NCBI RefSeq assembly: GCF_021533835.1
Contig: NZ_JAKFYQ010000001.1
Location: 253,001-317,000, forward strand
Reading direction: 5' to 3'
DNA length: 64,000 nucleotides
From: Synechococcus sp. Nb3U1
GTDB lineage: Bacteria > Cyanobacteriota > Cyanobacteriia > Thermostichales > Thermostichaceae
Notes under the pieces: generated by a model
What the model was told of the DNA's origin: nothing
The model's database searches: none
Seen by the model: only the letters and a program-made list of their open reading frames with translations
Position numbers and translations under genes: made by a program
In this document: in pieces, positions 1 through 64,000 of the stretch
Numbering within the stretch: position 1 is the first letter of the stretch
How the letters are laid out: every line of letters starts with the position of its first letter

Positions 1-1490
1 TCTTGCAGGACCCATTGCCCCGACTCATCCGGCAAAATAGAACGACGAAACGGTGGGATCCCTCGTTCCGGTAGAGAAAACGCCAGGGTCAATTCTTGGG
101 CAGGGATCCCTTCCACCTCCACCAGCACTTGATTGGAGCCGGGGCGACAGGGAGAAAGGCGCAAGTGAATGGGGGGATCGTCCGACTGCTCTTGGCAAAC
201 TGAACTGGCCAGGGATCCCTCTCCATGAGCCAAACCATGACTGGGGGGAGCTTGAGCAACCAAAAAACTGCTCAGTGCTAACACTGCTAGCAAGCCTACC
301 CACTCCAAACGGACAATGCTCCGCAAGGCTTTTCTGACCGCCAAGCTACCTTCTCGCAAAGCTGGTACCAAGCGAAATTTGTTGTGGGCCCCCAGCGCCA
401 TGATCATCAGTACCAGGATTAACTTGGCCCAGAGATACTGCCCATAGGAATCCGCCATCGTCCAGCCGCGATGGATCCCACCCATACCCACTCCCGCCAA
501 GATCAACCCTGGCACCGCCCAAGTGGCCACATCAGAAAACCGCTGCACCACAGCGACGGACTCAGAGGTAGGATCCCGCTTCAGAAGCTGATCTAGCCCC
601 CACAAGCCCCCCAGCCAAAAGGCGGATCCCGCTAGGTGTAGCCCCAGCAAAGCCATCGTCCACAGGGGGTATTCGCTAGTCAAGGCATGGCCAATCGGCA
701 AAAAGGAGCCAATCACCAAAAGGGATCCTACTAACCCGCTCACCCAAGCCCCACCCCCTTCACAGGCCCAAATCAGGAGCCCAAGGCCTAGCAGCCGCAA
801 TTGAATGCCCCAGCCGTAGGGGGATCCCAGCACCGCTACAAAATTCCCTCCTGTGAAGTGAGGATACAACTGGGCCAGATGCAAACAAAAGGCCACCACC
901 GTTAAACTCAACGTGATCCAAGCTGCCGCAAAGGCCCAGGATGCAGCTTCAGCACTCAACCGTCCTCGCAAAAGCCGCCACCCCCCCAGCACTCCCACGC
1001 CAAACAAGCTGCCCACATAGATTCCCCAGCGCACTATCAGCAAGGGCCACCGCAGGGGATCCGCCGAGCCGTGGGTGGCCAACAACACTTGCAGAGCCTC
1101 CGGATTGGCTTCCCCCACTTGAAACACGAACGAACCACTGACCGGATGAGAATCGGCAGAAATGGCCCGCCAACTGACGATGTAACTGCCCGCCGGGATC
1201 CGGATCCCTATAGGGGCTTGAGGGGCATCGGCTGAACCGGCTAACTCCCCCAACTCCACCGCTTGCCCTGTACTGCTCAACACCTGTAGCTGAGTGATCT
1301 GGACCGGCTCATTAAACCGCAACTCAATTTGAGCAGGCGGTTCCGCTAATACCGCCCCATCTGCTGGGAAGGTAGCCAACAAGCTGGCATGAGCCCACCC
1401 TGGTTGGATCCCGGCTAGCCAAAGAAGGAAGCAGAGGATCCCGCTCAAGATCCCTTGAGGCAGCAAACGGGTCAATACTGATTCACGCAT
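1..1490 (-). CDS. CopC-CopD fusion copper resistance/transport protein (C-terminus beyond window)
   Basis: The frame stays open from the left window edge to 1490, so the C-terminus is missing. The N-terminus has a signal-like segment ending ...QPGWAHASLL, giving the CopC-type mature N-terminal His (AHA). An Ig-like CopC domain follows, with the GSYIVSWRAISADSHPVSG motif typical of CopC. After that come about eight hydrophobic segments of the CopD/YcnJ membrane domain. Family role: periplasmic copper binding by CopC and copper movement across the inner membrane by CopD. The chosen ATG (1488-1490) has GGAG about 8 bases upstream. The same frame is open further upstream through an Rpn-family fragment (see 1491-1673), so the first residues (MRESVLTRLL) may be borrowed from that decayed gene. 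The family assignment is strong; the exact start is less so. Confidence 0.85.
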   Translation of the reverse strand, partial: MRESVLTRLLPQGILSGILCFLLWLAGIQPGWAHASLLATFPADGAVLAEPPAQIELRFNEPVQITQLQVLSSTGQAVELGELAGSADAPQAPIGIRIPAGSYIVSWRAISADSHPVSGSFVFQVGEANPEALQVLLATHGSADPLRWPLLIVRWGIYVGSLFGVGVLGGWRLLRGRLSAEAASWAFAAAWITLSLTVVAFCLHLAQLYPHFTGGNFVAVLGSPYGWGIQLRLLGLGLLIWACEGGGAWVSGLVGSLLVIGSFLPIGHALTSEYPLWTMALLGLHLAGSAFWLGGLWGLDQLLKRDPTSESVAVVQRFSDVATWAVPGLILAGVGMGGIHRGWTMADSYGQYLWAKLILVLMIMALGAHNKFRLVPALREGSLAVRKALRSIVRLEWVGLLAVLALSSFLVAQAPPSHGLAHGEGSLASSVCQEQSDDPPIHLRLSPCRPGSNQVLVEVEGIPAQELTLAFSLPERGIPPFRRSILPDESGQWVLQ

Positions 1491-1673
1491 CACTTTCTCC
1501 CGCAAAAGCTGCTGCAACAGTTCCTTCCCAAAGCGTAATCCACCCAGAAAATAGGTGTAGGCACTGAAGTTGGCCCGCTCTTCTTCTTTCACTTTCACCT
1601 GTGGCGATTGGGTTGGGCGCAAAAAAAGGACAATTTGCAATCTTTTGCATTGGTACTGTCGCCACAAACGAAC
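1491..1673 (-). pseudogene. Fragment of an Rpn/DUF4351-family nuclease, in frame with copC
   Basis: Read on the minus strand, the codons after a TAG at 1674-1676 give IVLFLRPTQSP, then EERANFSAYTYFLGGLRF, GKELLQQLLREKVMRESV. This run resembles the middle-to-late part of the Rpn (recombination-promoting nuclease, formerly 'putative transposase') family common in cyanobacteria. No N-terminal PD-(D/E)XK part and no C-terminal DUF4351 part is attached. The frame runs without a stop into the CopC-CopD gene. A related fragment with a matching ERAN..TYTYLLGG stretch lies at 3763-3950. I infer a decayed gene whose end was joined to the copC start; homology is from memory of the family. Confidence 0.6.
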
Positions 1674-1790
1674 CTAGTCATCCAGATGGAAAACTGACCC
1701 CTTCTCCCACCTCATCAAGCCAAACCCGGCCAGACTGTACACATCTGATGTACACCTCTGAATTGAGGATGAATTGAGGAGGCTGCGGCG

Positions 1791-2576
1791 ATGGACTACT
1801 ACAGAATGTTCTATCCAGTTGGGGGTGCGGGGCTGTTTTTGGTAGTTTTCGGAGGGATCCTATTTGGGATCTTTCGGGCCTTGAATTTACAAATTGGGGA
1901 ATTGGCAGATTGGGCAATCGGCATTGCTAGTTTTTGGTGGTTGGTGGTGATCCTCACTATTCCCTGGAATATCTACTTTCAGGCCAAGGCCGTCCATCAC
2001 GAGGCAGAGGTTTCCCGGCAGCGAGGGATCCCGGTCGAGACTGAAGCTTTCAACTACACTGGTAAGCTTACCTACTGGTTTCTGCGGATCGCCATTGCCC
2101 TGCATTTGGTTTCGGCAATGGTATTTTACGGGTTGGCCTTTTGGCAAGTTACCCCGATTGGTTATGCCAGTTCTGTGGCAGCGTTGTTGCTCACGGCGTT
2201 GCGTCCTGCTTTACGGGGATATGAGTATCTGGTGGCCCGTTTGACCCAATTGCAACGACAAATTTTGGTGCCTCGGGAAGATGCCATTGAGTTGGCTTTT
2301 CAGGTGAGAACCCTGACTCAGCAAGTGGGAGCTATACAAAGCCAATTGGATCCCCATCATCCCAATTCTTGGGCCCAGCGAGAAGAAGAAACCCGGCGCT
2401 ACCTACGACAGGAACTGGCCACAACCAAAGCTCAAGTGGAGCAATTGCGAGCCAGCAACGATTTAGAACATGAGCAACTGCGGCGAGAGACCCAACAATC
2501 AGTGGCCCAACTGAGCATCGATAGCCAATTTCTCAGCCATGTACGGGAGATCTTGCGCTTTGTGAAAGAGGCCTGA
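1791..2576 (+). CDS. Membrane protein with C-terminal coiled coil, unknown function
   Basis: 261 residues. Four hydrophobic segments lie near residues 8-30, 40-60, 95-118 and 124-142. They are followed by a mostly polar helical tail of about 110 residues rich in Gln, Glu, Arg and Leu, with coiled-coil spacing (TRRYLRQELATTKAQVEQL). I do not recognise a named family. The layout suggests a membrane anchor with a cytoplasmic coiled coil that could bind a partner or self-associate; this is inference. ATG at 1791 follows a GAGGAGG-like ribosome site. It converges on argB, whose end lies only 6 bases beyond. Confidence 0.7.
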   Translation: MDYYRMFYPVGGAGLFLVVFGGILFGIFRALNLQIGELADWAIGIASFWWLVVILTIPWNIYFQAKAVHHEAEVSRQRGIPVETEAFNYTGKLTYWFLRIAIALHLVSAMVFYGLAFWQVTPIGYASSVAALLLTALRPALRGYEYLVARLTQLQRQILVPREDAIELAFQVRTLTQQVGAIQSQLDPHHPNSWAQREEETRRYLRQELATTKAQVEQLRASNDLEHEQLRRETQQSVAQLSIDSQFLSHVREILRFVKEA

Positions 2577-2582
2577 GCACCC

Positions 2583-3530
2583 TCACCGGGATCCGTTGCC
2601 CGCTTCCCCCACTTGGGCGGAATATTGTGAGGGAACCAGCTTGGTGCCCACCCCAGCATCGGTCAAAATCTCCAGTAACAGGGAATGCGGGGATCCCCCA
2701 TCTAGAATGTGTGCGGCCCGTACTCCTTGCGCCAAGGCCCGAATGCAACACTGCACCTTCGGAATCATGCCTCCCTTGACGACACCCGTTTGGATCAGCT
2801 GGCGGGCACTTTCGATGTCCACCAAGGTGACCAAGGAACTGCGATCCTGAGGATCTTTAAGAATGCCAGGGGTATCGGTAAGCAAAATCAGCTTTTCTGC
2901 CCCCAGAGAAGCCGCCAGTTCCCCCGCCACTGTATCAGCATTGATGTTGTAGGCTTGGCCTGTTTCATCCGCAGCCACACTGGAGATCACCGGAATTTGT
3001 CCGCCCTCCAACAGGGTTTGAATCAAATTGGGATTGATGCTGCTCACTTCCCCCACAAAGCCTATTTCCGCCCGACCCTGGGAGCGTGCTTTGATCAAGT
3101 TGCCATCCCGTCCACACAACCCCACGGCGGATCCACCCGCCAAACTGATCAACTGCACGATCTGTTTGTTGACTTTACCCACCAACACCATTTCCACCAC
3201 TTCCATCGTGGCGGCATCTGTCACCCGCAGGCCATCCACAAACTTGAAGGGAATATCCAGCTTTTGCAGCCAACTGTTGATCTCCGGTCCTCCTCCATGC
3301 ACCAACACCGGGCGAATGCCGACACAGGAGAGAAAGACGATATCCCGTAACACCTCAGCCCGTCGCTCTTGATGCACCATGGCTGCACCGCCATATTTGA
3401 TCACCACGACCCGACCCTGATATTGCTGGATGTAGGGCAGCGCTTCACTGAGGATTTGTGCCCGACTAAGGGGATCACATTGCATGACCTGGGATCCGGC
3501 TGGTTCGGAAAGGGAAGAGTTGGTCAGCAC
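2583..3530 (-). CDS. argB: Acetylglutamate kinase
   Basis: Catalyses ATP-dependent phosphorylation of N-acetylglutamate, the second and arginine-feedback-controlled step of arginine synthesis. Motifs seen: [10 protein letters not shown] near the N-terminus (ATP-binding Lys), [10 protein letters not shown] (substrate-binding glycine loop), [12 protein letters not shown] and [12 protein letters not shown] late in the protein. The length of 315 is normal with a slightly long N-terminus; translation could also begin at the Met of [12 protein letters not shown]. In cyanobacteria PII binds and activates this enzyme when nitrogen is sufficient, and glnB is present in this window at 16719. No NtcA box is visible upstream. 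Confidence 0.96.
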
Positions 3531-3762
3531 TGCCGTAAGTCCCTACAAGTAAGAAAACTTGACCTAGACTATCGCATTCTTTGAGATAAGGGTTCAAACG
3601 GCCGGTTACCTCTGCACCCATTCCTACCCACCTGAGGGATCCACCCGCTAAAGGGCACAGGAATAGGACTCTGACTGCAAGTGCACTGCAACACACTGAG
3701 CCAATCTTTAGATTTGTCTCTGCCAACCTGCGGTATCGAGGCCTGTTTTGAAGAACAACCGT

Positions 3763-3950
3763 CTAAGCAGTCAATCCCTCTAGCCAGGTGGTGAGGTCAG
3801 CCAGAGTTTCAAACTCCAGCAAGGCTTCCCCCAACCCTTCCAAGCGCTCTACTGGCAGCGACCGAATCTGAGCTTCCAATTCCACATCCACCCAGTAGAT
3901 AGGTGTAGGTGGCCAAGTTGGCTCGCTCTTGAAGCCACCGGGAGGTAAGT
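3763..3950 (-). pseudogene. C-terminal remnant of an Rpn/DUF4351-family gene with internal deletion
   Basis: The frame ending at TAG (3763-3765) encodes VELEAQIRSLPVERLEGLGE and ALLEFETLADLTTWLEGLTA, a typical DUF4351 C-terminus. Just upstream, in another frame, the DNA reads SRWLQERANLATYTYLLGG, matching the ERANFSAYTYFLGG stretch of the fragment at 1491-1673. The part that should lie between the two has been lost and the frame is shifted at about 3888. No intact N-terminal nuclease domain is present. This is a decayed gene rather than a functional small protein. Confidence 0.65.
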
Positions 3951-4025
3951 CAATTCCAAAAATTGGTAAAGATCCCGAGCTTATGATAGGGGCATCTTGG
4001 CCAACTGATTCGGAGGAAGGCTCCC

Positions 4026-4643
4026 ATGACTGTACTGCGATCCCGCTGGCAGAGATTCTGGCTGGAATGGACTTTGGCCACGCTCTTGGGACAGGGGGCT
4101 GGCTTGGTACTCTTCGGCCTGATGGTGTTGCTGTTGGCACAGTTTTTCCGGCCCCCACTTTGGATCTTGGGGTTACTGCTAGGCTTCTCGCGCGGTTTGG
4201 GGGTGGGGATCGGCCAGGGGTTGGCATTGGGATCCCCAATTTTGGCTACAACGGAGCGTGCCGTGGCTTGGGTTGGGGCTACAGCTCTGGGGTGGGCAGC
4301 AGCCGCTGGAGCAAGCCTGTGGTTGGTGCAGCAAACGGGAAATGCTTGGTTAGGAGCAGTGGTGGCTGGGGCCATTCTTGGTTTAGCGCAATGGTTGGTG
4401 CTCCGACAGTTTGCTTCACAGGTAATGGTATGGCTATGGATGGCCACTTGGGTGACAGCCTTCGGGTTGGGTCAGCTGGCCGAGCAGGTACTGGGGAACT
4501 TGCCAGAAAACGTTTGGGTTGTGGTGGCATTGTTGTTGGTACGGGGCATTTTGAATGGGGCAGTGACGGGCAATAATTTGGCTTGGATGCTGCAGAATGT
4601 GCCAGAGGAAGCCGATCCGCCAGAACCAACTCCTGGCGCTTAG
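4026..4643 (+). CDS. Polytopic membrane protein, unknown function
   Basis: 205 residues with an N-terminal RSRWQRFWLEWTLATLLG and several Gly/Ala/Leu-rich hydrophobic segments, probably five or six. The segments alternate with short Arg- or Gln-containing turns (GFSRGLGVGIGQGLALGSP, AQWLVLRQFAS), so they may be repeated membrane hairpins. The tail is short, acidic and proline-rich (EEADPPEPTPGA). I do not recognise the family. It starts about 75 bases beyond the divergent Rpn remnant and is followed on the same strand by the DUF3352 gene, with which it may be transcribed. Confidence 0.7.
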   Translation: MTVLRSRWQRFWLEWTLATLLGQGAGLVLFGLMVLLLAQFFRPPLWILGLLLGFSRGLGVGIGQGLALGSPILATTERAVAWVGATALGWAAAAGASLWLVQQTGNAWLGAVVAGAILGLAQWLVLRQFASQVMVWLWMATWVTAFGLGQLAEQVLGNLPENVWVVVALLLVRGILNGAVTGNNLAWMLQNVPEEADPPEPTPGA

Positions 4644-4777
4644 ACCACAACAGGGGTGAGAAGGGTTGGGCACAAGCACAGTCCCCCTCCCAGGTAAGAT
4701 GGTTACGCACCGCTGACATGTTGAGGTTGGCTTGCTACAGGCATGACAACACAGGCTTGCGTCTAGGGAATAGGACT

Positions 4778-6559
4778 ATGGGGCAACGGCGACTCTTACG
4801 CGGGATCCTGATCGGGCTGGGGCTTTTGGCGGCCATGACCGTCTGGGTTGTGACGTGGCTGCTGACCCAAAGTCCAGTGGCTTTGCTGCTGGCTCACCCC
4901 GATTTGCCGCCGATTGTCGGTTTGGCTCCCCGCTCTACGGAGGCAATGCTGGTGCTGGCTGCCCCGCTTGAGGATCTCCAAGCTTTTTTGCAAGCCGCTA
5001 CCCCTGCTGCAAAACGACGGGCCACGCGTCAGCGTTGGCGGGAATTTTTCTCGCCCCAAGGCCCCGCTTGGCTGGGATCCATACTGGCCGGGGGATCCCT
5101 TGATTTCGATCGGGAAGTCCGTCCTTGGTTGGGGGAGAGTACACTCTTGGCCAGTTTGCCGCAACTGGGCACCTTGGTTGCTCTGGAAACCGAGGATCCG
5201 GCGGCCTCGCAATTCGAGCTGAATCTGTTGTGGGAACGGCAGAGTTTGGCCGGGATCCCGGTGCGGGTACAAACTTACAAAGGCATTCAGGTGGTGTCTA
5301 GCCCGTTGCCGCAGTTGGGGGGGTTTTCCGCAGCTATTTTTGGCGAACGGTATGTATTGCTGGCGGAGCAGGCCGCTGCCATCCGGGAGGCGATCGATGC
5401 TTGGCAGTTGCCGCAGTTAGCTTTAGTCACTCAGCCACAGTTTCAACAGGTGATCGAGCCTTTGCAGGAGGCGCATGTGGGTTGGGCCTTTTGGCGAAAT
5501 AGCGGAGCTCTGCAAGGCACGGAGGGCTATACCCTGACATTAGAGGCGGTCGGGTTGGGCCTGGGGCTCAATTTTCAGGGTCTGGTGGCCCAAAGTGCTG
5601 CCCTTTGGCATGCCCCGGCAGGGTTCTCGTTGCTTAGCACGGAAGCCTTTCGCCCCCAGATCTTCAAACACTTGCCGGATGAAACCTCGGCCTTGATTTC
5701 GGGGCAAAACCTGGCGGAGGTGTGGAGCAGTTTGGGTCAGATTCAGCCCATTTCCGTCGGCCCGATTGGGCTACAGGTGGATCCCGGTCAGTGGCTGAAC
5801 ACGCTTGCCTCGCAGGTGGATCTGGATTGGCAGCCCCTGTTGCCGAAAACGGGAGAATTTGCCTTGGCCCGCCTGGGATCCCTAATTGGTTCTGGAGAAC
5901 CGGATCCCTCCTGGTTGTTGGTGAGTGAAGTCCCAGAACCATTGGGCGCTCCCTTAGAAGATGCCGTACAGGTGCAAGGCTGGCGGGTGGTTTCTATTCC
6001 CATGGCACAAGGCACTGCAACTGCCTGGGCCAAACCGGTAGAGCAGGATGTGGCTGAACCTGATTCTCCTGCAGCCCCCCAGTCGACCCAATCCATCCAT
6101 CGCTCGGAGGCTCCTATCCTGGCAGCCTCGGCCACAGAAGTGAGTGCTTTTTCTGCCAGCCAGCCCTATTTCGCAGAGGCTATCCCAGACAAAGGGATCC
6201 CAGAACCGCCCCCGTTGATGCCTCAGGTCTATCATGTCGACCGGAATGGGTACTGCTATCTGGCTTCTTCTTTGTCCGTTTTGGAAGCTGCCCTGCAAGA
6301 TCCCCCTCTCAGTGCTGAGTGGAGCTGGCGCAAGCTGGTGTCTCCTCTGCCCCACCGCACTCTTGGTTATGGCTACGCCTCTCTGGGATCCCTGTTGGGT
6401 TTTGAAGAGTTGCCCCTCTGGAAGACACCAGAGGGATCCGAGCTGGCTGCCACACGAGTTGTTTTTGCCACTACCGCGCTCACCGCTTCTGCCGCTCCCT
6501 ATCCTGACCAAGGCCGCTGGATCACCCAAGTGGGCAAACTGTTTTGGCAATGGTATTGA
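4778..6559 (+). CDS. DUF3352 family protein, membrane-anchored
   Basis: About 593 residues from the ATG at 4778; the open frame extends further upstream but overlaps the previous gene and has no protein-like character there. An N-terminal membrane anchor (LIGLGLLAAMTVWVVTWLL) is followed by a large, probably extracytoplasmic region. Phrases such as STEAMLVLAAPLEDLQAFLQ, EFALARLGSLIGS and FSLLSTEAFRP fit the cyanobacterial DUF3352 family, whose function is unknown. A Pro/Ser/Ala-rich low-complexity linker lies around residues 425-480. It converges on the ABC exporter gene with an 18-base gap. Confidence 0.75.
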   Translation: MGQRRLLRGILIGLGLLAAMTVWVVTWLLTQSPVALLLAHPDLPPIVGLAPRSTEAMLVLAAPLEDLQAFLQAATPAAKRRATRQRWREFFSPQGPAWLGSILAGGSLDFDREVRPWLGESTLLASLPQLGTLVALETEDPAASQFELNLLWERQSLAGIPVRVQTYKGIQVVSSPLPQLGGFSAAIFGERYVLLAEQAAAIREAIDAWQLPQLALVTQPQFQQVIEPLQEAHVGWAFWRNSGALQGTEGYTLTLEAVGLGLGLNFQGLVAQSAALWHAPAGFSLLSTEAFRPQIFKHLPDETSALISGQNLAEVWSSLGQIQPISVGPIGLQVDPGQWLNTLASQVDLDWQPLLPKTGEFALARLGSLIGSGEPDPSWLLVSEVPEPLGAPLEDAVQVQGWRVVSIPMAQGTATAWAKPVEQDVAEPDSPAAPQSTQSIHRSEAPILAASATEVSAFSASQPYFAEAIPDKGIPEPPPLMPQVYHVDRNGYCYLASSLSVLEAALQDPPLSAEWSWRKLVSPLPHRTLGYGYASLGSLLGFEELPLWKTPEGSELAATRVVFATTALTASAAPYPDQGRWITQVGKLFWQWY

Positions 6560-6577
6560 GCTAGGTTGGCAGCGAGG

Positions 6578-8428
6578 CTACTGATACCCTGCCGCCTGGA
6601 GGGAAAACAAATGGGCATAGCGCCCTCGCAAGGCCAAAAGCTCGGCATGGGATCCCTGCTCGACAATGCGTCCCGCCTCCATCACTGCGATCTGATCTGC
6701 CATGCGCACGGTGGAGAACCGATGGGAAATCAATATGGCAATTTGGTTTTGGGTTAGGGCATGCAGGCGCTCAAAAATTTCATATTCTGCTTCGGCATCC
6801 ATAGCGGCAGTAGGCTCATCCAGCACCAAAATATCTGCTTGAGAACGCATAAAGGCTCTGGATAAAGCAATCTTCTGCCACTGCCCGCCCGAGAGTTCTT
6901 CTCCCTCCCGAAACCACTTGCCCAATTGAGCATCAAACCCCTGCGGCAGTTCTTCAATAAAGGAGCGCGCCATACCTTTTTCGGCAGCTAAAAACCAGCG
7001 GGGGCGTTCCTGTAAATGCTGCACATCCCCCAAGCCAATGTTTTCTCCAGCGGTAAACTGGTAGCGCACAAAGTTTTGAAAAATCACCCCAATGCGGCGA
7101 TGCAAGACTTCTAAATCCCACTTTTGTAGATCCAATCCATCCAGAGTAATGCGCCCTGAATCAGGGGGATACATGCGTACTAACAAATTGATTAAGGTGG
7201 TTTTCCCAGAGCCATTTTTGCCCACTAGGGCCAACTTTTCTCCAGGGCGAATGTGTAACCAAATGTTTTGCAGTGCTGGTTTAGAACTGCCAGGATAGCG
7301 AAAGCTCACCCCCTCAAAACGAATGCCATCTCCCGGAATCGGGCCATGAGCGGCTCCTTCCGGGCGGGGCGGGATCCGCAACTCCAAAAACTCATACAAA
7401 TTGGAGAGATACAGAGCATCTTCATACAAACTGCCCAGGGATCCCAGGAGGGTAGACAGCGTGGTCTGGCCCTGGCGAAAGACCGTCAGATAAAGGGTCA
7501 TATCCCCCAGCGTGATCCTGCCTGCCACCGTTTCCAAGGCAATCCAGGCATAGGCTCCGTAAAAGGTGAGAGTGCCCAGAGATCCCAGACCAAAGCTCCA
7601 GGAACCACGCCGCAAGGTGAGATCCCGCCCCTCTTGATACAGCCGCTGAAAGATCTCCCGGTAACGATCCAAAAACAGCGGCCCCAACTGATAAAGCTTC
7701 ACCTCACGGGCAAAATCTTCACGGGCGATCAGGGTTTCTAGATACACTTGCTGTCGGGTTTCCGGGGCACGGCGGCGAAAAATGCGAAAGGCTTCCCCGG
7801 CAAACCGGGTCTCAGCAATAAAACTGGGTAAGGCCGCCAAAAAGAGGATCCCGACCGCCCAGGGGGAAAAGGCCAGCAACAATCCCCCCAAAGTTAACAA
7901 TGACAACAGGTGCTTCACCAAAGCAAAGCTTCCCGTCACCAAGCTGATCGGGCGGCTAGAAGCCTCCTGCCGAGCCCGCGTCATCTGGTCATAGATTTCA
8001 GAATTCTCAAATTGGGCCAATTCCAGCGTGAGGGCCTTCTCCAAAATCAGCACATTCACCTGTTGCCCCAAGAGCACCCGCAGCAAAGATTGACAGGTTT
8101 GGATCCCCTGTTGAGTGGCCGATTGTGCCACGAGGATCCCGGCTTCCATAGCCACGTAGCGCAGAGCCCACTGTTGATCCACCATCTCCCCTGTCTGAGC
8201 TGCCCGTACCACCCCATCCACGATCAGCTTGCCGGTATAGGCGATGGCCGCTGGTAATAAACCTGAGATCACTGTCAACCCCACCAGGATCAAAGTCAGC
8301 CAACGGTGAGTTGTCCACACCAATCCAATCGCCCGCCAACCATAACGCAGCAGTGACAGAGGAGATTGCCACGAACCCCTATCCCGGGGGGAAGGTTGAT
8401 AGCGAGTGCGCAAGCCAGGCTCTGACAT
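6578..8428 (-). CDS. ABC transporter, fused permease and ATPase (exporter type)
   Basis: 616 residues with an N-terminal six-helix membrane domain (residues ~30-330) followed by the nucleotide-binding domain. Seen in the ATPase: Walker A LVGKNGSGKTTL, Q-loop IGVIFQNF, signature LSGGQWQKIALSRAF, Walker B ILVLDEPTAAMD and H-loop ISHRFSTVRMADQI. This is the architecture of homodimeric ABC exporters in the lipid/peptide/multidrug group (MsbA-like, closest in style to bacterial MDR exporters). The substrate cannot be told from sequence. It lies 55 bases downstream of the small membrane protein at 8484-8984 on the same strand, suggesting one transcript. Confidence 0.9.
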   Translation of the reverse strand: MSEPGLRTRYQPSPRDRGSWQSPLSLLRYGWRAIGLVWTTHRWLTLILVGLTVISGLLPAAIAYTGKLIVDGVVRAAQTGEMVDQQWALRYVAMEAGILVAQSATQQGIQTCQSLLRVLLGQQVNVLILEKALTLELAQFENSEIYDQMTRARQEASSRPISLVTGSFALVKHLLSLLTLGGLLLAFSPWAVGILFLAALPSFIAETRFAGEAFRIFRRRAPETRQQVYLETLIAREDFAREVKLYQLGPLFLDRYREIFQRLYQEGRDLTLRRGSWSFGLGSLGTLTFYGAYAWIALETVAGRITLGDMTLYLTVFRQGQTTLSTLLGSLGSLYEDALYLSNLYEFLELRIPPRPEGAAHGPIPGDGIRFEGVSFRYPGSSKPALQNIWLHIRPGEKLALVGKNGSGKTTLINLLVRMYPPDSGRITLDGLDLQKWDLEVLHRRIGVIFQNFVRYQFTAGENIGLGDVQHLQERPRWFLAAEKGMARSFIEELPQGFDAQLGKWFREGEELSGGQWQKIALSRAFMRSQADILVLDEPTAAMDAEAEYEIFERLHALTQNQIAILISHRFSTVRMADQIAVMEAGRIVEQGSHAELLALRGRYAHLFSLQAAGYQ

Positions 8429-8483
8429 GGGCTACCCAGGGATCCCTTAGCTCCAATTCGTCGATCCGATTCCCAGTAGGAGG

Positions 8484-8984
8484 TCAATCTTTTGCAGCTA
8501 AATCCTGTGGATCTTGGGGAGCTCGCACCAACCAGCGCCGCAAGGGATGCCGTACCGGGAACGAGAGGATCCACCGGGATTGCTGCTCCAACATCACCCG
8601 TTCCACCGGGTAAAGACCGAACAGTTCATAGCGACTCTGGGCGATCAGGATCCCTGTCGTAAAGCTGACGCAGAGCAGCAGACCCAGAGTCGGCCACCCC
8701 GGTCGGTAAAACAGGGCATACCGTAAGCCCGTCCAGGTGAAATAGTTCAACAAGCGGCCTAGATCCACTCGCAAAGCCCACAGACTAGGGATCCCGATCA
8801 ACAGCCACAACAGCCCCAGAAAGATGAAACTACCGCCGTGATAGAGCCGCAACAGGCGCCTGGCTGCCGGAGAAAGTACAGGAACGCTAGAAGAAGCTTT
8901 CCTGTCATCAACAGAACCAGAACCATGGGGGGCGGGCATGAGGATCCTAGTAACCAAATCCCACTCTGACGGGGTCTTCGCCAT
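8484..8984 (-). CDS. Small membrane protein, unknown function
   Basis: About 166 residues from the Met of MAKTPSEWDL at 8984. The frame is open further upstream, but that part runs through the start of the divergent mobA. Three hydrophobic stretches are visible (GGSFIFLGLLWLLIGIPSLW, YALFYRPGWPTLGLLLCVSF and the following segment). The C-terminus is basic and Pro-rich (RHPLRRWLVRAPQDPQDL). I do not recognise the family. Its position directly before the ABC exporter on the same strand suggests co-expression; a role with that transporter is only a guess. Confidence 0.6.
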   Translation of the reverse strand: MAKTPSEWDLVTRILMPAPHGSGSVDDRKASSSVPVLSPAARRLLRLYHGGSFIFLGLLWLLIGIPSLWALRVDLGRLLNYFTWTGLRYALFYRPGWPTLGLLLCVSFTTGILIAQSRYELFGLYPVERVMLEQQSRWILSFPVRHPLRRWLVRAPQDPQDLAAKD

Positions 8985-9028
8985 AATAGCTTTTGCAGGG
9001 ATCCCTGAACTCAACAGCCCGCCACACG

Positions 9029-9643
9029 ATGACAAAGGCTTTTTCTTCACTCCCAAGGGTGGATGCCCTAATTCTGGCGGGGGGCAACAGCCGCCGTATG
9101 GGATCCGATAAAGCCCTGTTGTCTTGGCACGGGATCCCCTTGCTACGGCGAGTGGCGCAGGTAGCAGCAGCCTGTACAGAGAGAGTTTATATTCTCACCC
9201 CCTGGCCGGAGCGTTACGAGAGTTTGCGGGATCCCGGCTGGCACCTCTGGCGGGAAAGTGCCCCCAATCGCGGCCCGTTGCTAGCTTTTCAAGAAGGGGT
9301 AGCTCGCTTGCGGGCGTTGGCTGTGCCAGCGGAGTGGGTTTTGCTGTTAGCCTGCGATATGCCCCGTTTGGATGAACAAGTTTTGCGGAACTGGAGAGAA
9401 GAGCTGGACTCCCTGCCTGGCGAAATGGTGGCGGCTCTACCCAAAACGGAGCGCGGATGGGAACCTCTCTGTGGCTTTTATCGCTTGTCCCTCATGCACC
9501 AGCTAGAGGCTTTTCTACAAGCCGGAGGGGGATCTTTTCAAGGGTGGTTGCCCCGGATTCCAACGGTAGTGCTGCCGCTTTTGCAGGAGCAGATGCTGAC
9601 CAACTGCAATACCCCTGCGGATCTTGAGGGTGAGAATGCCTGA
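9029..9643 (+). CDS. mobA: Molybdenum cofactor guanylyltransferase
   Basis: Transfers GMP from GTP to molybdopterin to make the guanine dinucleotide cofactor of DMSO-reductase-type enzymes such as cyanobacterial nitrate reductase. The N-terminal nucleotide-binding signature ALILAGGNSRRMGSDKALL is textbook MobA, followed by LLACDMPRLDEQVL (metal-binding Asp region). About 204 residues, normal for the family. I chose the ATG at 9029 because it places the LAGG motif at the usual distance; the longer frame from 8993 adds only a few unlikely residues. It is divergent from the membrane protein at 8484-8984. Confidence 0.92.
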   Translation: MTKAFSSLPRVDALILAGGNSRRMGSDKALLSWHGIPLLRRVAQVAAACTERVYILTPWPERYESLRDPGWHLWRESAPNRGPLLAFQEGVARLRALAVPAEWVLLLACDMPRLDEQVLRNWREELDSLPGEMVAALPKTERGWEPLCGFYRLSLMHQLEAFLQAGGGSFQGWLPRIPTVVLPLLQEQMLTNCNTPADLEGENA

Positions 9644-9743
9644 ATTCGCATCGGGTGCAAGGGATCCCTCATGTCACAATGAGTAAAGATTTGCCCTGGC
9701 GCTGACAAGGTTAGTTTCATTTCTAGGCACTGTCCTCAACCCT

Positions 9744-11873
9744 ATGAAGGAGCTGTACTACCGCGAGATCCCCTGCTCTGATCGTGCCGAAGTGGTGCGA
9801 TGGCTACAAACTATTTCTCTGCCACAAGCGGGGAAGCAGATCCCGACATCCACTGGCTTGCGCATTCAGGGATCCGAGGCAGAACTGGCCCTCTTCACTT
9901 GGTCAGGATTGAATACGACCTATCTCAAGGTGTTTCAGTGGTCGGAGCGGCCTTTCCCCCGCCAAAGCCAGTGGCTCAAAGATTTGGAAAGCGCGATCCA
10001 AAACCAGTTCCCCCATCGCTATCCGCAGCTTCCTGCGATTGACCTGAGCCAGGGCTTGCCAGAGTCCCAGGGATCCATCTTTCAGCAGCTAGAGCCTTAC
10101 TATCCGCAGACCGTCAAGTATTTTCAGCGGATCCCGAATGGCGAGTTCGACCTGCAACGGGTGTACTGGTGGGAAAAGCGCTGGCGTGAAGAGGTGCAAT
10201 CCCCCCAAAAGCATTCCCAGCCGGTGTTGTTCAAACAGCCTTCACCTGATCCTGCCGAGAGCGATTGGGATCTGGTGATCGTGGGAGGAGCACTTGGGGC
10301 CATTTATGCGGCTGCCATGGCTCGTTTGGGCTACCAGGTGGCCTTGGTGGAGCGCCTGCCCTTTGGCCGTATGAACCGCGAGTGGAATATCTCCCGGCGC
10401 GAACTGAAGACCCTAGTGGAGATGGGCCTACTTAGCACTGAGCAAGTGGAGAGCCTCATCCTGCGGGAATATACGGATGGATTCAACAAATTCTTCGACG
10501 GCAACAGCCCCATCCAGGCTCCCGTGTTGCACACCCCCACGGTGTTGAATCTGGCCATTGATGCGGAAAAGCTGTTGTCCCTCTGTGGTGAGATCCTCAA
10601 ATCTTGTGGGGGATCCATCTACGACCGCAGCGAATTTCAACGGGCCTACATCGATGAAACGGGGGTAACCCTGATTCTCAAAGATTTGCGAGAGGAGCGG
10701 GAGTTCCAGTTGAGATCCCGCCTTTTGGTGGATGCCATGGGCACTGCCTCACCGATCGCCCAACAGGTTCACCAGCAGCGAGCCTTCGATAGCGTATGCC
10801 CAACCGTGGGGGCAACCATTCAAGCGGGTTTCGAGCCGGGGGTTTGGGATCCCCAATTTGGGGATATTCTCGCCAGCCATGGGGATATCAGCCGCGGTCG
10901 GCAACTGATCTGGGAACTCTTCCCTGGCCCTGGTAATGACCTCACCTTCTACCTATTCCACTACCATCAGGTGCATCCCGAGAATCCCGGATCCCTGCTG
11001 GAGATGTACGAGGACTTTTTCACCATCCTGCCGGAGTACCGCCGCTGCGACCTGGAGCAATTGCAGTGGAAAAAAGCCACCTTCGGCTACATCCCAGGGC
11101 GCTTTGGCCATCGTTCCGCTCCCAAGCCGGATCCCGACAGCTCGTTCGATCTTGCTACGCAAGGTGCAGAGTACCATCGGGTGTTGCTGATTGGGGATGC
11201 CGCCGCCATGCAATCGCCGCTGAGCTTCACCGGCTTTGGTTCTCTGGTTCGCAATGCACCCCGACTGTGCGACCTCTTGGATACTGCTCTCCGTCACGAT
11301 CTGCTCACGGCTGCTGACCTAGCCCAGATCCGAGCCTATCAGGGCAATTCCGCCGTCACTTGGCTGTTCTCGCGAGGGATGATGGTGCCTACGGGTAAGG
11401 TTCTGCCGCCAGCCCAGATCAATGCCACCCTGAATAGCTTCTTTGGCATTCTCGCCACCGAGAGCCCAGAGGTGGTGGATGATTTCATCAAGGATCGGGC
11501 CGGGTGGATCCCGTTCAACCGCATGGCGATCAAAGCAGCTCTTCAAAACCCAAGGCTGCTGCTGTGGATCTGGAACGCCGTAGGGGCCAAGGGTTTTGCT
11601 GAATGGTTACCCACCTATTTCAGTTATACCGGGCTGGCGTTGCTCTCTTTTTTGCTGCGAGGGTGGCTGCCGGGACTATTGCGGCGTCTACAACCTTGGC
11701 TAGAGGCCCGTTACCCGCGTTTGTGGCTGCGTTGTCTGCACTGGAGCTATACCCTCACCTACGGCATGGGGCAACCGCGTATCGAGTTTCAACTACCCAC
11801 CGCAGGCCCCCTAACCCAGGAAAAGACCCAAGGCCCAAAACCGACTTGGATACAAGCAGAGGAAAGGGTCTAG
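9744..11873 (+). CDS. cruA: CruA-type lycopene cyclase (FAD-dependent)
   Basis: 709 residues. An N-terminal region of about 180 residues precedes an FAD-binding fold with the dinucleotide motif DLVIVGGALGAIYAAAMARL and LVERLPFGRMNREWNISRRE, a stretch I associate with the CruA/CruP family. A late flavoprotein motif VLLIGDAAAMQSPLSFTGFG is also present. CruA cyclises lycopene to gamma- or beta-carotene in green sulfur bacteria and in cyanobacteria lacking CrtL. The long N-terminus and hydrophobic C-terminus favour CruA over the shorter CruP paralogue. Carotenoid ring formation at the thylakoid membrane is the expected role. Confidence 0.82.
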   Translation: MKELYYREIPCSDRAEVVRWLQTISLPQAGKQIPTSTGLRIQGSEAELALFTWSGLNTTYLKVFQWSERPFPRQSQWLKDLESAIQNQFPHRYPQLPAIDLSQGLPESQGSIFQQLEPYYPQTVKYFQRIPNGEFDLQRVYWWEKRWREEVQSPQKHSQPVLFKQPSPDPAESDWDLVIVGGALGAIYAAAMARLGYQVALVERLPFGRMNREWNISRRELKTLVEMGLLSTEQVESLILREYTDGFNKFFDGNSPIQAPVLHTPTVLNLAIDAEKLLSLCGEILKSCGGSIYDRSEFQRAYIDETGVTLILKDLREEREFQLRSRLLVDAMGTASPIAQQVHQQRAFDSVCPTVGATIQAGFEPGVWDPQFGDILASHGDISRGRQLIWELFPGPGNDLTFYLFHYHQVHPENPGSLLEMYEDFFTILPEYRRCDLEQLQWKKATFGYIPGRFGHRSAPKPDPDSSFDLATQGAEYHRVLLIGDAAAMQSPLSFTGFGSLVRNAPRLCDLLDTALRHDLLTAADLAQIRAYQGNSAVTWLFSRGMMVPTGKVLPPAQINATLNSFFGILATESPEVVDDFIKDRAGWIPFNRMAIKAALQNPRLLLWIWNAVGAKGFAEWLPTYFSYTGLALLSFLLRGWLPGLLRRLQPWLEARYPRLWLRCLHWSYTLTYGMGQPRIEFQLPTAGPLTQEKTQGPKPTWIQAEERV

Positions 11874-11952
11874 GCTGGTGAGGACTGGCTGAGAAGCTTG
11901 AGTTCCTAACCCAGATTTGACGTTCGGGTGTTTTCAAACCTTCTTGCAATAC

Positions 11953-11977
11953 CGATACAGCCTTTCCCAGCGTTATC
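11953..11977. repeat. 25-bp intergenic repeat, copy 1
   Basis: CGATACAGCCTTTCCCAGCG followed by TTATC. It matches 37738-37762 at 23 of 25 positions. Both copies are intergenic: this one lies in the 188-base gap between cruA and the end of holA. It may be the end of a lost mobile element or a dispersed short repeat; no coding sequence is attached. Confidence 0.5.
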
Positions 11978-12061
11978 TGATACAACGGAGTTAGGGAGGG
12001 TCACTATCGCTCGCTGCTTCCGCAAATGGATTTGGCCAGCAGCTCTACCTTGGATCCTCCG

Positions 12062-13045
12062 TCAGGCATGGGATCCCTTGAGGATGGCCACAATTTGGAT
12101 CAGGGCTGCTTGAAATGCACCCCGTTCCGGCTGCCCTTGCTTAAGGCCATATTCTAGGTGCAAAAGCTGCTGCATCGCTTTCAATAAAGTCGCCGTTTTC
12201 AGGGATCCCACCTCTTTTTGCAGAAAGTAAACCCGGTTGGGATTGCCAATCTCAGCTTTTTGGGCAATGGCCTTGGGATCCCGTTCCCCTTGATCTAGCA
12301 ACAGCCGTACCCACAGCCAAGTGCGAAATTGGCCTACCAACACCGCCAAAACTTTCAGGGCAGGCTCATTTTGATCCAACAGATGGGTCAAGATTACCAG
12401 GGCTTGATCCAGATCCCCTTTGCGCAGGGATGCCGCCAATTGAAAGCTGTTGTAGGCACTTGCAGGAACCAAGGCTTCAATTTGCTCCGGTGTAATCGCA
12501 TCGGTCTGACCAGCAGTGAAGAGAGCCAACTTTTCCAGCTCCATCACCAATCGGCGCGACTCATTCCCCACTGCCTCAGCCAGTTTCTGGGCCGCCACTG
12601 GACTGAGCTTGAGCTGTCGCTGAGCGGCTTCAGCGTGCACCTGCTTCAGAATCCCCTCTTCATCCCAGGCCGCCAGTTGCTGAAACTCTCGTACAATTGC
12701 CGTTTTTTTCAAGATCTTGGTGGATTTTAGACGTCCATCTGGCTTGCTGGTGGTGGTCAAAAGCAAATGAGTTGTTGGGGGCAATTGCGCCAAGATCCGC
12801 TCCACTTCCTCCCACAGATCTTCCGGGCAATGTTGGGTCAAGTGGGTGTCTTCTAGCCAAACTAAGCGGGCAGCCGCTCCCAACGGCGGGGTCATGGCCT
12901 GGTTGAGTCCGGCAATCGTGGATTCAGGAGGTAGGCGATCGTAATTAAAAGCCGCCCAATCGGGATCCAACACCTGCTCCCGCAACTGTTGCACCGCCTG
13001 TAAGAGGCGATAGTGATCTTCTCCCCAGTAAAAATAAACGGGCAC
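12062..13045 (-). CDS. holA: DNA polymerase III delta subunit
   Basis: 327 residues. The delta subunit opens the beta sliding clamp within the clamp loader. The N-terminus MPVYFYWGEDHYRLLQAV is characteristic (short beta strand then G-E-D), followed by a degenerate AAA+ module. Downstream phrases AFNYDRL, VWLEDTHL and ESRRLVMELEKLALF are typical of bacterial HolA. Length fits the family of about 330. It sits 32 bases downstream of the M23 peptidase gene on the same strand and is probably transcribed with it. Confidence 0.92.
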   Translation of the reverse strand: MPVYFYWGEDHYRLLQAVQQLREQVLDPDWAAFNYDRLPPESTIAGLNQAMTPPLGAAARLVWLEDTHLTQHCPEDLWEEVERILAQLPPTTHLLLTTTSKPDGRLKSTKILKKTAIVREFQQLAAWDEEGILKQVHAEAAQRQLKLSPVAAQKLAEAVGNESRRLVMELEKLALFTAGQTDAITPEQIEALVPASAYNSFQLAASLRKGDLDQALVILTHLLDQNEPALKVLAVLVGQFRTWLWVRLLLDQGERDPKAIAQKAEIGNPNRVYFLQKEVGSLKTATLLKAMQQLLHLEYGLKQGQPERGAFQAALIQIVAILKGSHA

Positions 13046-13077
13046 CTTCTGCTCAGCCGTGTAAACCGGAATATTTT

Positions 13078-13971
13078 TTATTCAACAGCCAGATGCAGCC
13101 ACGGCACGGGATCCACAGAACGATTGTGAACGAATAACCCCCAGTGCAGGTGTGGGCCGGTCGCCGTTCCTGAAGCGCCGATCCCCCCGACCGGCTGCCC
13201 CGCCTCCACCCAGTCCCCTTCTTGTACATCAATGCGGCTCAGGTGCAGCAACAAACTGGTCACCCCTTGGCCGTGATCGATACCAACCGTATTGCCGTGG
13301 ATGCGAAAGCCTTCTGACTCATACCCCACCAACCCCACCCGACCGGCTGCCGGAGCCACCACCACTGCTCCCACAGGGCCGGCATAGTCAATGCCGCGGT
13401 GGTAATAGTCTTGGGCAAGCTCACCATTATAGTAGCGGCGTACCCCAAACACGGTGGTCACCGGGCCTTGGGCCGGAGGCTGAAAATACCCTTGCCAATA
13501 CTTTTCCGGGCTGATGTGCTGGCGAAAAGCTTCCACTTTGGCCCATTCCACTTCTGTGGCCCAAACGCTGGCACCCGGCGGCAGGCGAATGCTTTGGATG
13601 GGGAAGTCCCGTGGCTGCAGTGACAAGGGTAAAACAGGCACCTCTGCAAAACCGTGAATTTGAACCTGACGGGATCCGGGGGCATCCAAAGGGGTGGTGG
13701 GAATCAACGCCCGCCAACGGTTAGCAGCCACAGGGAAGGCGGGGTATTGGGCTTGGGTGCCGTCGGGATGGGTGAGGTTGACCAAGGGTTGATCCAAAAG
13801 CAGAGTTTCCGGTGGGGCCGTGATTTGCACAGAAACGGTGTATCCCAAGGCGGGATCCATAGGGCTAACCTGCACCTGGGGGTTGCTGGCCGCAGCCGAG
13901 AGCGCTCCTGTACAGATAACCCAGCTCAAGCCGGAAAGCCATCCCAAGTTAAACAGAAAATGCTTCACCAT
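13078..13971 (-). CDS. M23-family metallopeptidase (LytM/peptidoglycan endopeptidase type)
   Basis: 297 residues with an N-terminal signal peptide (FLFNLGWLSGLSWVICTGAL, then SAAAS). A beta-rich domain fills the middle (residues 30-160) and an M23 domain the C-terminus. Zinc-site motifs are visible: HRGIDYAGPVG (H-x3-D), LLLHLSRIDV and GPHLHWGLFV (HxH). TVFGVRRYYNGE is the usual domain start. Expected role: cutting peptidoglycan cross-links in the periplasm during growth or division, or activating amidases. All metal ligands look intact, so it is probably an active enzyme. Confidence 0.92.
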   Translation of the reverse strand: MVKHFLFNLGWLSGLSWVICTGALSAAASNPQVQVSPMDPALGYTVSVQITAPPETLLLDQPLVNLTHPDGTQAQYPAFPVAANRWRALIPTTPLDAPGSRQVQIHGFAEVPVLPLSLQPRDFPIQSIRLPPGASVWATEVEWAKVEAFRQHISPEKYWQGYFQPPAQGPVTTVFGVRRYYNGELAQDYYHRGIDYAGPVGAVVVAPAAGRVGLVGYESEGFRIHGNTVGIDHGQGVTSLLLHLSRIDVQEGDWVEAGQPVGGIGASGTATGPHLHWGLFVHNRSVDPVPWLHLAVE

Positions 13972-14303
13972 CGCCCCCCAGCCAATCCGTATTCTTCCTA
14001 TGCTCCATTTTGCGCAGGTCAGTGTCGCTTGTCTAAGTGATTTGGCCGGGATCCCTCCACAGAATCGAGGATGAAGCTTGGCAGTTCTCTAAACTCTTGC
14101 TTCTATTTACCCAGAATGGATAAAGAAAGGGCCGTTCTTCTTGGGAAAAAGACGCTAGCTTCGCACAAGCTTCATAGAGATAGAATCGCTCCAGGCAAAG
14201 AAATTCTGTATTCTCACCGAAGAGGAGAGCTCCACCTTCTTTTATGATTTAAGGCATGGGCATGATTCAATTCTCTCTTCACCAAATAAAAAACTTGAAA
14301 ACT

Positions 14304-14522
14304 ATGGATACCAGCGAACTGGAATTTAAGGTGCAGGTCTTGGCCCGTTGCATGGGATCCGCCCTGGGGTTGGGCCGCCCGACTCGTATCGAGATTCACT
14401 ACTGTACTCCCCAGAGTTCAGAAGACCGACGGTCTGCCGCTGACGATAGGTCTACTTCGCCAAGCTCCCCTCTTGCGCCTGAATGGGCAGTGGGATCCCA
14501 GGGTGTTGTCTGTGCTGCCTAA
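14304..14522 (+). CDS. Small protein, unknown
   Basis: 72 residues from the ATG at 14304, or 88 if translation begins at 14256. The first 35 residues (MDTSELEFKVQVLARCMGSA then LGLGRPTRIEIHYC) look like a folded sequence, while the rest is Ser/Pro-rich and low in complexity. No clear ribosome site precedes either start. It stands alone between the M23 peptidase and the ictB-like gene. I do not recognise it; it may be a genuine small protein or a chance frame. Confidence 0.4.
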   Translation: MDTSELEFKVQVLARCMGSALGLGRPTRIEIHYCTPQSSEDRRSAADDRSTSPSSPLAPEWAVGSQGVVCAA

Positions 14523-14752
14523 AGAACGCTTGAAACTTGGTCGCGCCAGCGTTGCTTAGCAGCATTGTGCTCCGCACGGCCTGAAAGGGTATCTTCAGAA
14601 ATCTAAATCTACCATTATTCAAAAAATAATTATTAATTATCATTCAAAGTTACAGCTCTTGACGCCAGGGGCACGCTAGCGCGAATGGTAGTCACTTGCA
14701 TAGGGCATATCATGCAGAGCACTTTTCTACAGCTTTTACAAAGACATCAGCA
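14523..14752. other. Intergenic stretch with an AT-rich patch
   Basis: Nothing protein-like is seen on either strand. An AT-rich segment at about 14612-14650 contains AAAAAATAATTATTAATTAT, unlike the GC-rich surroundings, and could be a promoter or protein-binding region. No RNA gene or clear repeat was recognised. Confidence 0.4.
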
Positions 14753-15019
14753 TTATTTTGGGAAACTTGCGCACGAGCCGTGAATAGGGATTCCATTAGC
14801 AACGAAACAACTGTTCTCTTCTGGCTCTTCTTCCTGTTCCCAAGAGCGCTTTTGCAACACCTGCATCAAGTCAGGATCATGTGCCTCGGTTAGCCCCAGC
14901 TCGAGATACTGAGGCCAGTCTGGGGGTTGAGGGTGGGTGCTGTCTCCGGCATCGCCGCAGGTGTAAAGTTGCCCCACAGGGGCTGGATAGCCTGCTTCGA
15001 GCCTCACTCTCCACAGAGA
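14753..15019 (-). CDS. Possible small protein, unknown (may be a remnant)
   Basis: From an ATG at 15019 the frame gives about 88 residues: WEGSLWRVRLEAGYPAPVGQ, then DWPQYLELGLTEAHDPDLMQ and an acidic stretch EQEEEPEEN. Codon use resembles neighbouring genes more than a random frame would. The reading frame continues upstream to 15148, over the start of the ictB-like gene, and there is no good ribosome site. It could be a small gene or the tail of a broken one; I recognise no family. Confidence 0.35.
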   Translation of the reverse strand, partial: SLWRVRLEAGYPAPVGQLYTCGDAGDSTHPQPPDWPQYLELGLTEAHDPDLMQVLQKRSWEQEEEPEENSCFVANGIPIHGSCASFPK

Positions 15020-15130
15020 TCCCTCCCACATCCAGATGGCTGACAGATGGCTGATCCTAACCTCTGGGGATATAGACTCGGAACGTGACTTGGGGTGTAT
15101 GGGTACCTGCTGCGCAGGATGGGGAGGACT

Positions 15131-16531
15131 ATGGAGCGAGCAATGCAACTGTGGCGGGGTTTGCTACTGCGAGATTTTGCCATCGAGGACTGGTGGCAGG
15201 GGAGCGTCTTGGGCCGCCTGTCGGGATCCCTGCAGAACTGGGGAACAACCAGTGTTTTGGTACAAACTTCTGACTGGATCGCTTTGGGGTTGGTGATGCT
15301 CTACTGGGGCTTTTCGGCACAAACCTCCACCGGGATCCTGGGGCTGATTTTGCTGACGATGGCGGCGGTATTAGGTTTAGGGTGGTTGGTGCAAACCCCA
15401 AATTGGGTGGCGGCACACCTGCCTCTGGGCTTATTCTGGGGCATTGCTACGCTGGCGACGATTTTTTCTCCCGTACCCTACGCGGCGCGGGATGGCTGGC
15501 TAAAGCTGACCCTCTACTTGGCCGGCTATTTGTTGCTGCACCGGCTGCTGCGCAAGCCGCGTTTTCGGGATTGGATGATTGGATCCCTGCTTATGGTCAG
15601 CCTAGTGATGGGGATCTATGGACTGCGGCAATACTTCTACGGGGCGGCAGAACTGGCCACTTGGGTGGATCCCGAATCAGGCTTGGCCGGTGTGACACGG
15701 GTGTACAGCTATCTGCGCAACCCGAATTTGTATGGGGGCTATCTGATCCCGCTCATCCCCCTGGGACTGGCGGCAGTGTGGATTTGGCCGGGTTGGGGGG
15801 CAAAGCTGCTGGCTGGGTTTATCACGGCAGTCAACCTGACTTGCTTAGTGCTCACCTACAGTCGCGGTGCCTGGATTGGGGGGCTGGTGATGCTGGCCAT
15901 GATGGCAGTACTGCTGGTGCAATGGAACTCTATCCATCTGCCAGTGCGTTGGCGACACTGGACTCTGCCTGCTCTGTTTGCTGGAGGTGGAGCCACTCTT
16001 TTGTTGGGGATCCTGACGGTACGCCCGCTGCGGCTACGGGTGCAGAGCCTTTTTTTGGGACGGGTGGATACCAGCAACAACTTCCGCATGAACGTCTGGG
16101 CGGCGGTGCTGGACATGATCCGCGACTTTCCCATTTTGGGGATTGGCCCCGGCAATGTCGCCTTTAACCGCGTCTATCCCCTCTACCAACGGGGCAACTT
16201 CAGCGCCCTCGGCTCCTACTCCGTGCCTCTGGAACTGACCTTGGAAACAGGGTTGATCGGATCCCTGACCTTTGCCTGGTTTTTGCTGGTACTCTTCGAT
16301 CACGGCTGGTACCAGTGGCGCTTGGCCCTCGGATCCCGAAATCCGCAAGGGTTGTGGGTGGCGGTGGGTTTGGCAGCTTGCACCGGCATGATGGCCCACG
16401 GGCTGGTGGATACGATTTGGTACCGTCCTCAGGTACAAATGCTGTGGTGGCTCGCGGTGGCCCTGATCACAGCCAGTTTGGGGCAGTCGCAAACTTCACC
16501 TTCTCAGCAGAAGCATAGTAGCAGCAGATAA
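15131..16531 (+). CDS. ictB: IctB/O-antigen ligase family membrane protein
   Basis: About 466 residues from the Met of MERAMQLWRG, or 478 from 15095. Ten or more hydrophobic segments and the O-antigen ligase (Wzy/WaaL) family loop are present: LTYSRGAWIGGLVMLAMM and RMNVWAAVLDMIRDFPILGI, then GPGNVAFNRVYPLYQ. Cyanobacterial IctB was first described as affecting inorganic carbon accumulation, but the family points to polysaccharide ligation, so the biochemical role is unsettled. YSYLRNPNLYGGYLIPLIPL is typical of the cyanobacterial group. No partner gene adjoins it. Confidence 0.8.
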   Translation: MERAMQLWRGLLLRDFAIEDWWQGSVLGRLSGSLQNWGTTSVLVQTSDWIALGLVMLYWGFSAQTSTGILGLILLTMAAVLGLGWLVQTPNWVAAHLPLGLFWGIATLATIFSPVPYAARDGWLKLTLYLAGYLLLHRLLRKPRFRDWMIGSLLMVSLVMGIYGLRQYFYGAAELATWVDPESGLAGVTRVYSYLRNPNLYGGYLIPLIPLGLAAVWIWPGWGAKLLAGFITAVNLTCLVLTYSRGAWIGGLVMLAMMAVLLVQWNSIHLPVRWRHWTLPALFAGGGATLLLGILTVRPLRLRVQSLFLGRVDTSNNFRMNVWAAVLDMIRDFPILGIGPGNVAFNRVYPLYQRGNFSALGSYSVPLELTLETGLIGSLTFAWFLLVLFDHGWYQWRLALGSRNPQGLWVAVGLAACTGMMAHGLVDTIWYRPQVQMLWWLAVALITASLGQSQTSPSQQKHSSSR

Positions 16532-16645
16532 GAATCCCAAACCCAAGCCTAGGTATTTGTCCGGTTAGCGCGGCTCAACTTTAGTCTTCTGGCCTTGACG
16601 AGAGGGAATTTAGAATGCTAAACATCTTCCATAAAAGATAAAAGT

Positions 16646-16659
16646 GTATCTGGTTTTAC
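16646..16659 (+). promoter_or_regulatory. NtcA-binding box upstream of glnB
   Basis: GTATCTGGTTTTAC is an exact GTA-N8-TAC match, flanked by T and A as in strong sites (TGTA...TACA). It lies about 60 bases before the glnB ATG. A weak -10-like TTAGAAAT lies 22-23 bases downstream, close to the spacing of NtcA-activated promoters. Confidence 0.7.
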
Positions 16660-16691
16660 AATTTGAAGGTGTCAGCAGTGTTAGAAATTAG

Positions 16692-17057
<366 letters not shown>

Positions 17058-17197
17058 GCAGATGGGTTGTCTCAGAAGCTTGGGTTTTTCAGCCTGAGCC
17101 TTGGGTAGGTTTGCTGTGTGTCAATGGGCTGATTTTTGCCCAGCCTTCCCTGTAATGCGTTGTGAGAAGTACCGTCACTTTAGGTGAGTCGAAAAGC

Positions 17198-18610
17198 ATG
17201 ACTATGACGATGATCCAAAAGCTCAAAAGCCAAGTGCCACAGTGGCTCTGGCGGCCAGCCAAGTGGAGCCTGACGGCCACCCTAATCGGGTCGTTGGTGT
17301 TTTTGTATAGCCAAGGAACTGCCTTTGCTCAAGAGGCTGAAGAAGTTCAGTACCACGCTGACATTGTCTGGACAATCGTGTCCGCAGCCTTGGTGTTCTT
17401 CATGCAGGCGGGTTTCGCCATGGTGGAGACGGGCTTTACCCGTTCCAAAAATGCCGCCAACATCATGATGAAAAACTTGATGGACTTCTGCATGGGCTGT
17501 TGTGCCTTCTGGTTCATTGGGTTTGGCCTCATGTTTGGCAACAGTGGGGGCTTCTTTGGCACCAGTTGGTTTGCCTTTGGCTGGCAGACTGCCTACGATG
17601 CCGGGGGCTGGCCCTTCACCTTCTTCGTGTTCCAAATGGTGTTTGCGGCCACCGCTGCCACCATCGTTTCCGGGGCCATGGCGGAACGCACCAAGTTCTC
17701 TGCCTATCTCATTTATTCGGTGATTATCTCCGGCCTCATTTACCCGATCTCCGGTGGTTGGGGCTGGAATGGCCTGTTTGCCGACTACAACGGTGAAACC
17801 GCAGGCTGGTTAGAGAACCTCGGCTACATCGACTATGCTGGCTCCGGTGTGGTGCACTTGGTGGGGGGTGCTGCTGCTTTGGCTGGTGCCATTGTGCTGG
17901 GGCCGCGGATTGGAAAGTACGGCCCGAATGGCGAACCGCGGGCGATCCCTGGCCACAACCTACCCTTGGGCATGTTGGGGGTGTTCATCCTCACCCTGGG
18001 TTGGATTGGGTTTAATGCCGGCTCCACCACTGCCGCCTCTACCGATATTGGCTGGATTGCCATGAACACCCTGTTGGCCGGTTCTGCCGGGGCGATCGGG
18101 GCCATGTTCACCTCCTGGGCCCACTTCGGTAAGCCGGATATGACCTTTGCCGCCAACGGGGTGCTGGCGGGTTTGGTGGGCATCACCGCCCCCTGTGACA
18201 GCGTGCATCCTTTGGGTGCTTTGATCATCGGCTCCATCGCTGGGATCCTGGTGGTCATTTCGGTGGTGGTGTTGGATACGGTACTGAAAATTGATGATCC
18301 GGTGGGTGCAGTTTCGGTGCACGGCACCTGCGGTATCTGGGGGGTATTGGCGGCAGGGATCCCCTTCTTTGCCAATGCCAACTACGCAGAAGATGTTACC
18401 TGGGGCCAATTCGGAGTGCAGATTATTGGGGCTTTGGCCTACTTCCTCTGGCCTTTCATCACCTGCTTGATCCTGTTCTTTATCCTCAAGGCCGTGACTG
18501 GCTTGCGTACTAGCGCCGAGGAAGAGATCGCTGGTTTGGATGTGGGTGAGCATGGCAACGTCGCCTACCCCGACTTTGTCAGTGCCGCCACCGACTCCGA
18601 GCAGTCTTAA
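17198..18610 (+). CDS. amt: Ammonium transporter Amt, copy 1
   Basis: About 470 residues from the ATG at 17198 (MTMTMIQKLK); the frame also permits a GTG at 17162. A signal-like N-terminus ends near GTAFAQEAEE, followed by eleven expected membrane helices. Family motifs: FFMQAGFAMVETGFTRSKNA, DFAGSG-type IDYAGSGVVHLVGG and GWIGFNAGSTTA. The pore His region (VSVHGTCGIWGVLAAGI) is intact. Conducts ammonium/ammonia into the cell. It follows glnB by 140 bases; PII/AmtB-type control is expected. A terminator-like hairpin lies after it at 18671. Confidence 0.95.
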   Translation: MTMTMIQKLKSQVPQWLWRPAKWSLTATLIGSLVFLYSQGTAFAQEAEEVQYHADIVWTIVSAALVFFMQAGFAMVETGFTRSKNAANIMMKNLMDFCMGCCAFWFIGFGLMFGNSGGFFGTSWFAFGWQTAYDAGGWPFTFFVFQMVFAATAATIVSGAMAERTKFSAYLIYSVIISGLIYPISGGWGWNGLFADYNGETAGWLENLGYIDYAGSGVVHLVGGAAALAGAIVLGPRIGKYGPNGEPRAIPGHNLPLGMLGVFILTLGWIGFNAGSTTAASTDIGWIAMNTLLAGSAGAIGAMFTSWAHFGKPDMTFAANGVLAGLVGITAPCDSVHPLGALIIGSIAGILVVISVVVLDTVLKIDDPVGAVSVHGTCGIWGVLAAGIPFFANANYAEDVTWGQFGVQIIGALAYFLWPFITCLILFFILKAVTGLRTSAEEEIAGLDVGEHGNVAYPDFVSAATDSEQS

Positions 18611-18670
18611 ATCTGTCTTAAATCTCAAGGTTGGGTTCATCTAACCCCATCTCATCCCAATCCCATTCAA

Positions 18671-18702
18671 GAGGAGGGTCAGGACTGGCCCTCCTCTTTG
18701 TT
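18671..18702 (+). terminator. Rho-independent terminator after amt copy 1
   Basis: The perfect 8-bp stem GAGGAGGG (18671-18678) / CCCTCCTC (18689-18696) encloses a 10-base loop and is followed by TTTGTT. It lies 60 bases after the amt stop and before the second amt gene, suggesting the two transporters can be expressed separately. Confidence 0.75.
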
Positions 18703-18780
18703 GGTGTAAATGGTTACTTGACAAACAAGAAGGATCCCTCAAGATCGAGGCATAGGACTCCGACTGATTTTATTTAGGCA

Positions 18781-20250
18781 ATGACAAACAAGACGATTTT
18801 CCCTAGAGGGATCCCTTGGAGATGGCGGGGAGGGGAGAGGCTCCCGCTGTGGGTTGGGGTTTTGCTGGGTTTGGGGGGTGTTGCCGCCCCATCTGCACTG
18901 GCCCAAACGGATCTCACGGCGCTAGAGCAGGCTTTGCCTGCCGAGGCTTGGGCTGAGCTACAAACTTTGCTGCAAACCCAGCAATACCATGCCGATATTG
19001 TCTGGACGATTGTGGCTGGGGTGCTGGTGTTTTTCATGCAGGCGGGCTTTGCCATGGTGGAGGCGGGCTTCACCCGGGCCAAAAATGCCGCCAACATCGT
19101 CTTGAAGAACCTGATGGATTTTTGTTGTGGGGCCTGTGCCTTTTGGGCTTTGGGGTTTGGGTTGATGTTTGGATCCCATGTGGCCGGCTTCTTGGGTACA
19201 GACTGGTTTTTCTTCAACTGGCAACAGGGATCCGAAGCTGGCAGCCAAAACAATGCTTGGCCCTTTACTTTTTTCTGCTTTCAGCTGGTGTTTGCTGCCA
19301 CTGCCGCGACTATCGTTTCTGGAGCCATGGCCGAGCGCACCCGCTTTGTGGCCTATTTGATCTACTCCATTGTTATTTCCGCAGTAATCTACCCGATTTC
19401 CGGGGGTTGGGCCTGGAATGGATTGTTCGCTGACTACAACGGCGGCAGCGCAGGCTGGCTAGAGAACTTAGGTTATATCGACTTCGCTGGGTCAGGGGTG
19501 GTTCACTTGGTGGGGGGAGCAGCGGCTTTTGCCGGAACCTTGGCCTTGGGGCCACGCCTAGGCAAGTACAGTGCTGCTGGGGATCCGCGTGCTATTCCTG
19601 GACACAGTTTACCCCTGGGCATGTTGGGGGTGTTGATCCTGTGGATGGGCTGGATTGGGTTCAATGCCGGATCCACTACAGCAGCAATTCCCGATATTGG
19701 TTGGATTGCTTTCAATACCTACTTGGCCGGGGCAGCCGGGGCAATTGGGGCCATGTGCACTTCCTGGGCGATCTTTACCAAGCCGGATATGACCTTTGCC
19801 GCCAACGGAGCGCTAGCGGGGTTGGTGGGCATCACCGCTCCCTGCGCAACCGTCCACCCTTTGGGAGCTTTACTGGTTGGCTCCATTTCTGGGGTTTTGG
19901 TGGTGCTGTCGGTGCTGTTTATTGAGGGAACCTTGAAGGTGGATGACCCGGTGGGAGCGGTGTCGGTGCATGGGGTGTGTGGCGCTTGGGGGGTGATCGC
20001 CGCTGGGATCCCATGGTTTGCCCATGCCGAAGCTGGGGTGAGCTGGGGGGGGTTGCCGGTGCAAGTGCTGGGGGTGATCGCCCTGGGGGGATGGTCGTTT
20101 GTGAGTTGTTTGGTGTTGTTTTTAATTCTAAAGGGCACCATTGGCCTGCGGGTCTCGGCAGAAGAGGAGTTGGCCGGTTTGGATATCGGCGAGCACGGCA
20201 ATATCGCTTACCCTGACTTTGCCAGTGCTTCGAGCGAGTTAGAACGATGA
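18781..20250 (+). CDS. amt: Ammonium transporter Amt, copy 2
   Basis: 489 residues and a clear paralogue of the preceding gene, with the same order of motifs (FFMQAGFAMVEAGFTRAKNA, IDFAGSGVVHLVGG, VSVHGVCGAWGVIAAGI). The N-terminus is longer, with a signal peptide ending PSALAQTD. A probable tandem duplication followed by divergence, since the N-terminal 60 residues and the central loop (NWQQGSEAGSQNN) differ. Its stop overlaps the ATG of the SMP-30 gene (ATGA), so the two are likely co-translated. Confidence 0.95.
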   Translation: MTNKTIFPRGIPWRWRGGERLPLWVGVLLGLGGVAAPSALAQTDLTALEQALPAEAWAELQTLLQTQQYHADIVWTIVAGVLVFFMQAGFAMVEAGFTRAKNAANIVLKNLMDFCCGACAFWALGFGLMFGSHVAGFLGTDWFFFNWQQGSEAGSQNNAWPFTFFCFQLVFAATAATIVSGAMAERTRFVAYLIYSIVISAVIYPISGGWAWNGLFADYNGGSAGWLENLGYIDFAGSGVVHLVGGAAAFAGTLALGPRLGKYSAAGDPRAIPGHSLPLGMLGVLILWMGWIGFNAGSTTAAIPDIGWIAFNTYLAGAAGAIGAMCTSWAIFTKPDMTFAANGALAGLVGITAPCATVHPLGALLVGSISGVLVVLSVLFIEGTLKVDDPVGAVSVHGVCGAWGVIAAGIPWFAHAEAGVSWGGLPVQVLGVIALGGWSFVSCLVLFLILKGTIGLRVSAEEELAGLDIGEHGNIAYPDFASASSELER

Positions 20251-21107
20251 TCCCTGTGCCGATTGTGCAAGCCCGCGCCCGTTTGGGAGAAGGCCCCGTC
20301 TGGGATCCGCTGCGTCAATGCCTGTTTTGGGTGGATATTTACAACCATCGGGTGCATCAGTTGATTCTGGAAACGGGCGCAGAACGCTGGTGGGAGGTCG
20401 GGGAGGTGGTGGGATCCTTGGCCTTGGTGGCAGGGGAGCGGCTGTTGTTGGCCCAACGGCATCACCTGGCCTGGCTGGATTTGCTCAGCGGAGCCGTAGA
20501 ACCTCTCTTGGAACTGGAGACTGATCGACCGCAGAACCGCTGCAACGACGGCAAGTGCGATCCGCAGGGGCGCTTTTGGTTTGGCACGATGGGGCCGGAA
20601 GGGGCGGGTAGCCTCTACCGCTATGATGGTCACCTAGAACGAATGGAAACGGGCTTAACCATCTCCAATGGCTTGGGATGGAGTTCAGATGGGCACACCT
20701 TTTATTTGACAGATTCCCCACGCCAACAGATCTACGCCTACGACTTTGCAGCCGAAACGGGTTCCCTTTCCCACCGGCGGGTGTTCATCGACTTGAGGGG
20801 ATCCAGTTTTTTCCCGGATGGCCTGACTGTAGATGCCCAGGGATATCTTTGGGTAGCCCTATGGGATGGCTGGGCGGTACAGCGTTTTGACCCGCAAGGG
20901 ATCCCGGTCGAAAAACTTGAGCTGCCTGTTCAAAGGCCCACGTGTCCTACTTTTGGTGGTTCACATTTGGATCGGCTGTTCATCACTACTGCTGCGGTTG
21001 GTTTAAGCGAAAAAGAGATTCAAGAAGGCTTTCATGCCGGAGATCTGTTTGCAGTACAGACGGTGGTGCGGGGCTTACCCGCCCATCGACTGATGAATCC
21101 CGTCTGA
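20247..21107 (+). CDS. SMP-30/gluconolactonase/LRE family protein
   Basis: 286 residues, a six-bladed beta-propeller family of Ca/Zn-dependent sugar lactonases and related hydrolases. Motifs: RLGEGPVWDPLRQCLFWVDI (metal-ligand Glu), NRCNDGKCDPQGRFWFGTM (Asn and Asp ligands), ISNGLGWSSDGHTFYLTDS and FFPDGLTVDAQGYLWVALW (ligand Asp). Metal residues look complete, so it is probably an active lactonase; the substrate is unknown. Coupling with an ammonium transporter by a 4-base overlap is unexpected, and no functional link is evident. Confidence 0.88.
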   Translation: MIPVPIVQARARLGEGPVWDPLRQCLFWVDIYNHRVHQLILETGAERWWEVGEVVGSLALVAGERLLLAQRHHLAWLDLLSGAVEPLLELETDRPQNRCNDGKCDPQGRFWFGTMGPEGAGSLYRYDGHLERMETGLTISNGLGWSSDGHTFYLTDSPRQQIYAYDFAAETGSLSHRRVFIDLRGSSFFPDGLTVDAQGYLWVALWDGWAVQRFDPQGIPVEKLELPVQRPTCPTFGGSHLDRLFITTAAVGLSEKEIQEGFHAGDLFAVQTVVRGLPAHRLMNPV

Positions 21108-21128
21108 GCTCATCGAAGCAGAAGTGAA

Positions 21129-21330
21129 CCTAGAAGTGAACTGCGCTTGCAGCGTCGCTATCCGGATTCGGCGATTCAGATTCGGCAGAGGGTGATCTAT
21201 CTCAAACAGACGAGTTCCCCCTTGGCCCGGCAGATCCGTTATGAACGAGGCTTGCTAGTGCATGAGTTTGAAGTGGTGCGGATGTAGGAGCGGGATTCAC
21301 AGCAGTTAGCCCAACTACACCCTAATAAAT
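21129..21330 (+). pseudogene. Internal fragment of an Rpn/DUF4351-family gene
   Basis: The plus-strand frame reads ELRLQRRYPDSAIQIRQRVI, then YLKQTSSPLARQIRYERGLL and VHEFEVVRM before a TAG at 21285-21287. The same frame continues ERDSQQLAQLHPNKLNG. Rpn-family proteins carry this order (an RRYPDS.I.Q.V.YL region, then HEFEVIRLWE). The stop probably replaces a Trp codon (TGG to TAG). Start, nuclease core and C-terminus are missing. It is the third such fragment in the window and comes from an earlier part of the protein than the other two. Confidence 0.55.
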
Positions 21331-21340
21331 TGAACGGAAT

Positions 21341-22000
21341 TCAGGGATCGGCATTGGCAACTTCAGTCGATTCCGAAAGGTACCCTACTGCCCAGATCAA
21401 CCGTTGCAGAGCACTCAGCAGCACCAAAATCGCCATCAAGCCGAACAAGGCCACCATGTGCTCAGGAAACAGAAAAAATAGCCCGTAGAACAAGATCGTT
21501 TCGCTCCCCTCGATCAGCCCAGCAGGCATGCTTAAGCTGGTCAGTTCATCCTCCTCCGGACGACACAGAGCGTCATCACTGGCCTTTTGTCGTTTCTCCA
21601 ACAACCCCGCCAAATACATCCAGGAGCAAAGATTGATATAAAAACTGGCCAACATCAGGGCCAAAAACGCGTAGCCCAGCAGGGATCCCTGGTGAAAGGC
21701 CAAGCCAAGAGGGACAACCGCGTACACCACCACATCCAGCAGCATATCCAGGTAGCCCCCCAGATCGCTTTGTCGCCCTTGCAGTCGGGCCAACGTGCCA
21801 TCCAACCCATCCATGAGGCGGTTCAACAACCACAGGCCCAATCCCCACCCGTAGGCACCTAAGGCAGCCGCCGTCCCGGATCCCAGACCAATCGTAAACC
21901 CGGCTAGAGTAATTGCTAGTGGATGCACCTGTTGTAGAGGAGTCTCCAGCAACGGAGCCAACAGCCGCTCCTTCCACTGCCTAAGCACCTTATCCAGCAA
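21341..22000 (-). CDS. CDP-alcohol phosphatidyltransferase family protein
   Basis: 219 residues with about six hydrophobic helices. The active-site signature D-x2-DG-x2-AR-x8-G-x3-D-x3-D is fully present: DGLDGTLARLQGRQSDLGGY followed by LDMLLD. Such enzymes transfer a phosphoalcohol from a CDP-linked lipid or alcohol, as in phosphatidylglycerol-phosphate or phosphatidylinositol-type synthesis. The acceptor cannot be told from sequence. It points toward the Rpn fragment, with its 3' end beside the decayed DNA. Confidence 0.88.
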   Translation of the reverse strand: MLDKVLRQWKERLLAPLLETPLQQVHPLAITLAGFTIGLGSGTAAALGAYGWGLGLWLLNRLMDGLDGTLARLQGRQSDLGGYLDMLLDVVVYAVVPLGLAFHQGSLLGYAFLALMLASFYINLCSWMYLAGLLEKRQKASDDALCRPEEDELTSLSMPAGLIEGSETILFYGLFFLFPEHMVALFGLMAILVLLSALQRLIWAVGYLSESTEVANADP

Positions 22001-22073
22001 TGAACACTCCTTATAGCGTTACGCTGAGCAGATCTATTTGAATATCCATTCTCGGATCCGTTTTGGAAATCAT

Positions 22074-22098
22074 AATCCCAGATTGTGAGAATGGGATT
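22074..22098. promoter_or_regulatory. Inverted repeat upstream of the Rad52-like gene
   Basis: AATCCCA (22074-22080) and TGGGATT (22092-22098) form a perfect 7-bp inverted repeat around 11 bases, 76 bases before the ATG at 22175 and also upstream of the divergent gene at 22000. It could be an operator; no T-run follows, so a terminator is less likely. Confidence 0.3.
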
Positions 22099-22174
22099 AG
22101 AGTTGAAACATCCCAGTTAGGACTCCATCCCGCTGACGCGACCGGGGCAAAAGGTTCCATCCCCAGGTGCTGCC

Positions 22175-22666
22175 ATGAACTTGAACGAGAGCTACAGCAA
22201 GCTGGTGACCCCCTTTCCTGTGGAGGTTATGGAGATCAAGCCCGGAGCAACAACTCGGGATAAAGCCCGTGCTCTGGCCATGCCCTACGCAGATGTGCGG
22301 GTGTATCAGCAGGCTTTGGATGATGCGGTGGGGCCGCAGGAGTGGCAGGTTGCCTATCGCCCCTGGGAAGACAAGGCGGTGATCTGTCAACTGACGATTT
22401 TGGGTGTTTCTAAAGAGGATGTGGGGGAGCTGGCGGACGAGGGAGACAATGCCTACACCAGCGCCATTGCCCGCGCCTTCAAACGAGCCTGTTCTGCCTT
22501 CGGCCTAGGACGTTACATCTACGGGTTGCCAGCCGTTTGGGCCGAGTATGATGGCGAGCGCCGTTCCTTTAAGGATCCCCGCAAGGTGATGGAGCAGATT
22601 TATCGTCAAGCTGGGATCCCGGTCGAGAAGCCCCAGGCTGGCGCAGGGCCAGAGCGGGTCAAATAG
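22175..22666 (+). CDS. Rad52/DdrA-like single-strand annealing protein
   Basis: 163 residues. Recognisable family features: KPGATTRDKARALAMPYADV near the N-terminus, then GPQEWQVAYRPWEDKAVICQ and ENAYTSA-type DNAYTSAIARAFKRACSAFG, then LGRYIYGLPAVWAEYD. This is the conserved core of the Rad52-type annealing proteins found in phages, Deinococcus (DdrA) and many cyanobacteria. Expected role: binding single-stranded DNA and annealing strands during repair. A recQ gene follows 75 bases downstream on the same strand, consistent with a shared repair function. Family assignment is from motif memory. Confidence 0.75.
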   Translation: MNLNESYSKLVTPFPVEVMEIKPGATTRDKARALAMPYADVRVYQQALDDAVGPQEWQVAYRPWEDKAVICQLTILGVSKEDVGELADEGDNAYTSAIARAFKRACSAFGLGRYIYGLPAVWAEYDGERRSFKDPRKVMEQIYRQAGIPVEKPQAGAGPERVK

Positions 22667-22741
22667 CCGTCCCACACCTGAAAGCTAGCTAATGCTCGTC
22701 TAGAAGCTCATAGAGAAACTCACCGACTAGAGAGGTTACCT

Positions 22742-24187
22742 TTGCAGGATTGGCAGCAGATCCAACAGGCTCTCAAGCAACACTGGGGTTACGAGGCGCT
22801 GCGCCCACCACAGGATCTGGTCATTCGCACCTTACTGGAGAAGCGAGATGCTCTGGTGGTGTTGCCGACAGGATTCGGTAAATCACTGTGTTTTCAGGTG
22901 ACGGCTCTGCTGCAAACGGGGGTAACACTGGTGGTCTCGCCCTTGATTGCCCTGATGGAAGACCAAGTGCAAGAGTTGTGGCAACGGAAGCTACCGGCTG
23001 CCTGTCTGCACAGTGAGCTGGATTCGGCTTTGCGCAAACGGGTGTTGAAAGCCCTAGAAGAAAACCGACTGCGCCTACTCTATTTGGGGCCAGAGACCCT
23101 GTTTAGCCCGCCGGTTTGGCAGCGGTTGCAACAGCCACAGGTGCGCATCAACGGCCTGATTGTGGATGAAGCCCATACGCTGGTGCATTGGGGGGGATCC
23201 TTCCGGCCCGACTATCGCCGTTTGGGATGGGTACGTCCTGTCCTTGCCTCGAAAGGCGCAGCATTTCCCATTGCTGCCTTTACAGCTACTGCCGATCCGC
23301 AAACCCAAAGTCGCCTGCAGCAGGTGTTGGAGCTGCGCAACCCTGAGCGCATTGATGTCAACCCCATACGCCCGAATCTGTCGCTGAACATTTCCATGGC
23401 CTGGAGCGTGGCGGATCGTCGCCGGCAACTGGTGCAGTTTCTCCAAGAAAACTCAGGATCCGGGCTGGTGTATGTGCGGACGCGGCGGGATGGGCAAGAT
23501 TTGAGGGAGTGGCTGGAAAAGCAGAACGTCCAGAGTGCGACTTACCATGGTGGGTTGGATTCTGGATCCCGTCGCCAGTTGGAGCGGGCTTGGCTAGCGG
23601 GGGAACTGCGCTTTTTGGTCTGTACCAATGCTTTTGGCATGGGCATTAACAAACCGGATGTGCGTTGGGTGCTGCATTTTCAGCCTCCTCCCGATTTGAC
23701 CGATTATGTGCAGGAAGTGGGGCGGGGTGGGCGGGATGGCGGCCCTTGTCGGGCCTTGATGCTGGTTTCGGAACCAACGGGGTTTTGGGATCCGACGGAT
23801 CGGCAACGCAACGCCTATTTCCATCAACAGCGGCAACGGATCGAGGATCAGGCCAGGATCTTGCTCAAAACTCTGCCTGACCAGGGATCCTACACCGATC
23901 TCCCTGCCGGAGAAGCGCGAGTAGCCCTGGGTGTGCTTCAGGAAATGGGCTGTTTACAGTGGCAGGATCCTTTTCGCTTCCAGATCCGGCAGCGGCGGTG
24001 GCAACCATGTCAAAGGCGGGATCCCTGGCTGGGAATGGAAGCCCTGATCAACACGCGCGGCTGCCGTTGGCAGGTGCTGCTGCGGCATTTCGGCTATCAA
24101 AGTGGGGATCCGCCCTGTGGAACCTGTGATAACTGTTGCCGCGCCAACTCGTCAGGTGCGGGCATCCGGCCATTACGCTGGATATGA
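22742..24187 (+). CDS. recQ: RecQ-family ATP-dependent DNA helicase
   Basis: 481 residues from a TTG start preceded by GAGAGG. The helicase core is complete: VVLPTGFGKSLCFQ (Walker A), LVVSPLIALMEDQV, LIVDEAHTLVHWG (DEAH box), AFTATADPQTQ, VYVRTRRDGQ, TNAFGMGINKPDVRW and EVGRGGRDG (arginine-finger motif VI). A short zinc-binding end (CGTCDNCC) follows, but no HRDC domain, so it is a short RecQ form. Unwinds DNA 3'->5' in repair and recombination. The Rad52-like gene directly upstream suggests one repair unit. Confidence 0.92.
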   Translation: MQDWQQIQQALKQHWGYEALRPPQDLVIRTLLEKRDALVVLPTGFGKSLCFQVTALLQTGVTLVVSPLIALMEDQVQELWQRKLPAACLHSELDSALRKRVLKALEENRLRLLYLGPETLFSPPVWQRLQQPQVRINGLIVDEAHTLVHWGGSFRPDYRRLGWVRPVLASKGAAFPIAAFTATADPQTQSRLQQVLELRNPERIDVNPIRPNLSLNISMAWSVADRRRQLVQFLQENSGSGLVYVRTRRDGQDLREWLEKQNVQSATYHGGLDSGSRRQLERAWLAGELRFLVCTNAFGMGINKPDVRWVLHFQPPPDLTDYVQEVGRGGRDGGPCRALMLVSEPTGFWDPTDRQRNAYFHQQRQRIEDQARILLKTLPDQGSYTDLPAGEARVALGVLQEMGCLQWQDPFRFQIRQRRWQPCQRRDPWLGMEALINTRGCRWQVLLRHFGYQSGDPPCGTCDNCCRANSSGAGIRPLRWI

Positions 24188-24299
24188 TGGTCTCCGTTCG
24201 CATCCAATGGCATCAAGCCCTTTTGGCCAAAGATATCGCCCCGTACAGGTGACCTGTTTAAGGTCTGTCTAGAGCGTTCTTTCCCTTTCCCCCTTCCCG

Positions 24300-26177
24300 A
24301 TGAGTGTTTCTGGATCCCCGCCGCATGAGTTTGGGCAGCCTTTATCGTTGGCGCGTCAAGTGGCACAACTGCTGGTGGTGCCGGTTTCGGCCCAGCTGGG
24401 CTCCCTGCATACCCCCGCGGAAGGGAGTCCTTACCCCAGTCGAGACGGGTTGAAAAAGCTGATTCAGGAAGTCGGCATCGGCGGGGTTTGGCTGCGGGAT
24501 GGACATGTGGCGGAGGCGATCCTGCTGGTGGAACAGTTGCAAGACTGGGCTTCCTTACCCCTTTTGGTGGCGGTGGATGCCGGTCGAGGGTTACCTTTGC
24601 CAGGGGCAACAGTCTTTCCCCATCCGCTGGGGTTGAGCCGTTTGGCCACTGAAGCCGCATCTTGGGCAGAGCAGTGGGGGCGCATCACCAGTCGGGAGGC
24701 GGCGGCGATTGGCATCAACTGGTTACTCAATCCGGTGGCAGCACCGCGGGGGCAGACAGGACTTGAATCCTTGGCTTTGGCAGAGGATCCCGCCACTGTT
24801 TTGTCCTTGGCTCGGGCTTTTGTGGGCGGATGTGAGCAAACGGCCATCGACACAGGTAGCGGGATCCTGACTACAGCCTGCTCTTTTCCCGGACTGGGGT
24901 GGCCGGATTGGCTTCAGGAGGGTTCTCGATTCGCCACTGCAACACCAAACATCCCCTGGCGACCGCAGCTGACAACGCCTGTCGCCCAGTTGCAAGACAC
25001 CCTTTGGTTGCCCTTTCGGCATCTAGTCGATCATGTGGGGGCCATACTGGTTTCCCATGTGGTGCTACCGGAGTGGGATGAGCGCTGGCCAATCACCCTC
25101 CTACCGGGACGACTGACACAACTGTTGCGTCAGGAGTGGGGTTTTACGGGGTTGATCGTTGTTGATGCTCTGGATCAAGGGTTTCTGGCAGAGCTAGCCG
25201 ATCCGGCTACGCTGGCGGTGCGGGCCCTACAGGCGGGTGCGGATCTCATCCTGGCCCCTCCCGATCCCATCCAGGTGATGCAGGGCATTTTGGACGCACT
25301 ACAAGCGGGATCCCAAGCCCAAGGGTATCGCGCTCAGGCATCCCTGAACCCGGCACAAATTGCCCAATCGGTCACGCGCATTTTGCGAGCCAAGCAGCGA
25401 ACCATGGGCGGGGTATCTTCCTTGCTCAAAGAAGTCTGGCCAGCTTTGGCAGAAACGGACTTTACAACCGTTTTCGGGTGGATGGGGGCAACGGAATGGA
25501 CGGATCCCGGTTTGCACCGGGGATTCCCAGCCGAACAGCTTAAGCCCGTCTTGTTGGGGGATCCGATTACCAAAGATTCTGCCCTAGGCAAGTTGTTCAG
25601 CGTTCGTCCCGGTTTACCCTCCCGGTTACAAGGGGCAGAACGGTTGGCCTCCCTGTTGGCTGAACCAGATATTGCGCCCTGTCAAGCAGCGATGGCCCGG
25701 GGCGGTGTGGAGGGAGGCCAACCCCTCAGCTTGCCTGTAGAGCCTGGCTGGTTGAACTGGATTTGGCAGGATCCCCCACTGGGCAGCAGCGAGCTCAGTC
25801 TGGAATCTCCCGCCCTCCGGATTCCATCGGCTTTACGCATTCCCCCTTTGTGCAGCGACGCCCTCACCCCCCTACCTCTACTAGAAGCTGCCTTGGCTAA
25901 CGCCCCAGGGTTGATGGTGCAATTCTTTCTCCAGGATCCCTTGCCCAACTATCTACTGAATGTGTTGCAACAGCAGCGGGAGCGGATCGCAGTTGTCGTC
26001 TTCTACGGCAGCTTGCCCCTGTATCGTCGTCTACGGGAGCAATTTCACTGGGCTAACGCGGTACACAGCCTCAACCGGGATCCGTTCGCACAGAAGGAGG
26101 TGATGCGGCGGTTGTTCCCCCATCTCGACATTGCAGAGGGATCCCGTGAAGCTCGGCAGACCATTAAGAAAAAGTAA
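24300..26177 (+). CDS. Glycoside hydrolase family 3-like protein with altered catalytic loop
   Basis: 625 residues. The N-terminal half follows the NagZ/beta-N-acetylhexosaminidase fold: GVWLRDGHVAEAILLVEQLQ, VDAGRGLPLPGATVFPHPLG, REAAAIGINWLLNPVA and GFTGLIVVDALDQGF (the nucleophile Asp region). However, the family's general acid/base loop KHFPGHG...DSH reads TTACSFPGLGWPDW here, so the Lys and both His residues are absent. It may be catalytically weak, use another acid/base, or have a binding role. The C-terminal 250 residues form a GH3-like second domain. It follows recQ with a 112-base gap. Confidence 0.78.
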   Translation: MSVSGSPPHEFGQPLSLARQVAQLLVVPVSAQLGSLHTPAEGSPYPSRDGLKKLIQEVGIGGVWLRDGHVAEAILLVEQLQDWASLPLLVAVDAGRGLPLPGATVFPHPLGLSRLATEAASWAEQWGRITSREAAAIGINWLLNPVAAPRGQTGLESLALAEDPATVLSLARAFVGGCEQTAIDTGSGILTTACSFPGLGWPDWLQEGSRFATATPNIPWRPQLTTPVAQLQDTLWLPFRHLVDHVGAILVSHVVLPEWDERWPITLLPGRLTQLLRQEWGFTGLIVVDALDQGFLAELADPATLAVRALQAGADLILAPPDPIQVMQGILDALQAGSQAQGYRAQASLNPAQIAQSVTRILRAKQRTMGGVSSLLKEVWPALAETDFTTVFGWMGATEWTDPGLHRGFPAEQLKPVLLGDPITKDSALGKLFSVRPGLPSRLQGAERLASLLAEPDIAPCQAAMARGGVEGGQPLSLPVEPGWLNWIWQDPPLGSSELSLESPALRIPSALRIPPLCSDALTPLPLLEAALANAPGLMVQFFLQDPLPNYLLNVLQQQRERIAVVVFYGSLPLYRRLREQFHWANAVHSLNRDPFAQKEVMRRLFPHLDIAEGSREARQTIKKK

Positions 26178-26227
26178 ATGCTGTTACAGATTGTTGGCAG
26201 AAGAAGGCTCCTGGGCTATGGTGTTGG

Positions 26228-26782
26228 TTGAAATGTAAACGTTTGAAACAGCTCCTCTCAGTATTGTCTGTGCCTCATTCCCTTTCAGACATCACCGAAT
26301 CCCACAGCAGCCCGTCCTCTGCCGGCAGCTTCGTGGACTTTGGGCAAGAGCGGCTCACCTCTCAAAGGCAAGATCCCACTCAAAGGAAAGGCCCGACGAC
26401 CCTACTCTTCGGTTTTCAGGTACAGACCTTCTTCAGCACTTGGGGCAGAAAGTTGAGTCTGAGCCTGATCGGGTTGCTGCTGCTGCTGTTCTCCTGGACT
26501 TGGTGGGGAGCAGGAGCAAAGTTGGATCCCTACACAGAAACCGTGCTGAGTTTATCCGGGGAAGTCAGCCATGGTGCATCCCTGTTTGCCCTCAACTGCG
26601 CCGCCTGTCATGGAGAAGAAGCCGATGGCCGGGTGGGCCCCAGTTTGCGAGGCGTAAGTAGCCGCCGCTCCGAACGTTTTATCATTCAACAAGTGACCAG
26701 CGGCAACACTCCTCCTATGCCGCAGTTCCAGCCGGATCCCCAGGAAATGGCCGACCTGATCAGCTACTTGAACACCTTGTGA
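26228..26782 (+). CDS. cytM: Cytochrome c, CytM type
   Basis: The C-terminal 80 residues are a class I c-type cytochrome: haem site CAACH preceded by GASLFALN, GPSLRGVSSRRSERFIIQQV, and the haem Met in GNTPPMPQFQPDPQEMADLI. This pattern is typical of cyanobacterial CytM, a membrane-anchored cytochrome linked to respiration. A membrane segment (LSLSLIGLLLLLFSWTWW) precedes it. The reported frame begins at TTG 26228 and gives 184 residues with an unusually long Ser/Gln-rich front; a later GTG is possible, since CytM is normally about 100 residues. The stop overlaps the next gene's frame (GTGA). Confidence 0.82.
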   Translation: MKCKRLKQLLSVLSVPHSLSDITESHSSPSSAGSFVDFGQERLTSQRQDPTQRKGPTTLLFGFQVQTFFSTWGRKLSLSLIGLLLLLFSWTWWGAGAKLDPYTETVLSLSGEVSHGASLFALNCAACHGEEADGRVGPSLRGVSSRRSERFIIQQVTSGNTPPMPQFQPDPQEMADLISYLNTL

Positions 26783-26790
26783 GATGTTTC

Positions 26791-27459
26791 ATGGGCCTGC
26801 CCCAGCAGATCATATGCTACGCCCTCTGGCTGGGATCCGTGTTTGCATTGGCGGAATGGCTGCGTGCCCGCAAGGTGGATGGGGAATGGGTGCGTAAGGT
26901 AATCCACATTGGGGTGGGCAACATCATTTTGCTAGCCTGGGCGTTGCAGGTGCCCCGTTGGCTGGGGGTGAGCTTTTCCCTGGTGTTCGCGGGCCTAGCG
27001 CTGCTCTCCTACCGGGTGGCGATTTTGCAAAGTTTGAATGGGGTGGGTCGGCGCAGTTTCGGCACCTGTTTTTACGCCCTCAGCATTGGCCTGTTGCTGT
27101 ACTGGTTTTGGCTGCCAGAGAGACAACTGTTCGCCGTTATCGGCATTTTGGTCATGACTTGGGCGGATGCTTTGGCGGGCTTGGTGGGTAAAACCTGGGG
27201 CCAACACCGCTACCAGCTGGGATCCATTCAGAAAAGTTGGGAGGGATCCCTAACCATGTGGGGGGTGAGCAGCCTGGTGATCGGAGCAGTGTTGCTGGGG
27301 TACTTTGGGTTTTCCACCCCTCTGCTGGGCATCAGCCTCTTGGTGGGGGGCATAGCCATGGGTCTGGAGGTGTTCTCCTGGTACGGGTTGGATAACCTGA
27401 CGGTGCCCCTGGCCAGTGGTGGGCTTTGTTTTATCTTGGTGCAAGGACTAAATTTGTAA
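26791..27459 (+). CDS. Phytol kinase-like protein (VTE5/dolichol kinase family)
   Basis: About 222 residues from the ATG at 26791; a GTG at 26779 overlapping the cytM stop is the alternative. Roughly seven membrane helices. Signature phrases of the VTE5/Slr1652 family: GEWVRKVIHIGVGNIILLAW, MTWADALAGLVGKTWGQHRY and KSWEGSLTMWGVSSL. The family phosphorylates phytol released from chlorophyll, feeding tocopherol or chlorophyll synthesis. A DUF92/VTE6 homologue, the next enzyme of that route, lies at 36965. The last codons overlap an NtcA box for gdhA. Confidence 0.8.
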   Translation: MGLPQQIICYALWLGSVFALAEWLRARKVDGEWVRKVIHIGVGNIILLAWALQVPRWLGVSFSLVFAGLALLSYRVAILQSLNGVGRRSFGTCFYALSIGLLLYWFWLPERQLFAVIGILVMTWADALAGLVGKTWGQHRYQLGSIQKSWEGSLTMWGVSSLVIGAVLLGYFGFSTPLLGISLLVGGIAMGLEVFSWYGLDNLTVPLASGGLCFILVQGLNL

Positions 27460-27469
27460 CAATTGCTAC
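27456..27469 (+). promoter_or_regulatory. NtcA-binding box upstream of gdhA
   Basis: GTAACAATTGCTAC is an exact GTA-N8-TAC palindrome flanked by T and A (TGTA...TACA). It starts inside the stop codon of the phytol kinase gene and lies 64 bases before the gdhA ATG. A TATAGCGT element about 28-30 bases downstream could serve as the -10, a little further than usual. Confidence 0.7.
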
Positions 27470-27532
27470 AAAATAGACTTCTCCAGGAGCCGTGGGGTAT
27501 AGCGTAGAAACAGCCCTCTCCTTCCCCTTCTC

Positions 27533-28816
27533 ATGGTTGCTAGCCCCACACTGGCCTCACCTTCGCCGGCTCACATTTGTCCCTATGCTCAAGCCTGTAG
27601 CTACCTTGATTGGGCGGCCCGCGAGCTAAAGCTGGATCCCGGTGTGTTAGCGATGCTCAGTACCCCCCGCAAAGTGGTGACGGTGGCGATCCCCGTGCGG
27701 CTAGATAACCAACAGATCCAAGTCTTGGCGGGCCATCGGGTTCAGCACTGCGATATCCTCGGCCCCTACAAAGGTGGGATCCGCTACCATCCGGCAGTCA
27801 CCCTAGAGGAAGTCTCGGCCCTAGCCATGCTCATGACCTGGAAGTGCGCCCTGATGGGCATTCCTTACGGTGGGGCCAAAGGGGGGATCCCCATCGATCC
27901 ACGGCGATATTCCGTCCCAGAGCTGGAGCGCATCACCCGCCGCTACACCAGCGAACTGATCAAAGACATTGGCCCCGCCATTGATATCCCGGCCCCTGAT
28001 ATGGGCACCTCCGCCCGCGAGATGGCCTGGATGATGGACACCTATTCCATGAACGTGGGCCATGCAGTGCCAGGGGTAGTGACGGGAAAACCCCTCTCTA
28101 TTGGCGGATCCCGAGGGCGCGAATTGGCCACCGGAAGAGGGGTGATGATCACGGTGCGGGAGGCTCTGGCCTTGCGAGGGGGATCCCTGGCGGAGGCAAC
28201 GGTGCTGATTCAAGGCTTTGGCAATGTAGGTGGGGCAGCTGCCAGCCTCCTACATCAGGCGGGGGCGAAAATCCTAGCGGTCTCCCGAGGCTCCGGTGGC
28301 ATCTACAACCCCAACGGTCTAGATATCCCTGCCCTCAAGGTTTACATGAATGAGCGGGGGGGCAACATGGCGAGCTTCCCTGAGGCTGAGCCGATCAGCA
28401 ATGCCGAGCTGCTGCTGCAAAAAGCAGATGTCTTGATCCCGGCGGCCTTGGAAAACCAAATTACCGAAGCCAATGCTGACAAAATTCAGGTACAGATCGT
28501 GGCGGAAGCCGCCAACGGGCCAACCACTCTTGCTGCCGACCGCATTCTCGAATCTCGAGGGATCACTGTGCTGCCGGATATTTTGACCAATGCCGGTGGA
28601 GTGGTGGTCAGCTACCTGGAGTGGGTTCAGGGCCTCTCCTACGTATTTTGGGACGAAGAGCGAGTCAACCAGGAGATGGAGGGCCTGATGGTACGGGCCT
28701 TTAGCCGGGTTGTCCAAGAAGCCGCAAATCGTCGAGTGCCGCTGCGGCTGGCTGCCTACACTCTGGGGGTAGGCCGAGTTGCCCAAGCCCTCCAGGATCG
28801 CGGCCTATACCCCTAG
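27533..28816 (+). CDS. gdhA: Glutamate dehydrogenase (Glu/Leu/Phe/Val family)
   Basis: 427 residues. Reversible amination of 2-oxoglutarate to glutamate with NAD(P)H. Seen: KGGIRYHPAVTLEEVSALAM, MTWKCALMGIPYGGAKGGIP (catalytic Lys region), PAPDMGTSAREMAWMMDTYS and the NAD-binding VLIQGFGNVGGAAASLL. The N-terminus is slightly extended (MVASPTLASPSPAHICPYAQ). With an exact NtcA box upstream, it joins PII, Amt and ArgB as part of nitrogen control in this window. Whether it works mainly in assimilation or breakdown cannot be told. Confidence 0.95.
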   Translation: MVASPTLASPSPAHICPYAQACSYLDWAARELKLDPGVLAMLSTPRKVVTVAIPVRLDNQQIQVLAGHRVQHCDILGPYKGGIRYHPAVTLEEVSALAMLMTWKCALMGIPYGGAKGGIPIDPRRYSVPELERITRRYTSELIKDIGPAIDIPAPDMGTSAREMAWMMDTYSMNVGHAVPGVVTGKPLSIGGSRGRELATGRGVMITVREALALRGGSLAEATVLIQGFGNVGGAAASLLHQAGAKILAVSRGSGGIYNPNGLDIPALKVYMNERGGNMASFPEAEPISNAELLLQKADVLIPAALENQITEANADKIQVQIVAEAANGPTTLAADRILESRGITVLPDILTNAGGVVVSYLEWVQGLSYVFWDEERVNQEMEGLMVRAFSRVVQEAANRRVPLRLAAYTLGVGRVAQALQDRGLYP

Positions 28817-28901
28817 AAGGTCAGTCCGGCTAATTGAGGGACAGGCTGTAAATTTGATCAATTGAAATGTTTTGAAATGTTTGCCCTGCTTGTGAACTAC
28901 T

Positions 28902-29014
28902 CCCGACGCTATGCCTACGGCAGACTACGCCAACATCTTATCCTTCGGGAAGCAAGCTACAGGTAGAGCGCGGGGCTAGGAACGACCTGCGGTCTACCTG
29001 CCTAGTAGCTAAAA
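28902..29014. repeat. 113-bp structured repeat, copy A (near tRNA-Leu)
   Basis: Matches 36581-36692 over its whole length, from CCCGACGCT to CTAGTAGCTAAA. Internal inverted repeats include CGCGGG (28969-28974) pairing with CCTGCG (28986-28991) across an 11-base loop. In copy B the same stem is CACAGG/CCTGTG, so paired bases have changed together. A second hairpin centres on TCCTTCGGGAAGCAAG. It lies 95 bases from tRNA-Leu. Probably a mobile-element end or structured RNA; no coding frame fits. Confidence 0.7.
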
Positions 29015-29109
29015 CTCGGCGCTCCGGTACAGGCCGTTCTGGATGAGAGTTTCCTGTGTCTGAACATCGAGGGTCAAGAGTAGAACCCAAGTCCAATCCA
29101 GCAAAACTA

Positions 29110-29190
29110 TGCGGATGGCGAGACTCGAACTCGCAAGGTAGAACCACACGCCCCTCAAACGTGCGCGTATACCAATTCCGCCACATCCGC
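29110..29190 (-). tRNA. tRNA-Leu (anticodon GAG)
   Basis: The minus-strand sequence begins GCGGATG and ends CATCCGC plus discriminator A, giving a perfect 7-bp acceptor stem. The D-arm GCGGAATTGGTATACGC, anticodon loop TTGAGGG (anticodon GAG, genome CTC at 29154-29156) and T-arm GCGAG-TTCGAGT-CTCGC are all in place. The 3' CCA is not encoded. Confidence 0.93.
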
Positions 29191-29264
29191 TTCTGAGCTT
29201 AATCATCATAGCGGCAGATCCGCCTTGCTGTTAAGGGAACTGCCAACTTTGGCATAGAAAGGGG

Positions 29265-30260
29265 TCAAAGCTCTGTCCAAAACCGCTCGGAAAGATACTT
29301 GTCCGCCCCATCACAGAAAATCGTCACGACCACCCCAGCAGAAAGCTGACGCGCCACCTGCAGCGCTGCCACCACATTTGCCCCAGCGGAAATGCCCACC
29401 AATAAGCCTTCCTCCAACGCCAAGCGCTTCACCATTTTCTGAGCCGCTTCGGTGGAGATCTCCAGGTTGAGATCTGGCAGGGAGGGATCGTAAATGTCCG
29501 GCTTCAGGGCGGTGGCCATATGTTTTAACCCTTCCAACCCATGAAAAGGCGAGTCCGGCTGCATGGCGACGATTTGTATGTCCGGACGATAATCCCGCAA
29601 ACGGCGACCTACGCCCATACAGGTGCCGCTCGTGCCCAGTCCAGTGACAAAATGGGTCACCTGCCCTTGAGTTTGTTCCCAAATTTCCACCCCTGTGCCC
29701 TGGTAGTGGGCTTGCCAGTTGGCGGGGTTGCTGTATTGATCGGGGTAAAAGTAGAGCTCCGGATCCTCAGCATAAAGGGCACGTGCTTGTTCAATTGCTC
29801 CATCTGACCCAAGTGCCGGATCCGTGAGCACCAAATCTACTCCATAGGCGGTGAGGATCTTTTTGCGCTCTGGGCTGGCATTGGCCGGTAAAGCCAGCTT
29901 GACCTTGTACCCCAAAGCCGCCCCGATCCAAGCGTAGGCGATGCCGGTATTACCGCTGGTGGCATCCAGAATAATCTTGCCGGGGGTGAGTTTGCCCTGT
30001 CTCTCCCCCGTTTGAATCATATTCAGGGCGGGTCGATCCTTCACCGAGCCGCCGGGGTTGTACCATTCTGCTTTGGCATAGAGGCGCACCGTCTCGGGCA
30101 GATCAGCAGCAATCCGCCGCAGACGAATCAAGGGGGTCTGCCCCACCAGCTCAATCGGGCTGTCGACGGCAGGGATCAACAGGCGAGAGGAGGATTGAAT
30201 CGGAGACAAGCGGGATCCCTCGCTAAAAGATGGAGCGTGCCGTAGGCATTGGACAATCAC
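29265..30260 (-). CDS. cysM: Cysteine synthase, CysM-like
   Basis: 331 residues. PLP-dependent enzyme forming cysteine from O-acetylserine or O-phosphoserine and sulfide or thiosulfate. Seen: ELVGQTPLIRLRRI, PLP lysine in NPGGSVKDRPALNMI, DATSGNTGIAYAWIGAALGY (phosphate/substrate loop), VTGLGTSGTCMGVGRRL and GISAGANVVAAL. DSPFHGLEGLKHM near residue 240 favours the CysM type over CysK. The N-terminus carries about 30 extra residues, so the true start may be later. cysH at the far end of the window belongs to the same pathway but is not linked. Confidence 0.88.
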   Translation of the reverse strand: MIVQCLRHAPSFSEGSRLSPIQSSSRLLIPAVDSPIELVGQTPLIRLRRIAADLPETVRLYAKAEWYNPGGSVKDRPALNMIQTGERQGKLTPGKIILDATSGNTGIAYAWIGAALGYKVKLALPANASPERKKILTAYGVDLVLTDPALGSDGAIEQARALYAEDPELYFYPDQYSNPANWQAHYQGTGVEIWEQTQGQVTHFVTGLGTSGTCMGVGRRLRDYRPDIQIVAMQPDSPFHGLEGLKHMATALKPDIYDPSLPDLNLEISTEAAQKMVKRLALEEGLLVGISAGANVVAALQVARQLSAGVVVTIFCDGADKYLSERFWTEL

Positions 30261-30542
30261 TGCTCATCTTATCCCGGTCTTTTGGGCAATTTAGCCAACA
30301 ACTTCTTCATCCCTTTCAGGGTTGAGCATTGAGGATTGCAGGCCCAAAACAGGGATCCCATACAACCCCTAGCCCCTGCCCGGCGGCTGACTGTTTTCCC
30401 CAGTAGACTTTAAGATAGGGGGTAGAGTGTGAACCATCCCTACAGCACCCTGTTGCTCCGCAACGCCCGCCCCATCTCTGGCGGGGTGGAGGCCGTGATG
30501 GTGGAAACCGCACAAAGTGGGAACCTCACAAATCGGAGGGCC

Positions 30543-31682
30543 ATGGCAGAAATTGGCATTGTTACCGCCCAGAATTTCGATCGGCGGCGGGGCCAAATCC
30601 ATGTTTATGATGGCGAGGGCAAAGGCAAGTCTCAGGCAGCCCTGGGTGTTGTGCTGCGTTCCATAGGCTTAGGCATTGAAAATGCTGCTCCTAGCCGTGT
30701 GTTGTTGGTGCGTTTCTTGAAAGGGCCGGGCCGACCCTACGCCGAAGATTCCGCTATTGCTGCTCTGCAGCGGGGCTTCCCTCATTTGATCGATCAGTTA
30801 CGCACCGGACGGGGAGAGTTTTTCGGGCCAGAAGACATTACCAAGTTCGACCGGCAGGAGGCTCGCCGCGGTTGGGATGTGGCCAAAGGGGCCTTGGCCT
30901 CTGGGTTTTACTCGGTGGTGGTGTTGGATGAGCTGAACCCGGTGCTGGATCTGGGCCTATTGCCTGTGGATGAGGTGGTGAGCACCTTGCGGCAAAAGCC
31001 GGAACCGATGGAAGTGATCATCACGGGGCGGGGTGCCCCCAAAGAGATCATCGATTTGGCCGACCTACACTCGGAAATGCGCAGTATGCGCCAAGCAGAG
31101 GAAGTGAATCGCCACAATGGCCAGTTTCATTCCAGCGGCATTGAAATCTATACCGGAGCAGGCAAAGGCAAATCCACCAGCGCTTTAGGACGGGCTTTGC
31201 AGGCGATTGGGCGCGGTATTAGCAAAGATCTCTCCCATCGCGTGTTGATCATGCAGTGGCTGAAAGGAGGGACAGGCTACACCGAAGATGCGGCGATTCG
31301 GGCCTTGCGGGAAAGTTACCCCGACTTGGTGGATCACCAGCGCTGTGGCCGGGATGCGATCGTCTGGCGGGGCAAACAGCAGGAGATCGACTATGTAGAG
31401 GCAGAACGGGGTTGGGAGTTGGCACGGGCGGCCATGGCCTCGGGTCTGTACAAGACGATCATCATGGATGAACTCAACCCGACGGTGGATCTGGAGTTGC
31501 TGGATGTGGATCCGATCGTGCAGGCGCTCCTGCGCAAACCGCGCGATACGGAAATCATTATCACAGGCCGCTGCCACGCCCCGCTGCCCTACTTTGAGCT
31601 GGCCTCTGTGCATTCAGAAATGGTGAGCCACAAGCACTATGCTGAGCAGGGGGCCGATCTGCGGCGTGGAGTGGATTATTGA
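30543..31682 (+). CDS. Tandem CobO/BtuR-like P-loop protein
   Basis: About 379 residues from the ATG at 30543, preceded by GGAGGG; the frame is open from a GTG at 30429. Two similar halves each carry an ATP:cobalamin adenosyltransferase-like fold: IHVYDGEGKGKSQAALGVVL and IEIYTGAGKGKSTSALGRAL (Walker A), VVVLDELNPVLDLGLL and TIIMDELNPTVDLELL, EVIITGRGAP and EIIITGRCHA. Single-domain CobO is about 200 residues, so this is an internal duplication. Expected reaction is adenosylation of cob(I)alamin, but duplicated cyanobacterial forms may have another role. The stop overlaps the next start (TTGA). Confidence 0.85.
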   Translation: MAEIGIVTAQNFDRRRGQIHVYDGEGKGKSQAALGVVLRSIGLGIENAAPSRVLLVRFLKGPGRPYAEDSAIAALQRGFPHLIDQLRTGRGEFFGPEDITKFDRQEARRGWDVAKGALASGFYSVVVLDELNPVLDLGLLPVDEVVSTLRQKPEPMEVIITGRGAPKEIIDLADLHSEMRSMRQAEEVNRHNGQFHSSGIEIYTGAGKGKSTSALGRALQAIGRGISKDLSHRVLIMQWLKGGTGYTEDAAIRALRESYPDLVDHQRCGRDAIVWRGKQQEIDYVEAERGWELARAAMASGLYKTIIMDELNPTVDLELLDVDPIVQALLRKPRDTEIIITGRCHAPLPYFELASVHSEMVSHKHYAEQGADLRRGVDY

Positions 31683-32452
31683 CGAGATCTTTTGCAACCA
31701 TTCTGAATCCAGCTGTGTTAGCTCCCTGTTTGTTACCTCATCTATCACTTCATCCCGATCCGACAAATCTGGCGCATCTGCTGCTCTCTCTGTGTCAGAC
31801 GGAGGTGTGGGTAGAGGGATCCGAGCATCTTCCCGAAGGGCCGATGGTGGTGGTGAGCAATCATCGCAGTTTTCTGGATGCACCGGTGCTGATTGCGGGG
31901 TTGGGGCGCCCGATTCGTTTTGCCTGCCACTATTACCTGTCGCAAGTGCCGCTGCTGCGAGAAATTGCCCTGGGGTTGGGCTGTATTCCTCTCAGACAGG
32001 GATCCCAGCGGCAGATGCATTTCTTTCGGCAGGCGCAGGCTAGTCTGGCGGCGGGCATAGGGGTAGGGATTTTCCCAGAAGGGGCTGAGCAGATCACTCG
32101 CGAAACTTTGCCCCAGGAGGTGGGGCGTTTTCAGCCCGGTTTTGCCCATTTGGCCTTGGCCTCGGGTGTGGATCCCTTGCCGATTGTGCCGGTGGCGGTG
32201 CGGGTGCAGGAAGAATGGCGGGGGGTAGATATCCCAATGGCATTTTTCCGCTGGTTTGATCCAACTGAGCCGATGTTTCAGCAGGAAACCGGGCATCCGG
32301 TGGTGTTTTATCGTCGCGTTGCCCTCAAGGTGGGATCCCCCCTTTGGCTGACTCACTCACAGCGCTGTGGATCCCGGCAGGAACGGCTGCAGGTGATTCA
32401 ACAGTTGGCTGCTACTGCTCGAGAACAAGTACAAGCTGGATTGAACAATTGA
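31679..32452 (+). CDS. 1-acylglycerol-3-phosphate-type acyltransferase (LPLAT family)
   Basis: 257 residues from a TTG start that overlaps the previous stop. The acyltransferase motifs are present: SNHRSFLDAP (the H-x4-D catalytic motif), GCIPLRQGS, and VGIFPEGAEQITRE (the FPEG block). The C-terminal half resembles the plant phytyl ester/diacylglycerol acyltransferase group more than PlsC, but this is weak. It sits 10 bases before an alpha/beta hydrolase on the same strand. The pair mirrors the two halves of chloroplast phytyl ester synthases. Confidence 0.78.
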   Translation: MTRSFATILNPAVLAPCLLPHLSLHPDPTNLAHLLLSLCQTEVWVEGSEHLPEGPMVVVSNHRSFLDAPVLIAGLGRPIRFACHYYLSQVPLLREIALGLGCIPLRQGSQRQMHFFRQAQASLAAGIGVGIFPEGAEQITRETLPQEVGRFQPGFAHLALASGVDPLPIVPVAVRVQEEWRGVDIPMAFFRWFDPTEPMFQQETGHPVVFYRRVALKVGSPLWLTHSQRCGSRQERLQVIQQLAATAREQVQAGLNN

Positions 32453-32461
32453 GTATCAAGT

Positions 32462-33259
32462 ATGGAGCCAATGGTGTCTACCCTTGTTAGCCCTTCGACA
32501 GGATCAAGCTGTGAAGAACGGCCTCTCCTGTTGTATCTGCCAGGGATGGATGGCACAGGCGATTTGTTTTACCGGCAGGCGCAAGCCTTGCAGCAGGAGT
32601 TTCGCATTCGCCCCTTGAGCTTGAACCACTCAGAATCGGGGGAGAACTGGGAAGCCCTGGCGGATTGGGTGGGATCCCAACTGGAAGAAGGGGGAACCTA
32701 CCTATGTGGGGAGTCTTTTGGGGCCTGCTTAGCCTTACAGGTAGCGACTCGTTGGCCGCAGCAGTGTCGGGGCTTGATTTTGGTGAATCCGGCCTCTTCG
32801 TTGCGGCGGGGGCCGTGGTGGATGGCGGGCCGCTTTCTATTGCCGTTTATGCCCCAGGGACTTTACCGCCAACTGTCGGAGCGGGGGTTGGAGTTCTTGG
32901 CGGAGTTGAGCCAGATGGAGCCTGAAGATCGGGAGCAACTGCGCCAGGCGGTTCACAGTGTCGATCAGGAGGTGGCGGCCCATCGTTTGGCTCTGCTGGG
33001 ATCCTTTGCGGTGGATGAATTGCCGCTGGAATCCTTGCCTCTGCCCACACTCTTGGTGGCGGGAGGACGAGATCGCCTGTTGCCCTCCGTGAATGAGGTG
33101 CGGCGGCTGGCGGAACGGCTGCCCCAGGTACAGGTGGAGATCTCTCCCTACAGTGGCCATGCCTGTTTGTTAGAACGGCAGATGAACCTACGGCGCTACC
33201 TGCTGAAGCGGGATAGCCTTCTTGCCCAACCTCTGTTCAGTTCCTCTGGATCACGGTAA
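32462..33259 (+). CDS. Alpha/beta hydrolase
   Basis: 265 residues. Standard fold features: LLYLPGMDGTGDLFYRQAQA (oxyanion region), nucleophile elbow LCGESFGACLALQ with Ser in G-E-S-F-G, acid region TLLVAGGRDRLLPSV and catalytic His in YSGHACLLE. It resembles the hydrolase half of plastid phytyl ester synthases (PGMDGTG). Likely acts on esters or acyl lipids; the substrate is unproven. Closely follows the acyltransferase gene. Its last 23 bases overlap the convergent HAD gene. Confidence 0.82.
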   Translation: MEPMVSTLVSPSTGSSCEERPLLLYLPGMDGTGDLFYRQAQALQQEFRIRPLSLNHSESGENWEALADWVGSQLEEGGTYLCGESFGACLALQVATRWPQQCRGLILVNPASSLRRGPWWMAGRFLLPFMPQGLYRQLSERGLEFLAELSQMEPEDREQLRQAVHSVDQEVAAHRLALLGSFAVDELPLESLPLPTLLVAGGRDRLLPSVNEVRRLAERLPQVQVEISPYSGHACLLERQMNLRRYLLKRDSLLAQPLFSSSGSR

Positions 33260-33977
33260 GGGATCCCCATAAATCTGGGGTTCTTGCCTTGGCGGGCCTG
33301 GGATCCTGCTGGTGCTCGGCTCGATCCAACCAGAGGGCATTGAGTCCTGCCGCTTTTGCCCCCAGGTAATCTTGGTGGTAGCTATCGCCAATGTGCCAGG
33401 CTTGCTCAGAAGGGATCCCTTGCGCCTTGAGGGCGGCGTGAAAAATCTTCGCATCCGCTTTGGCATAGCCCACCCGGGTGGAGAGGGTGATGCTGGAAAA
33501 GTATTCCTCCAACTGCAGCTGCTTCAACACCGGCACCAGGCGGCTATCGAAATTGGAGATTACCCCCAGCTGGATCCCTTGTTCTCGCAAAGTTTGCAAA
33601 ACGGGCAGCGTTTCTGGATACAGTTCCCAGGGATCCCTTCCGGCAAACAGCTCAAACACCTGGTCGAAAAAAGCCTCAAATTCGGGGAAACCCGCCAGGG
33701 ATCCCGTTTGATCGCCCAGTTGCTCGCCAAATTGGCTAAAAGTATCCTGTACCACCTGGTGCCACCAAGCCCGTTCCCAGGCCAACAAATCCGATCCCGT
33801 CAAACCTGGTCGTGCCCCCGCTGGAGCCCTAGCGAACGCCTGATAAAACGCCCGATCCAACCCTCGCGGATCCACCCGCACCCCATAGTCTGCCGCCACC
33901 TGACCGTAGATTTCCCCCACACTGCCCCGCACCCGAAACAGCGTGCCCACCGCATCGAAAAACAGCACCGACACCAT
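33237..33977 (-). CDS. HAD-superfamily hydrolase (subfamily IA, HDHD3/REG-2-like)
   Basis: 246 residues. Motif I reads LFFDAVGTLF, so the nucleophile Asp is present but the second Asp of DxD is Val, as in the HDHD3/REG-2 group. Motif II is GVISNFDSR, motif III has VGYAKADAKIF, and motif IV WHIGDSYHQDYLGAKAAGL. The changed second Asp, normally the acid/base, suggests unusual or weak phosphatase activity. Its start abuts the phoH stop (shared base 33977), indicating co-transcription with phoH. Confidence 0.85.
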   Translation of the reverse strand: MVSVLFFDAVGTLFRVRGSVGEIYGQVAADYGVRVDPRGLDRAFYQAFARAPAGARPGLTGSDLLAWERAWWHQVVQDTFSQFGEQLGDQTGSLAGFPEFEAFFDQVFELFAGRDPWELYPETLPVLQTLREQGIQLGVISNFDSRLVPVLKQLQLEEYFSSITLSTRVGYAKADAKIFHAALKAQGIPSEQAWHIGDSYHQDYLGAKAAGLNALWLDRAEHQQDPRPAKARTPDLWGSLTVIQRN

Positions 33978-34960
33978 TACTCCCGCGCCTCGTACCGCTC
34001 ATAAGCATCGACAATCCGCTGCACCAAAGGATGGCGCACCACATCCCGCTGGTCGAAGTAGCAAAAGGCAATTCCTTCCACTCCCCCCAAAATCCGTTCT
34101 GCTGTTGCCAAACCCGAAGGGCGGTGGCTGCCCAGATCCGTTTGGGTCAGATCCCCAGTAACCACCATGCGCGACTTAAATCCCAGGCGGGTGAGCACCA
34201 TCTTCATCTGCTCGGGGGTAGTGTTCTGGGCTTCATCCAAAATAATGAAGGCATTGCTGAGGGTACGGCCCCGCATATAGGCCAGCGGTGCCACCTCGAT
34301 CACCCCTTGTTCCATCAGTTGTGGCAATTGGGGCGGGTCGATGAATTCAAAAAGAGCGTCGTACAGAGGGCGCAGATAGGGATCCACCTTTTCTACGAGA
34401 TCCCCTGGCAAGAAGCCCAACTTTTCCCCTGCTTCCACCGCCGGTCGGGTCAGGATCAAGCGCTCGTACTCCCGGTTTTGTAGAGCTGCTATCGCCATGA
34501 CCGCCGCCAAGTAAGTTTTGCCAGTACCTGCTGGGCCAATACCAAAGCAGAGATCGTGGGCACGAATGGCTCCCACATAATCTTGCTGGCGGGGAGTTTT
34601 TGGGCGGATCAATTCTCCTTTGCGCGTCCGGGCTAAAACGGCGGTCTGCGCCTGTTGGTAGGCTGGAGCCTCTTGGTTGGAGAGGGCGCGAAAGGCTTGT
34701 TCAGCATCGATAGTAGTGATGGGGTGCCCAGTTTGCCAAAGGGGCTTGAGTAACTCCAGCCATTGCCGCACCTGCTGCCGCTGTTGTGGGGTGCCTTTCA
34801 GGTAGAGATCTTGCCCCCGTAAGGTGACCAATGCGCCGCTGTAGCGGCTGATCCATTTCAGGTTGGCCTCTCGCACACCCGCCAAGGACATCGCTTGCTG
34901 GGGATCGGACAGAGGAATGACCTCAAAATCAGTGGCGGTGGAGGAGCAGTTGTCGTGCAT
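33977..34960 (-). CDS. phoH: PhoH-family ATPase
   Basis: About 327 residues from the Met of MHDNCSSTATDF at 34960; the frame is open to 35056 but that extension looks unlike protein. Seen: an N-terminal KH-like region, then FGIGPAGTGKTYLAAVMAIA (Walker A), LTRPAVEAGEKLGFLPGDL, AFIILDEAQNTTPEQMKMVL (Walker B) and RMVVTGDLTQTDLG. PhoH proteins are RNA-linked ATPases, often near ybeY; no ybeY lies beside it here. Directly upstream of the HAD gene in one transcription unit. Confidence 0.92.
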   Translation of the reverse strand: MHDNCSSTATDFEVIPLSDPQQAMSLAGVREANLKWISRYSGALVTLRGQDLYLKGTPQQRQQVRQWLELLKPLWQTGHPITTIDAEQAFRALSNQEAPAYQQAQTAVLARTRKGELIRPKTPRQQDYVGAIRAHDLCFGIGPAGTGKTYLAAVMAIAALQNREYERLILTRPAVEAGEKLGFLPGDLVEKVDPYLRPLYDALFEFIDPPQLPQLMEQGVIEVAPLAYMRGRTLSNAFIILDEAQNTTPEQMKMVLTRLGFKSRMVVTGDLTQTDLGSHRPSGLATAERILGGVEGIAFCYFDQRDVVRHPLVQRIVDAYERYEARE

Positions 34961-35056
34961 GCCATGGGTGCTAAGCACCCAGAAGACGTGTGATGGTGAT
35001 CTTATCAGAAGGGTTCGTGGGGACGCTGTGCATCCTGTGAGATCAAAGACCTTCAC

Positions 35057-35449
35057 AAATCTGGGCCCAGGTCTGAACCCATAGTCAATGTATCCTGGAA
35101 TACGAACTTAAGAAAGATCCTTCTCCCCCCAGGATTACCGCCAAGCCCGAATTCGGGCTTAAATCACAATAGTTTAACGGATCCCTAAGAGATATTGCAA
35201 AGGGCCTTTTTTGAGAATCTTGACTTTATCCATCAAGTAATCTTGGTATATCATTGAGGGCGTCTATAGACCGACTGATCTTCGCTTTGGTTGAAATCTT
35301 TAGTTGAAATCTTTGGGGCCTCTGCTCAGACTGGTCTTCCATTTTTTTTTGATTTAGGCAACTTTTGTTAACGTTCCTGGATCCCAGATTTTTAGGATCC
35401 ATCTTGTGTCACTTTCGTTTTGAAAGATTTCCCGAAAAAGGAGAAACCT
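35057..35449. other. 393-base intergenic region with possible promoter
   Basis: No protein-like frame was seen. It contains TTGACT (35220-35225) and TATATC (35247-35252), a possible promoter pair with a long 21-base spacer, and a run of ten T near 35342. It leads into the small lectin-like gene, whose ATG has a good AAAAAGGAG ribosome site. Confidence 0.35.
35290..35314 (+). repeat. Tandem 12-mer GTTGAAATCTTT, 13-bp period
   Basis: Two identical copies of GTTGAAATCTTT lie at 35290-35301 and 35303-35314, one base apart, 136 bases before the lectin-like gene. The period is slightly over one helical turn, as in activator-binding direct repeats. Function unproven. Confidence 0.4.
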
Positions 35450-35998
35450 ATGTCTACTCAATCTGCATCTGATACTTTGGGGTTGCCGGAAATGCAATTG
35501 GCTTCTGTTCCTGCCCAGATCATCTGTGATGGCAGTGACTTGGATTGGAGTCAGGCTTTGGTGATTGAGGGTAGCCATCCTGAAGAAGAGGGGTTGCAGG
35601 CGTGGATCTGCTTCCGAGGGCTACGGGTGAATCAAGATCTGGGCAACATTCTGCGCTGGGAGGAGCGTCCGCTACGGGCTAGCCGGATCCGATTTTCCGT
35701 CAACAATGTAGCCTGGCGCTACGGCTTCTCCTTTTCCACCGGGATCAAATCTCCTCTCGGTAAAGGGATCCCTACCCCCGACGGCTGGCGCTATCCTGGT
35801 CTCTGCCGCTACGGCATTGTTTTGTTCCAACCCAACGCCCAACTGGTGGCCCATCAGGTGCAAGAGGCTTCGCTAGAGCGGCCCCAAGAGGTAGATCTAG
35901 ATCCCAATCTGGATATTGGGTTCAATGTCAACGATGCCAAAGGCAGTTACGGCGACAACAGCGGCAGCTTTGATGTTTACCTGCAAGTGGTGGGGTGA
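35450..35998 (+). CDS. Small lectin-like (LecA/PA-IL-type) protein, tentative
   Basis: 182 residues from the ATG at 35450 with a strong ribosome site (AAAAAGGAG). The C-terminus GFNVNDAKGSYGDNSGSFDV resembles the calcium- and galactose-binding end of PA-I galactophilic lectins (N-D...Y-x-D-N-x-G). The rest (WRYGFSFSTGIKSPLGKGIP, DGWRYPGLCRYGIVLFQPN) is beta-rich and unlike anything I recognise. No signal peptide is seen, so it is probably cytoplasmic or released some other way. Its stop is only 4 bases from the edge of decayed tnpB DNA. The lectin assignment rests on one motif. Confidence 0.5.
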   Translation: MSTQSASDTLGLPEMQLASVPAQIICDGSDLDWSQALVIEGSHPEEEGLQAWICFRGLRVNQDLGNILRWEERPLRASRIRFSVNNVAWRYGFSFSTGIKSPLGKGIPTPDGWRYPGLCRYGIVLFQPNAQLVAHQVQEASLERPQEVDLDPNLDIGFNVNDAKGSYGDNSGSFDVYLQVVG

Positions 35999-36019
35999 AG
36001 TACCCGACGCTCATCGCAA

Positions 36020-36477
36020 GCGATAGAACGCGGGCTTCTCTAATAGTTTTTCCACCACAATCACTTGATTCTCGTTTGCTATCTTGAAGGATAGCTTGTG
36101 ATGAAAGTCTTTTCTAAGCTGTGCAATCTTGCTATGCACCTTAGCAATTTTTAACCGCGCTTTATTCCTGTTTTTTTCTATCTTTTGAACGTCTGGATAG
36201 TTTGCACTGTTTGTGTTTTAGGTTGCGTTTATCCTTCTTGAGGTAGCGAGGATTGGCAAGCCTAGAGCCCTCAGAAGTGATAGCGAAGTCTGTCAATCCC
36301 AAGTCAATTCCAATGGCATTCTCATCGCTAGACTGTTCTGGCTTAGTCGCGCCATCTTCTACTACCAGAGAAGCAAAGTATTTACCATCTCGATAGCCAT
36401 CGCGTACAGCCAAAATGCTTGGCTAGTGTGATAAGCTGCTCATTGGTGGGATAAATTCTGACCTTAATTGTTTTCAA
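36020..36477 (-). pseudogene. tnpB: Decayed tnpB (IS200/IS605-type) gene
   Basis: From TTG at 36477 the minus strand reads KTIKVRIYPTNEQLITLAKH, a typical TnpB N-terminus. It then jumps, by deletion, to a frame reading DGYRDGKYFASLVVEDG and IGIDLGLTDFAITSEGSRLA (RuvC-I with its Asp), ending in a stop. A frame shift continues ARLKIAKVHSKIAQLRKDFH and NENQVIVVEKLLEKP (RuvC-II Glu region), where the gene stops. The zinc-finger and RuvC-III parts are missing. No tnpA is present. It cannot encode an active nuclease; it marks an old IS605-family insertion. Confidence 0.8.
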
Positions 36478-36580
36478 AATGTTTCTGTGTCAGTATAAAT
36501 CTGACATCGTGATAAAGCGCTATCTGTTAAGAATTGGAGATATTTTGTTCCTTTGCTTTGCTCAGTCACGCGGCTCTCAT

Positions 36581-36692
36581 CCCGACGCTACGCCTACGGC
36601 AGGCTACGCCAACACCTTGCCCTTCGGGAAGCAAGCTACAGGTAGAGCACAGGGCTAGGAATGACCTGTGGTTTACTCGCCTAGTAGCTAAA
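36581..36692. repeat. 112-bp structured repeat, copy B (beside tnpB remnant and tRNA-Ser)
   Basis: Homologous to 28902-29014 along its whole length. Its hairpin is CACAGG (36648-36653) with CCTGTG (36665-36670), a perfect 6-bp stem around the same 11-base loop as copy A. It begins with CCCGACGCT, a 9-mer also found at the far end of the tnpB remnant (36003-36011). It lies 161 bases before tRNA-Ser. Likely an IS605-type end, a miniature element or a structured RNA. Confidence 0.7.
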
Positions 36693-36853
36693 TCCCAGCG
36701 GTTGCTTTTGACAGGGATCCCAACCGAGCTGACGCAAGAGAGTTGCCGGGTCGGATCCCATCTTCTACAATGGTTGAGCTACTTACTGGGAGGGATCCCA
36801 GTTGGGGCTTCTGTACCTAGTTTTGCTGAACCTGGATAGGTTTGAGCTTAACT

Positions 36854-36943
36854 GGAGAGGTGGCTGAGTGGTTGAAAGCGGCTTCCTGCTAAGAAGTTAC
36901 GGGGCCTAAAACTCCGTCGAGGGTTCGAATCCCTCCCTCTCCG
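36854..36943 (+). tRNA. tRNA-Ser (anticodon GCT)
   Basis: The acceptor stem GGAGAGG pairs with CCTCTCC, followed by discriminator G at 36943. Anticodon stem-loop GCTTC-CTGCTAA-GAAGT gives anticodon GCT. A long variable arm typical of class II tRNAs and T-arm GAGGG-TTCGAAT-CCCTC are visible. The 3' CCA is not encoded. Confidence 0.94.
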
Positions 36944-36964
36944 TTCTCTACGATTTCACCGCTT

Positions 36965-37723
36965 ATGTGGCAGGCGTGGCTCCTGAGCCGATGGGGGATA
37001 GCTCTCTGGCTCAATTTTGCTCTGGTGTTCTTGGGCCTGTTGAGTCCACAGAAGGCATTAACGCGAGCGGGGGTCATCCATGCGGGTCTTCTCGGGCTAT
37101 TGGTTTGGGGGGGCCTGGGGGAGCGGGGCTATGGGGTGGTAGCGGCCTACTTTTTGATCGGGACGGCAGTGACCAAGCTAGGGATCCGTCGTAAGCAAGC
37201 CCAAGGAATCGCTGAAAAGCGGGGTGGGGCACGGGGGCCAGAAAATGTCTGGGGATCCGCTCTGACAGGGGCAGTTTGTGCGGTTGGCTATGCCCTCTTT
37301 TCTCATCCCTTGTGGTGGTTGGGGTACAGCGCCAGCTTCGCGGCGAAATTGGCGGATACCGTCAGTAGTGAAGTGGGTAAAGCCTATGGCCGCAAGACCT
37401 TTTTGATCACCACCTTTCAAGCAGTACCAGCGGGCACAGAAGGGGCGATTAGCTTAGAGGGATCCCTGGCGGGAGTAGCGGCAGCAGCAGGACTTTCGGT
37501 GTTGGCTTGGGGCATTGGTGGGGAATGGGTGGGAGCCAACCTGCTTTGGTTGGTTATCTGCTGGCTGGCTGGGATCCTGGCGACCCTGGCGGAAAGTTGG
37601 ATCGGGGTGGTATTGCAACCTCGCTTTGCTTGGATGACCAATGAGGTGGTGAATGGTCTGCAAACCACGTTGGCGGCTCTTTTGGCAGTGGGAATGGGAT
37701 CCCTGGTAGGGATTGGTCGATGA
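36965..37723 (+). CDS. DUF92 family protein, VTE6-like phytyl-phosphate kinase
   Basis: 252 residues with about six membrane helices. DUF92 features: LGLLSPQKALTRAGVIHAGL, AYFLIGTAVTKLGIRRKQ, GGARGPENVWGSALTGAVCA, SFAAKLADTVSSEVGKAYGR (the conserved polar core) and PAGTEGAISLEGSLAGVAAA. Plant VTE6 and Synechocystis Sll0875 belong here and convert phytyl phosphate to phytyl diphosphate for tocopherol and chlorophyll. It starts 21 bases after tRNA-Ser and may share its transcript. The earlier kinase of the route is at 26791. Confidence 0.85.
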   Translation: MWQAWLLSRWGIALWLNFALVFLGLLSPQKALTRAGVIHAGLLGLLVWGGLGERGYGVVAAYFLIGTAVTKLGIRRKQAQGIAEKRGGARGPENVWGSALTGAVCAVGYALFSHPLWWLGYSASFAAKLADTVSSEVGKAYGRKTFLITTFQAVPAGTEGAISLEGSLAGVAAAAGLSVLAWGIGGEWVGANLLWLVICWLAGILATLAESWIGVVLQPRFAWMTNEVVNGLQTTLAALLAVGMGSLVGIGR

Positions 37724-37737
37724 GGGCGTGCGGAGCA

Positions 37738-37762
37738 CGATACAGCCTTTTCCAGCGTGATC
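37738..37762. repeat. 25-bp intergenic repeat, copy 2
   Basis: CGATACAGCCTTTTCCAGCG followed by TGATC, 23 of 25 identical to 11953-11977. It lies just after the DUF92 gene in a 245-base gap that also holds two copies of GTGCGGAGCAC (a short palindrome-like motif), one at the upstream edge of this repeat and one near 37799. Confidence 0.5.
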
Positions 37763-37968
37763 GACTACAGCCAGTCCAAGTCAATCTTGCTATACAAGGT
37801 GCGGAGCACCACTGTTTGCCTGAGAAGGATTCAGATCCGCCTAAGGTCACCCAGGCTTTGGGTTAGTTAGAAGGCTCTTCGTAAAGTTGGAAAAGGTAAA
37901 GCTGGAAAAGGCTGCGGGAGGGAATTCACTAAGATGCTAGGATCCAGAACACTCCGACTGCTCTGAGT

Positions 37969-38424
37969 ATGACCCCCGAGCAAGAACAGTTGCTTACTGC
38001 TGCCATTCTTGAACTGAAGCAGAACTTCAATGTTTTGACGGAAAATCTAGCTCGGCAAGAAACTCGGCAAGACAGACTAGAAGAACTCCTAGCTCGGCAA
38101 GAAACTCGGCAAGACAGACTAGAGCGCAACCAAGAGATACTGATGCAACTTCTGCAGCGGTTAGATGCCCGAGTGGATAATCTATCTCGCAGCCAAGCAA
38201 CCTTAGAGGAAGCGACACTGGCGGCACAACGAGGTCAGGAAATGCTGTTGGATCTTATGCTACAGACCAATCGCACCCAAGAACGGCTAGCTCAACTGTT
38301 GGCAAACCAGGAGCAACGCCTCAGCCAACATGACGAAACTCTTGCTCAGCTCGCGGAGACCATTCAAGAAATCCGCTCCTACATCCGCTTTTCCCGAGAA
38401 AACGGACATCGTAATGGCGGATAG
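37969..38424 (+). CDS. Coiled-coil protein with tandem repeat, unknown function
   Basis: 151 residues, almost entirely charged and helical. The 14-residue unit LARQETRQDRLEEL/RN is repeated twice in tandem, encoded by two identical 34-base copies (38047-38080 and 38089-38122, period 42 bases, so two heptads). It has no membrane segment or signal peptide. The abundance of Gln, Glu, Arg and Leu suggests a long coiled coil that could form rods or bind a partner. I do not recognise the family. It converges on the AI-2E family permease gene. Confidence 0.65.
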   Translation: MTPEQEQLLTAAILELKQNFNVLTENLARQETRQDRLEELLARQETRQDRLERNQEILMQLLQRLDARVDNLSRSQATLEEATLAAQRGQEMLLDLMLQTNRTQERLAQLLANQEQRLSQHDETLAQLAETIQEIRSYIRFSRENGHRNGG

Positions 38425-38426
38425 CT

Positions 38427-39575
38427 TCAGTTAAACTTGTTTGTCTCGGGCTTGGTCAGGCTGGGATCCCGGCGGATTTCAGCTCTGTTATCGCTATCCG
38501 AGACCCCTTGTGAGCTAGTAGAACTTAACCCACCTTCAGCCACCAGTTCTGCCGAACGGGCGATCTCGAAGATACTTTTCACCACACTGGTCAGAGGGAT
38601 GGCGACGATCACCCCCAGGATACCCCCTAGTTGCGCCCCCACCAAAAGGGCGATCAAGATCCACACCGGATTCAAGCCGATCAACTCCCCCATCAAGCGT
38701 GGGGCGATCACCCGATCCTTCACCTGCTGCACGATCAAAGAAACCAACACTACCTTTAGGCTCAGCCATATATCTTGAAAAGCCAGCAATACTGCCGCCG
38801 CCCCGATGCCGATGACTCCGCCCACCAAGGGGATCACCTCTAGTAAGCCGATCAACAGCCCAAACAACAGCCCAAAGGGCACCCGCAAAACACCAAAAAC
38901 CGGCACCAGCATCAGGGCCATGATGAACCCCAACACCAACTGGCTGATCAAGAAATTTTGAAAGCTGAGGGTGAGGGCTTCGCCGATGCGTGGCCCCCAA
39001 GGTTTGGGAAACAGGCTGAGCAGCCCGTACCAAAACTGCCCCCCGTACAGCAACATATAAAGAGCCAACACTAGCACCAGAACCAAATCGATCACCTGGT
39101 TAAAGGTGCCCAGGAGAATATCCAACGATTGTCCGGCAATTTTCTCGGCACTGGCTTGCAGGCGATTTAGAAGGGTATTCACCAGCTCCGTTTGACCAAA
39201 GGGAAGATTAATGTTGCGCTCAGTCGCCCAAAGGCTGATTTGGCTGAGCCAATTTTGTAATGTATCTACCCAATCCGGGATCCGCGCCCCCAATTGAACC
39301 ACTTGCTTGGCCAAAACCGGCACCACCGCAATCCCCACCAGCACCAGAATGACGACCGACAGGGCAAAGACTAGAGTCACCGCCAAGGCTCGACTGACCC
39401 GATAGCGCCGCAACACTTGCACCGGATAGTTGAGCAAAAAGGCCAGCACTGCTGCCGTCAAGATATTGGTGAGCAGATGCCCAAATAGCTGACCCACCCG
39501 CATGGCCAGCCAGCCGCTAATCACGATCAAAATCCAGGTGAGCAGCAACCGCTGCAAAGGAGAGAAACGATTCAT
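38427..39575 (-). CDS. AI-2E (YdiK/PerM) family membrane transporter
   Basis: 382 residues with seven to eight hydrophobic helices. The family signature lies in the second half: PFGLLFGLLIGLLEVIPLVG, GGVIGIGAAAVLLAFQD, QQVKDRVIAPRLMGELIGL and NPVWILIALLVGAQLGGILG. Members export varied small molecules (autoinducer-2 in some species, ions in others); the substrate here is unknown. The C-terminal 40 residues are polar and disordered. It is followed on the same strand by no close neighbour; fabI lies 33 bases upstream in the same direction. Confidence 0.88.
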   Translation of the reverse strand: MNRFSPLQRLLLTWILIVISGWLAMRVGQLFGHLLTNILTAAVLAFLLNYPVQVLRRYRVSRALAVTLVFALSVVILVLVGIAVVPVLAKQVVQLGARIPDWVDTLQNWLSQISLWATERNINLPFGQTELVNTLLNRLQASAEKIAGQSLDILLGTFNQVIDLVLVLVLALYMLLYGGQFWYGLLSLFPKPWGPRIGEALTLSFQNFLISQLVLGFIMALMLVPVFGVLRVPFGLLFGLLIGLLEVIPLVGGVIGIGAAAVLLAFQDIWLSLKVVLVSLIVQQVKDRVIAPRLMGELIGLNPVWILIALLVGAQLGGILGVIVAIPLTSVVKSIFEIARSAELVAEGGLSSTSSQGVSDSDNRAEIRRDPSLTKPETNKFN

Positions 39576-39608
39576 GCCGGAGTCGACTCACAAGGGATCC
39601 TGAGGATC

Positions 39609-40385
39609 CTAAAAACCAAGGATGCTGTAGCCACTGTCCACATAGAGAATCTGTCCGGTGATGCCACTGGCCAGATCGCTACCCAGGAAGACAGCGGTAT
39701 TGCCTACTTCCACCTGATCGATGTTACGCCGCAGGGGGGCTTTCTCCTCTACTGCCCGTAGCATGGCATGAAAATCGGAAATGGCTGCAGAGGCCAAGGT
39801 GCGAATCGGGCCAGCCGAAATGCCATTGATTCGGATTCCGGCGGGGCCAAACTCGGCTGCTAAGTAGCGCACACAGGTTTCCAGACCCGCTTTGGTAACC
39901 GCTGCCATGTTGTAGTTGGGTACCACCCGCACCCCTCCCAGGTAAGTCAGCGTCAAAATGCTGCTGCCGGATTTCAACAGGGGCTTGGCGGCACGACAGA
40001 GGGCAATCAGGGAGTAGGTGCTCACATCCATAGCCAGGGCAAAGCCATCTCGGGAGATGCTGCTGAACTCACCGCTCAATTCTTCTTTTTTCACAAAGGC
40101 CAGGCAATGCACCAAGATGTCGATCTGATCCCATTTCTGGGCTACTGCTGTAAACAAATCTGTAATTTGCTGATCGCTCTGCACATCGCAGGGGAAAAGA
40201 AAATCCGGCTGCAAGGGATCCGTCAATTGTTGGACTTTGGTTTTAAAGCGATCCCGCTCATCGGGCAAATAGGTAACCCCCAGGCTAGCCCCAGCTTTGT
40301 GCAGTTGTTGGGCGATGCCCCAGGCAATGGAGCGCTCGTTGGCGATGCCAGTTACCAAGGCTTTTTTTCCAGTCAGGTCTAGCAT
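39609..40385 (-). CDS. fabI: Enoyl-[acyl-carrier-protein] reductase (NADH), FabI
   Basis: About 258 residues from the Met of MLDLTGKKALVTGI at 40385; the frame is open to 40484 but the family starts here. Last reduction step of each fatty-acid elongation cycle. The FabI type is marked by TGIANERSIAWGIAQQLHKA (nucleotide site), LVHCLAFVKKEELSGEFSSI, and the active-site Tyr-x6-Lys in PNYNMAAVTKAGLETCVRYL, then GIRINGISAGPIRTLASAAI. Same strand as the AI-2E gene and possibly co-transcribed. Confidence 0.95.
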   Translation of the reverse strand: MLDLTGKKALVTGIANERSIAWGIAQQLHKAGASLGVTYLPDERDRFKTKVQQLTDPLQPDFLFPCDVQSDQQITDLFTAVAQKWDQIDILVHCLAFVKKEELSGEFSSISRDGFALAMDVSTYSLIALCRAAKPLLKSGSSILTLTYLGGVRVVPNYNMAAVTKAGLETCVRYLAAEFGPAGIRINGISAGPIRTLASAAISDFHAMLRAVEEKAPLRRNIDQVEVGNTAVFLGSDLASGITGQILYVDSGYSILGF

Positions 40386-40538
40386 AAGAAACAGGAACAG
40401 GGGTGTGCTATTCTCCATCCTCCCACAGGTGGAGGCTGGAACTAGGCTAAGGGATCCCGTTGATCCGCGCTGCTGCTCCACCAATCCCCAGAAGAGCCAC
40501 GACCTAAGGCACGTTCACTGGAAAATCTGCTAACTGCG

Positions 40539-42044
40539 ATGAAAATCCTTCTGATCGAAGATGATCCTGTGTTGGCTGGATGGATAGCCTCGGTGCTGCG
40601 GCAAGAACGCTACACACTCGAGCTGGCGGAAGATGGCCAACTGGGGTACGAAATGGCTTTGGCCACGCAGCCGCAGTTGATGATCATCGATGTAGACATG
40701 CCTAGACTGGACGGGATCCAACTGTGTCAAAAAATCCGCGCTCAAGGGCTCTCTACCCCAATTTTGATCCTAACAGGCCTAGCTGGCGAGCAAGACAAAG
40801 TGCGGGGGCTAGACGCGGGGGCCGATGACTACCTGGTGAAGCCCTGTAGCACAATGGAGCTACTGGCTCGTTTGCGGGTTCTGTTGCGGCGGCGCACTCA
40901 ACCCCCACAAATACTGTTGCAGTGGGGGAAGCTCTGCCTGGATCCGGTACAGGCAACCGTCTACTACGATGGCACTCCTGTGGCTCTGCGCCCAAAAGAA
41001 TATCGCCTGTTAGAGCTGTTTTTGCGCTCCCCTCTGCGCCTGTTCACCCGTGCCGAAATTATCGAGCATCTTTGGTCGTTGGAAGATACTCCCCAAGAAG
41101 AAACCGTCAAGGCCCACATCAAGGGTCTACGCCAAGGACTACGCAAAGCAGGTGCGCCTGCCGAGTTGATCCAAGCAGTATATGGCATGGGATTTCGCCT
41201 CAACACCGAGTATGGCCCCTCTCCAGCACCGGATCCCGCCGCCAACCCAGATGTGAACACTCTAAACACTCTCGATGCAACCCAGCCGCAAGCCCTGATC
41301 AGCACCGTCTGGCCAGAGTTCCACCCTAGGCTCTTGATCCGCCTCAACCAAATTGAAGCTGGACTCATCGCTCTTGAACAAAGTACTCTAACCACAGAGC
41401 TACAAACCCAAACTCGCAAAGCTGCCCACATGTTGGCGGGCTCCTTGGGCACCTTTGGCCTGACAACGGGGACAGAACTGGCCCGTCGCCTCGAGCAGTG
41501 GATCGACAGCCCCCACCCTGATCCCCAAGAAGGTAGAGCCCTTTGGCAAGCTCTCAAGAGAGAGCTGGATACCCATCAGCTCCGGATCTCTGTGAAAGGG
41601 TTGCTCCCTCAGCTAGACAAACCAAAAGAGCAGCAAAGTCAGCCAAGGATAGAGCAAGGGTGCTTACTGGTGGTAGATGATGACCCCAACTACTTGCAGA
41701 TTTTGGCTCGGCTTCTCAGCGATTTTCAAGTGGAGCTGTTGGCGGATCCGGCCCTATTTTGGCACTACCTAGAAACCTATTCGCCTCAGTTAGTACTTCT
41801 AGATTGGGATATGCCACAACATTCCGGCCTTGATTTATGTCGGGAATTGCGCCGCTCACCTCGCTACCAACACTTGCCGACCCTCATGCTCACCTCTCAT
41901 CAAGACCCGGAGCTGATTGCACAAGCCTTCGACTATGGAGTGGACGACTTTATCCGCAAGCCCGTAACTCAAGTAGAATTGGTAGCCCGAATTGGCAATC
42001 GCCTGCGTCGTCATTACCCCCTCCCTTTCTCTTTTGGTCTGTAA
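40539..42044 (+). CDS. Response regulator: REC - OmpR winged helix - HPt - REC
   Basis: 501 residues with an unusual domain order. Residues 1-115 are a receiver (MKILLIEDDP, phosphoryl site Asp51 in IDVDMP, LVKPC). Residues 125-225 are an OmpR/PhoB winged helix (LRPKEYRLLELFLRSP, ETVKAHIKGLRQGLRKAGAP, GMGFRLN). A Pro-rich linker leads to an HPt domain with His near 297 (RKAAHMLAGSLGTFG). The C-terminal 125 residues are a second receiver (LLVVDDDPNY, LLDWDMPQHSGLDL, DFIRKPVTQVEL). Carrying both phosphate-receiving and relay domains, it could run an internal relay onto its DNA-binding part. The likely partner kinase lies 61 bases downstream. Confidence 0.93.
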   Translation: MKILLIEDDPVLAGWIASVLRQERYTLELAEDGQLGYEMALATQPQLMIIDVDMPRLDGIQLCQKIRAQGLSTPILILTGLAGEQDKVRGLDAGADDYLVKPCSTMELLARLRVLLRRRTQPPQILLQWGKLCLDPVQATVYYDGTPVALRPKEYRLLELFLRSPLRLFTRAEIIEHLWSLEDTPQEETVKAHIKGLRQGLRKAGAPAELIQAVYGMGFRLNTEYGPSPAPDPAANPDVNTLNTLDATQPQALISTVWPEFHPRLLIRLNQIEAGLIALEQSTLTTELQTQTRKAAHMLAGSLGTFGLTTGTELARRLEQWIDSPHPDPQEGRALWQALKRELDTHQLRISVKGLLPQLDKPKEQQSQPRIEQGCLLVVDDDPNYLQILARLLSDFQVELLADPALFWHYLETYSPQLVLLDWDMPQHSGLDLCRELRRSPRYQHLPTLMLTSHQDPELIAQAFDYGVDDFIRKPVTQVELVARIGNRLRRHYPLPFSFGL

Positions 42045-42105
42045 GATGCCGAGGATGGTCTGCGCAGAAGGGTGTTAACGGACATACCCCCTGAGACCTG
42101 TAATT

Positions 42106-45100
42106 GTGAGGATGGTACCGGTGGCTGAATCGCCAAAACCCTGGCCGCACTTTCCCATTCGTTGGGTTCTAATTTTGCCTTTTGTAGTACAACTAACGGT
42201 GGCGGTCGGTTATTCGGCCTGGTTTAGCATTCGACAGGGGCAACGGAATGCTGAAGAGCTGGTATCAGAGCTGGCTCAGGAGATTACCAATAGCGTTGGG
42301 GAGCACGTCAAAGCCTTTGCCGAGAAACCTTTTTTGATGTTACGAGTCAATGAAGCAGTATTTGAACAGCGCCTTTTGGATCCCGAGGATATTGAGCGGC
42401 TGCAGGCTTTCTTCTGGCAGCAGGTACAACCAGATCCATTTTTGAACACGCTGTATTTTGGCTCTCGGATGGGTGATTTTTTGTTGGTTCAGGCTCCTCC
42501 AACAGCGATCTTGCACCGTCGCGATCCGTCAACCGATAATCGCCGACAAATTTGGCAAGTTGATGCCAACGGGATCCCGATTCAACTCATCCGTACCGAC
42601 GATTTTGATCCCCGTCAACGCCCTTGGTACCAAGCGGCTTTGCAGGCAGAAACTATCACTTGGTCACCCATTTATGTCTATGCGGCAGAGCCAATTTTGG
42701 GCATTACTGCAGCCTTGCCACTTCGGGATGAGTTAGGTGACTGGCAAGGGGTTTTGGGAATGGATTTGACTTTGGTACAAATATCTGAGTTTCTCAAAAG
42801 CTTACAAGTAGGAAGTTCTGGCCAGAGTTTTATTGTAGAACGCAGTGGAGAGTTGGTGGCAACCTCTACCAAAGAGGTGCCCTTTATTCGTACCCCAGGT
42901 GGGCAGGAACGGCTGCCGGCGGCAAGTAGTTCCGATCCGCTGATTCGAGCCTCAACCCGAATTATCAACGAGCAGTGGAATGGGTTTTCAGAGATTTTTT
43001 CTCCAGAAAAATCACTTGTAAAAACAGACCAAGGAGAGCATTTTTTTGTGCAGGTAACGCCACTGACCAGTGCCCAAGGGTTGGATTGGCTATTGGTGGT
43101 GGCGATTCCGAAAGCAGAATTCACCCAAGAGATTCAGGCCAGTACCCGCCCAATTCTACTCGCGAGCTTAATGACTCTTGGCATCTCAATAGCAGTGGGC
43201 ACTGTCATTTATTACTGGATTAGTCAGCCCATTCAATCTTTAACAGAAAGGTCGAAACTTCTGATGCAAGAACAATTGGGGCAACACATCCCTCCTAGTT
43301 GGATTCAGGAGCTGGATGTACTGAGTCACGTCTTTAACCAAATGAGTTTGGTAGTGATGGGATCCCTTCAGGAATTGCGGCAAACCAATGAATGCATTGA
43401 AAAACAAGTGCAAGAACGTACTGAAGCATTGCGTCAGAGTGAGGAAAAATTTCGGAATATTTTTGAGCATGCCCTCTTTGGCTTAATATTGATGTCACCT
43501 GAGTCACCTCCGCAATTTTTACAAGCAAATACTGCTGCCCTGGATTTGCTAGGAATTACTAAAGAGGATCTCAAACACCTGCGCTGGGAAGACTACAACT
43601 TGTCAGAATACCTAGAGATGACTCGGCAAAATTGGCAGAAACTCATTGAGGGATCCAGTCAAATTGTGAATTATGAGAAAATCTGTCGCCGTCGGGATGG
43701 CTCACTAATTAATGTTCAAATCCGCAACTTTGCCCTTCGTGATGAACAGGGATCTCTGATATTGATCGTCTCGTTTATTGAAGATATTAGTGAACGCAAA
43801 CGAATTGAGGCTTCTTTGCAGGAGAGTGAACAACGGTTTCGAGGCATTTTTGAGAATGCACCCCTAGGCATTGTGATAATGGATTTTGCAGAAATTCCGC
43901 GCTATTTGTTTGCCAATCCAACAATCTGCCAAGAAAGCGGCTATACCCTAGAAGAAATTCAGCAGCTCCGAACAGAAGACCATACTTTAGAAGCGGATTT
44001 GCAGAGGTCACGGGCACTTTGGCAATCTCTGATCAGAGAAGAACGAGATACCTACACCTACGAGCGGCAGATTCGTCGGAAGGATGGCTCCTTAATTTGG
44101 GTACAGCTCCATGTGTTCACAGTGCGAACTGAACAAGGAGATCCTGCATTTGTGGTGTCTTTTAGTGAAAATATCACTGAGCACAAACTGGCAGAAGAAG
44201 AATTGGCTCACCTAGCTGCAATTGTGGAATTTTCGGTCGATGCCATTGTGAGTACGGATCTGCAGGGCTATGTAACCAGTTGGAACCGAGGGGCTGAGAA
44301 CCTGTATGGATACAGTGCTGCCGAGGCGATTGGGCAACCCATCGTCAGCTTGGTGTCGGATGAAACTTTTGTGTTGGATCCATCACAACTTGAAGATGTC
44401 CGTGAGACATTACATCGCAACAAGCAGGGAGAGCTGGTGGAAGTGTTTCTCTCAGTTTCTCCGATCTATAACTCTCAAGGAGATTGGATCGGTCTCTCTT
44501 GGATTGCTCGAGATATCCGAGAGAAGCGGGAATTAGAGCGCATGAGACGCGAGTTTGTCTCGATGGTGAGCCACGAACTGAGAACTCCTTTAACCGCGAT
44601 TCATGGATCCCTAACAGCTCTCAACACCGGAAAATTGGGATCCCTTTCTTCCCCTGGAGAACGACTGCTCCAAATTGCTGAGCAAAGTACAACTCGATTG
44701 ATCAAACTGATCAATGATATTCTCGACTTAGAGCGCTTGGAATCTGGAAAAGTCAGCCTCAACCTTCAGATTTGCTCTATCGAGGTAGTTCTATCCCGAG
44801 CTATCGAAACAGTTCAAATGGTGGCTGAGCGAGATCATATCCAGATTCACTCAGAGGTGCAACCCAATTTACAGGCAAAAGGAGATCCCGATCTCTTAAT
44901 CCAAGTGTTGACGAATTTGCTCAGCAATGCCATTAAGTTCTCTCCTTCATTCGGGCAAATTTGGGTTACTGCTGAATCCACAAATCAACAGCTTCATATC
45001 TGCGTTCAAGATCAAGGGCGAGGGATCCCTAGCGATAAATTGGAATACATCTTTGAGCGCTTCCAGCAAGTGGATGCTTCCGATTCCCGACAAAAAGGAG

Positions 45101-45219
45101 GATCTGGACTGGGCCTAGCCATTTGCCGACTTATCGTTCAGCAGCATGGTGGCCGTATTTGGGCCGAGAGTGAACCGGAGAAAGGCAGCATCTTTCACAT
45201 CCTTCTACCCCTTATCTGA
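42106..45219 (+). CDS. Cache/PAS sensor histidine kinase
   Basis: 1037 residues from a GTG (ATG two codons later). First membrane helix at about residues 17-38, then a large periplasmic dCache-like sensor (residues 40-340; YQAALQAETITWSPIYVYAA, LGITAALPL, GVLGMDLTLVQISEFLKSL), and a second helix near 345-366. A HAMP-like stretch and three PAS modules follow (IFEHALFGLILMSPE, IFENAPLGIVIMDF, AIVEFSVDAIVSTD). The H-box is FVSMVSHELRTPLTAIHGSL with His near 823, and the ATPase has NLLSNAIKFSP, DQGRGIP and GGSGLGLAIC. Probably senses a small ligand outside the membrane and signals to the adjacent four-domain regulator. Confidence 0.93.
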   Translation: MRMVPVAESPKPWPHFPIRWVLILPFVVQLTVAVGYSAWFSIRQGQRNAEELVSELAQEITNSVGEHVKAFAEKPFLMLRVNEAVFEQRLLDPEDIERLQAFFWQQVQPDPFLNTLYFGSRMGDFLLVQAPPTAILHRRDPSTDNRRQIWQVDANGIPIQLIRTDDFDPRQRPWYQAALQAETITWSPIYVYAAEPILGITAALPLRDELGDWQGVLGMDLTLVQISEFLKSLQVGSSGQSFIVERSGELVATSTKEVPFIRTPGGQERLPAASSSDPLIRASTRIINEQWNGFSEIFSPEKSLVKTDQGEHFFVQVTPLTSAQGLDWLLVVAIPKAEFTQEIQASTRPILLASLMTLGISIAVGTVIYYWISQPIQSLTERSKLLMQEQLGQHIPPSWIQELDVLSHVFNQMSLVVMGSLQELRQTNECIEKQVQERTEALRQSEEKFRNIFEHALFGLILMSPESPPQFLQANTAALDLLGITKEDLKHLRWEDYNLSEYLEMTRQNWQKLIEGSSQIVNYEKICRRRDGSLINVQIRNFALRDEQGSLILIVSFIEDISERKRIEASLQESEQRFRGIFENAPLGIVIMDFAEIPRYLFANPTICQESGYTLEEIQQLRTEDHTLEADLQRSRALWQSLIREERDTYTYERQIRRKDGSLIWVQLHVFTVRTEQGDPAFVVSFSENITEHKLAEEELAHLAAIVEFSVDAIVSTDLQGYVTSWNRGAENLYGYSAAEAIGQPIVSLVSDETFVLDPSQLEDVRETLHRNKQGELVEVFLSVSPIYNSQGDWIGLSWIARDIREKRELERMRREFVSMVSHELRTPLTAIHGSLTALNTGKLGSLSSPGERLLQIAEQSTTRLIKLINDILDLERLESGKVSLNLQICSIEVVLSRAIETVQMVAERDHIQIHSEVQPNLQAKGDPDLLIQVLTNLLSNAIKFSPSFGQIWVTAESTNQQLHICVQDQGRGIPSDKLEYIFERFQQVDASDSRQKGGSGLGLAICRLIVQQHGGRIWAESEPEKGSIFHILLPLI

Positions 45220-45264
45220 AGTCAACACACCATCTATTCAGCCCAGCATGTTTCAAAACCGTTT

Positions 45265-47070
45265 TTAATCAGATTGATAAGTAGAAGCGACGTGCAACTC
45301 CTTCAGTTGCTTATTCTCAACTTCTGAGGGTGCCCCTGTCAGCAAGCATTTCGCCTGCTGTGTTTTCGGGAAAGCAATCACATCTCGAATTGAATCCTCA
45401 CCGGCTAGAAGCATCACCAACCGATCAATGCCATAAGCAATACCCCCATGCGGAGGCGTTCCATACTCAAAAGCCTCTAGCAAAAAGCCAAATTTGTCTC
45501 GGGCTTGCTCAGGTGTAAGGCCAATCGCCTGGAACACCTGCTCCTGAATGTCTCGCTGGTAGATGCGCAGGGATCCTCCTCCCACTTCAATGCCATTCCA
45601 AACCAAATCATAGGCTTGAGCGCGGGCGGTTTTTAGATCGGCAAGATCCTCTGAATTGGGTGCGGTGAAAGGGTGATGTAGGGCTTCGAGACGATTTTCA
45701 TCAGCATTGAACTCAAACATGGGAAAATCCGTAACCCAAAGTAGATTTAGGGCATGCTCTGGGATCAAACTCAACTCATGGCCTAGATGCAGGCGCAGCC
45801 GGCTCAAAGATTCATTGACAACAGGTGTAGATCCTGCCCCAAATAGCAGTAAATCACCAGGTTTTGCATTTGTTAAAGCTAGTAGCTTCTGCTCTTGTTC
45901 TCGGCTCAGGCTATCTTTTAGAGCACCAATAGTATCTAGGTTGTCAGGCCGTACCCGGATGAAGGCCAAGCCTCCTGCCCCATATTGGGTAACTAACTTG
46001 AACAAATCTCCACCGGGTTTGATGCGGGTATTGGAGATTTTTTCGTCCCCACTTGGCACGGGCAAGATCTTGATCGAGCCACCCTCTGCTAGAACCTTGG
46101 AAAAAACCTTAAAGCTCGATCCTTGAAACAAATCAGAAACCTCTACCAATTCCATGCCAAAACGGGTATCCGGCTTATCGGATCCATAGCGGGCCATGGC
46201 TTCTGCATAGGTCAGACGTGGAAAGGGACGAGGTAAATCAACACCTTTTATGGTTTTGAAAACGTAGCAGATTAACTGTTCGTTGAGGTCAAGGATACCT
46301 TCTTGATCGAGAAAGCTCATCTCCATGTCCAGCTGGGTGAACTCCGGCTGCCGATCTGCTCGCAGATCCTCATCTCGAAAACAGCGAGCAATTTGGTAGT
46401 AGCGATCCAGCCCGGCCACCATCAACAGTTGCTTGAAAAGTTGTGGGGACTGCGGCAGAGCAAACCATTCACCCGGGTTAACGCGGCTGGGCACCAAGTA
46501 GTCTCTCGCGCCTTCTGGGGTAGAACGGGTCAGGATCGGGGTTTCCACCTCCACAAACCCTGCTTCATCCTCCAAAAAGCGACGAATGGCTTTAATCACC
46601 TGATGGCGCAGTTGCAAGTTGCGGGACATGCGCTCCCGACGCAAATCCAGGTAGCGATAACGCAGGCGGATTTCTTCTCGCACATCCTCCGCTTCTTCTC
46701 CTGACACGGCAAAGGGGATTTGTTTGCTCACCCGACTAAGGATTTCCAGATGTTCGGCGTAGATCTCAATTTCGCCGGTCGCCAGACGTGGATTCAGGGA
46801 ATCGGCAGGCCGTTTTTGTACCACTCCCGTTACTTGGACTACATACTCGTTGCGCACTTCTCCCGCCAAGGGATAAGACTCGGGAGTTTTTTGGGGATCC
46901 GCCACCAGTTGCACCAGACCCGAGCGATCCCGCAAATCCAAAAAGATCACCCCCCCATGATCGCGGCGGCGGTCGATCCAGCCATAGAGGGTGACGGTTT
47001 TGCCAATATGGGCAGAGCGCACTTCGCCGCAGTATAGAGAGCGAGCCGGGCGATGGATAGCAGCGGACAT
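45265..47070 (-). CDS. aspS: Aspartyl-tRNA synthetase
   Basis: About 601 residues from the Met of [17 protein letters not shown] at 47070 (the frame is open to 47112). Class II synthetase with an N-terminal OB-fold ([20 protein letters not shown]), motif 1/2 region [20 protein letters not shown], then DMEMSF, a bacterial GAD insert (residues ~290-420) and motif 3 [20 protein letters not shown]. The length with GAD domain is the normal bacterial type. It may charge tRNA-Asp only or also tRNA-Asn depending on whether AsnS is present; that cannot be seen here. Confidence 0.96.
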
Positions 47071-47144
47071 GGATGAAAAGGGGGGAGTAAAGGCTGAGTA
47101 CCCATCATACAAAACTCAACCCCCTTGCCTGGAAGGTTAAATGC

Positions 47145-48074
47145 TCAATTTGGGGATCCGCCCAAAGCATTCACAATCGCCAGGGTGTTGAGGCGCATCA
47201 TCTCTAGATAGGTTTCTGCTCCGCTACCCGCTTCACCCAAAGAATCTGAGTACAGCTCTTGTTCGGCTACCTGTACCCCTGCCTCGGCAGCAACGGTTTG
47301 AATCAAGGCCGGGTTGAGGGTGGTCTCGGCGAAAATGGCCGGTACCTGCAGGGCACGAATCTCCCGCACCAGTTGGGCTACCGTTTGGGCGCTGGGCTGC
47401 TCTTCGGTACTGAGGCCAATCAGGGATCCGCCCATAGTCAGGCCATAGGTTTGGGTGTAGTAGGCAAAGGCATCGTGGGTGGTGACCAAAGCCCGGTTGG
47501 GGGGCGGGATGGTTTGAATTTGCTCAGCAATCCAGGTGTGTAATTCCTTCAGTGCTGCTTGATAGGCAGCGGCGTTGGCCTGGAAAAAAGCCGCCTCCGT
47601 CGGGGCCAATTCCGTCAGCTCTTGGCGGATCCGCTCCACCATGATGATTACATGTTCTACATTGCCCCACACATGCGGATCAGGGGTCGGGATCCCGTCT
47701 TCATCGCTCAGAATCGGGTCGATCTCCTCCGCCAAAGGGATCCGGCGCGCCTGCTGGGCTGTCGCATATATCAATCGAATCAAACTCGGCTCCAGGTTAT
47801 AGCCGTTGTAAAACACCAGTTCCGCCTGCTCTAGGGCTACCCCATTGGTAGGTACCGGCTCGTAGATGTGCGGATCCACCCCCGGCTGTAACAGGCTGGT
47901 GAGCTGGATGCGATCCTGGCCTACTTGCTCCACCCAATCGGCGATCAGGGTGGTGGTGGTGACCACGCGCGGACGAGCCGAAGCAGAGCCAGAAAAAGCC
48001 AGGATCCCGCCTATCACCAAGCAGCAACCGCTACCCCAGCGCCGCAACCCAAGGAGCCATGCATTGCTTTTCAT
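47145..48074 (-). CDS. mntC: Manganese/zinc ABC transporter, substrate-binding protein
   Basis: 309 residues with a signal peptide (CCLVIGGILAFSGSASA) and the cluster A-I (ZnuA/MntC/TroA) fold. Metal-ligand motifs: VDPHIYEPVP (first His), PDPHVWGNVEHV (second His), VPAIFAETTLNPALI (Glu) and ELYSDSLGEAGSG (Asp). A His/His/Glu/Asp set and no His-rich loop favour manganese over zinc. Divergent from its ATPase and permease genes with a 63-base shared promoter region, so the three probably form one regulated transport system. Confidence 0.9.
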   Translation of the reverse strand: MKSNAWLLGLRRWGSGCCLVIGGILAFSGSASARPRVVTTTTLIADWVEQVGQDRIQLTSLLQPGVDPHIYEPVPTNGVALEQAELVFYNGYNLEPSLIRLIYATAQQARRIPLAEEIDPILSDEDGIPTPDPHVWGNVEHVIIMVERIRQELTELAPTEAAFFQANAAAYQAALKELHTWIAEQIQTIPPPNRALVTTHDAFAYYTQTYGLTMGGSLIGLSTEEQPSAQTVAQLVREIRALQVPAIFAETTLNPALIQTVAAEAGVQVAEQELYSDSLGEAGSGAETYLEMMRLNTLAIVNALGGSPN

Positions 48075-48079
48075 AATTG

Positions 48080-48132
48080 TTTCATTATGTGGGTACTCAA
48101 CTAGGCTACACTAGATTTACTGAAAAATGAAA
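48080..48132. promoter_or_regulatory. Divergent control region with inverted TTTCATT/AATGAAA
   Basis: TTTCATT (48080-48086) and AATGAAA (48126-48132) form an inverted pair in the 63-base region between the binding-protein gene and the ATPase gene. It is AT-rich against GC-rich genes. A metal-responsive regulator site is plausible but no known box was recognised. Confidence 0.3.
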
Positions 48133-48137
48133 TCAAA

Positions 48138-48899
48138 ATGAAAGAGCAACCCACTCTAATCCGTCTTCATCCGCCCGGGGGATCCTTGTCGGTGCAGGAT
48201 CTGTCGGTGCGCTACAGCAGCTCACGGGTGCTGCGGGACATTAACACCGAGATTCAACCGGGACGGATCACCGGCATCCTTGGGCCAAATGGGGCCGGCA
48301 AGAGTACCTTTCTGAAGGGGATTTTGGGGTTGGTGCCTCTGGAACGGGGAGAAGTGCGCTACAAGGGGCAAAATCTCGGGTCTGAGCAAGTCGCCTATTT
48401 GCCGCAGCGGTCCGTAATTGACTGGACGTTTCCTGCCACCGTGTGGGATGTGGTGTTGATGGGGCGGGTCAAGCCCACCGGCTGGCTGCGCCGCATCGGT
48501 CGGCAGGGTCGGCAGCGGGCAGCCCAGGCCCTAGAACGAGTAGGGATGTCGGCCTATCGGGAGCGACCGATTGGCCAGTTGTCGGGCGGGCAACAGCAAC
48601 GGGTGTTTTTGGCGCGGGCCTTGGCGCAGGGGGCGGAGATCTATGCCCTAGATGAGCCCTTCGCCGGGATCGATCAGCCCAGCGGAGAGATTTTATTCCA
48701 AGTGCTGCGGCAGCTGGCGGATACCGGGCACATCGTCATGGTGGTGCATCATGATCTGGGGCAGGCCCTGACGTATTTCGATGAAGTGCTGCTATTGAAC
48801 CAGGTGTTGATCGCTCAGGGATCCCCGGCGCAGGTTTTACAGCCGCAGCTGTTACAGCAGGCTTATGGTTCTTCGATCCGCTTAGACCTAGCGGCTTAA
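48138..48899 (+). CDS. mntA: Manganese/zinc ABC transporter, ATP-binding protein
   Basis: 253 residues, a stand-alone ATPase. Walker A ILGPNGAGKSTFLKGILGL, Q-loop VAYLPQRSVIDWTFPATVWD, signature GQLSGGQQQRVFLARALAQG, Walker B IYALDEPFAGIDQPS and switch HIVMVVHHDLGQAL. The IDWTFP stretch is usual in the metal-uptake (family 15) ATPases. It powers import of the metal bound by the divergent MntC-like protein, through the permease encoded 8-41 bases downstream. Confidence 0.92.
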   Translation: MKEQPTLIRLHPPGGSLSVQDLSVRYSSSRVLRDINTEIQPGRITGILGPNGAGKSTFLKGILGLVPLERGEVRYKGQNLGSEQVAYLPQRSVIDWTFPATVWDVVLMGRVKPTGWLRRIGRQGRQRAAQALERVGMSAYRERPIGQLSGGQQQRVFLARALAQGAEIYALDEPFAGIDQPSGEILFQVLRQLADTGHIVMVVHHDLGQALTYFDEVLLLNQVLIAQGSPAQVLQPQLLQQAYGSSIRLDLAA

Positions 48900-48940
48900 G
48901 GCTTAACTTGTTCCCCACTCGCACCCCTCCCAAAGCCTTT

Positions 48941-49774
48941 ATGGAATTCCTTTGGCACAGCCTGTTGGATCCCCTCAGTTTCGCTTTCATGCAGCGCTCT
49001 TTGCTGGTGGCGGTGGCCGTCGGGATCCTCTGTGCGGTGGTGGGCAGTTACCTACTGGTGCAGAGCATGGCCCTGCTAGGGGATGCCATCAGCCACTCGC
49101 TGCTGCCAGGGTTGGCCCTGGCCTATATGCTTGGCCTCAACCTGTTTGTCGGAGCATTTGTGGCGGGGGTGCTCAGCGCCATGTTGATCCAGTGGATTCG
49201 TTCCGCCAGCCCGATCAAAGCCGATGCTGCCATGGGGATCGTCTTTTCCGCCTTTTTTGCTCTGGGGATTGTGTTGATCACGCTGATCCAACGGCGGGCC
49301 CGCATCGATCTCAACCATTTTCTGTTTGGCAACATCCTCGGAGTGAACGCTGCCGATGTGCTGACGGTGGTGGGCATTGCCCTGTTGGTGCTGGCTTTGG
49401 TGACTCTCTTTTTTAAGGAACTCACCTTCTACAGTTTTGATCCCCTGGGGGCCAAGGCGGCAGGCTTGCCCACGGCCAGGTTGGGGTGGGGATTGATGGT
49501 GCTGACCTCCCTAACTTTGGTGGCCAGCATGAAAGCTGTCGGGGTGCTGTTGGTGCTGGCCATGTTGATCACCCCAGCGGCGACGGCCTATCTGCTCGTA
49601 CCGCAACTGCAACAGATAATGCTGCTGGGATCCCTATTCGGGGTGAGCGCCAGCTTAATTGGGATGTATGCCAGTTACTACCTGAATATTGCCTCCGGCC
49701 CCGCCATCGTGTTGGTGGCCTCCTTTTGGTTCGGGTTGGCCTTTCTGGGCAAGGTGCTCCTGCACCCACGCTGA
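48941..49774 (+). CDS. mntB: Manganese/zinc ABC transporter, permease (ABC-3 family)
   Basis: About 277 residues from the ATG at 48941; the open frame also allows a TTG at 48908. Seven to nine membrane helices. ABC-3 signature phrases: SYLLVQSMALLGDAISHSLL, GLALAYMLGLNLFVGAF, ELTFYSFDPLGAKAAGLPTA and AVGVLLVLAMLITPAATAYL. Transports manganese or zinc through the inner membrane. Follows the ATPase gene; a long hairpin terminator lies directly after its stop. Confidence 0.9.
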   Translation: MEFLWHSLLDPLSFAFMQRSLLVAVAVGILCAVVGSYLLVQSMALLGDAISHSLLPGLALAYMLGLNLFVGAFVAGVLSAMLIQWIRSASPIKADAAMGIVFSAFFALGIVLITLIQRRARIDLNHFLFGNILGVNAADVLTVVGIALLVLALVTLFFKELTFYSFDPLGAKAAGLPTARLGWGLMVLTSLTLVASMKAVGVLLVLAMLITPAATAYLLVPQLQQIMLLGSLFGVSASLIGMYASYYLNIASGPAIVLVASFWFGLAFLGKVLLHPR

Positions 49775-49807
49775 AGACCAGGGATCGAAGGTCGGGATCC
49801 CTGGTCT
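49775..49807. terminator. Bidirectional hairpin between mntB and the RRM gene
   Basis: A perfect 12-bp inverted repeat, AGACCAGGGATC (49775-49786) and GATCCCTGGTCT (49796-49807), with a 9-base loop, right after the mntB stop and before the 3' end of the convergent RRM gene. No T-run follows, so it is a weak intrinsic terminator at best. The stem contains the genome's GGGATCCC-type motif on its right arm. Confidence 0.55.
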
Positions 49808-49852
49808 GAGGCTTTACTGGGAAGGTGGGGATTAAGTTACAGCTAGGCCAGC

Positions 49853-50149
49853 TTACATGCGGGGGGGACGACCATCCCGACCGCCGCCACCGCCTCCGGC
49901 ACCCGCTTGACGAGGCAATGCTTTGTTGACCCGCAGATCCCGTCCCATCCAAGTGGCTCCATCCAACTCATCGATGGCCTTTTGCTCATCGGCTTCGTCT
50001 TCAAGTTCCACAAAGGCAAATCCCCGCTTACGACCGGTTTCACGATCGACAGGCAGCTTAATCTGCTTGACAGCACCATACTCAGCGAACACAAGTCGCA
50101 GGTCTTCTTCACTAGCCTTAAAGGACAGATTACCCACAAAAATGGTCAT
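49853..50149 (-). CDS. rbp: RRM-domain RNA-binding protein (cyanobacterial Rbp)
   Basis: 98 residues: a single RNA recognition motif plus a short glycine-rich tail (AGAGGGGGGRDGRPPRM). RNP2 is IFVGNLSF and RNP1 is RKRGFAFVEL, both canonical. Cyanobacterial Rbps are often cold-induced and affect mRNA location and stability. About 200 bases of untranslated or spacer DNA separate it from the next gene on its upstream side, consistent with a long regulated leader, but no specific structure was identified. Confidence 0.95.
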   Translation of the reverse strand: MTIFVGNLSFKASEEDLRLVFAEYGAVKQIKLPVDRETGRKRGFAFVELEDEADEQKAIDELDGATWMGRDLRVNKALPRQAGAGGGGGGRDGRPPRM

Positions 50150-50357
50150 GATGTAGCGAATCTCCGAACCTTACCCTTTAGCGTTCAGTTCGGAAGCTCA
50201 CCTGGTCAAGACACCCGTTAGACCCGAACTTGATGCCAACCACATCTTAGTCGCCCCAATGGCGTTTGCAAACCCACCCATTCAAGGTCTTTTTCAAGGG
50301 TTTAAGAACCCATTTATAAAGGACACAACCAGGTATGGAAGCCAGGAATCCCAGCCT

Positions 50358-51137
50358 TTAACTTGAAGGCTTGCTTTGTCCGAGAGGTTGGCGTTTGGGA
50401 ATGCCGGGAGCGCGCGGATAGAGCTCCGGGGTAGGGGCAATTTTTTCCAGAAGCAGGCAGTGGCGTACCCCCTGGCTGAGGGGCGTGGTAAATGCTTCCA
50501 CCTGGATCAACTTTCCCCCTAAAGGTTTAAGGGCTTGTTGCAGGGTTTGGGCTTCTGCCTCCGTCCAGTAGCCTCGGTAGAGGATGGCCCGTCCACCCAG
50601 CTTCAAAAGCGGCAGGCAATATTCAGCGCAAATTTCAGCGGCGGCCAATGCTCTGGCCAAAGCCACATCGTAGCTACCCCGTTCCTGCCGGGTTTGCCCC
50701 CAAGTTTCTGCTCGCTGTGCCACCGCCCTAGCCTGACTGAGAGAGAGCTTTTGCAAGGTTTCTCGGACAAAGGCAATTTTGCGTTGGGTGCTATCGAGCA
50801 GAGTAAAGGTACTTTGGGGTAAAGCAATTTGTGCCGGGATCCCTGGAAAACCCGCACCAGTGCCGATATCAATGCCCCGCCAAAGTTGAGCTTGCAAGGT
50901 ATCCCAGTCCCCCAACAGGGTTAAGCCCCGCAAAGAATCCCACAGATGCTTCTCCCAAAAGTCCACGAGGCTGGTAATGCGGGTTAGGTTTTGGGTTTGG
51001 TTCCCGGCCATTACCAGCGGATAAAGCTGCTGCAGTTGCTGCTGCTGTAGAGGGGTAGGCTGCCAGCCCAGATAAAGAGGCCAACGTTCCCACAGAACTT
51101 GCGGGGAATCCGACGGGGATGGTTCTGTCTCCGTCAT
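50358..51137 (-). CDS. rsmG: 16S rRNA (guanine-527-N7)-methyltransferase
   Basis: About 259 residues from the ATG at 51137. I chose it because it overlaps the stop of the upstream gene (ATGA), a common coupling; the long frame from 51302 gives an implausible N-terminus. Rossmann methyltransferase motifs: GIDIGTGAGFPGIPAQIALP (SAM loop), FTLLDSTQRKIAFVRETLQK and DVALARALAAAEICAEYCLP. Loss of this modification causes low-level streptomycin resistance in bacteria. Translationally linked to the membrane protein upstream. Confidence 0.93.
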   Translation of the reverse strand: MTETEPSPSDSPQVLWERWPLYLGWQPTPLQQQQLQQLYPLVMAGNQTQNLTRITSLVDFWEKHLWDSLRGLTLLGDWDTLQAQLWRGIDIGTGAGFPGIPAQIALPQSTFTLLDSTQRKIAFVRETLQKLSLSQARAVAQRAETWGQTRQERGSYDVALARALAAAEICAEYCLPLLKLGGRAILYRGYWTEAEAQTLQQALKPLGGKLIQVEAFTTPLSQGVRHCLLLEKIAPTPELYPRAPGIPKRQPLGQSKPSS

Positions 51138-52141
51138 CCCAGGGATCCCAGCCATCGCCCCGATTTCACCCCCACCGGAATGGCTTGATCGGCCCAGCCT
51201 TTCAGCTCCTGGGTCAGACCTTGTAAAGAGCGATCCGTGCCTAGCAGCTCTTGGTTTAACCAAACCAACTCTTGCAGATCCAGCTCTTGCCAGCCTGCCC
51301 AATCTTCCGCCAGCAAATTGATTGGTTGGGGCTGAGTCTGTAACGGTTGATGGGCCTCCAACTCCAGTTCCACATCCAATAAGACCTGCTCTAGCCGTTC
51401 AACTCGCTCTTGCATTCGAGCCAACAGATCCGATAGCTGCTGGCAACAGTAGCGTACCTGCTGAGCATAAACCTGCAGGGGCCAAGTGGGAGGAGGCAAA
51501 GACTCCGAAAACAACTGCAGCAAGTGCTGAGCTTCTATCTCCTCCAGTTGCAGATCTTGCCAAATAGCGTGATAAAAGCGCAGCGAATGGCGACAGGTTT
51601 CCAGACGTTGGTAGCAAGGCTGTAACACAGAACCTCGCAGTTCTTGTAGGTAATCGGTCCATAACTGGCCCGCTTCCACCATCCAACCGGGCCGAAGAAA
51701 ACTCCACCCCTGCGCCAAAAGCCAGCTGATCAGCAGGCCCGCTAACAATTGGGGTTTTTGTCGCGCCAGCAAAGGCAAGAGATGCTCCCCCCAAACCGCC
51801 AACCCCAGCCAGATCAAAGCGGCCAAGGCCAAGTGGGGCAAGCTAACCATCTGAGCCAAAAGCTGTGCAGAACCCCCAGATCCCTGGGCAAACCAACGCT
51901 GGCGCAGCATCCAGATCACTCCTGTGCCTAGGCTGTATAGCCCTCCCCCCAACAAAGGGATCAAAACCAACCACAAGGGTTGCCCAGACCATTGCCGCGG
52001 GAGCAGTCCTTCCCAACTCAGCAAATACAAAGCCAGCAAGGCCAGAACCAACCCCCACCCCTGTTGTCGTTTGAGGCGGCGGGTCAGCATACGACGGCGG
52101 CGACGCAAGTAGGTTTGGAAGGACTCGGCAGCAATGAGCAT
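51134..52141 (-). CDS. Membrane protein with long helical domain, unknown function
   Basis: 335 residues. Basic N-terminus (LRRRRRMLTRRLKRQQGW), then four hydrophobic segments (~residues 29-48, 58-78, 98-118, 130-150) and a C-terminal region of about 180 residues rich in Leu, Gln and Glu. The latter is probably helical bundles or coiled coils (LARMQERVERLEQVLLDVEL). I recognise no family. Its stop overlaps the rsmG start, so the two are co-expressed; a functional link is unknown. Confidence 0.7.
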   Translation of the reverse strand: MLIAAESFQTYLRRRRRMLTRRLKRQQGWGLVLALLALYLLSWEGLLPRQWSGQPLWLVLIPLLGGGLYSLGTGVIWMLRQRWFAQGSGGSAQLLAQMVSLPHLALAALIWLGLAVWGEHLLPLLARQKPQLLAGLLISWLLAQGWSFLRPGWMVEAGQLWTDYLQELRGSVLQPCYQRLETCRHSLRFYHAIWQDLQLEEIEAQHLLQLFSESLPPPTWPLQVYAQQVRYCCQQLSDLLARMQERVERLEQVLLDVELELEAHQPLQTQPQPINLLAEDWAGWQELDLQELVWLNQELLGTDRSLQGLTQELKGWADQAIPVGVKSGRWLGSLG

Positions 52142-52310
52142 GGAAGGGCGGCCTTGATGGGATCCCTGCTGACATAGGTCTTACCCCTAATCATAGGATA
52201 GTGCGCCCTTGGGTACAGGGGAGCGCCCACCAGAACAGCTCTGGGCAAGGGAGTGCGGCCTATGCAACAAGGAATATCCCTACAGGTTTTTCCGGCCTCA
52301 TGGAGGACAC

Positions 52311-52397
52311 ATGACTAACAGCCACAAGCTGGAAAAAGCGGTATCCCTGCTAGGATGGGAAAATCAGAAGAAGTTAAGTTTTTTATCTGAAACCTAG
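52311..52397 (+). CDS. Possible 28-residue small protein or leader upstream of guaA
   Basis: An ATG preceded by a strong ribosome site (GGAGG, 5 bases away) opens a frame of 28 codons, MTNSHKLEKAVSLLGWENQK then KLSFLSET, ending in TAG 36 bases before the guaA start. Composition is protein-like and mildly helical. It could be a leader peptide, a small protein, or chance. No family is known to me. Confidence 0.4.
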   Translation: MTNSHKLEKAVSLLGWENQKKLSFLSET

Positions 52398-52433
52398 CTT
52401 CTGATGGATTGATTCTGCACCCTGAGAGGCCCT

Positions 52434-54050
52434 GTGATCACCCCAGCACACACTCTAGATCCCAGTCTTCCTCCTACCCCGATGCAGGTGCAGCGTCAGA
52501 TGATCGTGATTCTCGATTTCGGATCCCAGTATTCTGAATTGATCGCCCGCCGCATTCGGGAAACCCACGTTTATTCGGAGGTTCTCTCCTACCGCACCAC
52601 TGCCGAACAGTTGCGGCAATTGCAACCGCAAGGGATCATCCTCTCCGGCGGCCCCAACTCGGTCTACGATGCTGGCGCTCCTGTTTGCGACCCCGAGATT
52701 TGGAACTTGGGGATCCCGGTTTTGGGAGTGTGCTACGGCATGCAGTTGATGGTGCAGCAGTTGGGGGGTAAGGTCGAGGCTGCCGAAAAAGGGGAATATG
52801 GCCGCGCCGCCCTGCACATTTCGGATCCCACTGATTTGCTCACCAACCTGCCGGAAAACAGCATTATGTGGATGAGCCATGGGGACTCGGTAACTGAGTT
52901 GCCCGCAGGGTTTCATCCGTTGGCTCACACCGACAATACCCCCTGTGCTGCTATTGCGGATCCAACTCGTCATCTCTATGGGGTTCAGTTTCACCCGGAA
53001 GTGGCGCATTCCGAAGCGGGAGCCTTTCTGATTCGCAACTTTGTCTATCACATTTGCGGCTGTGAACCCACCTGGACCACCGAGGCCTTTATCGAAGAGG
53101 CGATTCGGGAAGTACGCGCCCGTGTTGGAGACAAAAAAGTGTTACTGGCCCTCTCGGGAGGAGTGGACAGCTCCACTTTGGCCTTTTTACTGCACCGAGC
53201 CATTGGTGACCGGCTCACCTGCATGTTTATTGACCAGGGATTTATGCGTAAGGAAGAACCGCAGCGGCTGTTGCGGCTGTTCCAGGAGCAATTTCACATC
53301 CCTGTCAACTATGTGGATGGCCAAGAGCGTTTTCTAAAGCAGCTAGAGGGCATCACTGATCCGGAAGAAAAGCGCAAACGAATTGGGGCGGAGTTTATTC
53401 GGGTGTTTGAGGAGGAGTCGCAGCGGCTGGGCCCCTTCGAGTACCTGGCCCAAGGCACCCTCTACCCGGATGTGATCGAGTCTGCCAACACCAATGTGGA
53501 TCCGGCTACGGGGGAACGCATTGCTGTCAAAATTAAAAGCCATCACAATGTCGGTGGGCTGCCCAAAAATCTGCGCTTTAAGCTGGTGGAGCCCCTGCGC
53601 AAGCTCTTTAAGGATGAGGTACGGCAGTTGGGCCAATCCTTGGGGTTGCCGGAAGAGATTGTGTGCCGACATCCGTTCCCTGGGCCGGGGTTAGCCATTC
53701 GCATCATTGGGGAAGTAACCAAAGAGCGGCTAGAGATCCTACGGGACGCCGATATGATCGTTCGCCAGGAGATCAACCGTTCGGGCTACTATCCCCAGCT
53801 GTGGCAAGCTTTCGCTGTATTGCTGCCGGATGTGCGCTCTGTCGGGGTGATGGGGGATAAGCGCACCTATGCCTACCCGGTGGTGTTGCGGTTGGTCACC
53901 AGCGAGGATGGTATGACAGCGGATTGGGCCCGAGTGCCCCACGACCTATTGGCTACCATTTCTAACCGGATTGTCAACGAGGTGCCCGGCGTTAACCGCG
54001 TCGTTTACGACATCACCTCCAAGCCCCCTGGCACGATCGAGTGGGAGTGA
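52434..54050 (+). CDS. guaA: GMP synthase (glutamine-hydrolysing)
   Basis: 538 residues from a GTG preceded by GAGAGG. The glutamine amidotransferase half carries the nucleophile Cys in [10 protein letters not shown] and His in [12 protein letters not shown]. The synthetase half has the PP-loop [14 protein letters not shown]. The C-terminal dimerisation domain is complete, ending PPGTIEWE. Converts XMP to GMP with ATP and glutamine. A later Met ([14 protein letters not shown]) is an alternative start. Confidence 0.97.
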
Positions 54051-54085
54051 GCCATAGGGATCCCCTACGAACTCCCATGCTGGAT

Positions 54086-54307
54086 TCACAGATGGCCCAC
54101 ATCCGGTATGGAATAAGACGTAACTGAATGGAGCGGCTGAGCCGCTTGCACCTCCATTCGGGCTAAGGTTGTGGCTGCATCCGCCAGTTGTAATGCCAAG
54201 TTGGCACGGCTGATCGGATCCCGGGCGTTCCAGAGATCCTGCCCCAAACAAAACACCCGATAGCGAAAAGCTTTGATCGAGCGCGAGGGGATCACTTTGA
54301 CGGTCAT
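54086..54307 (-). CDS. Small protein, unknown function
   Basis: 73 residues beginning MTVKVIPSRSIKAFRYRVFC with an Ala-rich helical middle (ANLALQLADAATTLARMEVQ). Two bases after the stop of the upstream small gene at 54310-54636, so the two form a pair. I do not recognise the family. The even codon use and tight spacing support a real gene. A role beside the partner protein is likely but unknown. Confidence 0.6.
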   Translation of the reverse strand: MTVKVIPSRSIKAFRYRVFCLGQDLWNARDPISRANLALQLADAATTLARMEVQAAQPLHSVTSYSIPDVGHL

Positions 54308-54309
54308 GG

Positions 54310-54636
54310 CTACAACCTCTTTTCCACTAAGCGCTGAGTATTAAGAAGAACCCGTTCAGGCTCCAAGTAAGCAAACGTTACCAACACAATTTCGTCGGCA
54401 GCCTTAATTTCCACCGGGCAAGTGGCTTTTTGGGGTTCCACCCGCTCATGCCATACCCCCACAGTGTATTCCCCAATCGGCAGGTCATCAAACCCAGCAT
54501 CGGCGTAGATCAACTCGATGGTTTCTTCAGCGATTAGCTGCCCTTGGCGCTCCAAAAAACTGAGGAAAGGGATCCCGTCGATGGAGGTTAAGGCATTGTT
54601 GGCCTGATTGCGGATCATCACGAAGATGTCGGACAT
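54310..54636 (-). CDS. Small protein, unknown function
   Basis: About 108 residues from the Met of MSDIFVMIRNQANNALTSID at 54636; the frame also reaches 54663. It is acidic overall (ETIELIYADAGFDDLPIGEY, VGVWHERVEPQKATCPVEIK) with a mixed alpha/beta pattern and no membrane segment. It is followed 2 bases later by another small gene on the same strand. I do not recognise the family. The pair might act together, for example as a two-subunit complex or a toxin-antitoxin-like unit, but no motif supports a specific role. Confidence 0.6.
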   Translation of the reverse strand: MSDIFVMIRNQANNALTSIDGIPFLSFLERQGQLIAEETIELIYADAGFDDLPIGEYTVGVWHERVEPQKATCPVEIKAADEIVLVTFAYLEPERVLLNTQRLVEKRL

Positions 54637-54726
54637 AATCGGACATGAATGGAGTGCCATCACCTCACAGTCCTACTATCCAAGTGATTAGGACGGATCC
54701 CGGCGATTCTGGAACTCTAAACAACC

Positions 54727-55794
54727 TTAGCGACCAAATCCCTTGCCCTTCGTGACCAGACGAGCGATACAAGCTTGCAACTTCTCCCGCAACTGGGCTG
54801 TATCAAGGTGCTGGCCGATCAGTACCAACTGGTTTTTGGGCTGACGTGGCCATTCATCGCTGCTCAAGGTATAGCGCCGACCGCTGAGGTGAAAAATATG
54901 CCGCTCGGGACTTTCGCTGAACCACAACACCCCCTTGGCCCGAAACACCGCATCCGGCAACTCATTCAGGAAGTTTTGGAACGCATCCAGAGAAAAAGGC
55001 TGGTCGCTCTCAAAGGCTAGGGAATTAAAGCCTTCAGCTTCGATGTGGTTGTGGTGATGATGAGCGTGGCTGTGGTCACGGCTGTGATCGTGGTCAGGAT
55101 GGTCACAATGCTCATGCTCATGAGCATGGTCGTGATGGTCATGAGCATCTTCTTGCTGGGGCAGAGAACTGGCCTGGAACAGATCCGTATCCAAAATCAA
55201 CTCCAAGGGCACCGCACTATTGGTGGAGCGCAAAATGCGAGCATCCTCTTTGATCTCGCGGATCCGTTCTTCTAGGCGCTGTAATTCCGGCTCCTGTACC
55301 AAGTCAGTCTTGTTGAGCAGGATCACATCTCCGTAGGCAATTTGGCTATAGGCAACATCGCTGTTAAACAGATCGGGGGCAAAGTTGGTGGCATCCACTA
55401 AGGTGACAATCGAGTCCAGCCGGGTTAGATCCCGCAGTTCCGGCCCCAAGAAGGTGAGGGCAACCGGCAAGGGATCCGCCAGCCCTGTTGTTTCCACCAC
55501 CAAGTAGTCGATCTTGTCGGAGCGCTCCATTAACCGCACTACACTCTCAGCGATATCCCCGCGCACCGTACAGCAAATACAGCCGTTATTCAGTTCCACT
55601 AAGTCTTCTTCGCTGGAGACAATCAGTTCCGAATCAATGCTGATCTCACCAAACTCGTTCACCAGCACCGCTGTGCGCATCCCTTTTTGGTTGTTGAGGA
55701 TATGGTTGAGCAGGGTGGTTTTACCACTGCCCAAAAAGCCGGTGATGATGGTGACAGGCAGGCCCCGTTTGGGCACTTCGATGGTCGTGGTCAT
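54727..55794 (-). CDS. CobW/COG0523 GTP-binding metallochaperone-like protein
   Basis: 355 residues. G3E GTPase motifs: TGFLGSGKTTLLNHIL (P-loop), NEFGEISIDSELI, ELNNGCICCTVRGD (the metal-binding CxCC), VETTGLADPLPVALTF and LNKTDLV (base-specificity NKxD). Between the GTPase and C-terminal halves lies a strongly His/Asp-rich loop (HDHHDHAHEHEHCDHPDHDH), typical of zinc-handling members. Expected to deliver zinc or another metal to target proteins. No Zur-like palindrome was seen upstream. Confidence 0.9.
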   Translation of the reverse strand: MTTTIEVPKRGLPVTIITGFLGSGKTTLLNHILNNQKGMRTAVLVNEFGEISIDSELIVSSEEDLVELNNGCICCTVRGDIAESVVRLMERSDKIDYLVVETTGLADPLPVALTFLGPELRDLTRLDSIVTLVDATNFAPDLFNSDVAYSQIAYGDVILLNKTDLVQEPELQRLEERIREIKEDARILRSTNSAVPLELILDTDLFQASSLPQQEDAHDHHDHAHEHEHCDHPDHDHSRDHSHAHHHHNHIEAEGFNSLAFESDQPFSLDAFQNFLNELPDAVFRAKGVLWFSESPERHIFHLSGRRYTLSSDEWPRQPKNQLVLIGQHLDTAQLREKLQACIARLVTKGKGFGR

Positions 55795-55939
55795 GGAATA
55801 GAAGGGATCCGGACTAGGGGAACTCTTCCACTGTATCCTCTATATCCTCAGCCTTGGAAGCAGGGTGAAAACCCAAATGCCCCCCGGATCCCAACTCGGG
55901 GGAGAGCCCAGGGGATAGAATTGGAGATTGACTGCAGCC

Positions 55940-56548
55940 CTAGCTGCGGGCAGGGATCCCGGGCAGAGTCAGTTTGGGCTGCTCCGGCAGATCGGGTTCG
56001 GGGCCAAAGTTGGTAATCAAAGTGAGAAACTGGGCCTCTTCCGGCAGATCTCCCTCAAAAACTAACCGTGTCGTCCAGTCGCTAGCTGGGTCGATTTCCA
56101 GCTCGGGATTCTCTTCAGGGGTGGTGAGGGCATAGGTATTGCCCAAATCATCCACTAGAATCATGCCAGATTCGGTAGCATTGAGGGCCACCGGAGTTTC
56201 GCCCTCATTGGTGACGATCAAATCTAGCTCGATTTGCTCCCCATTGGCCTCCAAAGCTGCCACTTGCAACGTGACATTATCTAGGCCCTCCGCCTGATAG
56301 GTGGGATCTAGCTCTTCCTGACCGATCCAGGTTTCAGGGGCAGGATTCATGGGCTCTTGAGCTTGAGGTTGATCCAACGGGGATCCCAAGGGAGCCACAG
56401 GCGCGCTTAACTCAGGATCCGCAGGGCTGGTCAGGGGATCATCAACATTGCTGTCGATCCCAGCAGACGGGTCAGGAGCTGGTTGACAAGCTACCAACAA
56501 AGCGGGAGTCAAGGTGAGAAAAGCCAGTAAGGACATTGCTCGATTCAT
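55940..56548 (-). CDS. Lipoprotein, DUF4352-like
   Basis: About 202 residues from the Met at 56548 with a strong ribosome site (GGAGGTGC). Signal peptide with a lipobox ending ALLVAC, then a Pro/Asp/Ala-rich linker (residues 25-75). The C-terminal domain (NVTLQVAALEANGEQIELDL, IVTNEGETPVALNATESGMI, WTTRLVFEGDLPEEAQFLTL) has the Ig-like pattern of DUF4352-type secreted domains. Membrane-anchored on the outer face of the inner membrane or in the outer membrane; role unknown. Confidence 0.7.
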   Translation of the reverse strand: MNRAMSLLAFLTLTPALLVACQPAPDPSAGIDSNVDDPLTSPADPELSAPVAPLGSPLDQPQAQEPMNPAPETWIGQEELDPTYQAEGLDNVTLQVAALEANGEQIELDLIVTNEGETPVALNATESGMILVDDLGNTYALTTPEENPELEIDPASDWTTRLVFEGDLPEEAQFLTLITNFGPEPDLPEQPKLTLPGIPARS

Positions 56549-56746
56549 GAGCACCTCCTTTGAGGAAATGAAGAACAACCCATGCAAAAGCAGACTGTCA
56601 GGGGACATCTGCGGCACCAAGCCGATGGGTGATCAAGGTTTGCTGAACTCTTGGGGTTGGTCACATCCTAAAAGGGACATTGTGAAGAGGACGTGAAAGG
56701 CCGCCCAAATGTGGGGCTATCATAGCTGGGGACAACGAGAGACGCG

Positions 56747-57865
56747 ATGAACCCTGTGCAAATGCGCTTTGGGGTGGTGAGTGACCCCCACATTGCCCTC
56801 CCCTCCACCATTTGGGATCATCCCAGCCGCTTTCATCTGGTGGAAGTGAGTATCCCGGCCTTGGAGCAGGTATTGCAGCACTTCGCGCAGTTGGATCTGG
56901 ATTTTCTTCTGTTACCTGGGGATCTCACCCAGCACGGGGAGCCTGAAAACCATGCGTGGCTAGCAGAGCGCTTGGCCCAGCTCCCTTTTCCTGCTTATGT
57001 GGTGCCAGGCAACCATGATGTACCCCAACTCCAGGCAGATGGCCGTTCCATTGGTCTGGCGGATTTTCCACGCTATTACCGAGCCTTTGGCTATGAAGAT
57101 GGGCAAGTGTTGGACTACAGTCGCGTGTTGCTGCCAGGGGTGCGTTTGATTGGACTCAATTCCAATCATTTTGATGCCCAAGGTGACTTGGTCGGCGGCT
57201 TGCAAGCGGAGCAACTGACTTGGTTGGAACAGGAATTGGCGGCAGCGGAGGAAGCACTGGTGCTGCTGATGGTGCATCACAATGTGGTGGAGCATTTGCG
57301 GGGGCAATCCTTACACAGTTGGGGGCGCCGCTACATGCTCCGGAATGCCTCCCGGTTGCGGCGGCTGTTGCAGACCTATGGGCTACAGTTGGTATTTACA
57401 GGGCATTTGCACATTCAGCACATTGCCCGTCGGGGCGACGTATACGACATCACTACCGGCTCTTTGGTCAGTTTTCCCCATCCCTACCGAGTCATCCATA
57501 TCCAGTCTGATCCTGAAGCAGGGATCCAGGTCAATATCGAAAGTTATCAAGTGGGATCCCTTCCCGATTGGCCCCATCTCCAGGAGTTCTCGCGGGAGTG
57601 GATGGGTCAGCGTAGCCAACCCGTGATGGTGAAATTTCTCACTTCTTCCCCTTTGCATTTGCCGCTTGAGCAAGCAGAAGCCTTGGCTCCCCAATTGCGG
57701 TATTTCTGGGCTGGAGTGGCGGCAGGGGATCCGGAGCTGCATTTTCCTCAGTTTCCGCAGCCTGTGGGCCGTTTTTTAGAGCGCATCAGCCATTCGTTTC
57801 GCTGTCCACCGGATAACCGTGCCCAACTGCGCCTGCAACCTCGTCGCAAGCTCAATCGCGTGTGA
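56747..57865 (+). CDS. Calcineurin-like metallophosphoesterase
   Basis: 372 residues. Metal-site motifs: FGVVSDPHIA (D-x-H), LLPGDLTQHGE (GDxxxxG), YVVPGNHDVP (GNHD), LLMVHHNVVEH and GHLHIQH (GHxH). The five motifs of a dinuclear phosphoesterase are complete. Substrate unknown; members cut cyclic nucleotides, nucleotides or phosphoproteins. The C-terminal 100 residues are additional to the core. The stop overlaps the start of the DUF3326 gene (GTGA). A second metallophosphoesterase lies at 62224. Confidence 0.88.
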   Translation: MNPVQMRFGVVSDPHIALPSTIWDHPSRFHLVEVSIPALEQVLQHFAQLDLDFLLLPGDLTQHGEPENHAWLAERLAQLPFPAYVVPGNHDVPQLQADGRSIGLADFPRYYRAFGYEDGQVLDYSRVLLPGVRLIGLNSNHFDAQGDLVGGLQAEQLTWLEQELAAAEEALVLLMVHHNVVEHLRGQSLHSWGRRYMLRNASRLRRLLQTYGLQLVFTGHLHIQHIARRGDVYDITTGSLVSFPHPYRVIHIQSDPEAGIQVNIESYQVGSLPDWPHLQEFSREWMGQRSQPVMVKFLTSSPLHLPLEQAEALAPQLRYFWAGVAAGDPELHFPQFPQPVGRFLERISHSFRCPPDNRAQLRLQPRRKLNRV

Positions 57866-58881
57866 AACCCTACACCACCCTGCTGTTGATTCCCACCGGT
57901 ATTGGGGCGTGTATTGGCGGTTTTGCCGGAGATGCCCTACCCATCGCCCGTACTTTGGCGGCGGCTGTGGAGCGGCTGATTACCCATCCGAATGTGTTGA
58001 ACGGGGCTAGCTTGTTTTGGCCGATGGGCAATGTGCTCTATGTGGAAGGGTATGGCCTGGATCAGTTTTGTGCCGGCAGGTGGCATTTGCGGCCTGTGCG
58101 CCAAAACCGTGTCGGGGTGGTGTTGGATGCGGGGATCCCAGCCGATTTGCAACAACGACAACTTCATGTCATCCAGGCAGCCCAAGCCACCCTGGGGTTA
58201 GATGTTGGCCCCTGGCGCATAACCTCTCAACCTTTGGGCATTTCCCTCAGCCATTCCCCCTCTGGAGCTAGTCAAGGATCCCTGGCTCATCCGGATGCGC
58301 TTTTAGAAGCCGCCCAAGATCTGTTGAACTCCGGGGCAGAGGCAATTGCGGTGGTGGCGCGCTTCCCGGACAATCTCGACTTCAGCCAATACGAACAGGG
58401 AGTGGGGGTCGATCCACTAGCGGGTGTGGAGGCGATCTTGAGTCATTTGGTGGTGCGGCAGTTGCGGATCCCTTGTGCTCATGCCCCGGCTTTTTATGCC
58501 GAAACCGACCCAAAACCTGTCCATCCCCGTGCGGCGGCTGAAGAGGTGGGGTTTACTTTTTTGCCGTCGGTTTTGGCGGGGTTGAGTTATGCGCCGCAGT
58601 TCGTTCCCCATCCTGCCCAACCCGGAGATATTCAGGCCAAGCAGGTGGATAGCGTCATAGCACCAGCGACTGCGTTTGGGGGGCCGGGGATGTTGCATTT
58701 GGCCAGCCGCTCCAAGCCCCCCTTGTTAATTGCCGTGCGGGACAATACCACCGTGATGCGAGTCCATCCAGGCCAGCTAGGGATCCCTTATGTGGAGGTC
58801 AGTTCCTATCTGGAGGCCATTGGTGCGATCGTGGCTCACCGGGCCGGGGTGTCGTTGCCGTCAGTTTGGCCGCAAAGGTGA
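57862..58881 (+). CDS. DUF3326 family protein
   Basis: 339 residues from a GTG overlapping the previous stop. It matches the cyanobacteria/plastid DUF3326 family: LLLIPTGIGACIGGFAGDAL near the N-terminus, SGAEAIAVVARFPDNLDF in the middle and APATAFGGPGMLHLASRSK in the second half. No known function. Its tight coupling to a metallophosphoesterase suggests a shared process. It converges on the YgfZ gene. Confidence 0.85.
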   Translation: MKPYTTLLLIPTGIGACIGGFAGDALPIARTLAAAVERLITHPNVLNGASLFWPMGNVLYVEGYGLDQFCAGRWHLRPVRQNRVGVVLDAGIPADLQQRQLHVIQAAQATLGLDVGPWRITSQPLGISLSHSPSGASQGSLAHPDALLEAAQDLLNSGAEAIAVVARFPDNLDFSQYEQGVGVDPLAGVEAILSHLVVRQLRIPCAHAPAFYAETDPKPVHPRAAAEEVGFTFLPSVLAGLSYAPQFVPHPAQPGDIQAKQVDSVIAPATAFGGPGMLHLASRSKPPLLIAVRDNTTVMRVHPGQLGIPYVEVSSYLEAIGAIVAHRAGVSLPSVWPQR

Positions 58882-58924
58882 GATCGCTGAGCGGTTGCGA
58901 ATGATCTTGTGAGCTTGAACGGGT

Positions 58925-59914
58925 TCATATTGGGGGAAAGCTCAGGAATGACAGTCGGGCTAATCGACCTGGCACAGAGCTGACCTGAACTTCTAAGCCC
59001 TCTTTCGGCTCAAACTTTGTGCGAATGTAGCCCAAACCCAAGTAGCCTTTTGAGGTTAAGCCCACACTGGTCAAAGAGCCAATCTTATCCTCTTCATGCC
59101 AGATTTCCGACCCAGGTTCAGCCACTCCACTCAAATGGATGCCCCAAAGAGTTTGTCGAATCCGCTTGTAAGTAACTTGTTTGGCCAGTACTTCCTGGCC
59201 GATGTAGCAGCCTTTCGAAAGAGAAATAGCTCGCCAAAGTCCAGCTTCAAGGGGGTTGTAATCGGTGGTGAGTTCTCGGTCTGCGGCTGGGCGGCCAGCT
59301 TCAAGGCGTAATTCTTCCCACAGCTCAGCTCCGCCCAGTTCGGCCCCAGCTTGCAGCAAATACTCCTGAAGTGGCACTTTCTGGCTCAGTTCGCCCCAAA
59401 GCGTAAAGCCTGGCCACGTCAGGCCCGTCCCGCGCGCAAGGTGAATCCGGATCCCCTGGATCTCCACCTGTCGGTGTTCATGTGGTTCTGCCGGGATCTG
59501 CTCCGAACCGATCAAGCTTTGTAATACTGCCTCACTGGCGCTGCCCAGCAACCCGAACCCAAAGGTCTGTTCGGTCTCATCCGATAGCTGTGCTCCCCTA
59601 ACGAACGGTAACATCCGCCCCAAGCTTTGCATCAGAGGGCCGCGTCGCTGAGGGGAAGTCCAGACCCAGCATTCCTCTTCTCCCACATACACCGCGGTCA
59701 AATCCAGGATCCCTGCCGTGGGGGTGACAAAGACTGTCTCTGCTCCCTGTCCGGGTCTGAGGGCTGTGAGATCTTGCGTGCTCTGGTTGTGCAGGTATTC
59801 CAACCCCGGGGATCCCTTCATGTGCAGGCGACCCCACTCAGAACGGTCAAACAACAGGGATCCGACCCCATCCTCTCTTTGCTGTGCAATGTGTATGGCC
59901 GAAAGAAAAGACAT
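58925..59914 (-). CDS. ygfZ: YgfZ/GcvT-domain folate-binding protein
   Basis: 329 residues. The YgfZ signature K-G-C-Y-x-G-Q-E is present as SKGCYIGQEVLAKQVTYKRI, with the reactive Cys. RSEWGRLHMKGSPGLEYLHN and TDYNPLEAGLWRAISLSKGC fit the GcvT-like folate fold. YgfZ (IBA57 in mitochondria) helps mature some iron-sulfur proteins, using folate. The expected partners are not adjacent. The C-terminal 60 residues form the usual beta-barrel part. Confidence 0.9.
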   Translation of the reverse strand: MSFLSAIHIAQQREDGVGSLLFDRSEWGRLHMKGSPGLEYLHNQSTQDLTALRPGQGAETVFVTPTAGILDLTAVYVGEEECWVWTSPQRRGPLMQSLGRMLPFVRGAQLSDETEQTFGFGLLGSASEAVLQSLIGSEQIPAEPHEHRQVEIQGIRIHLARGTGLTWPGFTLWGELSQKVPLQEYLLQAGAELGGAELWEELRLEAGRPAADRELTTDYNPLEAGLWRAISLSKGCYIGQEVLAKQVTYKRIRQTLWGIHLSGVAEPGSEIWHEEDKIGSLTSVGLTSKGYLGLGYIRTKFEPKEGLEVQVSSVPGRLARLSFLSFPPI

Positions 59915-60121
59915 GACTCACCCCAAATTCACATGGATCCGCATCGTTATCCAGTATCATCCTCATCCATTCCCACAGGGTATGGATCGGGTCAGCAGAC
60001 TCCCTTTGGGGTCTAGCAGGCGATCAGTCAAGTCCCAGTCCCGAAAGCCTTGTAGCCACTGCTTAACCTAGAATAGGCTAGTTCACTCCGTTGTCTGTGA
60101 CGGATTTCTGGCGCACTTACC

Positions 60122-61696
60122 GTGATCGAGGTCGAAGTTCATCAACAGTTGCGGCAGCTTTTGCGGCAATCCCCTGAAGCCCTATGGCCTCATCAATTGA
60201 CGATGGCTCGTATGGTGGCGCGGGGGTTGCGGCTAGGTCGTAGTGCTTTGATCCAGGTGCCCAGCGGCGGCCAACACCGTCTTAGCTACTTGCTCCCTGC
60301 TTTGATGTGGCCGAATGCCACCCTCCTCTGTGCCACTGCCTCTGTACAGGCTCAAATCCTTGGAGAAGAAATTCCTTGGTTACAACACACTCTGCAACTG
60401 CACAAACCAGTTTTACAAAAGGACCGTTGGCCAGCCCCCGATTTTCAGGGGTTGCTGCTGGTGGATCCCTTGGATTGGCTGCAAGCGCGCCTCTACTCAA
60501 CTTCTTCCGGTCGCGTTGGCCAGACAGAGTTCTTGGTGCCGACTGGGATCCCTTTAATCATTGATGGGGCGGAAGATCTAGAAGATTGGGCCTACCAAGC
60601 TTTGACGGTCACCCTTCAAGCAACCGATTGGCAACAACTCCGACAAATTTTCCCTGCTCAGGCTGAACAGATCTCTCAGGTACAGGTGAGATTGGCTCTG
60701 CAACTGTTGCGGCGACCGCTTCCCCGCTGCTTGTTGCAAGCAGATGAACTTATCCATTTAGAACAGGTGCTGTCTTTGGTCGGACATCACTCGGGTTGGC
60801 TACCGGATCCCTGGGAACACCTCCGCCAACGGATCCCTAGCGCACGGGAGCGCCCCTGGGTATGGTGGGCCGAAACGGATCGTGAAACCGGTAGCTTTAC
60901 TCTCCACAGCAGCCCATCTGCTCCTCAAGAGTGGCTGACTTCCATCTGGGCAACTCAGCCGGTGGTGATCATTGGAGAAGCCCTGGATTTGGATCGTCAG
61001 GCCCAAACCTATCGGCAACGCCTGGGTTTGCCGGATCTCACCCCGCTGCGGTTCCTGCCTTCTGGAGAGGGATGGCCTCGTTCTACTGCTACTGTGACCG
61101 CTCCTTTGGTGGAGTTGGAACCTTTACAAGGCCTTTCCCTCTATTTGCCGCGGCTGCCTTTGCCCAATAGCCCGCTCTTTCAACGTCACCTGCTGCAAGA
61201 GCTCAAGCACTTGGTCTCCCAAGTGAATGGGTTTGTTGTGGTGTTGGTATCAGATCAGCCTCTACAAGCCCAGGTGGGTACTGCTTTGGCCGCAGAGTTT
61301 GGCTCGCGGGTACGGGTCAACAGTGCCTTGCCTGCTGACCAAGGCATTTTGGTGTGTGATTGGCACCACTGGCTTCAACACAAAGCAAGCCTTCCTTGCC
61401 CGGTGCTGTTGGCCATTGCCACCTTACCGTTCCCGTCTGTGGAAGATCCGCGGGTGGCAGGGCGAGTTCAGCACATGCAGCGTACTCAGCAGGATTGGTT
61501 TCGTCAGTATCTTTTGCCGGTGGCTGCTGCCCGACTGCAACGCGCCGTTGCTCCCTTGCGTCAAGGCTCTGAATCGAATTTGGTGGCCATTTTGGATAGC
61601 CGCATCATTGCCCGTAGCTATGGTGCTTCCCTCTTAAATGCTCTGGGGCCAAGCTTACGGGTTGAGCAGCGCAGCCAATGGTTCGTCTCCTTCTAG
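60122..61696 (+). CDS. DinG/XPD-like helicase with lost ATPase motifs
   Basis: 524 residues from a GTG. The order of features matches DinG-family helicases: WPHQLTMARMVARGLRLGRS, then the Walker A position reads IQVPSGGQHRLSY with no GKT, and the DEAH box position reads LIIDGAEDLEDWA. Motif VI survives in part: VAAARLQRAVAPL followed by LVAILDSRI, like the GR-hIR-VAILDxR end of DinG. The GKT Lys and the DEAH His are absent, so ATP-driven unwinding is unlikely. It may be a structural or regulatory relative retained in cyanobacteria. Confidence 0.7.
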   Translation: MIEVEVHQQLRQLLRQSPEALWPHQLTMARMVARGLRLGRSALIQVPSGGQHRLSYLLPALMWPNATLLCATASVQAQILGEEIPWLQHTLQLHKPVLQKDRWPAPDFQGLLLVDPLDWLQARLYSTSSGRVGQTEFLVPTGIPLIIDGAEDLEDWAYQALTVTLQATDWQQLRQIFPAQAEQISQVQVRLALQLLRRPLPRCLLQADELIHLEQVLSLVGHHSGWLPDPWEHLRQRIPSARERPWVWWAETDRETGSFTLHSSPSAPQEWLTSIWATQPVVIIGEALDLDRQAQTYRQRLGLPDLTPLRFLPSGEGWPRSTATVTAPLVELEPLQGLSLYLPRLPLPNSPLFQRHLLQELKHLVSQVNGFVVVLVSDQPLQAQVGTALAAEFGSRVRVNSALPADQGILVCDWHHWLQHKASLPCPVLLAIATLPFPSVEDPRVAGRVQHMQRTQQDWFRQYLLPVAAARLQRAVAPLRQGSESNLVAILDSRIIARSYGASLLNALGPSLRVEQRSQWFVSF

Positions 61697-61871
61697 GGAT
61701 CCCGGTTTTGGTTCCCAGACAAAGCTTGGGTCGTCGCTCAGTGGGTAGGTTATTGGTGGTGACTATGGTCATTGCAGCGGGGCGGAATGACTGGGGTTTG
61801 TATCCTGGGCAGCCAAACCCAACTGCGATCCACGGTATTCTGAGGGTGGTTAGTTTCTACTCTTCCTTGCC

Positions 61872-62066
61872 ATGACAAGTCCTGCTCCCAGCTCTGATAC
61901 GGCACTGCGTGCGCAAGCGGTTTGGAAGCCATTGCGTCAGGCGATTGTGGAAAGCTCTGGTTTTCAAGGATGGTTACAGGGACGCGAGTTGCCCAGCCAA
62001 GATTCTGAGCTGGATCAGTTGGTGCATCGCTATCTTGAGCAGACCTTATCTCACCTGGCCTATTGA
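61872..62066 (+). CDS. Small protein, unknown function
   Basis: 64 residues, MTSPAPSSDTALRAQAVWKP then LRQAIVESSGFQGWLQGREL, ending LVHRYLEQTLSHLAY. Mostly helical with a mix of polar and aromatic residues, no membrane segment. The clean ATG and protein-like composition suggest a real small cyanobacterial protein, but I do not recognise a family. It faces the possible antisense small gene at 62069, with 2 bases between their ends. Confidence 0.55.
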   Translation: MTSPAPSSDTALRAQAVWKPLRQAIVESSGFQGWLQGRELPSQDSELDQLVHRYLEQTLSHLAY

Positions 62067-62068
62067 GC

Positions 62069-62251
62069 CTATTGATTGGATTGATCAGAATTAGGGGTTT
62101 CACCTTTCAGGATCTCTATCCCTGCGCCTAAGTAGACTCGGGCTAAGGTTAAGAGAAGCTCATAGCCCTCAGGTCGCTTATTGACTATGATCCGGGCGTG
62201 AGGTGTGAATAAGTACTCAGCCGATGGCAACCGAACGGATTCGCTTTGCAC
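62069..62251 (-). CDS. Possible small protein, unknown
   Basis: The frame gives 60 residues, with YLFTPHARIIVNKRPEGYEL followed by LLTLARVYLGAGIEILKGET, which looks more like a folded protein than a random frame. The start (62251) overlaps the beginning of the metallophosphoesterase, so the true start may be later. Convergent with the small gene at 61872. No family recognised; it could be a conserved small protein or coincidence. Confidence 0.4.
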   Translation of the reverse strand: MQSESVRLPSAEYLFTPHARIIVNKRPEGYELLLTLARVYLGAGIEILKGETPNSDQSNQ

Positions 62252-63147
62252 AGGTCTCGGACATTCATCTGATGCCGGAGACGGGGTGCCGCTGTTGGTG
62301 GATGTCGGACTCCCCCCGTCGCCAGTTGGAAGCAGCCATCGCCCACCTCAACCAAGTGCCGGATCTGCGCTTTGTGGTTTTGACTGGGGACTTGGTGGAT
62401 CAAGCGGATCCCGTCAGTTTTCAGTGCTTTCAAGAGATCCTCTCCGAGCTGCGGATGCCCTACTACCTCAGCCTTGGCAACCACGATATTGACACGCTAG
62501 GGCGAAAGGGGCGCTTCAACCGAGAGCAGTTCATCCGTTGGTGCCAAGACCAATTTCCGCTGTCACCGGCCCCAACCGGCTACGTGGATTACAGCCTTTC
62601 CCCTCTGCCTGGGATCCGGTTGATCGCTCTCGATGCCAGCTTGGGGCGCTTCCCGTTGCCTCAAGGGATGTTGCGCCCAGCCCAACTGCACTGGCTATCA
62701 GAACATTTGCAATCCGTGCCGGAGGAATGGCTGATCCTGCTCATTCATCAGCCCCCCTTTACCTCCGCTAGACAGATGGACTCGGTATTGTTCCGCAAGT
62801 ATCGAGTCTTAACCGAGCAAGCCCTAGCCCTACACGAGATCCTGGCCAGCCATGGCCGCGTGGTTGCGGTGTTGAGTGGGCATCTGCATGTGCCGAAGGT
62901 GTACGTACGAGACGGGATCCCCTACATGACTGCCCCCCCTTTGGTCGGGCCTATCTCGGCTTTGCGGGTGTTCGAGTTGGAGGTGAATCCGCGACGAGGG
63001 GTGTTGCGCTACCAGTGGGTCAACTTGCTGGAGCTGGATCCCAGCCCCCTTTGGCATGGCTTAGTGATGGGGATCCGGCGGGATCGCTGGGGGCAAATTC
63101 CGCTTAAAGGATCCCAATCGCTACCCCTACCTGTTGCTATCCGCTAA
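62224..63147 (+). CDS. Calcineurin-like metallophosphoesterase (CpdA-like)
   Basis: 307 residues. Complete metal-site motifs: FAQVSDIHLMP, VVLTGDLVDQAD, SLGNHDIDTL, LLIHQPPF and LSGHLHVPK. VSDIHL and the overall size match the cyclic 3',5'-AMP phosphodiesterase CpdA group, though other phosphodiesters are possible. Independent of the metallophosphoesterase at 56747 and only distantly similar to it. Confidence 0.87.
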   Translation: MATERIRFAQVSDIHLMPETGCRCWWMSDSPRRQLEAAIAHLNQVPDLRFVVLTGDLVDQADPVSFQCFQEILSELRMPYYLSLGNHDIDTLGRKGRFNREQFIRWCQDQFPLSPAPTGYVDYSLSPLPGIRLIALDASLGRFPLPQGMLRPAQLHWLSEHLQSVPEEWLILLIHQPPFTSARQMDSVLFRKYRVLTEQALALHEILASHGRVVAVLSGHLHVPKVYVRDGIPYMTAPPLVGPISALRVFELEVNPRRGVLRYQWVNLLELDPSPLWHGLVMGIRRDRWGQIPLKGSQSLPLPVAIR

Positions 63148-63219
63148 CTCAAAAACCCCTAAAATCTGACCGAATTAATGTAGATTAAAAAGATATCCAT
63201 AACTTTGTGTTTTTACCCC

Positions 63220-63966
63220 ATGACAGCAACCCTTTCTTCCTCAAGCCGCTGGGAAATGGCGGCCCAAGCGCTGCAAGAACAGTATCAACCCCAAGTTGTG
63301 TCTTTAAGCGAACAGTTCGAGCCTCTGGATGCAACCGCCCTACTGAGCTGGGCGGAGCGGGAGTTTGGGGATGGGTTGTTGCTGGCCTGTAGCTTTGGCC
63401 CGGAAGATGTGGTGCTGATCGATCTGCTCACCGCTATTCGCCCTCGGGCCCGCGCCTTTTTCCTGGATACAGATTTTCATTTCCCGGAAACGCTGCAACT
63501 GCGGGAACAAATTTTGGCCCGCTACCCGCAACTGCAACTGGAGAGCCTGAAACCCTTGCTCACCCCCGAACAGCAGGTAGCTCAATATAAGCCAGAGCTG
63601 TACCGCTCTAACCCCGACCTCTGCTGCGGCATTCGCAAAGTGGAACCTTTGAATCGTGCTTTGGTCAGTTGTACCACCTGGATCACGGGTATGCGTCGGG
63701 AACAATCCCCTACCCGCGCCGATATTGGCAAGGTGCAATGGGATGGCAAACGGAACCGCCTTAAGCTCAACCCTCTCGCCGACTGGACGGAAACCCAAGT
63801 GTGGGACTACATTCGTGCCCACGGGATCCCCTACAACCCCTTGCACGACCGCAACTACCCCAGCATCGGCTGTATTCACTGCACCGCTCCTGTTGCTCCG
63901 GGTGCAGATCCCCGTTCAGGCCGCTGGCAGGGCAAGGCCAAAACCGAGTGCGGTCTGCACACCTGA
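63220..63966 (+). CDS. cysH: Phosphoadenylyl/adenylyl-sulfate reductase
   Basis: About 248 residues from the ATG at 63220. Reduces (P)APS to sulfite with thioredoxin in sulfate assimilation. Seen: LLACSFGPEDVVLIDLLTAI, DTDFHFPETLQLREQIL and a PP-loop-like region, then RSNPDLCCGIRKVEPLNRAL and GCIHCTAPV. The Cys pairs CC and CxxC are the ligands of a [4Fe-4S] cluster in APS-type reductases. The C-terminal catalytic Cys is present as KTECGLHT. This suggests an iron-sulfur enzyme that can use APS. Confidence 0.93.
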   Translation: MTATLSSSSRWEMAAQALQEQYQPQVVSLSEQFEPLDATALLSWAEREFGDGLLLACSFGPEDVVLIDLLTAIRPRARAFFLDTDFHFPETLQLREQILARYPQLQLESLKPLLTPEQQVAQYKPELYRSNPDLCCGIRKVEPLNRALVSCTTWITGMRREQSPTRADIGKVQWDGKRNRLKLNPLADWTETQVWDYIRAHGIPYNPLHDRNYPSIGCIHCTAPVAPGADPRSGRWQGKAKTECGLHT

Positions 63967-63969
63967 CCC

Positions 63970-64000
63970 ATGAGCACTTCCCCCGTTCTTGAGGTGGCTT
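63970..64000 (+). CDS. Start of a further gene, cut by the window edge (tentative)
   Basis: An ATG four bases after the cysH stop opens a frame of ten codons (MSTSPVLEVA) to the end of the window. Too little is visible to say more; position suggests a gene co-transcribed with cysH. Confidence 0.3.
   Translation, partial: MSTSPVLEVA

Follow-up and report, generated by a model that had tools for sequence, protein, structure and literature searches.

We identified the paired repeat in the window (the whole 64,000-nucleotide stretch of Synechococcus sp. Nb3U1 DNA that was analyzed) as transposon material. Read on the minus strand, the repeat is almost certainly the left end (LE) of an element of the IS200/IS605 family, because it is homologous to the LE of the intact element L031 and to that of element L032. 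Copy B forms the LE of an insertion that carries a decayed tnpB, and copy A, to judge by its letters, is a palindrome-associated transposable element (PATE) of 122 bp, a fusion of both ends. This reading is directly supported by the homology, the boundaries, the empty site of B, the Y1 tnpA and tnpB found with the same ends, and the covariation of a hairpin shared by the ends.

Repeat Copies and Full-Length Elements

The initial annotation had described a paired 113-bp repeat, copy A at 28902-29014 and copy B at 36581-36692, each with an 11-nt loop closed by an inner stem, CGCGGG/CCTGCG in A and CACAGG/CCTGTG in B. A BLASTN search with copy A against its own genome (3.49 Mb, four contigs) bore out these coordinates and the end-to-end match of the two copies (89% identity, E = 5.5e-37), and collected 22 full or partial matches, copy B among them; the letters of both stems were as described, and plus-strand RNA folding predicted both. 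The tnpB (OrfB_IS605) genes or remnants that adjoin several of the matches lie on the strand opposite to the one originally read. A mobile-element end had been one of three natures offered for the repeat, and it proved to be the right one, the repeat being the LE of full IS200/IS605-type elements. The boundaries were refined accordingly: the copy A element spans 28892-29013 rather than 28902-29014, and repeat B is one end of a 698-bp element at 35995-36692.

Three near-identical full elements of 1,920 bp, which differ pairwise at one or two positions, lie elsewhere in the genome on two contigs, each in the order LE, divergent Y1 tnpA, tnpB, and right end (RE). Their likeness breaks off sharply at a left-hand TTTAGC and a right-hand GAGCGTCGGGAGTAGTTCAC, beyond which the flanks differ, so that the element borders are TTTAGC...GTCGGGAGTAGTTCAC; the termini TTTAGC and AGTAGTTCAC are unlike in sequence. 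The left border TTAGC is common to most copies, and TAGC is present at the empty site of B in three relatives; the cleavage point is ambiguous. The Y1 tnpA and a 430-aa TnpB, which matches PF01385 (OrfB_IS605), PF07282 (Cas12f1-like TNB), and PF12323 (HTH_OrfB), are encoded on opposite strands, and this gene layout is that of an IS605-type element. The Y1_Tnp profile (PF01797, 8.4e-38) gave three matches within the 1,920-bp elements, listed here by contig of this genome (G000):

C1:421387-421746, minus strand, Y1_Tnp match L038, one in-frame TAG
C1:2141051-2141410, minus strand, Y1_Tnp match L039, one in-frame TAG
C2:176235-176594, plus strand, Y1_Tnp match L040, one in-frame TAG

The in-frame TAG is present in all three matches although the elements are nearly identical, which makes present-day activity doubtful; either TnpA acted in trans, or the stop arose recently, or translation reads through it.

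Copy B, a Decayed tnpB Element

35995-36692, minus strand, copy B element of the IS605 family with decayed tnpB and both ends, LE at 36692 and RE at 35995 (...AGCGTCGGGTACTTCAC), from homology to L032 over the LE and tnpB start, the RE motif, and the empty site
36581-36692, minus strand, copy B repeat, the left end of the B element, from homology
36011-36477, minus strand, tnpB remnant, N-terminus MKTIKVRIYPTNEQ... joined to the middle part by an internal deletion, frame broken, from PF01385
35995-36036, minus strand, right end of B with the subterminal hairpin CCCGCGTTC...GAGCG-T-CGGG, from the RE motif and folding
36853-36944, plus strand, tRNA-Ser(GCT), neighbor of copy B outside the element, at the same site in relatives without B

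The left end of B runs into a tnpB remnant that resembles the tnpB of the 1,410-bp element L032, and the PF01385 (OrfB_IS605) matches in this remnant lie at C1:289044-289347 on the minus strand (36044-36347 of the window). Four congeneric genomes hold the flanks of B without the element; there, the neighbor gene is followed by the tRNA-Ser gene with no element between them, and the insertion point is the end of a protein gene. The RE of B lies at the 3' end of the gene at 35420-35998 and supplies its TGA stop codon; in the aligned relatives, this gene closes with another codon and stop.

Copy A, a Terminal-Only Derivative

28892-29013, minus strand, copy A, apparently a terminal-only (PATE/MITE-like) IS200/IS605-family remnant of 122 bp with TTTAGC at 29013 and ...GTCGGGAGTAGTTCAC at 28892; the LE half aligns with the LE of L031, and the terminal 19 bases, AGCGTCGGGAGTAGTTCAC, are identical to those of the L031 RE
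28961-29013, minus strand, left-end part of copy A (TTTAGCTACTAGGCAGGTAGACCGCAGGTCGTTCCTAGCCCCGCGCTCTACCT), which holds the stem described initially, from homology
28892-28960, minus strand, loop insert, 3' arm of the subterminal hairpin, and right-end terminus of copy A, from comparison with the intact element
29110-29190, minus strand, tRNA-Leu(GAG), neighbor of copy A outside the element

In copy A, the LE sequence continues up to and including CCCGCGCTCTA, and the closing 19 bases are identical to the terminus of the intact RE, so that LE and RE are fused with no transposase gene. As both ends carry CCCGCGCT..., copy A would most simply have arisen by deletion of the core that separates the two occurrences of this motif. 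We consider it somewhat probable that the short form itself once moved. It is also quite possible, if short of an even chance, that copy A is the relic of an in-place core deletion and was never a moving mini-element: the shared CCCGCGCTCTA would allow a repeat-mediated deletion, and such core deletions have been described for IS605-type elements in Haloquadratum (PMC3119063). On the other side, the end-only copies L005 and L006 elsewhere have a related arrangement and the right terminus and are more easily explained if the short form also spread, although they are not decisive. An empty site for copy A was sought in the relatives and none was found, because the flanks of A are not together, and not syntenic, in these genomes; for L016 and L018, the flanks match the relatives but lie on different contigs or in distant places.

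The loop of the hairpin at 28913-28934, as at other places, holds a 22-bp palindromic core (GTTGGCGTAGCCTGCCGTAGGC, up to three mismatches), which had 12 matches in the genome as against none for the reversed control pattern, and which is reminiscent of the small repeats that insert in IS605 palindromes. An independent genome-wide repeat was considered for the loop insert; the core matches that could be placed were mostly at or near IS605-type ends, and the insert was therefore treated as part of the IS605-type family.

Hairpins at the Element Ends

The inner stem had been thought to keep its pairs while its sequence changed, implying selection on a folded RNA or single-stranded DNA, and a covariation test had been proposed. 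Over 12 copies on the strand originally read, no excess covariation was found: the observed values were reached by 181/500 shuffles for paired cells, 186/500 for pairs changed on both sides, 213/500 for pair types, and 88/500 for the covariation score. Only in copy B have both bases of an inner pair changed with the pairing preserved. The changes in its stem are G:C-to-A:T transitions, and random placement of its six such changes in a 39-nt stretch, with their number and type as the sole conditions, produced a doubly changed but still paired position in 25% of trials. On the top strand of the transposon, the inner stem is broken at one to three of its six positions in every tabulated copy but B.

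Another, overlapping hairpin, CCCGCRCT/AGYG-T-CGGG, was predicted by folding at both ends of the intact element (LE, z = -3.2; RE, z = -1.9), as CCCGCACTG/CAGTG-T-CGGG in the LE and CCCGCGCTC/GAGCG-T-CGGG in the RE. This shared hairpin covaries among 19 end sequences from the genome itself and its relatives, with a score of 0.267 against 0.196 for shuffled data (reached by 0/500) and a signal that is destroyed by sliding the partner; the figure is supportive rather than a probability, since the alignment was hand-built with a constant spacer in place of the loops, contains multiple sequences from the same genomes, and leans to the chosen stem. The shared hairpin fits the subterminal structure bound by TnpA in the IS200/IS605 family (PMC7290912, PMC2806898). 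Related tnpB elements, present in high copy number in congeners, carry the same hairpin in the LE. In one congener (G004; L132, L135, L143, L146, and others), the LE hairpin was matched at least 40 times; most of the inspected matches are part of a different tnpB element, and some are short forms consisting of ends only (L123, L128).

The two hairpins share a CCCGCG arm, which probably explains why the inner stem was noticed. When copies A and B are folded as single-stranded DNA, an LE fold in competition with the shared hairpin is favored, and a well-conserved LE stretch, GACCGCAGGTCGTTCCTAGCCC, is able to base-pair with the 5' arm of that hairpin. We regard it as improbable that the inner stem is a competing fold which might switch the end between a TnpA-bindable and a blocked state.

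Alternative Explanations

A new structured RNA, or an omega-RNA-like scaffold, selected for the inner stem would account for the folding of copy A as plus-strand RNA (z = -2.12) and for the one compensated pair between A and B; however, copy B folds at z = -1.01, the covariation score over the 12 copies is readily reached by shuffles, the placement simulation yields a compensated pair at the frequency given above, and the copies with clear context lie at IS-type ends. An Rfam search of the window matched two tRNAs and no other described RNA family. The omega-RNA of characterized IS200/IS605 elements derives from the 3' end of tnpB and the RE, whereas the repeat is the LE, and thus the repeat is not such a scaffold. 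A structured RNA with this stem, now very unlikely, was rejected on the covariation over 12 copies together with the simulation.

The proximity of both copies to tRNA genes, which had also been pointed out, stood for A and B themselves (95 and 160 bases away), and could have indicated a tRNA-associated repeat, such as an integration scar or a tRNA regulatory element. The association failed at the other 20 of the 22 places, which have no tRNA within about 1.5 kb on each side (at L010, one side was shortened by the contig end). Moreover, the tRNA-Ser gene is already at the B site, at the end of the protein gene, in relatives without the element, and the repeat shares no boundary with either tRNA. 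As A and B are the only near-tRNA places and the tRNA-Ser is present without B, the proximity looks coincidental; a tRNA-associated repeat, to which we give hardly any credence, was rejected on the tRNA-free places and the relatives without B.

Proposed Mechanism

For the IS200/IS605 family ends, we propose that the CCCGCRCT...AGYG-T-CGGG hairpin at both ends would be the single-stranded DNA structure bound by a Y1 (HUH) TnpA, which would cut the element out and place it on the 3' side of a short TTTAG(C)-like target. In this scheme, copy B is the LE of an insertion in which tnpB has decayed, and copy A would have arisen when the core between the LE and RE copies of the hairpin was lost, probably by deletion, leaving fused ends. 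Such fused ends could be mobilized only by TnpA acting in trans.

Comparison with Known Elements

The ends and the derivative are of a known kind, namely, IS200/IS605-family ends and a PATE-like remnant. The PATEs of IS605-type transposons in Haloquadratum walsbyi are terminal-only, and core loss between repeated palindromes has been proposed for them (PMC3119063). Copy A is like them in being terminal-only, in apparently lacking terminal inverted repeats, and in having near-terminal palindromes that match IS605-type ends, and in both cases small repeats seem to insert in the palindromes; it differs in being cyanobacterial, in its sequences, and in combining a length of 122 bp with a loop insert of roughly 50 bp. 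IS605 and a PATE-like element of Halanaerobium hydrogeniformans (PMC7290912) are similar, by description, in their decayed tnpA/tnpB, ends-only derivative, and competing hairpins in an end; however, their LE and RE hairpins differ in sequence, whereas here the same stem is found at both ends. ISDra2 of Deinococcus and IS608 likewise have a Y1 TnpA, tnpB, and subterminal single-stranded hairpins at LE and RE. They insert 3' of a short fixed target, as proposed here; it is TTGAT for ISDra2 (PMC2806898), whereas the putative target here resembles TTTAG(C). The variants with internal deletions reported for ISSoc2 of thermophilic Synechococcus (Nelson et al. 2012, as cited in PMC10969869) resemble copy A as miniature derivatives of a cyanobacterial insertion sequence, and our impression is that the host is close to the ISSoc2-bearing strains.

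Taken together, the analysis removes a candidate new structured RNA and shows how apparent covariation can result when one of two diverged transposon-end copies drifts by G:C-to-A:T transitions. It also contributes a cyanobacterial IS605-type element mapped to its exact ends, along with a decayed copy that has empty sites in relatives and a terminal-only derivative.
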